The notes beneath the pieces were generated by a model that searched no databases, was not told the origin of the DNA, and worked only from the letters and a program-made list of their open reading frames with translations. The position numbers and the translations under genes are program-made. This document shows positions 1 to 39,300 of a stretch of DNA of 39,300 nucleotides, piece by piece. The DNA is from Nitrospirota bacterium (GTDB lineage Bacteria > Nitrospirota > Nitrospiria > JACQBZ01). The stretch is from the NCBI GenBank assembly GCA_016201865.1, contig JACQCA010000027.1, positions 1-39,300 of the forward strand. The letters run 5' to 3'. Position 1 is the first letter of the stretch. Each line of letters begins with the position of its first letter.

Positions 1-3000
1 AAACCCTCAAATCCGATCGCCGTCCGCCTGATCGCGGCACTGTGCGCTTTTCCGGCCGGGATGCTTGCCGCGCCTTGCGCGTTTGCGGACAGCGTCGGAC
101 AGGTGCAGACGACCAAGTTCCTGACGCAGGAGACGATTGACATGCTCATTGCCCGCGCCGGTTCCGGCATGCCGGGGCTGCAAGTCGGGGACACCATCAG
201 CTATATCATTCAATTTACACCCATCAACAACGGTTCGGACACCGGCGTGGCCGGTTATATTACGGACTATATCCCCACCGGCGTCGATGTGATCGGCGCT
301 TCGTTCGTTGCAAAAAGCGGAAGCAGTTTCTATGATATTTCGCCGGCTCTTCCGAACGGCGCCTACTCCGGCTGGGGCACCAGAACTCCGACCTACCTCG
401 CCCCGTTTAATGTGGCCGGGTACGACCCCACCGGGCGCTGCGCCGCGGGAGGATACACCAATAATTGCAGATCCCGCATGAGCGAATTGTATGCGGATAC
501 CGGCATCTTTTTCTCGACGGATTCGCGCACCGCGCAGTGTCCGTTACTGCCTACGCGCATTGCGCAGGGAACCAACGGCTATAAAATCAATCCCAATGGC
601 GCCGACGGACTCAATACGCTGCTGGATCAGACAAGCGCGACGACCCATAACCAGTGGGACGCCGCCAATACCAATGCCTTCGGAACGAGTTCGCTTGCTG
701 GCCAATCGGGTGCGTGTCAACAGACCCAGGCCATTCTCAGTTACAGTGGCGGCGCGCCTTATGGTCAGGGCGCCACGCCTTATTACGTCGGCTCGGCGGT
801 CGCCGGCCCGCAGACGGGTTATCAACTGGACTATACCAAACAAATCGGCCCCTGGCAGCGCATTTATTACCCCAACTCCCGCATCGGGAACAGCGCCCTC
901 GGTCCAGCTACGGCCGCGGGCGTTTTGGGCACCGTCGGCGGATCGTATACGAGTGTGGGCTGGAATCTTTCTTCCGGCAATCCGCTGCCGGCCGGAACCA
1001 ACGCAGTTCGCTGGGCCGTCGGCGGATTGACGGTGGGGACGCTTAATTATGTCAAGATCAGCATGCGCATTACCGCCGCGCCTCCGGCAAGCGGCATCGT
1101 CAATTCATCAGAGGTCTTCGGCGGCGACGCGAGCAGCTCGGGCGGCCGGGACAGCGTATGGAAGTATCATGTGCCGAGCGTGGCCGATAATAATTCCAAC
1201 CTCTATGTGCTCAAGACCGTGCTCGGGTATTATTCAGGCGCCGTATTAATTCCAACTGACGGCAGCTACATCCCGGCCAATGCCAAGATCCGCTACAGAA
1301 TTTCCTATCTCAATTCCGGGAATGCCGATCAAAACGGCGTCATTTTAAGCGATACCCTGCCGTGCCAGACGCCGATCGGTTCCATCACCAACATCGCGGT
1401 CAACAGCGGCCCCATCAGCGCGACGATAACCCCGGCCGCGCCCGCGAACGGCATCTGCGGCCTACCCGACACGCGGCGGACCGTGAGCTTCAACAACGGC
1501 GTCGGCGTGGTCTTGACGCCCGCGGCCGGCGGTTCGATCGATTTTGACGTGCAGACCAACGCAGGGACCGGCAGCATTGTCAGCAACACGGCCACCTTGA
1601 CCAGCGCGGCGATCAATCCGGGGGTTAACTCCGTTGCCCATTCTTATGTCCCCGCCTCGCCTTCGCCTAATCTGAGCATCAGTCTTACGACCTCTACACC
1701 GACGGTTGCGGGAGGCGGAACGGCCACCTATACGATTACGGTAATAAACAACGGCACCGCGGCCGCAGGCGGCATCAATGTATACGCACTGCCGCCCACA
1801 ACGGGGGGGGCGGCCAATGCGGCCACGCGCTTCACCTATTCAAGCACGACTTCCATCGTCGGCATGACCTCCGTGGCGCCGACCTCGGCGGTTCCGCCGA
1901 CCCTGACGCCTTACAGCGCGGACCCCTCCGCCGCCAATTGGCAGGAAACCCGTTGGAACTTCGGCGCGCAGACGCTTGCGGCCGGGGCGTCCTTTACCAT
2001 CACCTTCAATGCCGCGGTCGGAACATCCGTTCCGGCGTCGACGACCCCGTATTACAGCACCGCGGTTGTCACCTACACCGGCGGAACGGTTACCCGGACC
2101 GACGCCGTCAACGTCGCCCCGGTCACCGTAACCTCCACGCTCTCGATCACCATGAGCATCACGGACTTTTCCTCCGACGGCGGCGTTACCTGGACGGCCT
2201 ACGGCAATTATATTCCGCCCAACGCCCGGGTCCGCTATCGGATCGATTATGCCAACACCGGGGCCGGCACGGTGACCAACGCGAACATCTCCGATTTGCT
2301 GCCCTGCCAGACGGCGGCCGGTTCGGTGAGCAACATTGTCATCGTGAGCGGCCCCATCGGCCTCCCGGCGACCATTCCGGGCGCCGGAAATTGCTCCACC
2401 GGCACGCGGCCGAGCTTCACTTTTACCTCGGCCAATCTTGCGGCCGGACAGGTCGGGCAGATCACCTTTGATGTTCAGACCAACGCCGCGAACGGCAACA
2501 TCGTGGTCAATACCGCCACCCTGAGCGCCATCGGAGCGTCTCCAACAATCAGCGAGGTTCAGACAACGGTGCAGTCAACCCTGGTGCCGACCGTCGCCAA
2601 GACGAACGGCACCAACACCCTAACCCCGGGCGCCACCACCAATTATACGGTCGTCATCACCAACGCCACCGGCGCCGCGCAAAGCGGCGTGACCTTCAGA
2701 GACCCGGCCGTCACCAATCTCACGGTCAACACCGTAACCTGCACCGCCGCCACCGGCGGAGCGGTCTGCCCGGCCGGCGCCACCGTGACCGTTTCGGCCA
2801 TGCAAGGCTCGGGCATCCCGATCACCTCGTCCATGCCCAACGGCAGCAGCGTGACCTTCACCCTAAACGCCACCCTCAACGTCGGCGCATCCGGCACGCT
2901 CACCAACACAGCCAGGGTCAACGTCAGCAGCCAAACCAACCAGGTCAGCGACACCGACACCATCAAACAGACCGTCAAGTTGAAGATATTCGGCTGGCGG

Positions 3001-3012
3001 GAGAATTATTAG
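1..3012 (+). CDS. Secreted DUF11-repeat surface protein, 5' end cut off
   Basis: The frame is open from base 1, so the true start lies just upstream; the first internal ATG is at 61. The opening residues form a hydrophobic stretch ending in AAPCAFA before DSVGQ, which looks like a Sec signal peptide. About 1003 residues are visible, very rich in Thr, Ser, Ala, Gly and Asn. DUF11-type beta-sandwich modules are seen near 1690-2130 (ATYTITVINNG) and 2600-2960 (TNYTVVITNATG). Another module occurs twice, near 1255-1630 and 2200-2545; both copies have an IPxNAxxRYRI opening, a central LPCQT motif and an FDVQTNA close. The protein ends in FGWRENY with no membrane anchor, LPXTG or visible sorting domain. 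The role is probably cell-surface or extracellular; no enzymatic function can be assigned. Composition resembles the other core genes. Confidence 0.75.
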   Translation, partial: KPSNPIAVRLIAALCAFPAGMLAAPCAFADSVGQVQTTKFLTQETIDMLIARAGSGMPGLQVGDTISYIIQFTPINNGSDTGVAGYITDYIPTGVDVIGASFVAKSGSSFYDISPALPNGAYSGWGTRTPTYLAPFNVAGYDPTGRCAAGGYTNNCRSRMSELYADTGIFFSTDSRTAQCPLLPTRIAQGTNGYKINPNGADGLNTLLDQTSATTHNQWDAANTNAFGTSSLAGQSGACQQTQAILSYSGGAPYGQGATPYYVGSAVAGPQTGYQLDYTKQIGPWQRIYYPNSRIGNSALGPATAAGVLGTVGGSYTSVGWNLSSGNPLPAGTNAVRWAVGGLTVGTLNYVKISMRITAAPPASGIVNSSEVFGGDASSSGGRDSVWKYHVPSVADNNSNLYVLKTVLGYYSGAVLIPTDGSYIPANAKIRYRISYLNSGNADQNGVILSDTLPCQTPIGSITNIAVNSGPISATITPAAPANGICGLPDTRRTVSFNNGVGVVLTPAAGGSIDFDVQTNAGTGSIVSNTATLTSAAINPGVNSVAHSYVPASPSPNLSISLTTSTPTVAGGGTATYTITVINNGTAAAGGINVYALPPTTGGAANAATRFTYSSTTSIVGMTSVAPTSAVPPTLTPYSADPSAANWQETRWNFGAQTLAAGASFTITFNAAVGTSVPASTTPYYSTAVVTYTGGTVTRTDAVNVAPVTVTSTLSITMSITDFSSDGGVTWTAYGNYIPPNARVRYRIDYANTGAGTVTNANISDLLPCQTAAGSVSNIVIVSGPIGLPATIPGAGNCSTGTRPSFTFTSANLAAGQVGQITFDVQTNAANGNIVVNTATLSAIGASPTISEVQTTVQSTLVPTVAKTNGTNTLTPGATTNYTVVITNATGAAQSGVTFRDPAVTNLTVNTVTCTAATGGAVCPAGATVTVSAMQGSGIPITSSMPNGSSVTFTLNATLNVGASGTLTNTARVNVSSQTNQVSDTDTIKQTVKLKIFGWRENY

Positions 3013-3033
3013 GGCGCCTTTCTATTCTTACCC

Positions 3034-3069
3034 ATGAAGAGGTGTATTGAAAACGGATTGCCTCTTCAT
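3034..3069. terminator. Hairpin after the DUF11 gene
   Basis: A perfect 9-base inverted repeat (ATGAAGAGG at 3034-3042, CCTCTTCAT at 3061-3069) encloses an 18-base loop, 22 bases after the stop. There is no T-run, so termination is only possible. Confidence 0.35.
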
Positions 3070-3145
3070 TATTGCCCGACCAGCAAAAGGGTGACCGACT
3101 CGTCAGGGTGATGGCGAGGATGGATTTTGGCGAATTCAGAGTGAT

Positions 3146-3174
3146 TTGACATTTTTGAGGCGGTGGAGTATTTT
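3146..3174 (+). promoter_or_regulatory. Sigma70-type promoter for the 72-aa membrane protein
   Basis: TTGACA (3146-3151), 17-base spacer, TATTTT (3169-3174). The predicted start near 3181 gives a leader of about 30 bases that contains the ribosome binding site GGAGGG at 3199. Confidence 0.6.
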
Positions 3175-3212
3175 AAAACCCGGCTCTTTAACCGAAACGG
3201 AGGGCACCCAAT

Positions 3213-3431
3213 ATGACCTGGATGATTCTGATGGGATTGTTGGCGCTGATTATCGGGGGGCTTCTGGTTTTCTCGCCCCAAAAGCTTCAGAAGATGAGCG
3301 ATGATCTCAACCGCATGGTGACCCGGATCGACGAGCAGGTGATCAAATACCGTGTCGGCGTCGGGGTCAGCCTGATCCTGGCCGCGATCTTTCTCTTCTT
3401 CTACGCCTATATGATGGGCCGAAAAGGATAA
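3213..3431 (+). CDS. Small two-helix membrane protein, unknown function
   Basis: This 72-residue protein has an N-terminal membrane helix (about residues 3-20) and a second helix (about 48-67), joined by a charged amphipathic stretch (LQKMSDDLNRMVTRIDEQVIKY). It ends in MGRKG. The start is well supported by GGAGGG 8 bases upstream and a near-consensus promoter further upstream. A terminator follows, so it is probably a single-gene transcript. I do not recognise a named family; the layout suits a small inner-membrane protein that oligomerises or binds a partner through its linker. Confidence 0.7.
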   Translation: MTWMILMGLLALIIGGLLVFSPQKLQKMSDDLNRMVTRIDEQVIKYRVGVGVSLILAAIFLFFYAYMMGRKG

Positions 3432-3450
3432 CGGCCTGGATTAAAAAATG

Positions 3451-3490
3451 AGCGGGATGCAAGATTCTGCTTGACATTCCCGCTTTTTTT
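3451..3490 (+). terminator. Intrinsic terminator overlapping the next promoter
   Basis: Stem AGCGGGA (3451-3457) pairs with TCCCGCT (3478-3484), followed at once by a run of seven T (3484-3490). The 20-base loop contains TTGACA, which is also the -35 box of the downstream promoter. Confidence 0.6.
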
Positions 3491-3498
3491 GGTATTCT
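3471..3498 (+). promoter_or_regulatory. Promoter of the MerR-pil gene cluster
   Basis: TTGACA (3471-3476), 16-base spacer, TATTCT (3493-3498), giving a start near 3505. It lies inside the upstream terminator and is the only clear promoter seen before pilM. Confidence 0.6.
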
Positions 3499-3558
3499 AA
3501 CCTTAGAAAAATAGATTTGAAAATGGATTTATAGTTGAATCGGACACGACCGGAAGCG

Positions 3559-3816
3559 ATGAAGACGGCCGAGATCCTCAGGAAGATCGACATTCCCCGC
3601 CACAAGCTCTACTACCTGGAGCAGAAGGGATACGTCACGCCCAAGCGGATCCCGATGGGCGATCTTGAGGCGCGAGAGTATTCGGAGACGGACATTCTCA
3701 AGATCAAGCTGATCTGGAAATACCTCAAGCGCGGCTTCAAGCATAAGACGGCGTACCGGAAGGCGATCGAGGAGTTGAAGGCGAGCGGCGTTGCGGCCCG
3801 CGGGGCCGAGGGATGA
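3559..3816 (+). CDS. MerR-like DNA-binding regulator upstream of pilM
   Basis: This 85-residue protein consists of little more than a MerR-type winged helix-turn-helix: KTAEILRKIDIPRHKLYYLEQKGYV is the helix-turn-helix and wing entry, and REYSETDILKIKLIWKYLKRGF the following helices. It lacks the long coiled coil and effector domain of classical MerR activators. The ATG at 3559 is preferred; a TTG at 3535 would add eight residues (NRTRPEA after the initiator), and neither has a strong ribosome binding site. It ends 19 bases before pilM and shares its promoter, so it probably belongs to the pil operon, perhaps as a regulator of pilus or partner genes. That role is inference. Confidence 0.7.
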   Translation: MKTAEILRKIDIPRHKLYYLEQKGYVTPKRIPMGDLEAREYSETDILKIKLIWKYLKRGFKHKTAYRKAIEELKASGVAARGAEG

Positions 3817-3835
3817 AGGGCGTCGGGAGAAGACG

Positions 3836-4942
3836 ATGAGCGTTTCCTTATTGTCCTGGGTGAAACCCAAACGGCATCTCTTGGGGCTGGACGTCGGTAA
3901 AAGCGCCGTCAAGGTGGTTCAACTGGCCTCGACGCGCAAAGGGCTGATGCTGAAGTATGCCGGCCTGACCGATCTGGCGACGGCCGACGCGGACGTCGGC
4001 GATCGCGGCGTGACGATGGCCCTCTACGATCTCTTTAAGGAGAGCCGGCTCCGGCGGCAGAAGATCGCGATCAACTTCACCGGCCGCAGCCCGGTTGTCC
4101 GCTACCTCTTGTTGCCTAAAATGCCTCCGGACGAGCTGGGCGAGGCGGTCCGTTGGGAGGCGAAAAAGCTGGTTCCGTTTCCGATGGAGGAGACGGTCCT
4201 GGATTATCTGATCGTCGGCGAGACGCAGGAGCGCGACCTGAAGCGGATCGAGGTGCTGCTGGTCGCGGCCGAACGCGCCGCGGTCTTGGGACAATTGGAG
4301 TCGCTGAAGCAGGTCAATCTGCCGATTGCGGCGATGGACGTCAACCCGCTGGCGCTTTTCAATACGATCCAGCTGAATTACAAATCGGATCTGGACGACA
4401 ACCTGGTCTTCGTGGATATCGGCGCCTCGAAGATGGACATCAATATCTCGAAACAGGGGGTGTTGCGGTTTACGCGGAACGTCCAGATGGGCGGAGAAGA
4501 GATCACGCAGGCCGTCATGCGCGGGCTTCAGATCGAGCGGGAGGAGGCCGAGCGGTTGAAACGTCAAAAGGGGCTTTCCGGGGCGTCGGCTCAAGCGGGG
4601 GCCGCGGCGCCGATGGAAGGCCAGGCCCAAGATAAAGACGGACGGCTCCATGAGATCATTAAGACCGAAGCGGACCGGATGATCTTGGAGACGCAACGTT
4701 CGATGGATTACTACCGGGCCCAGTTCCGCGAGGGTTCGGTTAAAAAGATCGTGCTGATGGGCGGGACCTGCTTGATGCCCGGGTTTCAGGAATATTTCGC
4801 GTCGTACTTCGACGCCAATGTGGAGTTAGACGACCCGTTTGCCGAGATCGTCTGCGATGAGGGGGCCTTTGGGGATTTTCGACTGATGGCCCCGCGGTTT
4901 TCGACCGGCGTGGGTCTGGCTTTGAGAAAAACGGATGCTTGA
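3836..4942 (+). CDS. pilM: Type IV pilus inner-membrane platform protein PilM
   Basis: PilM is the cytoplasmic actin-like ATPase-fold protein that binds the N-terminal peptide of PilN and links the pilus alignment complex to the assembly motor. The 368-residue product shows the actin-fold signatures: LGLDVGKSAVKVVQL (phosphate 1, about residues 18-32), FVDIGASKMDINI (phosphate 2, about 199-211) and VLMGGTCLMPGF (adenosine loop, about 306-317). The ATG at 3836 has a GGGAGAAG ribosome binding site; the frame is open further upstream but that part is not pilM-like. A Gly/Ala/Gln-rich insert near residues 245-265 (SGASAQAGAAAP) looks like a flexible loop. It is the first gene of pilMNOPQ. Confidence 0.95.
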   Translation: MSVSLLSWVKPKRHLLGLDVGKSAVKVVQLASTRKGLMLKYAGLTDLATADADVGDRGVTMALYDLFKESRLRRQKIAINFTGRSPVVRYLLLPKMPPDELGEAVRWEAKKLVPFPMEETVLDYLIVGETQERDLKRIEVLLVAAERAAVLGQLESLKQVNLPIAAMDVNPLALFNTIQLNYKSDLDDNLVFVDIGASKMDINISKQGVLRFTRNVQMGGEEITQAVMRGLQIEREEAERLKRQKGLSGASAQAGAAAPMEGQAQDKDGRLHEIIKTEADRMILETQRSMDYYRAQFREGSVKKIVLMGGTCLMPGFQEYFASYFDANVELDDPFAEIVCDEGAFGDFRLMAPRFSTGVGLALRKTDA

Positions 4943-4954
4943 GCGAGTGAGACC

Positions 4955-5557
4955 ATGAAGTCGCACATTAATTTGATGGCCCGGGATATTATGTTTGAGG
5001 AGAAACCGTTTCCCCTCAGAGAGGTCGCGGTTCCTCTGATCGCCGTCGCGGCGGTGGCGGCCGTGGTTCTCTTTTCCGTGTGGGGTTTCTATCGGTCGAC
5101 GGTATTGAAGAGGGAGGTCCGTGATCTCGGCATTCAGCGGGATAAAATCCGGCAGGAGATGGCGCTGGTCAATGGAGAAGTCGGAAAATTAACCGAGAAG
5201 ACGACGGTCGATCAGACCGTGGCGGCGAGTCAGATGGCCGCGATGAAGGACCTCTTAAAAAACCGCGTTCTGTGGTCGGAGGTGATCCGGGAGATCAGCT
5301 TCCTGGCGCCGGAAGGCGTCTGGTTGATCCGAATGGAAAGCCTGGATTCAAAACCGGGCGGCCGCTTGTCGTTGGAGAACCCGAAGACGGTCCGTTTCGC
5401 CGGATGGGCCCAGTCGCAGGCCGCGGTCAACCTTTTTATCGCGGCCCTGGAGCGATCGCCGCGCTATGCGACGGTCTCGCTCGTCTATTCCCAGAAGGGG
5501 GCCGGTGAAGGGATGCAAGGGGTGAGTTTTGAACTGACGGCGATGCTTCGGCCGTGA
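4955..5557 (+). CDS. pilN: Type IV pilus assembly protein PilN
   Basis: PilN is a bitopic inner-membrane protein that pairs with PilO and docks on PilM. The 200-residue product has the expected N-terminal HINLMARD segment (PilM-binding INL motif, residues 4-11), a single membrane helix at about 25-48, a periplasmic coiled-coil region (about 50-85) and a ferredoxin-like C-terminal domain. It begins 12 bases after pilM. The domain plan, length and position all fit PilN. Confidence 0.93.
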   Translation: MKSHINLMARDIMFEEKPFPLREVAVPLIAVAAVAAVVLFSVWGFYRSTVLKREVRDLGIQRDKIRQEMALVNGEVGKLTEKTTVDQTVAASQMAAMKDLLKNRVLWSEVIREISFLAPEGVWLIRMESLDSKPGGRLSLENPKTVRFAGWAQSQAAVNLFIAALERSPRYATVSLVYSQKGAGEGMQGVSFELTAMLRP

Positions 5558-5578
5558 GGAGAGGACGAGGAGAAGACG

Positions 5579-6169
5579 TTGGCGCTGGCCGATCTTCTTA
5601 AACGACTGGATCTCGGCAAACTTTCGGCGCGCGAGCGGATTCTCGCGATTCTGACCATCGGAGCCGTCGTGTCGGTCTATGGAGGTTATATTCTGATGCC
5701 GATGATGCGGGAGACGAAGGCGCTGCAGGCCGAGAAGATCTCCCTCACGGCCGAAATCCAACAAGGAATGGCGACGGCGCCGCTGCTTCAGAAACGGGCC
5801 GAAGAGCTTCGGCAGGCGGCCCTGGCCAAAGAGGTCGGCACCGAATTCACCGGGAAGGCGGGAGATCTCTTTCCCGGAGGCAGCCGGTTGTCGGGTCTAT
5901 TGGAGGAGATGACACGACTGGCCCGTTTACGTCGGATCGAATTTGTATCGGTTCGGCCGGACGCGATCGAGGACAAGGGCGCGTACCTCCAGTTGACGCT
6001 CCAGATCGATGTTCAATCCCGCTTCCGCGAGTTGGGGGATTATCTCCTGATGCTTGAAAATCTCCCGCGCGCCGTTCTGATCCAAGAGTTGAAGGTCGAG
6101 ACGCGGGTCGATGTCAGTCCTTCCGTATTGGCGCATTTGAAGGTCATGACTTACCTGGGGAAGGAGTAA
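5579..6169 (+). CDS. pilO: Type IV pilus assembly protein PilO
   Basis: PilO is the partner of PilN in the periplasmic alignment subcomplex. The 196-residue product has a short cytoplasmic part, one membrane helix (about residues 22-42, ILAILTIGAVVSVYGGYIL), a coiled coil (about 45-85) and a C-terminal PilO fold containing FRELGDYLLMLENLPR and a VETRVDV strand. The start is a TTG with a GAGGAGA ribosome binding site; no nearby in-frame ATG would keep the N-terminal helix. It follows pilN by 21 bases and precedes pilP by 3. Confidence 0.93.
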   Translation: MALADLLKRLDLGKLSARERILAILTIGAVVSVYGGYILMPMMRETKALQAEKISLTAEIQQGMATAPLLQKRAEELRQAALAKEVGTEFTGKAGDLFPGGSRLSGLLEEMTRLARLRRIEFVSVRPDAIEDKGAYLQLTLQIDVQSRFRELGDYLLMLENLPRAVLIQELKVETRVDVSPSVLAHLKVMTYLGKE

Positions 6170-6172
6170 CGA

Positions 6173-6550
6173 ATGAGCAGGGCTTCTCGCTTCCTGATTC
6201 TCGTTTCTTGTTTGTTGCTGAATGCGGCGTCTTTGGGGGCGCAGTCTCTTTCCGAGATCAATACCCAATGGCTTGAACGTCAGGAAAAGGCGCGGGCATG
6301 GGGGCGGGACCCGTTTGCGCTTCCAAGCCGGACGACCGGCGCGGCGACCGAGACGGACGGGGAGTTTCATCTGAGTGCCATCATCTACCGTTCGGGACGG
6401 GGGGTGGCGATCATCAACAACAAGATCCTTCGGATGGGGGACATGATCGGGGGACGACGGGTCGCCGAGATCCGTGAGGACCGGGTGGTGTTGCAGAGTC
6501 CCTCGGGTGAGAAAGAACTGCGGGTGAATAAATTTGTTTTGGGCCGATAG
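6173..6550 (+). CDS. pilP: Type IV pilus assembly protein PilP
   Basis: PilP joins the PilNO complex to the PilQ secretin in the periplasm. The 125-residue product has a signal sequence, then WGRDPFALP (the typical PilP/GspC linker motif) and a small beta domain (FHLSAIIYRSGRGVAIINNKILRMGD onward) ending in FVLGR. Most PilP proteins are lipoproteins. Here LVSC at residues 10-13 matches a lipobox pattern but is unusually close to the N-terminus, while the hydrophobic stretch continues to SLGA-QS, which suits ordinary signal peptidase cleavage. The anchoring mode is therefore uncertain. It is shorter than many PilP proteins. Confidence 0.9.
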   Translation: MSRASRFLILVSCLLLNAASLGAQSLSEINTQWLERQEKARAWGRDPFALPSRTTGAATETDGEFHLSAIIYRSGRGVAIINNKILRMGDMIGGRRVAEIREDRVVLQSPSGEKELRVNKFVLGR

Positions 6551-6604
6551 GCCTGATAAGCGAGGATCAGGCTTTGCCTGTCCGAGCGCGGGGCGTGGGG
6601 GCAT
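6551..6604 (-). repeat. Dispersed repeat, short copy, between pilP and pilQ
   Basis: The reverse strand reads ATGCCCCCACGCCCCGCGCT, then CGGACAGGCAAAGC, then CCTGATCCTCGCTTATCAGG. The same sequence with a 23-24 base insertion occurs on the plus strand at 8440-8513. Its left end on the plus strand forms a perfect 7-base hairpin (GCCTGAT, 8-base loop, ATCAGGC; 6551-6572). It starts one base after the pilP stop. Confidence 0.7.
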
Positions 6605-6664
6605 GTGAGGACCTTATTTTTCACTTGCCGCAGCGGCTCCCACATAAATAAAGAGGAGGTCTCC

Positions 6665-8071
6665 ATGAAGCGGGGACGTCGCGGTAAAACAGGTCAGATG
6701 ATTTGGGTCCTGATCGCGGTCTTTTGGATCGTCGGCCGGTCGGCTGCGGTTGCCTCGGCTGCCGTGGCCGGAGAGGAAACGATCAGCGTAAAAAAGGAAT
6801 CCGGCGAAACGGGCGGTTCCGTCTTTACGATGGAATTTCGGGACGCCGATCTGAAAGACGTCCTTCGGGCCTTGGGTCAGGAGAACGGCCTGAATGTGAT
6901 TATCGGTGAAGAGGTGAACGGGCGGTTGACCTTGAGCTTTCGGCGGGTGACGGTCCACGAGGCGCTCGATGCGATCCTCAAGAGCAACAACCTGATCTCG
7001 TTTCAGGACGGGACGATCATCCGGGTCATCAAATCGCCCTTTGCGGAGGGAGAAAACAATATGGCGACCGAGATCATTCCGATCAACTTTGCCGCGGCCA
7101 AGGAGAGCGCCGACACGGTCAAGACGCTTTTGAGCAAACAGGGCAGCGTCGCGATCGATGCCCGAACCAATTCGCTTATCGTCCGCGACCTTCCGGACAA
7201 CGTGGCCAAAATCGTCTCGATCGTGAAAAGCCTGGACGGCCGCACGCCGCAGGTCTTAATCGAGGCGCGCATCGTGGAGGCCGGGACGAATTTCACGCGG
7301 GAGCTGGGCATTCAATGGGGCGGCAATTTCCTCAAGTCGACGAACAGGGGAGACTATCGGGTGACCGGCGCCACGAGCGGCGGCGGGGCATCGTCGGGAG
7401 CGTTGACCGGCGGCGCGGGCTTGAGCGGCAACAACTTTGTGGTCAATCTTCCGGCCACCGTGGCCCAGGGCGCGGGAGGGGCGGTTGGATTCACCTTTGG
7501 AAATATAGCCAGCACGCGTCAGCTGGATATCCAGCTATCGGCCATGGAGGATTCGGGCCAGGGACGGATTCTGTCCAATCCCCGCGTGCTGACCATGAAC
7601 AACAAGGAGGCCCGAATCTCGAGCGGGACCGAGATCTTTATTCAGACCGCCGTTTTGAGCGGGTCGTCCTCCGGAACGACATCAGGCGGGTCGTCCTCCG
7701 GAACGTCCGGCGTCGGTGGAGTGACCAAGATTGATGCGAAACTGGAACTCGTCGTGACGCCTCACATTACGCCGGACAACCGGGTCGTGATGCATGTGAG
7801 GGCCGATAAAAAAGAGCCGGATTTCAATCGCGAGGTCCAGGGCATTCCGCCGCTGGCGACCCGCACGGCCGAGACGGATCTCTTAGTGAAGGACGGTGAG
7901 ACGATCGTGATCGGCGGGATCTACACGCGGAACGAATCCGTAGGGACTAAAGGCATCCCGCTTTTATCGCAGATTCCGGTCCTGGGATGGCTGTTCAAGA
8001 AAGAGACCAAGGTGGACAATCAGAGCGAGCTCTTGGTCTTCATCACGCCGACGATATACAAAGGAAACTGA
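6665..8071 (+). CDS. pilQ: Type IV pilus secretin PilQ, short form
   Basis: PilQ forms the outer-membrane pore through which the pilus emerges. The 468-residue product has a signal peptide (about residues 1-35), an STN/N0 domain (about 54-105, FRDADLKDVLRALGQENGLNVI), an N1/NolW domain (about 135-190, IIPINFAAAKESADTVKTLL) and the secretin core (about 195-467) with RILSNPRVLTMNN and the conserved GIPLLSQIPVLGWLF end. The ATG at 6665 has a strong GAGGAGG site. The N-terminal AMIN (peptidoglycan-binding) domains of many PilQ proteins are absent. A Ser/Gly loop near 333-350 (GSSSGTTSGGSSSGTSG) is encoded by an 18-base direct repeat (7661-7678 and 7688-7705). It is the last gene of the pilMNOPQ set. 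Confidence 0.93.
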   Translation: MKRGRRGKTGQMIWVLIAVFWIVGRSAAVASAAVAGEETISVKKESGETGGSVFTMEFRDADLKDVLRALGQENGLNVIIGEEVNGRLTLSFRRVTVHEALDAILKSNNLISFQDGTIIRVIKSPFAEGENNMATEIIPINFAAAKESADTVKTLLSKQGSVAIDARTNSLIVRDLPDNVAKIVSIVKSLDGRTPQVLIEARIVEAGTNFTRELGIQWGGNFLKSTNRGDYRVTGATSGGGASSGALTGGAGLSGNNFVVNLPATVAQGAGGAVGFTFGNIASTRQLDIQLSAMEDSGQGRILSNPRVLTMNNKEARISSGTEIFIQTAVLSGSSSGTTSGGSSSGTSGVGGVTKIDAKLELVVTPHITPDNRVVMHVRADKKEPDFNREVQGIPPLATRTAETDLLVKDGETIVIGGIYTRNESVGTKGIPLLSQIPVLGWLFKKETKVDNQSELLVFITPTIYKGN

Positions 8072-8074
8072 TCC

Positions 8075-8392
8075 TTGCCGAATGAGATCGTTGTCTTGAT
8101 CACCACCCCGTCTTCGAGGGAAGCCCGGACTATCGGGAGACGACTGGTGGAAGAAAAACTGGCGGCCTGCGCGAATATCATTCCGCAGGTCGAGTCGCTT
8201 TTTTACTGGCAGGGCAAGATCTGCCGTGAGCGGGAGTCCCTCATGGTTCTTAAAACGCGGCAGTCAAGCTTTGATCGTCTTGTAAAGCGCGTCAAATCCC
8301 TCCACTCCTATTCGGTTCCCGAGATCATCGCACTGCCGATCATCCGCGGCTCAAAAGACTATCTCCGGTGGATTCGCAAGACCACGCGTTAG
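8075..8392 (+). CDS. cutA: Divalent-cation tolerance protein CutA
   Basis: The 105-residue product is a full-length CutA1: a small trimeric ferredoxin-like protein linked to copper and heavy-metal tolerance, with an unsettled molecular role. Family motifs include VLITTPSSREARTIGRRLVEEKLAACANIIP, the YWQGKI strand and HSYSVPEIIALPI. The start is TTG, four bases after the pilQ stop, with AAGGAAA upstream overlapping the end of pilQ. It is probably cotranscribed with the pilus genes; a functional tie is not implied. Confidence 0.93.
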   Translation: MPNEIVVLITTPSSREARTIGRRLVEEKLAACANIIPQVESLFYWQGKICRERESLMVLKTRQSSFDRLVKRVKSLHSYSVPEIIALPIIRGSKDYLRWIRKTTR

Positions 8393-8439
8393 TCGTCCGA
8401 CCCGACATGAAGAAAAGCCCGCGCACAGCAGGTCCTCCG

Positions 8440-8513
8440 ATGCCCCCGCCCCCCGCGCTCGGACAGGCAAAGCGGCTCGACCGAGCTCGCCTGCGTCCTG
8501 ATCCTCGCTTGAT
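8440..8513 (+). repeat. Dispersed repeat, long copy, between cutA and the glycosylase
   Basis: This plus-strand copy matches the reverse strand of 6551-6604. It shares CCCCGCGCTCGGACAGGCAA (about 8451-8470) and CCTGATCCTCGCTTGAT (about 8497-8513), separated by an extra segment holding GCTCG-AC-CGAGC, a small inverted repeat. It abuts the most likely start of the downstream gene. Confidence 0.7.
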
Positions 8514-9156
8514 GCGATATTACCGCCGATTGCTTGACGCCTACGGTCCGCAGCATTGGTGGCCCGCAAAAACGCCGTTTGAGGTCATGGTCGGGGCCGT
8601 CCTGACCCAGAACACCAACTGGGCGAATGTGGAGCGGGCGATCGCGAACCTCAAGCGTGCCCGTCTCTTGACGCCGAAAGCGATTCATCGCGTCTCAACA
8701 AAGCGCTTGGCCGAAATGATTCGTCCGTCCGGATATTTCAATGTCAAGGCCGAGCGGTTGAAGCGGTTTGTCCGGTTCTTCATGGATCATTATCTGGGTG
8801 ATCCGGAACGCATGGTTAGAGAGCCGACGGGCGTACTGCGGTTCCGACTGCTTTCTGTAAAGGGAATCGGCCCCGAGACGGCCGATTCGATACTGCTGTA
8901 TGCCGCCGGTAAACCGGCCTTCGTGATTGATGCCTATACCCGTCGCGTTATGGGGCGACACCGGGTGGCGTCTCCGACGCTTTCTTATGATTTAATGCAA
9001 CGCTTTTTTATGGATGGCCTTCCTCCGCGTGTCGACCTTTATAATGAATACCATGCGCTCCTCGTTAAGGTCGGGAAGGAGCATTGCAGACGTGAGCCGA
9101 TATGCTCCGGATGCCCGTTAGAGATCTTTCTTCATGGAAAACGCCCCAAGATGTAG
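8512..9156 (+). CDS. Endonuclease III-like HhH-GPD DNA glycosylase
   Basis: This protein belongs to the base-excision repair superfamily that flips out damaged bases. From the ATG at 8512 it has 214 residues; the frame is open back to 8368 (ATG also at 8407), but that extension is made of the dispersed repeat and does not resemble the family. Core signatures are TPFEVMVGAVLTQNTNW near the N-terminus, the helix-hairpin-helix LSVKGIGPETADSI, and VIDAYTRRVM with the catalytic Asp. The Lys used for strand cleavage in E. coli Nth (GVGRKTA) is Glu here, so a monofunctional glycosylase, as in MagIII-like enzymes, is more likely. The C-terminal cluster motif has only three Cys (CRREPICSGC), and no fourth is seen. 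Confidence 0.85.
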   Translation: MRYYRRLLDAYGPQHWWPAKTPFEVMVGAVLTQNTNWANVERAIANLKRARLLTPKAIHRVSTKRLAEMIRPSGYFNVKAERLKRFVRFFMDHYLGDPERMVREPTGVLRFRLLSVKGIGPETADSILLYAAGKPAFVIDAYTRRVMGRHRVASPTLSYDLMQRFFMDGLPPRVDLYNEYHALLVKVGKEHCRREPICSGCPLEIFLHGKRPKM

Positions 9157-9282
9157 TAGTCAGGTCAATTACGGAGCCATATAAAGTGCCTGATTCCCGA
9201 TAAAGCGCTTGCCAGAATTGAAAATTCTGCTATCCTAAAAATGATGCTAAAAAAAGCGTGTTTTGACGGAACCAAAATTCCC

Positions 9283-9311
9283 TTGACAAGCCTATGAGGG
9301 TATGTTAACAT
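9283..9311 (+). promoter_or_regulatory. Promoter of the M23 peptidase gene
   Basis: TTGACA (9283-9288), 17-base spacer, TAACAT (9306-9311). It is followed by a GGAGG ribosome binding site near 9324. The context CCCTTGACAAGCCT is repeated exactly at the nuo promoter. Confidence 0.6.
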
Positions 9312-9336
9312 CAGCCCGCTTTTTGGAGGTTACTGT

Positions 9337-10251
9337 ATGAAAAGATTGAAAGAATCGTACACCGTGATGATTATTCCCACGCCCACCTCCAGAGCCTACC
9401 GGTTCAGTATCACCAAACAAGCGATCAAGATTCTGCTGGGGACGACCACCGTCCTGACCGTCCTTCTCCTGATTTTTATGGTCCAATATTTTGGCATGGT
9501 CCGTGATCGATGGGAGCTGAAGTCGCTTCGGAAGGAGACCCAGACCCAGAAGATTCAAATCCAGGCGTTTGCCTCCGACGTCACCGATTTAAAAAGGCAG
9601 ATGGCGCGCTTAAAAGATCTGGATACGAAGCTTCGGGTGATCACGGATATCGGTCCGCCGTCTCAATCCAACCAGCTCATGGGGATCGGGGGGCCGGAAG
9701 AGCGCGGGACGGACGCGGTTTATAAGGACGGCAAGGTGCAGGATGAAGACATCCGGAAAATGAGCGAGGATATCAACCGTCTCAGGTCCGACGCGTCGAC
9801 TCAGGAAGTGAGTTTTGAAGAGCTGACCGAAGCCATGAAAGACCGGCGTTCCTTGTGGGCTTCGACCCCGTCGATCTGGCCCGCGCGCGGATGGTTGACG
9901 TCGGGATTCGGGGACCGGGTCTCTCCATTTACCGGCAACGTCACGATGCACAACGGGATCGATGTAGCGGCGCGGCGGGATACTCCCGTCGCAGCCACGG
10001 CCAGCGGCGTGGTCAGCTATGAGGGATTCGACAGCGGTCTGGGCAAGGTCGTCAAAATCAATCACGGCTACGGCATGCAGACGCTCTTCGGCCACATGTC
10101 CAAGATCGATGTCCGGATCGGCCAGAAGGTCAAACGGGGGGATGTGATCGGCCTGGTCGGCAACACGGGATTGTCGACGGGGCCCCATGTTCACTATGAA
10201 GTCTATGTCAACAGCGTTCCGGTGAATCCTTTGAGGTACATCTTAAATTAA
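9337..10251 (+). CDS. Membrane-anchored M23 (LytM-type) peptidase
   Basis: Zinc metallopeptidases of this family cut peptide cross-links in peptidoglycan or regulate amidases. The 304-residue product has a cytoplasmic N-terminus, one membrane helix (about residues 31-52), a coiled coil (about 57-98) and a C-terminal LytM domain. Zinc ligands are visible: H205 and D209 in HNGID and H284/H286 in HVH, so the enzyme is probably active. The domain opens with SIWPARGWLTSGFGDRVSPFTG, as in MepM-like proteins. It has its own promoter and GGAGG site. It lies in the periplasm and probably acts in cell-wall growth or division. Confidence 0.93.
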   Translation: MKRLKESYTVMIIPTPTSRAYRFSITKQAIKILLGTTTVLTVLLLIFMVQYFGMVRDRWELKSLRKETQTQKIQIQAFASDVTDLKRQMARLKDLDTKLRVITDIGPPSQSNQLMGIGGPEERGTDAVYKDGKVQDEDIRKMSEDINRLRSDASTQEVSFEELTEAMKDRRSLWASTPSIWPARGWLTSGFGDRVSPFTGNVTMHNGIDVAARRDTPVAATASGVVSYEGFDSGLGKVVKINHGYGMQTLFGHMSKIDVRIGQKVKRGDVIGLVGNTGLSTGPHVHYEVYVNSVPVNPLRYILN

Positions 10252-10288
10252 TCGGTCAACAGGATACAACGTCTTCGGCAGGGGGGAG

Positions 10289-10310
10289 GCGGACCATCCG
10301 GATGGACCGC
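10289..10310. promoter_or_regulatory. 22-base imperfect palindrome in the csp leader
   Basis: GCGG-A-CCATCCGGATGG-A-CCGC: the centre CCATCCGGATGG is a perfect palindrome and the arms extend with one mismatch. It lies 67 bases before the cold-shock gene and could be an RNA hairpin, an operator, or a weak terminator of the preceding gene (no T-run). Confidence 0.35.
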
Positions 10311-10376
10311 GTCCTCGATTATCAATAACCGCGTTGGGTCGCATTCCAGGGCGGATGGTGGGGAGGGTTCAGAGTA

Positions 10377-10580
10377 ATGACTAAAGGAAAGGTAAAGTGG
10401 TTCAACGAGAAGAAGGGTTTCGGGTTTATCGAACAAGAGGGCGGCGGCGACGTCTTTGTCCATTTCTCGGCGATTCAAGGCGATGGGTTTAAAACCTTGG
10501 CGGAAGGTCAAGAAGTGGAGTTCGATGTGGTCGATGGGAAAAAAGGTCCTCAGGCGTCGAATGTGATGAAGGTTCAGTAA
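10377..10580 (+). CDS. Cold-shock protein (CspA family)
   Basis: The 67-residue product is a complete single cold-shock domain, a small beta-barrel that binds single-stranded RNA and DNA and melts RNA structure. Both RNA-binding motifs are present: KGFGFI (RNP1) and VFVHF (RNP2), with the opening [21 protein letters not shown] site lies upstream and a strong terminator downstream. Such genes are often induced by cold or in fast growth, but nothing here decides which. Confidence 0.95.
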
Positions 10581-10611
10581 CCCTCATCCATCAACAAAAT
10601 AATGATCCCGT

Positions 10612-10649
10612 AAAACCCCGACAAAGCATCCGCTTTGTCGGGGTTTTTT
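10612..10649 (+). terminator. Strong intrinsic terminator after csp
   Basis: A perfect 15-base stem, AAAACCCCGACAAAG (10612-10626) with CTTTGTCGGGGTTTT (10633-10647), has a 6-base loop and runs into six T. It isolates csp from secA. Confidence 0.92.
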
Positions 10650-10675
10650 ATACGGAGACGATCCTTTGACGTTTT

Positions 10676-10704
10676 TGCGTGCCTTTTTTGTGATATGGTA
10701 TTAT
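10676..10704 (+). promoter_or_regulatory. Probable extended -10 promoter of secA
   Basis: TGG precedes TATTAT (10699-10704), an extended -10 arrangement, with a weak -35 TTGCGT (10676-10681) at 17 bases. A TATAAT reading also exists at 10702-10707. The transcript would have a leader of only about 20 bases. Confidence 0.45.
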
Positions 10705-10733
10705 AATAATGCCGTTTTGCGACGGCTTTTACC

Positions 10734-13424
10734 GTGATCGGACACCTGATAAAAAAAGTTTTCGGAACTAAAAACGACCGGGAGTTGAAACGGTTGGCTC
10801 CGGTGGTGGGGCAGATCTCTGCCCTGGAATCGGGCGTGAGCGCGCTGGATGATCAGCGGCTCCGGTCCAAGACGGAGGAGTTCCGATCCCGTCTGGCTTC
10901 CGGCACGCCGTTGGACGCGATTCTTCCCGAGGTCTTTGCCGTGGTCAGGGAGGTCTCTCGGCGTCGGCTGGGCATGCGGCATTTCGAGGCCCAACTCCTG
11001 GGCGGGATTGTTCTGCACGAGGGCAAGATCGCCGAGATGAAGACGGGCGAAGGCAAGACGTTGGTGGCCACGCTGCCGTTGGTTCTCAACGCCTTGACCG
11101 GCCTCGGCGCCTACCTGGTGACGGTCAACGATTACCTCGCCAAGCGGGACGCTCAATGGATGGGACCGATCTACCATGCGTTGGGTTTGTCCGTGGGGGT
11201 GATCCAGCACGAGGCCGCGTTTCTGTTCGATCCCGCCTATGAGGCGGCCGATCGCCGCCTGCAGCACCTCCGTCCGATCGGCCGGCAGGAGGCCTATCGG
11301 GCCGATATCACCTATGGAACCAACAACGAGTTCGGGTTCGATTACCTCCGGGACAACATGACGGTTGATTTGAGCCAGTGCGTTCAGCGCGATCTCCATT
11401 ACGCCATCGTGGATGAGGTCGACAGCATCCTGATCGACGAGGCCCGGACGCCCCTGATCATTTCCGGGCCGACCGAAGAATCGACGGATAAATACTATCG
11501 GATCAATCAGATTATTCCCGCGCTGAAAGCGGAAGAGGACTATACCGTTGAGGAAAAAACCAAGACGGTGACGCTGACGGAGGAAGGCAACGCGAAGGTC
11601 GAACGGCTTCTGGGGGTGTCCAATTTATACGACCTGTCCAACATGGATCTGGTGCATCATGTGATCCAAGGGCTCAAGGCCCACGCCCTCTTCAAGCGCG
11701 ACGTGGATTACGTCGTGAAGGACGGCGAGGTGCTCATCGTCGATGAGTTCACCGGACGGTTGATGCCGGGCCGGCGCTGGAGCGACGGGCTGCATCAGGC
11801 CGTCGAGGCCAAGGAGGGGGTGAAGATCGCCAACGAGAATCAGACCCTGGCCTCGATCACGTTTCAAAACTACTTCCGACTCTATCACAAGCTGGCCGGA
11901 ATGACCGGCACGGCCGACACCGAGGCGGCGGAGTTCGCCAAGATCTACAACCTCGATGTGATGGTGATTCCCCCCAACCGCACCATGATCCGAAAAGATT
12001 ATTCCGACATGGTTTATCGCACCGAGCCGGAGAAGTTTAATGCGATCGTTGAGGAATCGGCCGAGCTTCATCGGAAAGGTCAACCGGTTCTGGTGGGCAC
12101 GATCTCAATTGAAAAATCCGAGCGGTTGAGCGCCCTCCTCAAACGGCAAGGAATCAAGCATTCCGTCCTCAACGCGAAATATCATGAAAAGGAGGCCGAG
12201 ATCATCGCGCAGGCCGGCCGCAAGAACGGGGTCACGATCGCGACCAACATGGCCGGCCGCGGCACGGACATCCTCTTGGGCGGGAACCCGGATTTCCTGT
12301 TCAAACGGCAACTCCTCCAGCAGCCGGACCTGCCGGCGGAGGAGCAGACCCGGCTTTTCGAACGGATCAAAAAAGAATGCGAGGCCGAGAAGGCGGAGGT
12401 GGTGGCCTTGGGCGGGCTCCATATCCTGGGGACCGAGCGTCACGAGAGCCGTCGGATCGACAACCAACTGCGGGGTCGGTCCGGCCGACAGGGCGATCCG
12501 GGATCGTCCCGCTTTTATCTTTCGCTGGAAGACGATCTCATGCGGATCTTCGGCTCCGAACGGATCTCGGGACTGATGCAGCGGCTGGGGATGGAGGAAG
12601 GCATTCCGATTGAGCATCGAATGGTGACCCGCGCCATTGAGAACGCCCAGAAAAAAGTCGAGGCGCATAATTTCGATATCCGGAAGCAGCTGCTGGAATA
12701 CGACGACGTGATGAACAAACAGCGCACGGTCATCTACGAACAGCGGCGCCGGATCCATCGCGGCGAGAATCTGACCGATCTCTTCCTCGGAATGATCGAC
12801 GACCGTTTGAGGGAGATGCTGGATCTGTACTGTCCGGAGGAGGTTTACCCCGAGGAATGGGATATGAAGGGCTTCCACGAGGCCCTGACCCGTCAGTTTA
12901 CGATCCACCCGGACCCCGAATCGGAAGTATTGGATTTGGGCCGCGAAGCCCTGCGGGGCCATCTGGTCCGGAAGATCGATGAGGGCTACAAGAAGAAAGA
13001 GGCCGAATTGGGCGAGCCCCTCATGCGTCAGCTTGAGAAGATGGTGATGCTCCGCGTGATCGATGCCCAGTGGAAAGACCATCTGCTGGCGATGGATTAC
13101 TTAAAAGAGGGCATCGGCCTTCGGGGCTATGGGCAGAAAGATCCTCTGGTGGAATATAAACGGGAAGGATTCGAGATGTTCGCGGCCATGATGGAACGCA
13201 TCAAGAGCGATGCGGTGGAGCATCTCTTCAAGATCCAGGTCGTCAAGGACCAGCCTCCTCCGGCGGCCCGCCCGGCGACTCCGCCGCCTCAGCGGCTTCA
13301 GTTCAGCCGCGGCGAGTCCGCGGCCCAACCCAAGACGGTTCATCGCGATGTTGAGAAGGTCGGTCGAAACGATCCCTGCCCCTGCGGGAGCGGGAAAAAA
13401 TATAAAAAATGCCACGGCCAATGA
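10734..13424 (+). CDS. secA: Preprotein translocase ATPase SecA
   Basis: SecA is the cytoplasmic motor that pushes unfolded proteins through SecYEG. The 896-residue product is full length: N-terminal [20 protein letters not shown], Walker A MKTGEGKT (about residues 101-108), the [13 protein letters not shown] region of motif [12 protein letters not shown] and the [25 protein letters not shown] block, and a C-terminal zinc-binding tail ([14 protein letters not shown]) for SecB or ribosome contact. The start is GTG with no ribosome binding site; a short hairpin (GCCGT/ACGGC, 10711-10726) sits just before it. It is followed by two genes in the same direction. Confidence 0.98.
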
Positions 13425-13454
13425 CCCGGCGCCGGGGGTGAGAGAGGGCGAGAT

Positions 13455-14270
13455 GTGCTGAAGATTGCCGGTATTCAGATGAGCTGCGGCAAGGATCCCG
13501 AGGCCAATCTCAAAAAAGCGATCGGGATGATGACCCTTGCGGCGGAACGCGGCGCCCGGCTGATCGCCACGCCGCAACTCTTTCACTTGCCTTGGTTTGC
13601 GTTTGAAACTCGGAAAGACTATTTCGAGTGGGCCGAGACCGTGGAGGGCCCGACCGTTTCGCGTCTTCGGGAGGAGGCCGCGCGGCTCGGAGTGGTTCTC
13701 GTCGTTTCCTTTTTTGAGAAGGACGGCGATTCGTATTACAACACGGCCGCCGTGATCGAAAAAGACGGGAGGCTGCTCGGCCGGTACCGCAAAATCCATC
13801 TCCCGCAGATCCCGTTGTGGGAGGAGAAGTCCTATTTCAAATCGGGCGATCTGGGTTTTCCGGTCTTTGAAACCTCCGTTGCCCGGATCGGCGTCCAGAT
13901 CTGCTGGGACAATTTTTTCCCGGAGGGAAGCCGCATCATGGCTCTTCAGGGGGCGCAGCTCCTCGTGGCTCCGACGGCGGCGGCCTTCGCCTCGCAATCC
14001 CGCTGGGAAAAGATGATCTGCGCGAATGCGATCGCCAACAACCTCTTTATTCTTCGGATCAACCGGGTGGGCAAAGAGGCGCGGCAACATTTTTACGGCC
14101 GGAGCTTCTGCGTCAATCCGTTCGGAGAATTGATCGCCTCTCCGACGGGGGCGCGCGACGCCGTCCTCTTCTCGGAGCTGGATCTGAACGAGGTTGAGGA
14201 GACGCGCGAGATCTGGACCTTCTTCAAAGACCGCCGGCCCGAACTCTACCGGGAACTCTCCCAGCCATGA
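13455..14270 (+). CDS. Nitrilase-superfamily (carbon-nitrogen hydrolase) protein, catalytic Glu replaced
   Basis: These proteins hydrolyse amides or nitriles through a Glu-Lys-Cys triad. The 271-residue product keeps Lys (K113 in RYRKIHLP), the second Glu (E123 in WEEKSYF) and Cys (C150 in VQICWDNFFPEG). The catalytic Glu normally found in a PELF-type motif is Gln: TPQLFHLPWF, Q41, codon CAA. It also has the C-terminal NRVG and FCVNPFGE strands, so the fold is complete and of N-carbamoylputrescine amidase style. The GTG start has a GAGAGGG site. It lies 30 bases after secA and overlaps the next gene by ATGA. Whether it is active is open. Confidence 0.85.
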   Translation: MLKIAGIQMSCGKDPEANLKKAIGMMTLAAERGARLIATPQLFHLPWFAFETRKDYFEWAETVEGPTVSRLREEAARLGVVLVVSFFEKDGDSYYNTAAVIEKDGRLLGRYRKIHLPQIPLWEEKSYFKSGDLGFPVFETSVARIGVQICWDNFFPEGSRIMALQGAQLLVAPTAAAFASQSRWEKMICANAIANNLFILRINRVGKEARQHFYGRSFCVNPFGELIASPTGARDAVLFSELDLNEVEETREIWTFFKDRRPELYRELSQP

Positions 14271-15400
14271 AAACGGTCGAACGCCTCCAACGATACCGCA
14301 ACGAGAATCATCGCCTCCGGGCGGATCTCGCGCAACGCTCCAAGGAACTGGCCTTCTTCATCAACAGCAGCAAGGCCCTGACCTCGACACTGGAGTTCAA
14401 AAAAATCCTGCGGGTTATCATGGAGCGTGCGCAGCGGCTGATCAAATGCGACGCCTGGTCGCTTCTGCTGCTGGACGAGGAGCTGCAGGAGCTCCGTTTT
14501 GTGGCGGCCAAAGGAACGAAGGCGAAGGACTTCAAACGATTCCGTTTAAAGGTGGGGCAGGGGATCGCCGGATGGGTGGCCAAGACGGGACAGCCGCTGA
14601 TGATCCATGATGTGCACAAGGACAAACGGTTCAATAAGGCGCTCGACCGCATCACGCGGTACAAGACCCGATCCGTCCTGTGCGTGCCGATCGTGAATAA
14701 GAAGCGGACGATCGGCGTTCTGGAGATGATCAACAAGATCAACGGTCAGCCCTTTGAGGAAAAGGACCGGGATCTCCTCCGAAAACTGGTGGACCAAGCC
14801 GCGATCGCAATGGAACGGGCCATCCTGTACGAGCGCATGTCGAACCTGGCCATTACGGACGACCTGACCAAGCTGTTCAATTTCCGGTATCTGGATCAGA
14901 TCCTCGACCGCGAGATCAGCCGTTGCCAGCGATACCGGTCCGTGCTGTCCCTGGTCTTCTTCGACATGGACTACTTCAAGCACGTCAACGATACGCACGG
15001 CCATCTGATGGGCAGCAAGGTGTTGATCGAGGTGGCCCATCTTCTGATTGAGAACCTCCGGACCGTGGATATCATCGCGCGTTACGGCGGGGACGAGTTC
15101 GTGGTGGTTTTGCCGGAAACGGACGTCCAAACCACGACCCGCATCACGGAACGGCTTCACAAACGACTCAAGGCGCATGAGTTCCTGAAGGAAGAGGGCT
15201 TGCGTATCCAAATGACGGCCAGCTACGGGATCGCCGGCTATCCGGAACATGCGCAGACCAAACGGGATCTGGTCCATCTTGCGGATCAGGCCATGTATCA
15301 GGCCAAGAACAGCGGCCGAAGCAGGATCTGCGTGGCCGAGAAGCCGCGGGGGGGATTGCGGAGCCGACTGATTAAAGAAGCCGGGGCGGTTCGTCCTTAA
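14267..15400 (+). CDS. GAF-GGDEF diguanylate cyclase
   Basis: This protein makes cyclic di-GMP, the signal that commonly controls pili, adhesion and biofilm. The 377-residue product has an N-terminal coiled coil (about residues 5-30), a GAF sensor domain (about 45-185) and a GGDEF domain (about 195-355). The active motif is intact (GGDEF at 274-278), with a product-inhibition site RTVD at 265-268, exactly five residues upstream. It carries no membrane segment, so it is cytoplasmic; the GAF ligand is unknown. The start overlaps the preceding stop (ATGA), so the two genes are coupled. Its 3' end overlaps that of convergent rmuC by 29 bases. Confidence 0.95.
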   Translation: MKTVERLQRYRNENHRLRADLAQRSKELAFFINSSKALTSTLEFKKILRVIMERAQRLIKCDAWSLLLLDEELQELRFVAAKGTKAKDFKRFRLKVGQGIAGWVAKTGQPLMIHDVHKDKRFNKALDRITRYKTRSVLCVPIVNKKRTIGVLEMINKINGQPFEEKDRDLLRKLVDQAAIAMERAILYERMSNLAITDDLTKLFNFRYLDQILDREISRCQRYRSVLSLVFFDMDYFKHVNDTHGHLMGSKVLIEVAHLLIENLRTVDIIARYGGDEFVVVLPETDVQTTTRITERLHKRLKAHEFLKEEGLRIQMTASYGIAGYPEHAQTKRDLVHLADQAMYQAKNSGRSRICVAEKPRGGLRSRLIKEAGAVRP

Positions 15401-16475
15401 TCGCCGCCGTCGGGGCCTCCGCCTGACCTGCCGAGACCAGACGTTCCCCAAACCGGTCCAACCGGATCGAAGCCTCATCGTACCGGCCTTTGGCGTTCGT
15501 GAGGTGAGTCCCGATCACCTCGAATTCCTTCCGGAACCGTTCAAAGTCCCCCCGCAACCGTTCCAGATGGCTGATGATGATCTGTGCGCTCTTCTCGATC
15601 TGCAGTCCTTTCAATCCCATCACGATTGCCTGGAGATAGGCATACAGACTGTTGGGCGAGACCGGGATCACCTTCCGTTCGAGCGCATAGGCCGACAGGC
15701 TCTTCTCGTCGCCCAAGTTTTCATCCTTGATGATCGTTTCGTAATAGACATTTTCGGCCGGGATATACATGAGCGCAAAGGGGAAGGTCCCTTCGTCCGG
15801 CAAGATGTATTTATCTGCGATGGCATCGATATGCTTCTTGACATCCGTGTTGAACTTTTTGCGTGCGGTCTTCCGATCTTCATCGTTTTTGGATTCAACC
15901 ACCCGACGGAAATTCTCCAACGGAAACTTCGAATCCACCGGCACCATGAATTGGCCCAGCCGGACTACGGCATCGACCGCCTCGCCGCTCTTGAAACGGT
16001 GCTGTAGAGAAAAGTGATTGGGCGGCAGGATTTGGCCCAGGAGGTCTCCTAAAAACAGCTCGCCCAGGATTCCGCGCAGCTTCGGGGCCCGGAGAATCTC
16101 CTGGAGGCTCGCGATGTCCTTCCCGACGTCGAACACCTGCTGCGTCGCCTTCGACAGCTCGCCCAGGTTCTGCTTTACTTCGCCGACCACCCGCGCCGCA
16201 TTATCGAGGCGCGTTCCAATCTGGCCGGTCGCGTTCTGGAGTTGCTGTACCATCGCGGTCAACTGCTGGTTGACCTGCTGCGTGACGGACGAGAGCTGAA
16301 GATTGAGCGCGGTCGTGTTGCCGGTGATTGTTTCGGTAATCTGCTGCCGAAGCGCATCGACCTGCTGCTGCATCACGAGCATGCCGGTATCCTGCGGCTT
16401 ATTTTTGCCCTGCAGCAGTATAACGATCAGCAGGCCGACCACGGCGACGAGTCCGATGACCAAAACAGTTTCCAT
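15372..16475 (-). CDS. rmuC: DNA recombination protein RmuC
   Basis: RmuC-family proteins limit recombination at inverted repeats and carry a PD-(D/E)XK nuclease-like core. The 367-residue product starts at METVLVIGLVAVVGLLIVILL, an N-terminal membrane helix, followed by a long Gln-rich coiled coil (about residues 35-130) and the core domain with KLRGILGELFLGDLL, VDAVVRLG, VPVDSKFPLENF and FALMYIPAENVYYE. The reading frame continues upstream but this ATG fits the family. No ribosome binding site is seen; a promoter sits 7 bases before the ATG, implying a leaderless message. Confidence 0.92.
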   Translation of the reverse strand: METVLVIGLVAVVGLLIVILLQGKNKPQDTGMLVMQQQVDALRQQITETITGNTTALNLQLSSVTQQVNQQLTAMVQQLQNATGQIGTRLDNAARVVGEVKQNLGELSKATQQVFDVGKDIASLQEILRAPKLRGILGELFLGDLLGQILPPNHFSLQHRFKSGEAVDAVVRLGQFMVPVDSKFPLENFRRVVESKNDEDRKTARKKFNTDVKKHIDAIADKYILPDEGTFPFALMYIPAENVYYETIIKDENLGDEKSLSAYALERKVIPVSPNSLYAYLQAIVMGLKGLQIEKSAQIIISHLERLRGDFERFRKEFEVIGTHLTNAKGRYDEASIRLDRFGERLVSAGQAEAPTAAIKDEPPRLL

Positions 16476-16482
16476 GCGCCCG

Positions 16483-16511
16483 ATTCTATCCGTGCGGGTT
16501 CCATAAGTCAA
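16483..16511 (-). promoter_or_regulatory. Promoter of rmuC, probably giving a leaderless transcript
   Basis: On the minus strand: TTGACT (16511-16506), 17-base spacer, TAGAAT (16488-16483), then CGGGCGC and ATG. The predicted transcription start coincides with the start codon. Confidence 0.6.
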
Positions 16512-16694
16512 CCCGCTTGCCTTCCTTAGGAAATTCCGGTATGTTAGGGCCATCTGAAGCTTTCCTTTATACATAATCCTATCTATTGTGGGTCTTGCAG
16601 AACGCGAGATTGCGGCCACAAGATTTCTCGGAATTGCGGCTGAGGTTATGGTCTTATCACCGGAGTACATGCAGATCAACGGACAAAGACTACT

Positions 16695-17288
16695 GTGGAA
16701 CGCGATGATCTGGAAGAGTTACACTACATTACACCGATTAAAAACATACCTTCAATCTGTCGTTTAGGAATCTTGTCGCATCGGAAGGCTGAAACATTAA
16801 AACATGAATCCGTAGCGATGGAGGAAATTCAAAAACGTCGAGCCAAGAAAACCGTTCCTCCAGGGCGTTTGCTGCACGATTATGTGAACCTCTATATTTG
16901 CGCTCGGAACAAGATGCTCTTCAAAATTCACAGCCAGCACGAGAAGTTGTGCATTCTGCGAATCGGTCCAACAGTTCTTGATCTTCCGAGGGTTATTGTG
17001 TCGGACCGAAATGCATCGAGCGATTATGCCCGTTTTGAGCCGGCACCCTCAGGTCTTCGAGTTATTGATCGAGATCTGGTTTTCGCAAAATACTGGACAC
17101 ATCCTGATGACCCATTTGAAGAGATGAGACATGGATCTATAAAATGTGCAGAGGTACTTGTTCCGGACAGCGTTCCATATCGGTTCATCATGGGAGCTTA
17201 TGTGTCCGGCAATGAGTCTTTGACCCGCTTCAATGCATTGGATGTAAACGTCCCGGCCAGCATCAATGGGGATTTGTTCTTCCGATAA
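16695..17288 (+). CDS. darT: DarT toxin, DNA ADP-ribosyltransferase
   Basis: DarT attaches ADP-ribose from NAD+ to thymidine (or guanosine) in single-stranded DNA, blocking replication; with DarG it forms a toxin-antitoxin and phage-defence pair. The 197-residue product matches the DarT (DUF4433) fold: LHYITPIKNIPSICRLGILSH (NAD-binding His10 and following loop), HDYVNLYICARNKML with Arg71, and KCAEVLVPDSVP with Glu153 in the catalytic position. It appears intact. The GTG start is the only in-frame choice and lacks a clear ribosome binding site, which could keep toxin levels low. darG follows after 10 bases. The region is visibly richer in A+T than its flanks. Confidence 0.92.
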   Translation: MERDDLEELHYITPIKNIPSICRLGILSHRKAETLKHESVAMEEIQKRRAKKTVPPGRLLHDYVNLYICARNKMLFKIHSQHEKLCILRIGPTVLDLPRVIVSDRNASSDYARFEPAPSGLRVIDRDLVFAKYWTHPDDPFEEMRHGSIKCAEVLVPDSVPYRFIMGAYVSGNESLTRFNALDVNVPASINGDLFFR

Positions 17289-17298
17289 GGAGGCCCAC

Positions 17299-18426
17299 AT
17301 GGTCAAAGTTCTAATAGGGGATCTCTTCCAATCAGAAGCGCAGACACTTGTTAATACGGTCAACTGCATCGGCGTGATGGGCAAGGGCATTGCTTTGCAA
17401 TTCAAGGAACGTTTTCCGGATATGTATGAGGATTATGTCCGGCGATGCAAAGCTGGAGAAGTTAAGCTCGGACAACCTTATCTGTATCGCTCTCTGATGC
17501 CGCCGTGGGTCTTAAACTTTCCGACGAAGGATCACTGGCGATCAGTGGCCAGATTACAGGATATTGTTCGTGGTCTGGAATATCTTGAACGCTACTATGT
17601 TGAGTGGGGCATTGCTTCATTAGCAGTCCCGCCTTTGGGATGCGGCGAGGGTCAACTCGAATGGCGCGTGGTCGGGTCGACGCTCTACCGTCATCTAAAG
17701 CGCTTCACCATACCCGTGGAGCTTTACGCGCCCTTCGGAACCCCTCATGAGGAATTGCAGCCAGCATACTTAGAAGGTGCTCTGACAGGTAATGGAACGA
17801 AGACGTCATCTACATCTCCTAGGCACATTGAACCTTCATGGGTCGCACTTGTAGAAATACTGGATCGGCTCGAACAGGAGCCTTATCACTGGCCGGTAGG
17901 CCGGATCACGTTTCAGAAAATTGCCTACTTCGCGACCGAATCTGGTATTCCGACAGGGCTTCAATACCAACGGGGCAGCTTTGGTCCCTATGCTCCGACA
18001 CTGAAAAGTCTCGTCACGAAGCTTGTGAATAACGGTCTTATTTGTGAGAAGCGCCATGGCCAGATGTTTTCGGTAAAGGTCGGACCCACCTTTGAGGACG
18101 CCCACAAGGCTTATGAGGATGACCTTGCTCAGTGGCGAACAACCATAGACAAACTTGCAGATCTCTTCATGCGTATGCATACCAAACAAGCTGAACTGGC
18201 GGCAACAGTGCACTTTGCGGCCAGTTCTCTAATACAACAGGGTCAAGAGAAGCCGAGTGAAATGGATGTCCTGAACGAAGTTATGAAGTGGAAGCAGAAA
18301 CGGCGGCCACCGTTAAACAAAGATGAAGTTGCCCTTGCAATTCGAAACCTGAGCATGCTGGGCTGGCTGGACGTCAAGCCGAGTGCGGATCTGCCTGTGA
18401 AGGAAGAGGCTCTACTGGATGTCTGA
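17299..18426 (+). CDS. darG: DarG antitoxin, macrodomain DNA ADP-ribosylglycohydrolase
   Basis: DarG removes ADP-ribose from DNA and also binds and blocks DarT. The 375-residue product has an N-terminal macrodomain (about residues 1-155): VKVLIGDLFQSEAQTLVNTVNC, GVMGKGIALQF, NFPTKDHWR (Lys77 in the position of the catalytic lysine of known DarG proteins, from memory) and PPLGCGEGQLEW. The C-terminal domain (about 180-375), with KIAYFATESGIPTGLQYQRGSFGPYAP, resembles the Panacea/SocA-like (DUF4065-type) antitoxin fold and should contact DarT. The ATG at 17299 has a strong AAGGAGG site, much better than that of darT, which suits antitoxin excess. Confidence 0.93.
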   Translation: MVKVLIGDLFQSEAQTLVNTVNCIGVMGKGIALQFKERFPDMYEDYVRRCKAGEVKLGQPYLYRSLMPPWVLNFPTKDHWRSVARLQDIVRGLEYLERYYVEWGIASLAVPPLGCGEGQLEWRVVGSTLYRHLKRFTIPVELYAPFGTPHEELQPAYLEGALTGNGTKTSSTSPRHIEPSWVALVEILDRLEQEPYHWPVGRITFQKIAYFATESGIPTGLQYQRGSFGPYAPTLKSLVTKLVNNGLICEKRHGQMFSVKVGPTFEDAHKAYEDDLAQWRTTIDKLADLFMRMHTKQAELAATVHFAASSLIQQGQEKPSEMDVLNEVMKWKQKRRPPLNKDEVALAIRNLSMLGWLDVKPSADLPVKEEALLDV

Positions 18427-18661
18427 GGACCTTCGCTCATCAAAAACCATTTGGTGTTTCAGCCTAAGAGTTTCGCTCACTCGCTGCCGAAGAAGATTAG
18501 AGGACAGTTTGCCCATAATTGAAAAGGTGGAGTTGAGCAGGAAGGAAAAGATATAAGCCGCAAAAACGGATTTATTTGCATGAAGGATGCAAGTGGAACA
18601 AGCAGCAAAAGACTCAACTCTTTTATAGTATAGTGCATATTGGACAGAGGAGACACTAAAC
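18427..18661. other. A+T-rich intergenic stretch
   Basis: These 235 bases contain no gene that I can support. A weak hairpin (AAACCA with TGGTGTTT, about 18445-18461) follows darG and could terminate its transcript. TATAGT at 18624-18629 is a possible -10 box for the next gene, but I see no good -35 box. Confidence 0.3.
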
Positions 18662-19150
18662 TTGTTATTGTATTTAGCTGCTGGCCTTTGGATTATAGCT
18701 ATTCTTTACAGTTCGACCAATATTTTTTGGGCGGCAGCTGTTTATCTATGTGCAGGATTCATATGGTATAGTCGGTATTATCTTGGAAAACCTTCATTTT
18801 CTCTAAGCCCCTATGCATATCATCCGGTTATACTTCTTCTACTCACTCTCCTTTGGCCTCTAGGGGCATTGTACGAAGCATATGGGCACTACCGCCTATT
18901 AAGGCATCCTCAGCGCTTTCTGGTTCTCTATGGTAATACCGGAGAAAGTAGACTACTACAAACTCCTTATCAGACTCGTTTTGCGTCGTGGGATAAAGCT
19001 ATAGCATTTGCAAGAAAAGAAGCTGCTCAATCCGGTTATCCCTCATTAATAACGGATCTTGCAGAGTACGCAAAGACTCCACTACTTGGCAATCGAGATA
19101 ACGTGAGCTATTCGGTTTCACCAACCGGCGACATAAAGCGCGATAATTAA
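18662..19150 (+). CDS. Orphan membrane protein in the darTG island
   Basis: This 162-residue product is not one I recognise. It shows about three hydrophobic segments near residues 1-15, 21-40 and 56-75 (HPVILLLLTLLWPLGALYEAY), then a soluble C-terminal half with YQTRFASWDKAIAFARKEAAQSG. The start is TTG with a GAGGAG site at about 18647-18652. Composition is much more A+T-rich than the core: 22 G+C in the first 60 bases by hand count, against 40 of 60 in a nuoN segment. It may be a recently acquired gene travelling with darTG. No function is proposed. Confidence 0.6.
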   Translation: MLLYLAAGLWIIAILYSSTNIFWAAAVYLCAGFIWYSRYYLGKPSFSLSPYAYHPVILLLLTLLWPLGALYEAYGHYRLLRHPQRFLVLYGNTGESRLLQTPYQTRFASWDKAIAFARKEAAQSGYPSLITDLAEYAKTPLLGNRDNVSYSVSPTGDIKRDN

Positions 19151-19309
19151 ACCAAGCACTACAACGGCCAGCGGCATCTCAATGATAAAGCTCGACAGGC
19201 CGGGAAAGACCGCGTGGATCGGGAGGCCTTTATAAAAGAGCTGGCCCGAATCACGGAGAGGGCACGAAAAGGGAGATCCGCGCTTTCCGAGATGACGGAA
19301 GAGACATAA
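19151..19309 (+). pseudogene. Gene remnant lacking a start codon
   Basis: Directly after the stop at 19148-19150, the same frame stays open for 52 codons to the TAA at 19307-19309. The reading includes DREAFIKELARITERARKG and ends SALSEMTEET. The charged, helical, higher-GC coding character resembles the 3' end of a real protein, but no start codon or ribosome binding site fits. It may be the tail of a gene cut by arrival of the A+T-rich island. The family is unknown. Confidence 0.35.
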
Positions 19310-19325
19310 TCGCTCTCCTTAGAAA

Positions 19326-19357
19326 ATCTCAAATTTGAGATCTCAAATCTCAAATCC
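19326..19357. repeat. Palindromic TCTCAAAT repeat cluster
   Basis: ATCTCAAATTTGAGAT (19326-19341) is a perfect 16-base palindrome; CTCAAATCTCAAATCC follows directly, giving further copies of CTCAAAT. The pattern looks like a small dispersed palindromic repeat. It lies just before the next promoter. Confidence 0.6.
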
Positions 19358-19361
19358 TTCT

Positions 19362-19391
19362 TTGACTTTCCTCCATACAAGATACTAAAAT
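19362..19391 (+). promoter_or_regulatory. Promoter of the phosphotransferase/kinase gene
   Basis: TTGACT (19362-19367), 18-base spacer, TAAAAT (19386-19391). A GGAGG ribosome binding site follows before the ATG at 19414. Confidence 0.5.
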
Positions 19392-19413
19392 GGATCTATG
19401 AACGGAGGCGCGG

Positions 19414-20970
19414 ATGATCCGGTATCGCTCGCTCATGAATCCGGCGGCTTATCCCCATCCTGTGCGGGAAGTCCGGCATATTGCGACCCATATCTCGGAC
19501 GTCTTCCTGACCGGCCCCTTCGCTTATAAGATCAAAAAGCCGTTGGATCTTAAATTTCTTGATTATTCCACGTTGGAGAAGCGGCGTTATTACTGCGAGC
19601 GGGAGGTGGTTTTGAATCGCCGGTTGGCGCCGGAAATTTATCTAAGCGTCGCGCCGATCACGCGGGACGGTGAGGATTTCCATGTGGAGGGGAAGGGCGT
19701 TCCGGTGGAGTATGCCGTAAAAATGGTCCAGTTCAGTCAGGAAGGTCTGATGGATGCGATGGCCGAGCGGGGTGAACTGTCGGTGCGGCATATCCTTCCC
19801 TTGGCGGAACAAGCGGCCCGGTTCCACCGGTCTGCGGAACGGGCCGACGACGCCTTCGGGACGCCGGAGGTCGTCGGGGAAAATGTGCTCCGGAACTTTG
19901 AGCAGACGGCGAAATATCAGCGCATCGTGGTGGATCCGACGCGGTTTTTGAGACTCAAAACCTATTCGGAAGATTTCTTGAAACAAAAAACCGACCTGTT
20001 CCGGAAACGGATCGAGTCCGGCGCGATCCGGATCTGCCACGGCGATCTGCATCTTCAAAATATCTGTCTGGATCGCGGACGGTTGATCATCTTCGACTGC
20101 ATCGAGTTCAATGATTCTTTGAATCATATCGACGTCATCAACGAGGTCGCGTTTTTGCTGATGGACCTGGACCATCGAGGGCTCGCGGGGCTCGGCAACC
20201 GGTTTCTGAATGTCTATCTTGAGAAGACCCAGGATTACGACGGGCTGGCCGTGCTGGATTTCTATCTTATTTATCGCGCCTGCGTGAGGGCGAAGGTGGC
20301 CAGCTTTCTTTTGGACGATCCGGATATCACGGAGCAGGAGAAAAAGGCCGCGCGGGAACGCGCCTCGGCCTATTTTGAGCTGGCGGAGCGCTATCTCACC
20401 GACCATCGGCCCGGTCTGATACTGATGGCGGGGGTGAGCGGATCGGGGAAGAGCACCGTCGCGTCGGATCTGGCCGAAGGCCTTGGAGGTGTGATGATTC
20501 GATCGGACGCCGTCCGGAAATCCCTGGCCGGATTGAATTTGGGCCGCCGGATGTCGGCGGAATTCGATCAAGGGATCTACACCCCGGAAATGACGGAGTC
20601 GACGTACGACGGTCTGTTGGAACGGGCCGGGGCCGTGATCGCGAGCGGGCGCTGGGCCATTCTCGATGCCACCTACGCCCGGAAAAGCCACCGGCAGATC
20701 GCAAGGTCGTGGGCCGAGAAGCGGGCGATGCCTTTTGTGATTCTGCATTGCACGGCGCCCTTATCCGTTCTCGAAGCCCGTCTGGCCCAAAGGACGGCGG
20801 CCGGAATGGATCTTTCGGATGCCGACGTCGAGATTATGCGGCGTCAGCTCACGGTGTTTGAGCCGTTCGATCAAGATGAGGCGGGATATGTGGTCCGGGT
20901 GGATACGGAGAAAGAATGGAACGCGGAGGGCGTGATCGCGGCATGTCTAAAGAAGGCAGACCGTCCTTGA
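19414..20970 (+). CDS. Aminoglycoside-phosphotransferase-like and P-loop kinase fusion protein
   Basis: The 518-residue product joins two kinase folds. The N-terminal part (about residues 1-320) is an APH-like phosphotransferase with the catalytic loop HGDLHLQN (209-216) and the metal-binding segment IIFDCIEFN (225-233). The C-terminal part (about 335-518) is a P-loop kinase of the gluconate/zeta-toxin type, with Walker A GVSGSGKST (about 340-348). This COG2187-COG0645 architecture is widespread, but its substrate is not established; drug resistance should not be assumed. It has a GGAGG site and its own promoter. The next gene starts inside its 3' end. Confidence 0.9.
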   Translation: MIRYRSLMNPAAYPHPVREVRHIATHISDVFLTGPFAYKIKKPLDLKFLDYSTLEKRRYYCEREVVLNRRLAPEIYLSVAPITRDGEDFHVEGKGVPVEYAVKMVQFSQEGLMDAMAERGELSVRHILPLAEQAARFHRSAERADDAFGTPEVVGENVLRNFEQTAKYQRIVVDPTRFLRLKTYSEDFLKQKTDLFRKRIESGAIRICHGDLHLQNICLDRGRLIIFDCIEFNDSLNHIDVINEVAFLLMDLDHRGLAGLGNRFLNVYLEKTQDYDGLAVLDFYLIYRACVRAKVASFLLDDPDITEQEKKAARERASAYFELAERYLTDHRPGLILMAGVSGSGKSTVASDLAEGLGGVMIRSDAVRKSLAGLNLGRRMSAEFDQGIYTPEMTESTYDGLLERAGAVIASGRWAILDATYARKSHRQIARSWAEKRAMPFVILHCTAPLSVLEARLAQRTAAGMDLSDADVEIMRRQLTVFEPFDQDEAGYVVRVDTEKEWNAEGVIAACLKKADRP

Positions 20971-22097
20971 TTCAAAAGATCCGGGAGGAGATCCGGCAAA
21001 AGGGCCGGATGACCTTTGCACGGTTCATGGAGACGGCGCTGTACGATCCGGTGGACGGCTATTACATTGCGGCTGGCGACCGGATCGGCCTCGGCGGCGA
21101 TTACTACACCAGCCCCGACGTCCATCCCCTCTTCGGCCGGCTGCTGGCCAAGCAGATCATTCAAATCGAAACGATCCTTCCGCGGCGCCGGCCCTTCACG
21201 ATTCTGGAAATGGGCGCCGGTAAAGGGCTGCTCTGCCGTGATATCCTGGCCGGACTGAAGGCGCATGCGCCGGATGATTTTAAACGGTTTCGGTACTCCG
21301 TCATCGAACGAAGTCCGGCGATGGTGGCGAAACAGAAAGAGCTGCTCTCATCCTCCGGTCTGGCCGAATCGGTGCGGTGGTTTTCCGGCCTCGGCGAGGC
21401 CGCGGCCGAAGGCCCTCTCTTCGGATGCGTGCTGTCCAATGAATTCGTGGACGCCCTTCCGGTCCATCGGGTCGTCGGGACAAAGAAAGGTCTGTGTGAA
21501 ATTTATCTGGATTTAAATGACGACCGGTTCGTTGAGTCCGTGAATGAGGCCTCGACGCCGGAACTCGCGGCCTATTTCGACGGACTGAAGATTCACCTGG
21601 CCGAAGGGCTTCGGGCCGAGGTGAATCTTGAAGCGGCCCGTTGGATTCGTGAAGTCGGCCAGGCGCTGGATCAGGGCTTTATGATCACGATCGATTACGG
21701 CCATCCGGCCTCGGAGCTGTTTGCGCCGCATCGGAAATCCGGCAGCCTGCTGTGTTATTATCGGCATACCGTGAATGAAGACCCTTACTCCCGTGTCGGC
21801 GAGCAGGACATTACGGCCCATGTGGACTTCACCCGGCTGGCCCAAACCGGCGCCGAGGCCGGCCTGTCCGTCACCGGTTTTACGAACCAGCTCAATTTCC
21901 TCATGAGCCTTGGGATCGCGCAGGAGACGGAACGGCTCGATCCGGAAAGTCCCGAGATGCTTTCGGTCAAACGCCTTCTGGCCCGTGAAAGCATGGGCGG
22001 CGTGTTCAAGGTTCTCATTCAACACAAAGGCGTAACGCCGCCCCCGCTGGAGGGTTTGACCTTAAGGCCGTATTTTAAGAACGTTTTAATGGTATGA
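20943..22097 (+). CDS. SAM-dependent methyltransferase, MidA/NDUFAF7 family
   Basis: The 384-residue product matches the MidA family (DUF185), whose mitochondrial member NDUFAF7 methylates an arginine of the complex I 49-kDa subunit during assembly. Motifs: MTFARFMETALYDPVDGYY, GGDYYTSPDVHPLFG, the SAM-binding ILEMGAGKG (about 88-95), SNEFVDALPVHRV and ITIDYGH. The ATG at 20943 lies inside the upstream gene's last 28 bases and has GGAGGG upstream. The complex I operon begins about 1.8 kb downstream, and its NuoD retains the HRG motif that the eukaryotic enzyme targets. The link is plausible but inferred. Confidence 0.9.
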   Translation: MSKEGRPSLIQKIREEIRQKGRMTFARFMETALYDPVDGYYIAAGDRIGLGGDYYTSPDVHPLFGRLLAKQIIQIETILPRRRPFTILEMGAGKGLLCRDILAGLKAHAPDDFKRFRYSVIERSPAMVAKQKELLSSSGLAESVRWFSGLGEAAAEGPLFGCVLSNEFVDALPVHRVVGTKKGLCEIYLDLNDDRFVESVNEASTPELAAYFDGLKIHLAEGLRAEVNLEAARWIREVGQALDQGFMITIDYGHPASELFAPHRKSGSLLCYYRHTVNEDPYSRVGEQDITAHVDFTRLAQTGAEAGLSVTGFTNQLNFLMSLGIAQETERLDPESPEMLSVKRLLARESMGGVFKVLIQHKGVTPPPLEGLTLRPYFKNVLMV

Positions 22098-22108
22098 TCT
22101 GAGGGGAA

Positions 22109-22468
22109 ATGGAAACGGAAGAGCAGCCTCAAAAAGCTCCGGACCGGCGCAAGGCGCTGCGGTCGCCGATCATCGTTCTGAAGATGAGCGGAGAAGGCGA
22201 AAGGGAGCATCTGTTCGGGTATGCAAAGAACATCAGCCGCAGCGGCCTCTTCATCCCGTCGGTCAATCCCCGGAAGCCGGGCGAGCAATTCAGCATCTCG
22301 TTCCGGATTCCGAACACGGAGATCCAAGTCCGCTGCCGGTGCGAGATCGTCTGGATGCGGGAATACCGAAAAAAAATGTCGCTCGAATCCGGCTACGGCG
22401 TCCGATTCCTGGATCTTCCGGAGGATGTCGCGGAGGCGATCGATCGGTGGGTGAAGCAACAAAGTTAA
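22109..22468 (+). CDS. PilZ-domain cyclic-di-GMP-binding protein
   Basis: The 119-residue product is a single PilZ domain, a receptor for cyclic di-GMP. Both binding motifs are intact: RKALR (RxxxR, about residues 14-18) and NISRSGLF (the (D/N)xSxxG loop). It begins 11 bases after the methyltransferase with a GAGGGG site. It has no membrane segment or partner domain, so it probably acts by binding a target protein; type IV pilus or envelope targets would suit the window but are not shown. Confidence 0.92.
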   Translation: METEEQPQKAPDRRKALRSPIIVLKMSGEGEREHLFGYAKNISRSGLFIPSVNPRKPGEQFSISFRIPNTEIQVRCRCEIVWMREYRKKMSLESGYGVRFLDLPEDVAEAIDRWVKQQS

Positions 22469-22497
22469 GATGATGGTCAACCGAGCGGACTAACGAA

Positions 22498-23766
22498 ATG
22501 CGATTGGGGCGACTCCAAAACTGCGGCGCGGCATCGCTCGCGCTGATCGCAAGCCTGACCCTCACCTCTTGCTTAAGCGGGAGCACGGATAAAAATCCCG
22601 GGAGCGGAGGTCCGGGTCCCAATCCCAGCTGCGGTCTTGGAGGAACCGCACCGTCCGGATCGGGCGGCTTCGCTGTTGCGGCAGGGCTTTATCACTCCGT
22701 GGCCTTGAAGAACGACGGCACGGTCTGGAGCTGGGGAGGAAATCAGAGCGGCCAATTAGGCGATGGTACGACAAGCAACTGTTCTACGCCGATATCGGTC
22801 GGCGGGCTGACCGGTGTCGTCGGGATCGCGGCCGGCTACAGCCACACCCTTGCGGTGAAGACCGACGGCACGGTCTGGGCCTGGGGGAGCAATTTTTCGG
22901 GCCAGTTGGGAAATGGAGATTTGAGTTTGAGTAATCGTTCCGCGCCGGTGCAGGTGGTGGATACCGCGGCAACCGGATTTCTTTCCGGAATCGTTGCGGT
23001 TGCCGCCGGAGAATCGCACTCCCTTGCCCTGAAGAACGACGGCACGGTCTGGGCCTGGGGGGATAATTCCTATGGCCAGTTGGGAGACGGCACGACGGCC
23101 GGACAGCACGTCACCCCCATTCAGGTCTCCGTGCTGACCAATGTAATAGCCATCGCCGCCGGCGGACGCCACAGCATTGCCATAAAGACCGACGGCACGG
23201 TCTGGGCCTGGGGACAGAACTCGGGCGGTCAGTTGGGTATCGGTTCTGCGGATATTAATCCGCATTCTACCCCGTTCCAGGTTCCCGGGTTATCGGTCGT
23301 TTCGTCCATCGCGGCCGGGGATAGTCACACCGTGGCATTGGATGGGGCCGGGAACGTCTGGGCCTGGGGAAGCAACAGTCACGGCCAGTTAGGAAATGGT
23401 GATCCCGGTTTGAATAATCAATTTTCCCCGGTGCTGGTGTTGGCGGGTGTTTCGGGTATCGCCGCTGGTTATTCTCACACCCTTGTGGTGAACGGCAACA
23501 CGGTCTGGGCCTTTGGAGATAACTTTTTCGGCCAGTTGGGTCTCGGCGCCACGGACGGCAATCCGCACCCGACCCCGGTCCAGGTGCCCGGATTAACCGG
23601 TGCGATTAAAATTGCCGGCGGCGGTTCGCATTCGCTGGCGATAAAGAGCGACGGCACGGTCTGGGCCTGGGGCGAGAACCAGAACGGCCAGTTGGGGAAC
23701 GGGACTTCCGGTTCCGGTAATTTGAGCACAACTCCGGTTCAGGTCAGCGGACTGGTTCTTTTTTAA
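22498..23766 (+). CDS. RCC1-repeat lipoprotein, seven-bladed propeller
   Basis: The 422-residue product has a lipoprotein signal (LTLTSC lipobox at about residues 20-25), a Gly/Pro/Ser linker, then seven repeats of the RCC1/ATS1 type. Each repeat carries a TVWxWGxNxxGQLGxG core and an IAAGxxHSxAxK start, enough for one closed propeller. Repeats 5 and 6 diverge (GAGNVWAWG, GNTVWAFG). At DNA level the block GACGGCACGGTCTGG recurs almost unchanged, so the gene is repetitive. It is probably anchored to the outer membrane and exposed for binding. No enzyme motif is seen, and only a weak ribosome binding site. Confidence 0.88.
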   Translation: MRLGRLQNCGAASLALIASLTLTSCLSGSTDKNPGSGGPGPNPSCGLGGTAPSGSGGFAVAAGLYHSVALKNDGTVWSWGGNQSGQLGDGTTSNCSTPISVGGLTGVVGIAAGYSHTLAVKTDGTVWAWGSNFSGQLGNGDLSLSNRSAPVQVVDTAATGFLSGIVAVAAGESHSLALKNDGTVWAWGDNSYGQLGDGTTAGQHVTPIQVSVLTNVIAIAAGGRHSIAIKTDGTVWAWGQNSGGQLGIGSADINPHSTPFQVPGLSVVSSIAAGDSHTVALDGAGNVWAWGSNSHGQLGNGDPGLNNQFSPVLVLAGVSGIAAGYSHTLVVNGNTVWAFGDNFFGQLGLGATDGNPHPTPVQVPGLTGAIKIAGGGSHSLAIKSDGTVWAWGENQNGQLGNGTSGSGNLSTTPVQVSGLVLF

Positions 23767-23823
23767 AGATCTTTTAACTATCTTGGAACCGCCGCCGAAT
23801 AGCGCCGGCCTCGCTGTTCTCCC

Positions 23824-23852
23824 TTGACAAGCCTGTCGTGATTTCTTATGAT
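23824..23852 (+). promoter_or_regulatory. Upstream promoter of the nuo operon
   Basis: TTGACA (23824-23829), 17-base spacer, TATGAT (23847-23852): close to consensus. It shares CCCTTGACAAGCCT with the M23 peptidase promoter. Confidence 0.65.
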
Positions 23853-23860
23853 GAACCCTC

Positions 23861-23889
23861 TTGTTTAAGCTCCCAACCTGTTTTATACT
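23861..23889 (+). promoter_or_regulatory. Second, downstream nuo promoter
   Basis: TTGTTT (23861-23866), 17-base spacer, TATACT (23884-23889). Transcription would begin near 23896, about 50 bases before nuoA. Confidence 0.45.
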
Positions 23890-23945
23890 GTTCTTACGGA
23901 CTTGAGAAGGGCAGAAAAACTCAGACAAGTCAAGGGGGTTAAGCA

Positions 23946-24317
23946 GTGCCAGGAAATTTTATCCCCGTTAATTATCTTCCGATCGTAATCTTTATCGCCA
24001 TTGCATTGGCGTTTGGCGGCGTGACGCTTCTGCTCGGCACCCTCCTACGGCCGCGGCGGATCTACAAGGCCAAGCTGACGCCGTACGAAAGCGGAAACAT
24101 TCCCTTTTCGGACGCCCGCGCCCCGTTCCCGTTGCGCTACTACATCATCGCGATGATCTTCGTGATCTTTGATATCGAGACGGTCTTTCTGTATCCCTGG
24201 GCCGTGGTCTACGACAAGATCGGCCTTTACGGTCTGGTCGAGATGACACTGTTTATCTCGGTTCTCTTGGTCGGGTATATCTATGCCTGGAAAAAAGGGG
24301 CGTTGGAATGGGATTGA
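23946..24317 (+). CDS. nuoA: NADH-quinone oxidoreductase subunit A
   Basis: NuoA is a three-helix membrane subunit near the quinone site of complex I. The 123-residue product has hydrophobic segments at about residues 10-33, 66-88 and 96-115, and the family motif [32 protein letters not shown], which holds the conserved loop that moves in the active/deactive transition. The start is GTG with an AAGGGGG site. It is the first gene of the operon and overlaps nuoB by 10 bases. Confidence 0.96.
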
Positions 24318-24787
24318 TCGACCGGCAGTTTGAGGCCAACGTCATCACGACCTCGGTTGATTCCGTCGTGAGCTGGGCCCGGAAGTCGTCGCTCTGGCCG
24401 ATGACCTTCGGTCTGGCCTGCTGCGCGATCGAGATGATCGCAACGGTTTCTTCGCGGTACGACATCGACCGGTTCGGCGCGGGCGTCTTCCGCGCCTCGC
24501 CGCGGCAGTCGGACCTGATGATTGTGGCCGGGACGGTCTGCCGTAAGATGGCCCCCGTGATTCGTCGTATTTATGATCAGATGCCCGAGCCGCGTTATGT
24601 GATCGCGATGGGATCCTGCGCCACGTCCGGGAATCATTACAACAGTTACAGCGTCGTTCAGGGGGTGGATCAAATCGTTCCGGTGGACGTCTACGTCCCC
24701 GGCTGTCCGCCCCGGCCGGAGGCGCTGCTCCAGGGGCTGATGATGCTCCAGGAGAAGATCAAGCACGAGAAGGTTTTTGTGAAATAA
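24308..24787 (+). CDS. nuoB: NADH-quinone oxidoreductase subunit B
   Basis: NuoB carries the terminal [4Fe-4S] cluster N2, which passes electrons to quinone. In the 159-residue product all four ligands are visible: C38 and C39 (GLACCAIEM), C104 (GSCATSG) and C133 (PGCPPRPE). Length is typical. The start lies inside nuoA, suggesting coupled translation. It forms the quinone pocket with NuoD. Confidence 0.97.
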
Positions 24788-24798
24788 ACCGAGCCACC

Positions 24799-25302
24799 AT
24801 GACTCACGAAATCGCGCAGAAAATTCAGGAGACGTTCCCGATCGAGTTCATCGAGGCGAACGAGTTTCGGGGCGATTGGACCGTGGTCGTGAAGCCGGAT
24901 CGCATCGTCGAGATCGCCCGGTTTCTCCACGACGACCCCGATCTGGAGTTCGACCATCTTTCCGATATCTTCTCGGCGGATTATCCCGGTCGAGAGAGCC
25001 GGTTTGAAGTGGTCTATCAGTTGAACTCGATCCGGAAACGTCATCGCCTCCGGCTCAAGGCCGGCCTCCGGGAGGATCGGTGCGAGATCGACTCGGTCCA
25101 TCCGGTCTGGAGGGCGGCCGGTTTCTTGGAGCGCGAGGTGTACGACCTGATGGGGATCCGGTTCCGCAACCATCCCGACCTCCGTCGGATCTTTCTCCCC
25201 GAAGACTTCGACGGGCATCCCCTTCGCAAGGAGTACCCCGCCGAGGGAAGAGGGTGGCGAAATACCTTCGACTTCCTTCCCACCGAGGAGCCTCAGGCGT
25301 AA
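24799..25302 (+). CDS. nuoC: NADH-quinone oxidoreductase subunit C
   Basis: NuoC is the 30-kDa subunit of the peripheral arm. The 167-residue product has the family signature EREVYDLMGIRFRNHPDLRRIFLPEDF and the HPLRKEYP end. It is separate from NuoD, not fused as in E. coli. It starts 11 bases after nuoB. Confidence 0.96.
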   Translation: MTHEIAQKIQETFPIEFIEANEFRGDWTVVVKPDRIVEIARFLHDDPDLEFDHLSDIFSADYPGRESRFEVVYQLNSIRKRHRLRLKAGLREDRCEIDSVHPVWRAAGFLEREVYDLMGIRFRNHPDLRRIFLPEDFDGHPLRKEYPAEGRGWRNTFDFLPTEEPQA

Positions 25303-25311
25303 CGCACCTTC

Positions 25312-26577
25312 ATGGAATCTCAAACCCGACAGGATCAATCGATGGGTGCAAACCCGGCATCTTTCAACGACACCGAGCCCCGGCCGATTACCGAAGATCT
25401 CCCACTCCGCCGGAGCGAGGAGGTTCTTTTGAATATGGGCCCTCAGCATCCCGCAACCCACGGCGTTCTCCGGGTGGTGCTGGAGTTGGAAGGCGAGAAG
25501 ATCATCAAGGCGACGCCGGACTTGGGCTATCTCCATCGGGGTGTTGAGAAACTGTGCGAAGGGTTGACCTATCAGCAGATCATTCCCCATACCGACCGCC
25601 TGGACTATATCTGTTCCATGACCAACAACTTCGCGTACGTTCGCGCCATCGAGAAACTTCTGGGGGTTTCGATTCCGGAGCGCGGGGAGTATGTCCGGAC
25701 GATCATCGCCGAGATGCAGCGGATCGTGGGGCATCTTTTCTGGCTGGGGACGCAGGCGCTGGACATCGGCGCGATGACGATCTTTTTCTGGACGTTCCGC
25801 GAGCGGGAGGTCCTGCTGGACCTGTTTGAGCAGACCTGCGGGGCGCGACTGACGATGAACTATTTTCGGATCGGCGGCGTGAACGGCGATCTCAAGCCGG
25901 AAGTGATCGCCCGGCTCCGAACGTTCCTCGCGGATTTTCCATCCAAGATCGATGAATACGACCGTCTTCTTTTGAACAACCGAATCTGGCTTTCACGGAC
26001 CAAGAATATCGCAGTGATCTCTGCCGAGGATGCCGTCAATTTCGGGCTGACCGGGCCGGCGCTGCGGGGGTCGGGCGTCTATTACGACGTGAGAAAGGCC
26101 GAGCCCTATGCGGCGTATGGCAAAGTGGATTGGGATGTTCCGTTGGGATCGAACGGCGACACCTACGACCGGTACCGGGTCCGGATGCAGGAGATGAAAC
26201 AGAGCGCGCGGATCATCGCGCAATGCCTGGATCAACTTCCGGAGGGGCCGGTCTTAACGGATGTCCCTCAGGTGGTGGCCCCGCCCAAGGAAAAGGTGAT
26301 GCAGGACATGCAAAGCCTCATCCATCATTTCATCATCTTTACCGAAGGCTTCCGGCCGCCGAAGGGCGAGGTCTACTGCGCGACGGAGGCCCCGAAAGGC
26401 GAGCTGGGTTTCTCGATTGTGAGCGACGGAAGCCCCAAGCCCTACCGGCTCAAAATCCGCTCGCCGTCCTTCGTTCATCTCGGGGCGTTCGATCACATGG
26501 CGCGGGGCTACATGATCGCCGACATCGTCACGATCTTCGGGACGTATGACATCGTAATGGGGGAATGCGATAGATAG
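25312..26577 (+). CDS. nuoD: NADH-quinone oxidoreductase subunit D
   Basis: NuoD (49-kDa subunit) forms the quinone-reduction chamber with NuoB. The 421-residue product contains NMGPQHPATHGVLRVVLELEGE (with the quinone-binding His), YLHRGVEKL (Arg76 in the motif methylated in mitochondria), HTDRLDYICSM, and the C-terminal SFVHLGAFDHMARGYMIADIVTIFGTYDIVMGECDR. The N-terminus before LRRSEE is longer than usual; a second ATG at 25342 with AGGA upstream is an equally good start. It is 9 bases after nuoC. Confidence 0.96.
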   Translation: MESQTRQDQSMGANPASFNDTEPRPITEDLPLRRSEEVLLNMGPQHPATHGVLRVVLELEGEKIIKATPDLGYLHRGVEKLCEGLTYQQIIPHTDRLDYICSMTNNFAYVRAIEKLLGVSIPERGEYVRTIIAEMQRIVGHLFWLGTQALDIGAMTIFFWTFREREVLLDLFEQTCGARLTMNYFRIGGVNGDLKPEVIARLRTFLADFPSKIDEYDRLLLNNRIWLSRTKNIAVISAEDAVNFGLTGPALRGSGVYYDVRKAEPYAAYGKVDWDVPLGSNGDTYDRYRVRMQEMKQSARIIAQCLDQLPEGPVLTDVPQVVAPPKEKVMQDMQSLIHHFIIFTEGFRPPKGEVYCATEAPKGELGFSIVSDGSPKPYRLKIRSPSFVHLGAFDHMARGYMIADIVTIFGTYDIVMGECDR

Positions 26578-26584
26578 ATCAACC

Positions 26585-27112
26585 ATGAATCCTGAGACGA
26601 AAAAGGTGGAATTTTCCGAGAAGGCCCAAAAAGAGATTCGAGAGATCCTGACACATTATCCGGATAAACGATCGGCGATGCTTCCGGTACTGAACCTGGC
26701 CCAGGCTGAGTTCGGCCATATCAGCGAGGACGTGATGGTCATGATCGCAGATCTGCTCGACCTCACGCCGCCGAAGGTGTACGAGGTTCTGACGTTCTAT
26801 ACGCTTCTGAACGAGAAACCGGTGGGCAAATACCTGATCCAGCTCTGCCGGACGCTGTCCTGCGCGCTGGCCGGTTCCGAAAACATCCTCGGCCATCTCA
26901 AGCAACGGCTGGGAATCGGGATCGGCGAGACGACGCCCGACGGACTGTTTACGTTGAAGACCGTGGAATGTCTCGCCTCCTGCGGGACGGCGCCGGCCAT
27001 GCAGGTCAACGGGGCGTTTTACGAGAACCTGACGCGTGGAAAGGTGGACAAAATTCTGGATGACTTGAAACGGGGAGCGCAGCCGGTCTTGAAACCGATG
27101 GGGGAGAATTAG
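26585..27112 (+). CDS. nuoE: NADH-quinone oxidoreductase subunit E
   Basis: NuoE (24-kDa subunit) holds the [2Fe-2S] cluster N1a in the NADH-oxidising module. The 175-residue product has the four ligands C88, C93, C129 and C133 (LCRTLSC and VECLASCG). The N-terminal helical domain (YPDKRSAMLPVLNLAQAEFGHI) is typical. It starts 7 bases after nuoD and is 3 bases from nuoF. Confidence 0.97.
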   Translation: MNPETKKVEFSEKAQKEIREILTHYPDKRSAMLPVLNLAQAEFGHISEDVMVMIADLLDLTPPKVYEVLTFYTLLNEKPVGKYLIQLCRTLSCALAGSENILGHLKQRLGIGIGETTPDGLFTLKTVECLASCGTAPAMQVNGAFYENLTRGKVDKILDDLKRGAQPVLKPMGEN

Positions 27113-27115
27113 CGG

Positions 27116-28426
27116 ATGAAGTACGAAAAGGTGCTTCATAAGAATTTAGAGACGCCCGGATATGCCGGCAGCCTGGCCGACTATGAGCGGCTTGGCGGTT
27201 ATCTTGCGATTCGCAAGGCCTTGAAGGAATACGCACCGGCCCAACTGATCGACCTGGTCAAACGGTCCGGGCTTCGCGGACGCGGCGGCGCGGGTTTTCC
27301 GGCCGGGATGAAATGGGACTTCCTTCCGAAAGACCCGGCCATCACCCGATACCTCTGCTGCAACGCCGACGAGAGCGAGCCGGGGACGTTCAAAGACCGT
27401 CAGCTGATCGAGCGGGACCCGCATCAGTTGATCGAGGGAATGATGCTGGCCGCCTACGCCATCGGGGCCAGGGTCGGTTATATCTATATCCGCGGCGAGT
27501 TCGTCTACGGAGCGCAGGTGCTGCAGCGGGCCCTGACCGAGGCCACCCGGGCCGGCTATCTGGGGAAAAATATTTTGGGGAGCAGGACGGAGATTGATCT
27601 CCACCTCCATCGCGGCGCCGGGGCCTATATCTGCGGCGAAGAAACCGCGCTTCTGGAATCCATCGAGGGCAAACGCGGGCTGCCGAGGACGAAACCGCCT
27701 TTCCCGGCCATCCACGGGCTGTACGGAAAGCCGACCGTGATCAACAACGTCGAAACCTTGAGCAACCTCCCCCATATCGTCAATCGGGGCGTTGAATGGT
27801 TCATCTCGATCGGCTCGTCTCCCAAAAGTCCCGGGACGCGGATCTTCTCGGTCAGCGGCCATGTGAACCGGCCGGGCAATTACGAGGTGCCGATGGGAAT
27901 CCCGCTTAGGGAACTGATCTACGAGCAGGCCGGCGGGGTGCGGAACAACAAACGAATCAAGGCCGTCATTCCCGGGGGGGCCTCCGCGGCCTTTCTGACC
28001 GAGAGCAGCCTCGATGTGAAGATGGATTTCGAGGCGATTGCGCAGGTCGGTTCGATGCTCGGCTCCGGCGGCGTCACCGTGATGGATGAAGACACCTGCA
28101 TGGTCCGGGCCGCGCTCAACCTGATGGAGTTTTTCGCCCATGAGACCTGCGGGAAATGTTCGCCCTGCCGTGAAGGATCCTCCTGGCTGGTCCAGATCAT
28201 GCGGCGGATCGAGCACGGGCATGGAAGAGCGGAAGATCTCGATCAACTGGTCCGGATCTGCAACAACATCGGCGGCAAGACGGTCTGCGCGTTCGGCGAT
28301 GCCGAGATCGCGCCGATCCTGAGCACGCTCAAACATTGGCGGTCGGAGTACGAATACCATGTTAAAGAAAAACGGTGCATGGCGGGAGACCGGGGCGAGG
28401 AATTGGTTGGGATTGGGAGGCATTGA
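27116..28426 (+). CDS. nuoF: NADH-quinone oxidoreductase subunit F, NADH-binding
   Basis: NuoF (51-kDa subunit) binds NADH and FMN and holds cluster N3. The 436-residue product shows the NADH-binding GLRGRGGAGFPAGMKW, the FMN-binding CNADESEPGTFKDR, YIYIRGEFVYGAQVL, and ETCGKCSPCREG with C345, C348 and C351 plus C391 as N3 ligands. All key residues seem present. The presence of NuoE, F and G means NADH (or a similar donor) can be used, unlike the 11-subunit forms of complex I. Confidence 0.97.
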   Translation: MKYEKVLHKNLETPGYAGSLADYERLGGYLAIRKALKEYAPAQLIDLVKRSGLRGRGGAGFPAGMKWDFLPKDPAITRYLCCNADESEPGTFKDRQLIERDPHQLIEGMMLAAYAIGARVGYIYIRGEFVYGAQVLQRALTEATRAGYLGKNILGSRTEIDLHLHRGAGAYICGEETALLESIEGKRGLPRTKPPFPAIHGLYGKPTVINNVETLSNLPHIVNRGVEWFISIGSSPKSPGTRIFSVSGHVNRPGNYEVPMGIPLRELIYEQAGGVRNNKRIKAVIPGGASAAFLTESSLDVKMDFEAIAQVGSMLGSGGVTVMDEDTCMVRAALNLMEFFAHETCGKCSPCREGSSWLVQIMRRIEHGHGRAEDLDQLVRICNNIGGKTVCAFGDAEIAPILSTLKHWRSEYEYHVKEKRCMAGDRGEELVGIGRH

Positions 28427-28431
28427 ATCCT

Positions 28432-31149
28432 TTGTCTGAATCTGTGCAGATCAAAACCGAGACGGTCAAATTGACAATCGACGGACGGGAGGTGGTCGTC
28501 CCCAAGGGCACGCTGGTGATCGAGGCGGCCCGTGCGCTTTCGATCGAGATTCCGTTCTTCTGCTACCACCAAAAATTAAAATCCGACGGCAACTGCCGAA
28601 TGTGCCTCGTCAGCATCGAGAAGATGCCGAAGCTCCAGGTCTCCTGTTCGTTGCCCGTTTCCGAGGGCATGGTTGTTCAGACCAACACGTCGGTCGTGGC
28701 GGACGCGCGCAAAGGCGTGCTGGATTTTCTTCTGGCGAATCACCCGCTCGACTGCCCGATCTGCGACGAAGGCGGCCGTTGCCCGCTCCAGAACTACTCG
28801 CAGAAATACACCGCGTACGGGCAGTTCAAGGAGGAAAAGCGGATTTACCCGAAGGACTATTTCAGCCCGCTGATCGAGAAGGAGATGAACCGCTGCATTC
28901 AGTGCATGCGGTGCGTCCGGTATTGCGACGAGGTGATTGATTCCCAGGCCCTCTCTTCCGTCAACCGGGGTTTTCACGTCGAGATCGGCCATTACGCCGA
29001 AAAGCAGCTCGATTGCGAATTCTGCGGCGGCTGCGTCCAGATCTGTCCGGTCGGGGCCTTGCTGAACCGGCTGCCGTTGTATGAATACCGTCCCTGGATG
29101 CTGACCCAGACCGAGACGACCTGCGCCTACTGCGCCGACGGCTGTTCCCTTCGCCTTGAAAGCCGTCCGCAGACCCGCGAGGTGATCGAGGTGACCTCGT
29201 TCTGGGGCAACGAGACGAAAAGCGTCTGGGGATCCGGGCGAAACGAGGGCGATCTCTGCGCGAAGGGCACCTTCGGATACGAGTTTGTGAACAGTCCGCA
29301 TCGTCTCACCAAGCCCCTCGTCCGCAAAGGGGGTCGAAAGGACGGTCCCTTGGTCGAGACCTCCTGGGAAGAGGCGTTGGAGACGGCGGCGGACGGTTTC
29401 CGTCGCATCAAGACTCAGCACGGCGGCGCGGCCTTCGGCGCGCTGGCCTCGGCCCGCTGCACCAACGAGAGTCTTTACGTTTTTCAAAAGTTCGTCCGTC
29501 TGATCCTTGGAAGCCCGAATCTCGACAGCAGCGTGCGGTACGGAGCGGTGAATGCGGCCCGTGCGATGACCGAACTGACCGGCACGCCGCGGTGGCTCAC
29601 ATCGTATGAGGAGATCACACGGGCCGATCTCGTTTTCGTGATCGGGACGGACATCACGCAGACGAACCCGATCGCCGGCCTGAAGGTCAAGGCCGCGGCC
29701 AAACGGGGGGCGAAGTTGATCGTGGCCACGCCGCTTCGGCGTCGGATCAGCACGTTGAGCAACATCGTCAATCGGGCGACGCGGCACCTGGCCCATGCCC
29801 CCGGCGCGGAACGCGCCATCGCGATCGGACTGGTGAAGGCCGTGTTGGAGGAAGGGCGGCTCGCAGAAAGAGTCGCCTCGCATCGTTCAACCCAAAGGCT
29901 TCGCGATGCGGTCGCCGCGATCACCCCCAAGCAGATCGAGAGAGCAACCGGTTTGCCGTATGAAGAAATCAAGGCCGCCGCAGGGGAGTGGGCCTCGGCC
30001 TCCCGCGCCGTGATCGTCTTTGGGGAGTCGGTCATCCGGGCCAAAGATGGATACGAGACGGTCCGCATTCTCGGCGATCTGGCCTTATCGACCGGCAAGC
30101 TCATCGCCGACGGCTGTGGGCTGGCGCCCTTGATGGAAGAGAACAATGAGATGGGGGCCTATGAGATGGGCGTCGTCCCGGACCGGCTGCCGGGCGTGGG
30201 GCGGTTGGATGACGAATCCGACCGCGACCGAATCAGCCGCGCCTGGAAGGAGCCCATTCCGGCCGGGCCCGGCCTCACGATGATGGAGATGCTTAAAGCC
30301 GCTCGGGATGGAAAAATCAAGGCGCTCTATCTCATGGGAGAGAATCCGGTCGGCAGCCTTCCGGCATCGGCCGGCGCGGCCGAGGCGGTGGAGGCGACCG
30401 AATTCGTCGTATGCCAGGATCTTTTCTTGACCGAGACGGGGATGAAAGCCGACGTGGTCTTGCCGGCCGCCAGTTTCGCCGAGCAGAACGGGACTTTCAC
30501 GAATCAAGAGGGACATGTTCAGGCGGTGCGCAAAGCCTTCGATCCCGTCCAGGGAACGCGGCCGGACTGGGAAATTCTATCCGAGATCGCGCTCGAGATG
30601 GGTTATCCGCTGGAGTATGAGGACGGCGCAGAGATCTCGCACGAGATCGCCCGGCTCTGGCCCGGCTGGAGGGAGTTGCCGAAGCGTTCGGAACAGGAAG
30701 AAGCGGTCGCGCGATATCTCAACGAGGAATTGGCCGAAGGAGTTTCTGAACGGTACCGTCTCGATCGCAAGACGGATCATTCCGTTGCGCCGAACCACCG
30801 GTTCCGTCTGGTCCTGGGCCCGGTGCTGTTTCATTCCGGCAAGATGTCCCTTAAGGCCGACGGGCTGATGAAGGTCATGGGTCGGCCCTTCCTTTATATG
30901 GCGCCGGAGGATGCCGAGCGGCTGGGGGTGACGGAGGGACGGCTGGTCCGGCTCCGGTCGGCCTATGGGCCGGTGCAGCGATCGGTGGATGTCGAGGTCA
31001 AGATGGACGCAAAATACCCGCCGGGGCTGGTCTTCTTTCCCGAATCGTTCAATGAACCACCGGTGAAGGATTTGCTGACGGTGGAGCTCGCTCCGGTTTC
31101 CGGCGTGCCGGTTTTTAAAACGACGGAGGTTTTGATTGAGAAGGCTTAA
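28432..31149 (+). CDS. nuoG: NADH-quinone oxidoreductase subunit G
   Basis: NuoG is the large iron-sulfur subunit of the peripheral arm. From a TTG at 28432 (GGGAGG 11 bases upstream) it has 905 residues; TTG 28423 and GTG 28444 are alternatives. Ligands seen: [2Fe-2S] C44, C55, C58, C72; N5 H104, C108, C111, C117; two ferredoxin-like sets C155/158/161/165 and C195/198/201/205; and a molybdopterin-oxidoreductase-like domain opening with C231, C234, C238 and C276, the distant N7 cluster. The second complete CxxCxxCxxxCP set is more like that in hydrogenase or formate dehydrogenase subunits than in E. coli NuoG. No molybdenum cofactor is implied. Confidence 0.93.
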   Translation: MSESVQIKTETVKLTIDGREVVVPKGTLVIEAARALSIEIPFFCYHQKLKSDGNCRMCLVSIEKMPKLQVSCSLPVSEGMVVQTNTSVVADARKGVLDFLLANHPLDCPICDEGGRCPLQNYSQKYTAYGQFKEEKRIYPKDYFSPLIEKEMNRCIQCMRCVRYCDEVIDSQALSSVNRGFHVEIGHYAEKQLDCEFCGGCVQICPVGALLNRLPLYEYRPWMLTQTETTCAYCADGCSLRLESRPQTREVIEVTSFWGNETKSVWGSGRNEGDLCAKGTFGYEFVNSPHRLTKPLVRKGGRKDGPLVETSWEEALETAADGFRRIKTQHGGAAFGALASARCTNESLYVFQKFVRLILGSPNLDSSVRYGAVNAARAMTELTGTPRWLTSYEEITRADLVFVIGTDITQTNPIAGLKVKAAAKRGAKLIVATPLRRRISTLSNIVNRATRHLAHAPGAERAIAIGLVKAVLEEGRLAERVASHRSTQRLRDAVAAITPKQIERATGLPYEEIKAAAGEWASASRAVIVFGESVIRAKDGYETVRILGDLALSTGKLIADGCGLAPLMEENNEMGAYEMGVVPDRLPGVGRLDDESDRDRISRAWKEPIPAGPGLTMMEMLKAARDGKIKALYLMGENPVGSLPASAGAAEAVEATEFVVCQDLFLTETGMKADVVLPAASFAEQNGTFTNQEGHVQAVRKAFDPVQGTRPDWEILSEIALEMGYPLEYEDGAEISHEIARLWPGWRELPKRSEQEEAVARYLNEELAEGVSERYRLDRKTDHSVAPNHRFRLVLGPVLFHSGKMSLKADGLMKVMGRPFLYMAPEDAERLGVTEGRLVRLRSAYGPVQRSVDVEVKMDAKYPPGLVFFPESFNEPPVKDLLTVELAPVSGVPVFKTTEVLIEKA

Positions 31150-31170
31150 CAAACTGCGGAGGAACGGTTG

Positions 31171-32193
31171 ATGATTCAAACCGCCTTGAATTTAATCGTG
31201 GTGCTCGTGACGATCGGCGTCGTGATGGCGGTGGTGCTGCTTCATGTGGCCTATCTGACTTATTTCGAGCGAAAAATCCTGGGATGGATGCAGGACCGGA
31301 TGGGTCCGATGGAGGTGGGCTATCACGGGCTGCTCCAACCGATTGCGGACGGCCTGAAACTTTTCTTCAAGGAAGACATCGTCCCGGCGCAGGCCAACAA
31401 GATCATTTTTACGCTGGCGCCCATCCTGGTTCTGGTCCCGGCACTGATCGGGTTCGCCGTCGTCCCCTTCGGGCGGGATTCGATTCATCTTTTCGGCCTG
31501 ACCTTCAGGCCGTATGTCACCGATCTCAATATCGGGATCCTCTACATTCTGGCCTTCGCCTCGATCGGGGCCTACGGTGTTCTATTGGGCGGCTGGGCCT
31601 CGAACAACAAATATTCGCTTCTGGGCGGCTTGCGATCGGCGGCGCAGGTGATCAGCTATGAGCTGTCGCTGGGCCTGGCGATTGTCGGCGTGCTGCTGAT
31701 GGCCGGTTCTTTAAGCCTGGTCAAGATCACGGAGGCCCAGAACGGAGGGGCGCTGCACTGGTTCATCCTCCCGCAGTTCGTGGCCTTCGTGATCTACCTG
31801 ATCTCGGCGGTCGCCGAGACGAACCGCCTGCCGTTCGATCTTCCGGAGGCCGAGAGCGAGCTGGTGGCCGGCTTTTTCACCGAATACAGCGGGATGCGAT
31901 TTGCCTTTTTCTTTCTGGCCGAATATGCTAACATGATCCTCGTTTCTTGTATCGCCACGATCCTTTTTCTGGGAGGATGGCATGCGCCGTTCGAAGCGCT
32001 CTCGTTCATCCCGCCGATTCTCTGGTTTGCGGGCAAGGTCTATTTCTTTCTGTTCTTCTATATCTGGATTCGGGGAACGCTGCCCCGTCTCCGATACGAT
32101 CAGCTCATGATGTTCGGCTGGAAGGTCATGATCCCGCTGGCGCTGGCCAATATCCTGGTCACGTCGGTGGTCTTGTTTTTTATAAGGGGATAG
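31171..32193 (+). CDS. nuoH: NADH-quinone oxidoreductase subunit H
   Basis: NuoH is the eight-helix membrane subunit that joins the peripheral arm to the proton pumps and forms the quinone entry. The 340-residue product has [39 protein letters not shown] and [31 protein letters not shown], both hallmarks. The ATG at 31171 has GGAGG 8 bases upstream; an adjacent in-frame TTG at 31168 is less likely. Confidence 0.97.
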
Positions 32194-32748
32194 ATGCTCA
32201 GCCACCGTGGATTCCATCACCGACTGAAACGATTCTTACAACAGGTCCTATTTTTAGAAATCCTGGCAGGGATGGCCGCGACCTTCAAGCATCTTTTCAT
32301 CCGGCGCGTTACGATCCAGTACCCACACGAAAAACGGGTGCTTCCCAACGGCTACCGCGGCTTTATCGCCCTTCTGCGGTATGACGACGGGACCGACAAA
32401 TGCGTCGGTTGCGATCTGTGCGAGGCGGCCTGTCCGTCGCGCGTGATCACGGTGATCAGCGCCGAGGTGGAAGGCCAGCCGCTCAAACGGTACGCAAAGG
32501 AATACACCATGGACATGACCCGCTGCGTCTTCTGCGGGTTGTGCGTGGAGGCCTGCCCGGTCAACGCCTTGGGAATGACCAAAGAATACGAATACGCGAC
32601 GTATGACAAGCGGAATCTGAAGCTCAATAAGGAACAGTTGCTGACCATCGGGGATCGGGCCTTTCCGGTCCGGGAGACACGCGTCGAATTTCAGCATCCC
32701 CACGCTGCCTTCTTCAACGTGGCGCATCGAGGCTACCCTGTCAAGTGA
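32194..32748 (+). CDS. nuoI: NADH-quinone oxidoreductase subunit I
   Basis: NuoI carries the two [4Fe-4S] clusters N6a and N6b. The 184-residue product has both complete motifs: C70/73/76/80 (CVGCDLCEAACP) and C111/114/117/121 (CVFCGLCVEACP). The start follows the nuoH stop with no gap. Confidence 0.97.
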   Translation: MLSHRGFHHRLKRFLQQVLFLEILAGMAATFKHLFIRRVTIQYPHEKRVLPNGYRGFIALLRYDDGTDKCVGCDLCEAACPSRVITVISAEVEGQPLKRYAKEYTMDMTRCVFCGLCVEACPVNALGMTKEYEYATYDKRNLKLNKEQLLTIGDRAFPVRETRVEFQHPHAAFFNVAHRGYPVK

Positions 32749-32811
32749 AGCGCCTCGCCTGTTCCTTCCGTATGCGATCACGATATTCGGTTCGATGCTC
32801 AAAATGAAACC

Positions 32812-33333
32812 ATGACACTGGTTCTGTTTTTTTATTTTGCAGCCGTCATCGTGGCGACGGCGATCCTGGTGGTCGCGCTGCACAAGCCGATCTACAGCGC
32901 GCTGTCGCTGTTGGTCATGTTTTTTCATGTGGCCGGGCTGTTTGTGCTGCTCGACGCCGAGTTTATCGCGGCGGTCCAGATCATCGTCTACGCCGGCGCC
33001 ATCCTGGTGCTCTATCTCTTCGTGCTGATGCTGCTGAATGTCCGGGCGGACGAAGGGTATCATCAGCAGTTTCGGATCGGTCTGATCGTCGGATTGGCGG
33101 TCCTGGTCGAGGCGATCTTCGTCTTGGGCCAATCCGGATTTGCGGATCGCGACCCCGCGGCCGTTCCACCGGCCGCGCCCGTTCCGGGAAACACCGAGGG
33201 CATCGGCCGGGCGCTCTACACGACCTATCTTTTTCCGTTTGAAGTGGCGTCGCTGATCCTCCTGGTTGCGATGATCGGAGCGATCATTCTCGCGAAAAAA
33301 GGGATCTTCGGAAAAGAGGAGCGGGGACGATAA
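32812..33333 (+). CDS. nuoJ: NADH-quinone oxidoreductase subunit J
   Basis: NuoJ is a five-helix membrane subunit next to NuoH, with the pi-bulge helix thought to couple quinone chemistry to pumping. The 173-residue product shows the family motif [28 protein letters not shown] Pro/Ala-rich periplasmic loop (about residues 105-125) precedes the last helix. It lies 63 bases after nuoI, the largest gap inside the operon, and overlaps nuoK by one base (TAATG). Confidence 0.96.
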
Positions 33334-33635
33334 TGGTTCCGCTGTCGTATTACGTGATTCTCAGCGCGATCGTTTTCTTCATCGGCGTCATCGGCGTCCT
33401 GATCCGGAGAAACATCATCATCCTTCTGCTCTCGATCGAGCTGATGCTCAATGCCGCCAACATCAACTTCGTGGCTTTTTCTCATTATCTGAAAACCATC
33501 ACCGGCCAGGTCTTCGTCTTTTTTGTGTTGACGGTGGCCGCGGCCGAAGTGGTGATCGGTCTGGCCATCCTCATCGCGCTTTACCGCGGGAAGGCCACCG
33601 TCAATGTTGAAGAAGTCAACCTGATGAAATGGTGA
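33333..33635 (+). CDS. nuoK: NADH-quinone oxidoreductase subunit K
   Basis: NuoK is a three-helix antiporter-related (MrpC-like) subunit. The 100-residue product is full length, with [16 protein letters not shown] in helix 2 and [20 protein letters not shown] in helix 3; both membrane Glu residues needed for proton transfer are present. It ends in TGATG, overlapping the short frame that follows. Confidence 0.97.
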
Positions 33636-33775
33636 TGCCGACCGACGCGCTCATCCCACTGCTTTCCTTCGTCGCCTTCGTGATCATCGGCCTGTCGGAC
33701 CTCATCGGCCCCGGGCTGCGCAAGACGGCGGCCCCGGCGCCGCTGCAGCTTTCGGAGGTCTGGACACGGCCATGA
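33635..33775 (+). pseudogene. 46-codon remnant at the nuoL-nuoM position
   Basis: Between nuoK and nuoN there is room only for this frame. It starts with an ATG overlapping the nuoK stop (TGATG) and ends with a TGA overlapping the nuoN start (ATGA). Residues 1-30 ([20 protein letters not shown] onward) resemble the first helix of NuoL (LIPLLPLLGF style). The last 16 residues (about TAAPAPLQLSEVWTRP) are not hydrophobic and could derive from the NuoM C-terminus, though I cannot confirm that. Full nuoL plus nuoM would need about 3.4 kb. The reading is an in-frame deletion fusion, or an assembly collapse across related genes. Confidence 0.6.
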
Positions 33776-35214
33776 CGTTTTCCGTGACCGACATCGGCGC
33801 CGTCCTTCCGGAAATCCTCATCGCGGTTTACGCCTGCGCCATCCTCCTGATCGAGCCGTTCCTGCCCAAGGATCGCCGGGAGATCCTGGCCTATTTCGGA
33901 CTGGCGGCGTTGGGACTGGCTTTTATCGCGACATGGCAGCTCCTATGGGCCGATCTGACGGTCTTGAACGGGATGTTCGTTCTGGATCCGTTCGGCAATT
34001 TCTTCAAACTGTTGCTGTATGTCGCGGCCATAATGACCATCCTGCTCTCGATGGGTTATCTCCGGCGCGAGAGGATCGATCTCGGGGAGTATTATGCCTT
34101 TATCCTGCTGGCCATCTGCGGGATGATGATCATGGTGTCGGGTTCGGATCTCGTCACGGTCTTCTTGGGGCTCGAGCTGATGTCGATCACCTTCTATATC
34201 CTGGTCGGCTTCAAACGTTTTGAGGAAAAATCCCTGGAGGCCTCGGCTAAATATTTTATTCTGGGATCCTTCTCGTCCGGAATTCTATTATTCGGCATCT
34301 CGCTTTTGTACGGCCTCTCCGGGACGACGAACTTGGAGGCCGTGGCCCTTCATCTTCGGGGCGCGGATCCGGGCAATCCGGCCTGGGTCCTGGCCGTGAT
34401 CCTCCTCGTGGCGGGGTTCGGTTTCAAGATTGCGGCCGTCCCGTTCCATATGTGGGCGCCGGATGTGTACGAAGGCGCGCCCACGCCGGTCACGGCCTTT
34501 CTCTCGGTCGGCTCCAAGGCGGCCAGCTTTGCGGTCTTCCTCCGCGTCTTCATGGAGGCCCTGGGCGGGATTCATGCCGACTGGCGGTTCCTGCTCATTC
34601 TGCTTTCGGTGATCACGATCGTGATGGGCAGCGTGGTGGCGCTGGTTCAGACCAACATCAAGCGGATGCTGGCCTACTCCGGCATCGCCCATTCCGGTTA
34701 TGCCTTGATCGGCCTTCTCGTCGGAGACCGTCTCGGGATCTTCAGCCTGATGCTTTATATGCCGATCTATGCCGTCATGACGCTCGGCGCTTTCGGCGTC
34801 GTGACGCTGCTTCGCCGCGGGGGCGTCGAAGGGGACGCGATCGACGACTTCGCGGGTCTGGCCAAAAAGAACCGGCTGGCGGCCTTGGCGATGCTGATCT
34901 TCATGTTCTCGCTGGCCGGGATCCCGCCGACAGCCGGCTTCATCGCGAAATTTTATATCTTCATGGCGGCCGTGAACGTCCATCTGACCTGGCTGGCGGT
35001 TCTTGGCGTGATCTTCACGGCCGTCTCGGCCTATTTCTATCTCAAGGTCGTGATGGTGATGTACATGAAGGAGCCCGATGAGGAGGTCCATCTGGCCGCC
35101 CCGCCGGCGGTCGTGATGGTCCTGGCGGTCGCGGCCGTCGCGGTCTTGCTGCTCGGGATCTATCCCGGCCCGTTTTTGGATTATGCCCAAAATGCGGCAT
35201 TGAAGATTCGATAG
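33772..35214 (+). CDS. nuoN: NADH-quinone oxidoreductase subunit N
   Basis: NuoN is one of three antiporter-like proton-pumping subunits. The 480-residue product has about 14 membrane helices and the conserved pump residues: E135 in FLGLELMSITFYIL, K218 in FGFKIAAVPFHMWAPDVYEGAPTP, and a later Lys in GIPPTAGFIAKFYIF. It is intact and of normal length. With NuoL and NuoM missing from the locus, it is the only large pump subunit encoded here. It is the last gene of the operon; no terminator is visible after it. Confidence 0.97.
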   Translation: MTFSVTDIGAVLPEILIAVYACAILLIEPFLPKDRREILAYFGLAALGLAFIATWQLLWADLTVLNGMFVLDPFGNFFKLLLYVAAIMTILLSMGYLRRERIDLGEYYAFILLAICGMMIMVSGSDLVTVFLGLELMSITFYILVGFKRFEEKSLEASAKYFILGSFSSGILLFGISLLYGLSGTTNLEAVALHLRGADPGNPAWVLAVILLVAGFGFKIAAVPFHMWAPDVYEGAPTPVTAFLSVGSKAASFAVFLRVFMEALGGIHADWRFLLILLSVITIVMGSVVALVQTNIKRMLAYSGIAHSGYALIGLLVGDRLGIFSLMLYMPIYAVMTLGAFGVVTLLRRGGVEGDAIDDFAGLAKKNRLAALAMLIFMFSLAGIPPTAGFIAKFYIFMAAVNVHLTWLAVLGVIFTAVSAYFYLKVVMVMYMKEPDEEVHLAAPPAVVMVLAVAAVAVLLLGIYPGPFLDYAQNAALKIR

Positions 35215-35260
35215 ACGCCGTGTTAAAGTTGCGATGACCGTTTTACCGAAAGGACGATTC

Positions 35261-36646
35261 ATGACCGGATTATTTCCGCGACATCCGTTCCGCGGGGCCG
35301 GATTTTTCAAGGCCCTCTTCGCTTTCCTCATTATTTTTTCACAGGCGATTGAAACCGCCGCACCGGCCGCCGAGGTCAAGTTCGGCGGCGAGTTCCGCGC
35401 GCGGGGATTCTACGACAACAACCTGACCGATGCGCATACCGGCAGCAATGACCAGGAGGCCTTCAACGATGCCCGGTTTCGGCTGAAAATCTCGGCGGCG
35501 GAAGGCTTGGCGACCGGGGTCGTCCTGATCGATTTCTTCAACGGCGCCGCCGGTCGGAATGCGGCCACGCTCAACCGTTCCTCCGTCGGCAGCGGGACCG
35601 GAAACCGGGTGTTGGGGAGCGAGGGCTTCGGCCGAAGTCTGGACACCGTGAGTCTGAAAGAGGGCTATCTTCGGGTGAGCTGGCCTTGGGCCCACCTGGT
35701 GATCGGCCGACAGGGCATCACCTTGGGCCGGGGGCTGATCTTTGACGACACGGCGGACGCCGTGTCGGTCGCGATCCCGATCGGCTGGGCCAGTCTGACG
35801 ATTGCGGACCTTCTTCTCAGCGCCGATTCGAGCGGAGCGGGAAGCACCTCGGTCTATCTCGCCGATTTGAACTTAGCGCCGACGGCCGGTTTCGGATCGA
35901 GCCTCTTTGGGCTGCTTCTAAAAGACCGCGGCCCGAACCTTTCCTTTACGCCGTGCCCGACGGGATCGCCGTCCGGCTGCCCGATCCTCTCGTTCGGCGA
36001 TGATCACGCCGCGCTGGCCGCTTTGGGATGGGCTATGGACTACAAAGGGCCGTCCTTCCGGTGGGGTACCGAGGCGGATTACCTCAAAGGCTCGATCCGG
36101 TCCCATCAACCCACTGTTCTGAATCCTTCCGGGCGCGGCATGGATCTGCACGGGGCCAATCTCCTCGGACGGTTCGGATGGACGGGGCGTCGGATAGACG
36201 CCGAATGGACCGGGCTTTATTCCACGGGGCAGAAGCCGGACGATCTCCCGCCGACCGGACACAAACTGAACATCAATGCGATCTCGCCGAATTTCGTCCT
36301 GGGGAACATCTTGGTCAATAATGAAACCGTAAGCGATCGGGACGGCGGGAACATCGGAGGATTGACGGCCGCGAAACTTTCGATCGGCTTCCGGCCGACC
36401 GGAGTGATCCGCGGCGAGCTGGCCGTGATCCGGGCCCGGCTGACCCATGAGCCGACGGCCGGAGCATCACGCGACCTGGGATGGGAGTTCGATGCCAATG
36501 CCGCTTGGCAACTGGATCCGAACCTGTTGCTGAGCGGCGGCTTCGGCCTTCTCTTGACCGGCGACGCCTGGCCGGCCCGACTGGGAGGTCCGCAAGCGAC
36601 GGACAACATGATCAAACTTTCAACGAGACTCGTCTACGCGTTTTGA
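35261..36646 (+). CDS. Outer-membrane beta-barrel protein (porin-like)
   Basis: The 461-residue product has a signal peptide (ALFAFLIIFSQAIETAAPAA) and then many alternating strands rich in aromatic and Gly residues, ending in LVYAF with a C-terminal Phe, the usual barrel-insertion signal. The opening FGGEFRARGFYDNN and the AHLVIGRQGITLGRGLIFDDTADA stretch resemble alginate-export-like or porin families in deep-branching bacteria. The ATG at 35261 has AAAGGA upstream and is preferred over 35234. It follows nuoN by 46 bases and could be read through from it. Substrate unknown. Confidence 0.8.
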   Translation: MTGLFPRHPFRGAGFFKALFAFLIIFSQAIETAAPAAEVKFGGEFRARGFYDNNLTDAHTGSNDQEAFNDARFRLKISAAEGLATGVVLIDFFNGAAGRNAATLNRSSVGSGTGNRVLGSEGFGRSLDTVSLKEGYLRVSWPWAHLVIGRQGITLGRGLIFDDTADAVSVAIPIGWASLTIADLLLSADSSGAGSTSVYLADLNLAPTAGFGSSLFGLLLKDRGPNLSFTPCPTGSPSGCPILSFGDDHAALAALGWAMDYKGPSFRWGTEADYLKGSIRSHQPTVLNPSGRGMDLHGANLLGRFGWTGRRIDAEWTGLYSTGQKPDDLPPTGHKLNINAISPNFVLGNILVNNETVSDRDGGNIGGLTAAKLSIGFRPTGVIRGELAVIRARLTHEPTAGASRDLGWEFDANAAWQLDPNLLLSGGFGLLLTGDAWPARLGGPQATDNMIKLSTRLVYAF

Positions 36647-36703
36647 AAAAGCGGAAAGGTTTAGAAAAGACCGTCTCACCTATCTGATAACGAGGAGGAA
36701 ACC

Positions 36704-37234
36704 ATGAATAAGACGTTCATAAAGATTCTTTTCTTGGTCATAGCTGTAAACCTGGTCGCGTCGGGAGCCGAAGCGGCAGAAAACAGCCTTAAGTTGGGCG
36801 CAAAGGCCTTGTCGTTCGGGATTACCGACCGTGTCATCGAACTGTCCGGTCGTTATTTCGCGGCCAACGACATCGCTTTGCTGGCCGGGTTCGGATTCAG
36901 CCATACCGACAACGACGCGAATGCGACCGATTACAACCTGTCCGTCGGCGGCCGAAAATATCTCGTCAAAGGCGACCTGGCTCCCTTCGTCGGGGCTTCG
37001 GTCTTTTTCGTTCGGGAGGAGACGATCCGGTTTGCAGGGACGGGAGCCGCGAACGTCCAGAGCCAGAGGACGTTCGGGCTCAACGGCCATTTCGGCCTCG
37101 AATATTTCTTCGCAAAACAGGTCAGCGCCGAAGCCCAGGTGGGAGCCGAATTGCGCGACTCCACCGGTGATCTGGATACCACCACGTTTGAGACCTTCCG
37201 CTCCGGCGTGACGGTGAATTTTTATCTCCCGTGA
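36704..37234 (+). CDS. Small outer-membrane beta-barrel protein
   Basis: The 176-residue product has a signal peptide ending near SGAEAA and eight or so short amphipathic strands with long polar loops, as in OmpX/OmpW-like barrels. Examples are YNLSVGGRKYLVKGDLAPFVGASVFF and FGLNGHFGLEYFFAKQVSAEAQVGAEL; it ends in FYLP. A very strong GAGGAGG site precedes it. Its role is probably structural or adhesive; no closer family assignment is possible from reading alone. Confidence 0.75.
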   Translation: MNKTFIKILFLVIAVNLVASGAEAAENSLKLGAKALSFGITDRVIELSGRYFAANDIALLAGFGFSHTDNDANATDYNLSVGGRKYLVKGDLAPFVGASVFFVREETIRFAGTGAANVQSQRTFGLNGHFGLEYFFAKQVSAEAQVGAELRDSTGDLDTTTFETFRSGVTVNFYLP

Positions 37235-37352
37235 CGGACTGACCTTCATTCGGATGGAGAAACGAAAAAGAAATGCTTGATCTCATCATTAATAACTTCT
37301 GACCTTGGTGGCGTCGCGCTGCAGTATATGACCCGAATAATGGAAAATCATC

Positions 37353-37667
37353 ATGGCTGAAACCGGGCCCGATGAACGCCGTAGGAACGAGAGGGCCCCT
37401 TTCTACAAAGAGGTCGAGGTTGTTGGGGCAGGAATGCACCGTTGTTCAGAAATCAGCATCGGGGGGATATACCTGGTCACGAAGCAAGGTTTCCCGATGG
37501 GGACCCGGATCACCCTTCGGTTTAAACTTTATGATGCCGATGAGCGGCCGATTCAGGTCCAGGCCCGCGTGCTCTACATCCATGAGGGTGTCGGAGTCGG
37601 ATTGGGTTTTGTCGGTCTCAATTCCGGTGACCGAGCGAGAATTGTGAAATTTATAGAACAGGGATGA
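37353..37667 (+). CDS. Second PilZ-domain protein
   Basis: This 104-residue single-domain protein has RRNER (RxxxR, residues 10-14) and EISIGGIY in place of the (D/N)xSxxG loop, with Glu where Asp or Asn is usual. Strands LRFKLYDADERPIQVQARVLYIH and GVGLGFVGLN complete the PilZ fold. Cyclic-di-GMP binding is likely but less certain than for the protein at 22109. The ribosome binding site is weak. The region 37235-37352 before it holds no gene. Confidence 0.85.
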   Translation: MAETGPDERRRNERAPFYKEVEVVGAGMHRCSEISIGGIYLVTKQGFPMGTRITLRFKLYDADERPIQVQARVLYIHEGVGVGLGFVGLNSGDRARIVKFIEQG

Positions 37668-37670
37668 GTC

Positions 37671-37692
37671 GGGGCGCCGCATGCTGCGCCCC
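37671..37692. terminator. Hairpin between convergent pilZ and dapF genes
   Basis: GGGGCGC (37671-37677) pairs with GCGCCCC (37686-37692) over an 8-base loop. It lies 4 bases after one stop codon and touches the other, so it can serve both directions; neither side has a long T-run. Confidence 0.5.
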
Positions 37693-38483
37693 TATGTGAA
37701 AAGGGTCTCGTCTCTCATCTCGCCAGCGTACACCACGCGGGCGTCACCTTCGAGGAAAACATCATGAAACTGCGCGCCGTCCCAGCGGTAATGCACCTTG
37801 AGGGTCATGCCGCTTCGCTGGATGAGCGTGACGGGGGAACGGACTTGGCCGAGCGCGGCCGAGATCAGTGCCGTGGCGACGGCGCCGGTGCCGCAGGCCA
37901 GCGTTTCATCCTCCACGCCGCGCTCGTACGTCCGCATTTGAATCAGGCGGGGGTTCTTGATCTCGTGATATCGGATCGCCCTTCCCAGCGGGACGACGTC
38001 GACGGCGGCCGGGTCGTCCACGAACAGCACGGTGTGAGGGACGCCGGTGTTCAAAAAATGTCCGACGTAGGTCGCATCCCGAACCGGGACCTTGATGTCC
38101 AGTTGGAGCGATTGCGGCGTCGGCATCTGGATCTTGACGTGGGCCCCTTTGATTTCGGCCCGGATCGGTCCGGCCAGCGTCTCAAAAACCATCTTGGCCG
38201 GCGCGATTTTTTTTAGATAGGCGAACCGCGCGGCGCACCGCCCGCCGTTGCCGGAGAGCTCGGCCTCGGTCCCGTCGGCATTAAACAGCCGCCAGCGGAA
38301 ATGGGCCTGACGGGGATTTGTCGGACGTTCGATCAGTATCAGGCCGTCGCCGCCGACCGACATCCGGTGCGTGCAGACGGCGGCCGCGAACCGGTTGAGC
38401 TTCCGGCCCTTGAATTCCTTCAACGCGCCGCGGCGGTTGTCGATCAGTATAAAATCGTTTCCGCTGGTCCTGGGTTCAAACAT
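37692..38483 (-). CDS. dapF: Diaminopimelate epimerase
   Basis: DapF converts LL- to meso-diaminopimelate for lysine and peptidoglycan synthesis. The 263-residue product contains SGNDFILID near the start, FNADGTEAELSGNGGRCAARF with the first catalytic Cys, and DETLACGTGAVATA with the second. The ATG at 38483 fits the family; the frame is open further upstream into a repeat element. It lies downstream of lysA on the same strand, separated by that element. Confidence 0.95.
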   Translation of the reverse strand: MFEPRTSGNDFILIDNRRGALKEFKGRKLNRFAAAVCTHRMSVGGDGLILIERPTNPRQAHFRWRLFNADGTEAELSGNGGRCAARFAYLKKIAPAKMVFETLAGPIRAEIKGAHVKIQMPTPQSLQLDIKVPVRDATYVGHFLNTGVPHTVLFVDDPAAVDVVPLGRAIRYHEIKNPRLIQMRTYERGVEDETLACGTGAVATALISAALGQVRSPVTLIQRSGMTLKVHYRWDGAQFHDVFLEGDARVVYAGEMRDETLFT

Positions 38484-38500
38484 CGATGTTTCAAAAAAAT

Positions 38501-38559
38501 GTAGGGGCAACCCTATGTGGTTGCCCTGATTTAGGGCGGCCACGCAGGGCCGCCCCTAC
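38501..38559. repeat. 59-base palindromic element between lysA and dapF
   Basis: The ends GTAGGGGC (38501-38508) and GCCCCTAC (38552-38559) are perfect inverted repeats. Inside are two hairpins: GGGCAACC...GGTTGCCC (about 38505-38525) and GGGCGGCC...GGGCCGCCC (about 38534-38556). The plan resembles non-autonomous REP/MITE-like elements with GTAGGGGC ends seen in many bacterial genomes, from general knowledge. It may also act as a mRNA stabiliser or attenuator between the two genes. Confidence 0.75.
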
Positions 38560-38568
38560 GACCGTCTG

Positions 38569-39300
38569 TTATTTCAAAAAATCCGGGATGTGCTCGCCCT
38601 TGACCAGATCGGCGTGTGTCTCACGTTCCCGCACGGTGAAATAGCGGTCGCCGTTGACCAGGATTTCCGGCGCCCGCGGACGGGCGTTGTAGTTCGAGGC
38701 CATCGCAAATCCATACGCGCCAGCGCTCATCACGGCCAGGTACTCCTCCGGCAGGCATTCCTCGATTTCGCGGTCCTTCGCCAGAAAGTCGGCCGACTCG
38801 CAGATCGGTCCGACCACATCGGCCGTGATCGGTTTTCGTCCGCGGCGGATCACCGGCTGGATAAGATGAAACGCCCCATACAGGCTCGGTCGGATGAGAT
38901 CGTTCATGGCGGCGTCCACGATCACGAATTTTTTGGAATCCCCTTCCTTGGTGTAGAGGACCTTTGTGACCAGTATCCCGGCGTTGCCGACCAGCGCACG
39001 GCCCGGTTCCATGATCAGGATGCATTTGAGGTCCTTCACGAGCGGCCCGATCGCCTTCGCCAGGTCCTTGGGATGGGGAGGGGTCTCGTTTTCATACGTG
39101 ATGCCCAATCCCCCGCCGATATTGACGTACTGAATCTGTATCCCAAGCCGCTTGAGTTCCTCGACCAGGGCGAGCAGCCGTCGAAGAGCGTCCACATAGG
39201 GCGCGGTTTCGGTCAATTGAGAGCCGATATGTTTGTGAATCCCGACCACCTCGATATGTTTGAGGGAAGCGGCCAGTTTGTACTCTTCCAGCGCCTTATC
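38569..39300 (-). CDS. lysA: Diaminopimelate decarboxylase, N-terminal part outside the window
   Basis: LysA is the pyridoxal-phosphate enzyme that makes L-lysine from meso-diaminopimelate. The frame runs open to the window edge; 243 C-terminal residues are visible. Family motifs include GIHKHIGSQL, NIGGGLGITY (phosphate-binding), EPGRALVGNAG, the active-site Cys in GPICESADF, and AGAYGFAMASNYNARPRAPEILV. It ends in IPDFLK. It is upstream of dapF in the same direction, so the two probably form an operon. Confidence 0.95.
   Translation of the reverse strand, partial: DKALEEYKLAASLKHIEVVGIHKHIGSQLTETAPYVDALRRLLALVEELKRLGIQIQYVNIGGGLGITYENETPPHPKDLAKAIGPLVKDLKCILIMEPGRALVGNAGILVTKVLYTKEGDSKKFVIVDAAMNDLIRPSLYGAFHLIQPVIRRGRKPITADVVGPICESADFLAKDREIEECLPEEYLAVMSAGAYGFAMASNYNARPRAPEILVNGDRYFTVRERETHADLVKGEHIPDFLK

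Follow-up and report, generated by a model that had tools for sequence, protein, structure and literature searches.

A DarTG2-type toxin-antitoxin pair at a variable Nitrospirota site, flanked by putative remnants of an Hma operon

The darTG locus and its genes

The window, by which we mean the whole 39,300-nt stretch of Nitrospirota DNA that was analyzed, carries on its plus strand the toxin gene darT, the antitoxin gene darG and an ORF of 162 codons in this order, with rmuC on the minus strand to the left and a kinase gene on the plus strand to the right. The left neighbor (15375..16478, minus strand; Pfam RmuC 2.1e-53, scored on a longer open frame) lies at the same place in 6/6 family genomes compared, and the right neighbor, an AAA_33/APH kinase gene (19414..20970, plus strand; Pfam AAA_33 1.6e-30), is present in all six other family genomes. 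Homology to five darTG-free family genomes stops between 16476 and 16549 on the left and resumes between 19162 and 19411 on the right. We accordingly place the left border of the block at 16542..16560, and the right border falls at a C-terminal remnant (19157..19309, plus strand) of a gene found complete in another family genome, G004, to which the DNA matches at 91% over 19162-19499. The gene cut at this border presumably encodes a four-helix bundle of the 23S rRNA intervening-sequence type. The preliminary description of this DNA had drawn a block between core genes at 16560-19150, which agrees with these homology breaks and with the conserved neighbors. A scan returned four promoter-like sites, where chance alone would give 4.0; none of them leads into darT. 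No terminator was found.

The darT gene (16695..17288, plus strand) encodes 197 residues from a GTG start. The protein matches the Pfam DarT family at 1.3e-40 (139.7 bits against a cut-off of 22.5) and the PADLOC DarT model at 2.7e-40, and misses the NCBIfam cut-off (116 versus 150 bits). Its AlphaFold2 model has a pLDDT of 96.1, and in a Foldseek search with this model the PDB ranks 1-8 are all DarT or DarTG, with nothing else at E <0.001. The structures rank in the order Thermosipho DarTG, then Thermus and M. tuberculosis DarT, and last E. coli DarT1; profile comparison also puts Thermosipho DarTG nearest, and the identity to the solved DarTs that are paired with a macrodomain is 23-28%. The catalytic residues, R49 and E153, do not vary among 40 sequences and are likewise conserved in five diverse DarTs. 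E153 aligns with alanine in the two PDB chains shown, which we take to be mutants of the catalytic Glu. Upstream of the start codon there is no clear ribosome-binding site, the best Shine-Dalgarno match being 3 nt, as the preliminary description had noticed together with the GTG start. Among 52 loci with a full-length aligned darT, a GTG start occurs in 12 and a weak Shine-Dalgarno match (3 nt or less) in 21; the GTG start is ordinary among relatives.

The darG gene (17299..18426, plus strand, ATG start) is preceded by the 8-nt Shine-Dalgarno match TAAGGAGG (17286..17293, plus strand), which overlaps the darT stop and bears out the strong ribosome-binding site claimed earlier. DarG, of 375 residues, consists of an N-terminal macrodomain (Pfam Macro 2.3e-14; PDB macrodomain matches down to 7.5e-35) and a C-terminal region as in other DarGs. 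It passes the NCBIfam DarG cut-off (297 versus 250 bits), and the PADLOC DarG model aligns at 3.1e-94 over residues 1-353, by which the C-terminal DarT-binding region is predicted to be present. Its K77 (motif FPTKDHW) lies opposite the lysine of FPTKKHW in the alignment and is the likely counterpart of K80, described as the catalytic macrodomain lysine of a characterized DarG (PMC11543638). The same source separates DarTG2 from DarTG1 by the antitoxin, a macrodomain protein rather than NADAR (PMC11543638); since the antitoxin here is a macrodomain protein, and no NADAR hit was obtained for DarG with Pfam, we assign the pair to DarTG2. Neither reading frame is broken, and Pfam and PADLOC agree with the initial naming of both genes. 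The window pair is thus a complete, intact and ordinary DarTG2-type system of a known kind. In the described DarTG2 systems, DarT2 transfers ADP-ribose from NAD+ to thymidine in single-stranded DNA, the DarG macrodomain reverses this modification while DarG also holds DarT, and the pair can protect E. coli from phage (PMC11543638, PMC12255303). By analogy with the family, DNA ADP-ribosylation and phage defense would be expected of the window pair as well.

The third gene of the block (18662..19150, plus strand, TTG start, 162 aa), referred to here as the orphan gene, encodes a hydrophobic N-terminal half and a small C-terminal part. The sequence AGGAG upstream, two hydrophobic stretches marked by a simple scale, and a distant relative elsewhere indicate that it is probably a real gene. 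In a relatives search of 58 genomes it was found in its own genome and in one other, where the match is short and interrupted by a stop; in 295 genomes of the phylum it was again found in its own and in one other, at 32% identity. The predicted structure of the protein folded alone is of poor quality, with a pLDDT of 59.5, and its sole Pfam match is the sub-threshold DUF6232 (E 0.19).

Base composition and acquisition of the block

The preliminary description had called the block richer in A+T than its surroundings on the strength of two hand counts (22/60 G+C at 18661-18720 and 40/60 at 34381-34440), both of which are exact. The block (16560-19150, 2591 nt) has 47.2% G+C, against a mean of 58.6% (sd 1.6, minimum 53.6%) for 316 overlapping segments of the same size elsewhere in the 39.3 kb. 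Across 308 kb of the same genome (20 stretches), 9 of 521 such segments are as low, and eight of these fall in a single stretch, L139. That stretch is A+T-rich at 13500-20000 and carries glycosyltransferase-like and polysaccharide-export-like ORFs (named by eye), which give it the look of a polysaccharide cluster. Third-position G+C is 0.46 in darT, 0.52 in darG and 0.31 in the orphan gene, compared with 0.69 (sd 0.08) in 157 background ORFs. The low G+C that had been read as a sign of acquisition is therefore real, but it is poor evidence of acquisition by itself, because darTG lies below its flanks in 44 of the 45 relatives for which a full-length darT could be aligned and 2 kb or more of flank was available (median -0.062; window -0.093). 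Low G+C marks the darTG family, and not necessarily an arrival at this site.

Acquisition of the block, which had also been proposed earlier, is borne out by patchy presence and synonymous divergence. The darT gene is found in two of seven family genomes, namely its own and G006, which belongs to another genus and carries the pair at the same site. At synonymous sites the two copies diverge by 0.11 in darT and 0.52 in darG, whereas the flanking genes give 0.92 for secA, 0.85 for nitrilase, 0.84 for GGDEF, 0.77 for rmuC and 0.89 for the kinase gene. The darG comparison is a mosaic in which two tracts show no third-position change and others next to them lie at 0.5-0.7; the longest unchanged run is 49 codons, a length that 0/2000 permutations reached. 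Unlike darG, darT is uniformly similar between the two copies. Given the low synonymous divergence and the darG mosaic, we conclude that exchange of the cassette took place after the genera split, with at least part of this exchange attributable to recombination. The three genes do not occur with host-like composition across the clade, given that darT is present in two of seven family genomes and the orphan gene in its own genome only.

The site between rmuC and the kinase gene is variable. In G006 the place after darG is taken by an A+T-rich gene for a 401-aa AIPR protein (locus L044, 1566-2771, minus strand; Pfam 8.3e-15), directly adjacent to darG. By eye, G001 and G003 each have two small lipoprotein-like ORFs at the site, G004 has two small ORFs and G005 almost nothing; in G002 an ATPase-like ORF with a weak AAA hit lies beside a run of N.

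darTG in Hma operons and putative stumps at the locus

DarG was used to search the genome_contigs collection, which yielded 279 relatives; 80 of these were kept, and in 72 of the 80 darT adjoins darG. The largest clusters of neighboring genes are an SNF2 helicase that ends just before darT and a DUF1156 methylase that begins at the end of darG. In locus L062, PADLOC identified the helicase as HmaA (8e-189) and the methylase as HmaB (3e-138) of the helicase-methylase-ATPase system Hma, which comprises hmaA, hmaB and hmaC; the further gene after hmaB in this locus we take to be the DUF499 ATPase gene hmaC. Helicase relatives lie upstream in 10 of the 70 loci with at least 500 nt of upstream sequence, or in 11 once L057 is counted, a locus that the filter missed and in which the helicase gene runs into a truncated darT. 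On the other side, 11 loci have a methylase relative downstream, where 75 loci offer at least 500 nt of sequence. The order hmaA-darT-darG-hmaB is seen in L053, L058 and L062, all with a whole darT, although contig ends cut the helicase and methylase of L053. In these three loci, 4-13 nt separate the end of the helicase gene from darT, and hmaB begins with a start codon that shares bases with the darG stop. In a DarG tree, whose bootstrap had not fully settled and from which L130 was left out, the window and G006 group within a supported set of 13 rows (95/87), to which all five loci with a close hmaA (L053, L056, L057, L058 and L062) also belong.

The window itself does not hold hmaA, hmaB and hmaC together; what it has are putative stumps. 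Searches of the seven family genomes found no hmaB, and a search of the window's own genome found no hmaA at E 1e-30, with two of eight candidates scored. On the upstream side, a 59-codon ORF (16588-16767) reads AEREIAATRFLGIAAEVM, where helicase tails read AKREIVAARFYEISAEAV or nearly so. The putative hmaA stump, about 18 codons in the frame of this ORF ahead of darT (16597..16650, plus strand), would correspond to the C-terminal tail of an SNF2/NOV_C helicase. It scores 9.5 bits in the window. With an hmmsearch by a profile of eight helicase tails limited to the two regions, the window gave E 5.5e-4 and G006 8.1e-5; over 67 upstream regions the values were 0.018 and 0.0027, respectively. No shuffle out of 1000 reached the score in either genome, and a single profile-profile comparison gave a probability of 91.5 (E 8.8e-7); a plain alignment against 384 neighbor proteins scored 46, which the best of 100 shuffles equaled. 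Pfam found no named family in the region of the upstream ORF. We also considered that the ORF is a piece of a protein from G290 (L265, 4320-4691), which matches the window version at E 2e-5 within the locus and 0.009 over all loci. This identification was rejected, given that the G006 version does not match, and it stays as a caveat.

On the downstream side, the putative hmaB stump (18419..18453, plus strand), with a start codon that overlaps the darG stop, would represent about ten first codons of the DUF1156 methylase. Its in-register score is 21/27 in G006 and 16/27, with one indel, in the window. As a null we set aside the window, G006, 11 rows of their clade and six further hmaB-like loci; none of the 61 unrelated darG loci left exceeds 14, and 0/61 reach the score of the window or of G006. 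Shuffling gave p 0.011 for the window and 0/5000 for G006, and an unanchored alignment of the window copy gave p 0.17. Both stumps are clearer in G006 than in the window. The same downstream stump is seen in L054 and L056 with scores of 20 and 23, and L055 has a weak upstream stump (E 0.03 over 67 regions) and a downstream stump solely with free register. Together, these matches suggest that the sequences on both sides of darTG are remnants of the end of hmaA and the start of hmaB. They had been overlooked in the preliminary description and may bear on the missing ribosome-binding site of darT.

Several related loci have other arrangements. The darG gene is intact in L054, L056 and L057 while the adjoining darT is truncated or absent (truncated in L057, with no darT in L056), consistent with loss of the toxin and retention of the antitoxin. 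In L263, L264, L267, L268 and L269, which are Hma-like loci without darTG, other small genes lie between helicase and methylase; the genomes of two relatives share a similar set of small genes after hmaA, Thermus has a gene with a NYN domain there, Planktothrix two small ORFs and Nostoc one. The place after hmaA looks like a cargo slot. In L072 (gene pair 3969-4532 and 4579-5688), darG has, 47 nt upstream and in place of darT, a gene for KptA/Tpt1 RNA 2'-phosphotransferase (PF01885, 2.9e-52), another enzyme with the ADP-ribosyltransferase fold, which may be an alternative toxin paired with this antitoxin. A search with darT gave one weak match in 50,697 phage records and five matches in 72,556 plasmids. 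Many macrodomain genes in viral_contigs (L153-L232) resemble DarG over its first half, most of them with no match to the C-terminal half, and some of them could be phage antitoxin mimics.

Origin of the pair and its implications

We consider it likely that the complete DarTG2-type pair was acquired at the variable rmuC/kinase site and descends from an hmaA-darT-darG-hmaB operon, and we hold the Hma origin taken separately with much the same confidence. The most likely course is that a lone darTG was cut out of an Hma operon, because its nearest relatives sit framed by hmaA and hmaB and stumps remain. Each stump is short, the window copy fares poorly in unanchored tests, the G290 protein offers a rival match, and most darG relatives have no adjoining Hma gene in the fetched flanks (11 of 70 have one upstream), all of which would suit a plain solitary darTG that was acquired as such and resembles hmaA and hmaB by chance. 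However, both stumps match intact operons in place, order and register, those of G006 are stronger (hmaA 8.1e-5; hmaB 0/5000 shuffles), and the DarG tree groups the window and G006 with Hma-embedded loci, so we regard a chance resemblance as improbable.

We find it just as improbable that darTG is an old vertical gene of the clade that most genomes have lost. Its presence at the same site in two genera would fit such a history, but the synonymous divergence of darT (0.11, against at least 0.77 for the neighbors) and the mosaic darG speak against it; old presence with a later exchange between the two copies is a possible variant, indistinguishable from two arrivals. The preliminary description had further offered the orphan protein as an accessory part, which would make the block a three-gene defense system. 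The orphan gene does lie 235 nt downstream of darG in the same A+T-rich block, with the lowest third-position G+C (0.31). Against this, relatives of it at E 1e-3 stand beside darG in 0/80 loci (80 kept of 279 relatives), whole-collection scans confirmed none in genome_contigs and none in viral_contigs, phage and plasmid records yielded none, one other of 295 phylum genomes has the gene, and the sister locus in G006 has the AIPR gene instead. We rejected the accessory role and consider a three-gene system very improbable; as far as can be seen, the orphan gene is a neighbor and not a partner of darTG.

The steps of this explanation differ in support. The analysis bears out that DarT has the ADP-ribosyltransferase fold of its family with the invariant residues; that darTG is absent from most family genomes and is younger in synonymous sites than the surrounding genes; and that the closest relatives sit between Hma helicase and methylase, with the putative stumps at the expected places and in the expected registers. 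As in the family, DarT would attach ADP-ribose to thymidine in single-stranded DNA and DarG would bind DarT and remove the mark, and phage infection would tip the balance between the two such that viral DNA is modified and its replication stops. Translation of the ancestral darT may have been coupled to hmaA, whose end precedes darT by a few bases. Loss of hmaA would then have left darT with a weak start, possibly because this coupling was lost, and would keep the toxin low beside a well-translated antitoxin. This explanation of the weak start is a suggestion, because weak darT sites are not rare among relatives (21/52).

The pair resembles DarTG2 of Thermus, M. tuberculosis, Thermosipho and EPEC in the DarT fold and catalytic residues, in the toxin gene directly before the antitoxin gene, and in a macrodomain antitoxin with a C-terminal domain. 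It differs from them in being flanked by putative operon stumps and in its identity of 23-28% to the solved DarTs. DarTG2 nested in a type I RM system and Septu nested in Hma have been described (PMC12255303). The former likewise places darTG between genes of another DNA-targeting defense system, whereas the host system here would be Hma, whose hmaA and hmaB frame darTG in the nearest relatives of the pair and which is gone from the window except for the putative stumps. Hma also appears as a Type-1 DUF499-centered BREX-related system (PMC8565338, PMC12839542). A 2026 survey of Hma-type systems lists embedded nucleases (PMC12839542), and the terms DarT, DUF4433 and ADP-ribos are absent from its main text. 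In the open-access main texts searched, we found no paper naming both DarT and DUF1156 and no mention of a link between darTG and Hma. What is new here is the Hma slot and the putative stumps, the DarTG2 pair itself being of an already known kind.

Taken alone, low G+C in a darTG block does not indicate that the block arrived recently. The stumps on both sides, in turn, would make the history of a lone toxin-antitoxin pair readable and point to its source operon. A broader reading, which we judge evenly balanced between right and wrong, is that darTG is a plug-in back-up effector of Hma-type systems which sits in a cargo slot flanked by hmaA and hmaB, is translationally tied to both, and repeatedly escapes when its host operon is lost, with stumps of the two neighbors kept as scars; in further Hma systems this slot would be filled by different cargo. 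If the history read from the stumps holds, darTG would serve as an abortive-infection back-up within a restriction-like system, and the search for stumps may offer a way to trace other solitary pairs.

Follow-up and report, generated by a model that had tools for sequence, protein, structure and literature searches.

The complex I operon of the window (39,300 nt, the whole of contig C40) carries a single 46-codon frame in the place where nuoL and nuoM are expected, and it is likely that both genes have really been deleted from this genome. The explanation favored here, to which we give as a whole a probability of about one in two, combines a real deletion of ca. 3.4 kb with a short complex I encoded beside a second complex I of the 2M/MrpD type. 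The window belongs to a single metagenome-assembled genome of 2.47 Mb (97 contigs, 95% complete), the only one of its species and genus in the comparison, and its top matches among named genomes were Nitrospirota metagenome-assembled genomes.

The operon, designated I_1, lies on the forward strand and extends from the start of nuoA at 23946 to the end of nuoN at 35214. The initial annotation was right in that nuoA to nuoK and nuoN are all intact and follow the canonical order: nuoA, B, C, D, E, F, G, H, I and J occupy positions 23946 to 33333, with nuoE and nuoF at 26585 to 28426 and nuoH at 31168 to 32193, and are followed by nuoK (33333 to 33635), whose product has both Glu36 and Glu72. NuoN (33772 to 35214) displays the charged motifs GLELMS, AKYFILG, FKIAAVPFH, GSKAASF and IAKFYIF. 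All peripheral arm subunits (NuoB, C, D, E, F, G and I) and all proximal membrane subunits (NuoA, H, J and K) are thus encoded, and NuoN is the only member of the antiporter-type trio NuoL/NuoM/NuoN found in the operon. The order of nuoA to nuoK followed by nuoN is that of canonical NDH-1 (nuoA-N), from which the window differs in that nuoL and nuoM are cut down to the 46-codon frame. The hallmark of 2M complexes, namely a second NuoM together with a lengthened NuoL, is missing from the window operon, the genes for NuoM1 and NuoM2 being located on another contig, C47.

The 46-codon frame (33635 to 33775, forward strand) fills a gap of 136 bp between nuoK and nuoN, is in frame throughout, and joins nuoK through a TGATG overlap and nuoN through an ATGA overlap. 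Its codons 1 to ca. 29 (33635 to 33721), which cover the first transmembrane segment, share 67% identity with NuoL residues 2-28 of the relative G005, in agreement with the earlier view that the frame begins like NuoL. Its last ca. 15 codons and the stop (33725 to 33775) correspond to the NuoM ends of the relatives, which read AAPLQLSEVWTRP / AAPFQLSEVWTRP; the alignment of the last residues that had been proposed identifies the end of the frame as a NuoM C-terminus. Alignment with the nuoL starts and nuoM ends of four relatives placed the deletion junction at 33716 to 33728, where ca. 3.4 kb are missing when compared to the sister genomes. Judged from these alignments, the frame is a nuoL-nuoM fusion. 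No match to the 46-residue product was obtained with Pfam and NCBIfam profiles. The TGATG and ATGA overlaps, already pointed out in the initial annotation, have counterparts of the same kind in the relatives, where the K/L and M/N junctions are intact, and by this comparison they are inherited.

Six genomes of the same family were found, four of which (G001, G002, G003 and G005) carry the same operon with nuoL-nuoM. In these four, nuoK and nuoN are separated by 3447-3589 bp that hold complete nuoL and nuoM genes, and this comparison with sister genomes, which had been suggested as a check, supports the proposal of an in-frame deletion between the start of nuoL and the end of nuoM. A search of named genomes with NuoN returned 80 loci, 51 of which hold both nuoK and nuoN; L- and M-type genes were present between the two in all of these (51/51), and the arrangement observed in the window is far beyond what chance would give. 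Among the relatives, a short repeat coding for LPAGQAG was observed as an in-frame insert in NuoL of G005 (L122) and also near the NuoM C-terminus of G002 (L125), at a site close to the position of the window's junction. This repeat was considered as a mediator of the deletion and rejected, the palindromic pattern built from it being absent from the window.

A different situation was found in G004, where the gene after nuoK of I_1 begins like MrpD1 and not like NuoL. The contig ends flanking the MrpD cassette in this genome match the ends of its second complex I with full identity over exactly 141 bp (cassette loci L166 on G004:C11, L126 on G004:C24, L191 on G004:C18 and L156 on G004:C31), and in both of its complex I operons, the otherwise canonical one included, NuoL seems to be replaced by one and the same MrpD cassette. 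Remodeling of the pumps is therefore seen in this family independently of the window. Two further NuoM-NuoN loci, L042 and L043, display two weakly NuoL-like antiporter genes (26-33%) upstream of NuoM, a pattern suggestive of an MrpD pair in NuoL's place there too.

Homologs located elsewhere in the genome had been proposed as a possible source of the missing pumps. Searching the whole genome with the antiporter domain PF00361 revealed eight places, and queries with sister proteins gave best matches of 48% identity for NuoM (on C47) and of 31% for NuoL (on C20). Antiporter homologs thus exist, solely in another complex I and in a hydrogenase-type cluster, and neither PF00361 nor the relatives' NuoL and NuoM detected any orthologue of the I_1 type. 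The hydrogenase-type cluster, located on C77 (L010, 210-10728), is Hyf-like and membrane-bound with three antiporter subunits, and is preceded by two CO dehydrogenase/acetyl-CoA synthase epsilon-type proteins (PF02552).

The other complex I is distributed over two contigs. C20 (L011) carries nuoA, B, C, D, G, I, J and K together with an MrpD-like gene, while C47 (L009) carries a NuoL/MrpD2-type C-terminus, two NuoM and one NuoN. The two look like parts of one 2M-type cluster in which an MrpD pair replaces NuoL, because their gene order and identity match intact clusters in G002 and G003. The body of MrpD2 is missing between C20 and C47, and no further copy of the C47 start, which would reveal a second MrpD2 cassette, was detected in the bin. 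From this arrangement we infer that the second complex I has five antiporter-type subunits. It resembles Complex_I_3 of the Manganitrophaceae, which has been described as restricted to that family (PMC9040806). As assembled, the second cluster has no nuoE, nuoF or nuoH, as is also the case for the 2M clusters of Nitrospira (PMC6606698). The nuoH gene of the window encodes the only Nuo-type NuoH found in the genome, and both complexes must therefore share this subunit.

This dependence is the basis of the best placed of the alternatives to a working short enzyme, in which the deletion is real, the I_1 complex is dead or dying, and the operon persists chiefly as a source of NuoH (and NuoE and NuoF) for the second complex I. 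Both the single Nuo-type NuoH and the lack of E, F and H in the second cluster, which has its parallel in Nitrospira, speak for such a role. Against it, no relaxation was seen in the subunits for which the second cluster encodes a paralogue (A, B, C, D, G, I, J, K and N), although a recent deletion would hide any. More generally, no relaxed evolution was detected when the twelve remaining I_1 subunits were compared with those of relatives having intact nuoL-nuoM: branch lengths are broadly equal, and so are the numbers of substitutions at positions that are otherwise invariant, with NuoN showing three such substitutions, all conservative, versus none or one in the relatives. These normal rates, together with the charged motifs kept in NuoN and the glutamates kept in NuoK, suggest that the operon either still works or was cut recently; the rates by themselves are equally compatible with a working short enzyme, a recent deletion and an operon that no longer functions. 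On balance, an operon maintained chiefly as a supplier is unlikely.

The reality of the deletion itself was weighed against an assembly artefact, in which nuoL-nuoM would still be present in the genome and simply skipped by the contig. This was the main rival put forward in the initial annotation, as a collapse of homologous antiporter genes. The sequence is a metagenome assembly in 97 contigs, another antiporter stretch (MrpD2) is also missing from the bin, and in the sister G004 a duplicated MrpD cassette broke the contigs exactly in this slot. However, the case of G004 also illustrates that a repeat normally breaks a contig and gives no clean in-frame join. In the assembly of the window, contig ends overlap mutually by up to 141 bp, which is the signature of a de Bruijn graph with k=141, and there the presence of an intact allele at similar depth would be expected to break the contig at the junction. 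The junction DNA occurs once in the genome, and no word of at least 14 nt is common to the junction and C20, C47 or C77. When the relatives are used as a proxy for the missing stretch, the two breakpoint regions have just 8-9 bp in common, which is not enough for repeat collapse to have made the join; no repeat capable of causing a collapse at the junction was thus found in the genome's own contigs or, above 9 bp, in the relatives. Finally, residue 11 of the remnant is a Ser where 55 of 58 aligned rows have a Pro, the three exceptions being internal fragments and not N-termini. This single substitution hints weakly at lost constraint, and since the Pro should have been retained if the remnant were part of a nuoL that is still intact, it argues against an artefact. 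Taken together, the strong but indirect evidence from the unique junction, the absence of any repeat longer than 9 bp, the k=141 assembly and the broken conserved residue makes a skipped nuoL-nuoM rather improbable.

The remaining alternative, that the deletion is real and that the distal pumps of I_1 (NuoM1, NuoM2 and the MrpD pair of C20/C47) are provided in trans by the second complex I, giving hybrid complexes, finds some basis in the NuoH that both systems must already share and in the exchangeable NuoL slot illustrated by the MrpD start after I_1 nuoK in G004, but it is quite improbable given that NuoM1 of C47 is just 48% identical to NuoM of the sister I_1 operons and that the second cluster has its own NuoN.

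Under the preferred reading, that of a real deletion and a short complex I, an in-frame loss of ca. 3.4 kb would have joined codon ca. 29 of nuoL to the last ca. 15 codons of nuoM and would be dominant in the sampled population. The overlaps between nuoK, the remnant and nuoN would have been left in place, so that NuoN would still be translated. The operon may then produce a short complex I made of NuoA to NuoK and NuoN and restricted to the proximal pump module, namely the NuoH/A/J/K channel and NuoN, and by analogy proton pumping by such an enzyme might be roughly halved per electron pair, to ca. two protons per NADH. The second complex I would carry the long pump array and might take its NuoH, and perhaps its NuoE and NuoF, from I_1. 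By analogy with the laboratory systems described below, a functional short complex I is plausible, with chances that are even at best. The fuller picture is more doubtful: a short complex I, natural and working, whose single antiporter-type pump is NuoN might stand in the same cell beside an extended 2M/MrpD-type complex I, for which five antiporter-type subunits are proposed, the two having NuoH in common and acting as low-gear and high-gear versions.

With NuoL and NuoM absent and NuoN retaining its charged pump motifs, the gene set of the window operon resembles that of the nb8m-delta subcomplex of Yarrowia lipolytica, which is devoid of ND4 and ND5, is active and has half the proton stoichiometry (PMC3160329, PMC9271201). 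Both lack the ND5/ND4 (NuoL/NuoM) homologs and keep the proximal pump module; nb8m-delta was however obtained by laboratory deletion of an accessory subunit, whereas in the window it is the genes of the pumps that are missing, and the genome is an environmental one. According to work cited in PMC9271201, E. coli complex I devoid of NuoL assembles and still pumps ca. 1 H+/e-, again near half stoichiometry; as presented there, this nuoL deletion is a laboratory construct missing NuoL alone, whereas the window operon lacks both L and M. Altered pump numbers have been described within the same phylum for the 2M complex I of Nitrospira (clade 3) and for Complex_I_3 of the Manganitrophaceae (PMC6606698, PMC9040806), but these complexes gain pumps while the window operon loses two. 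No report of a natural complex I devoid of both L and M was found in the open-licence literature.

The number of protons moved per antiporter subunit is debated, as is whether NuoN and the E-channel can pump alone, which the "ND5-only" model denies. If the preferred reading is true, the window would provide a natural half-length pump of a kind previously known just from laboratory mutants, and these questions could be tested outside such mutants, in a naturally occurring complex I that lacks NuoL and NuoM. It would also indicate that the number of pumps can fall as well as rise in a group known for adding pumps to complex I, and a short complex I of low yield may be useful where the driving force is small.

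Outside the nuo operon, two other regions of the window were noted. A DarT-DarG toxin-antitoxin pair is located at 16695-18426 (DarT, E 1e-40; DarG, E 3.5e-94, with a macro domain), and a protein of 983 residues with four DUF11 repeats is encoded at 61-3012.
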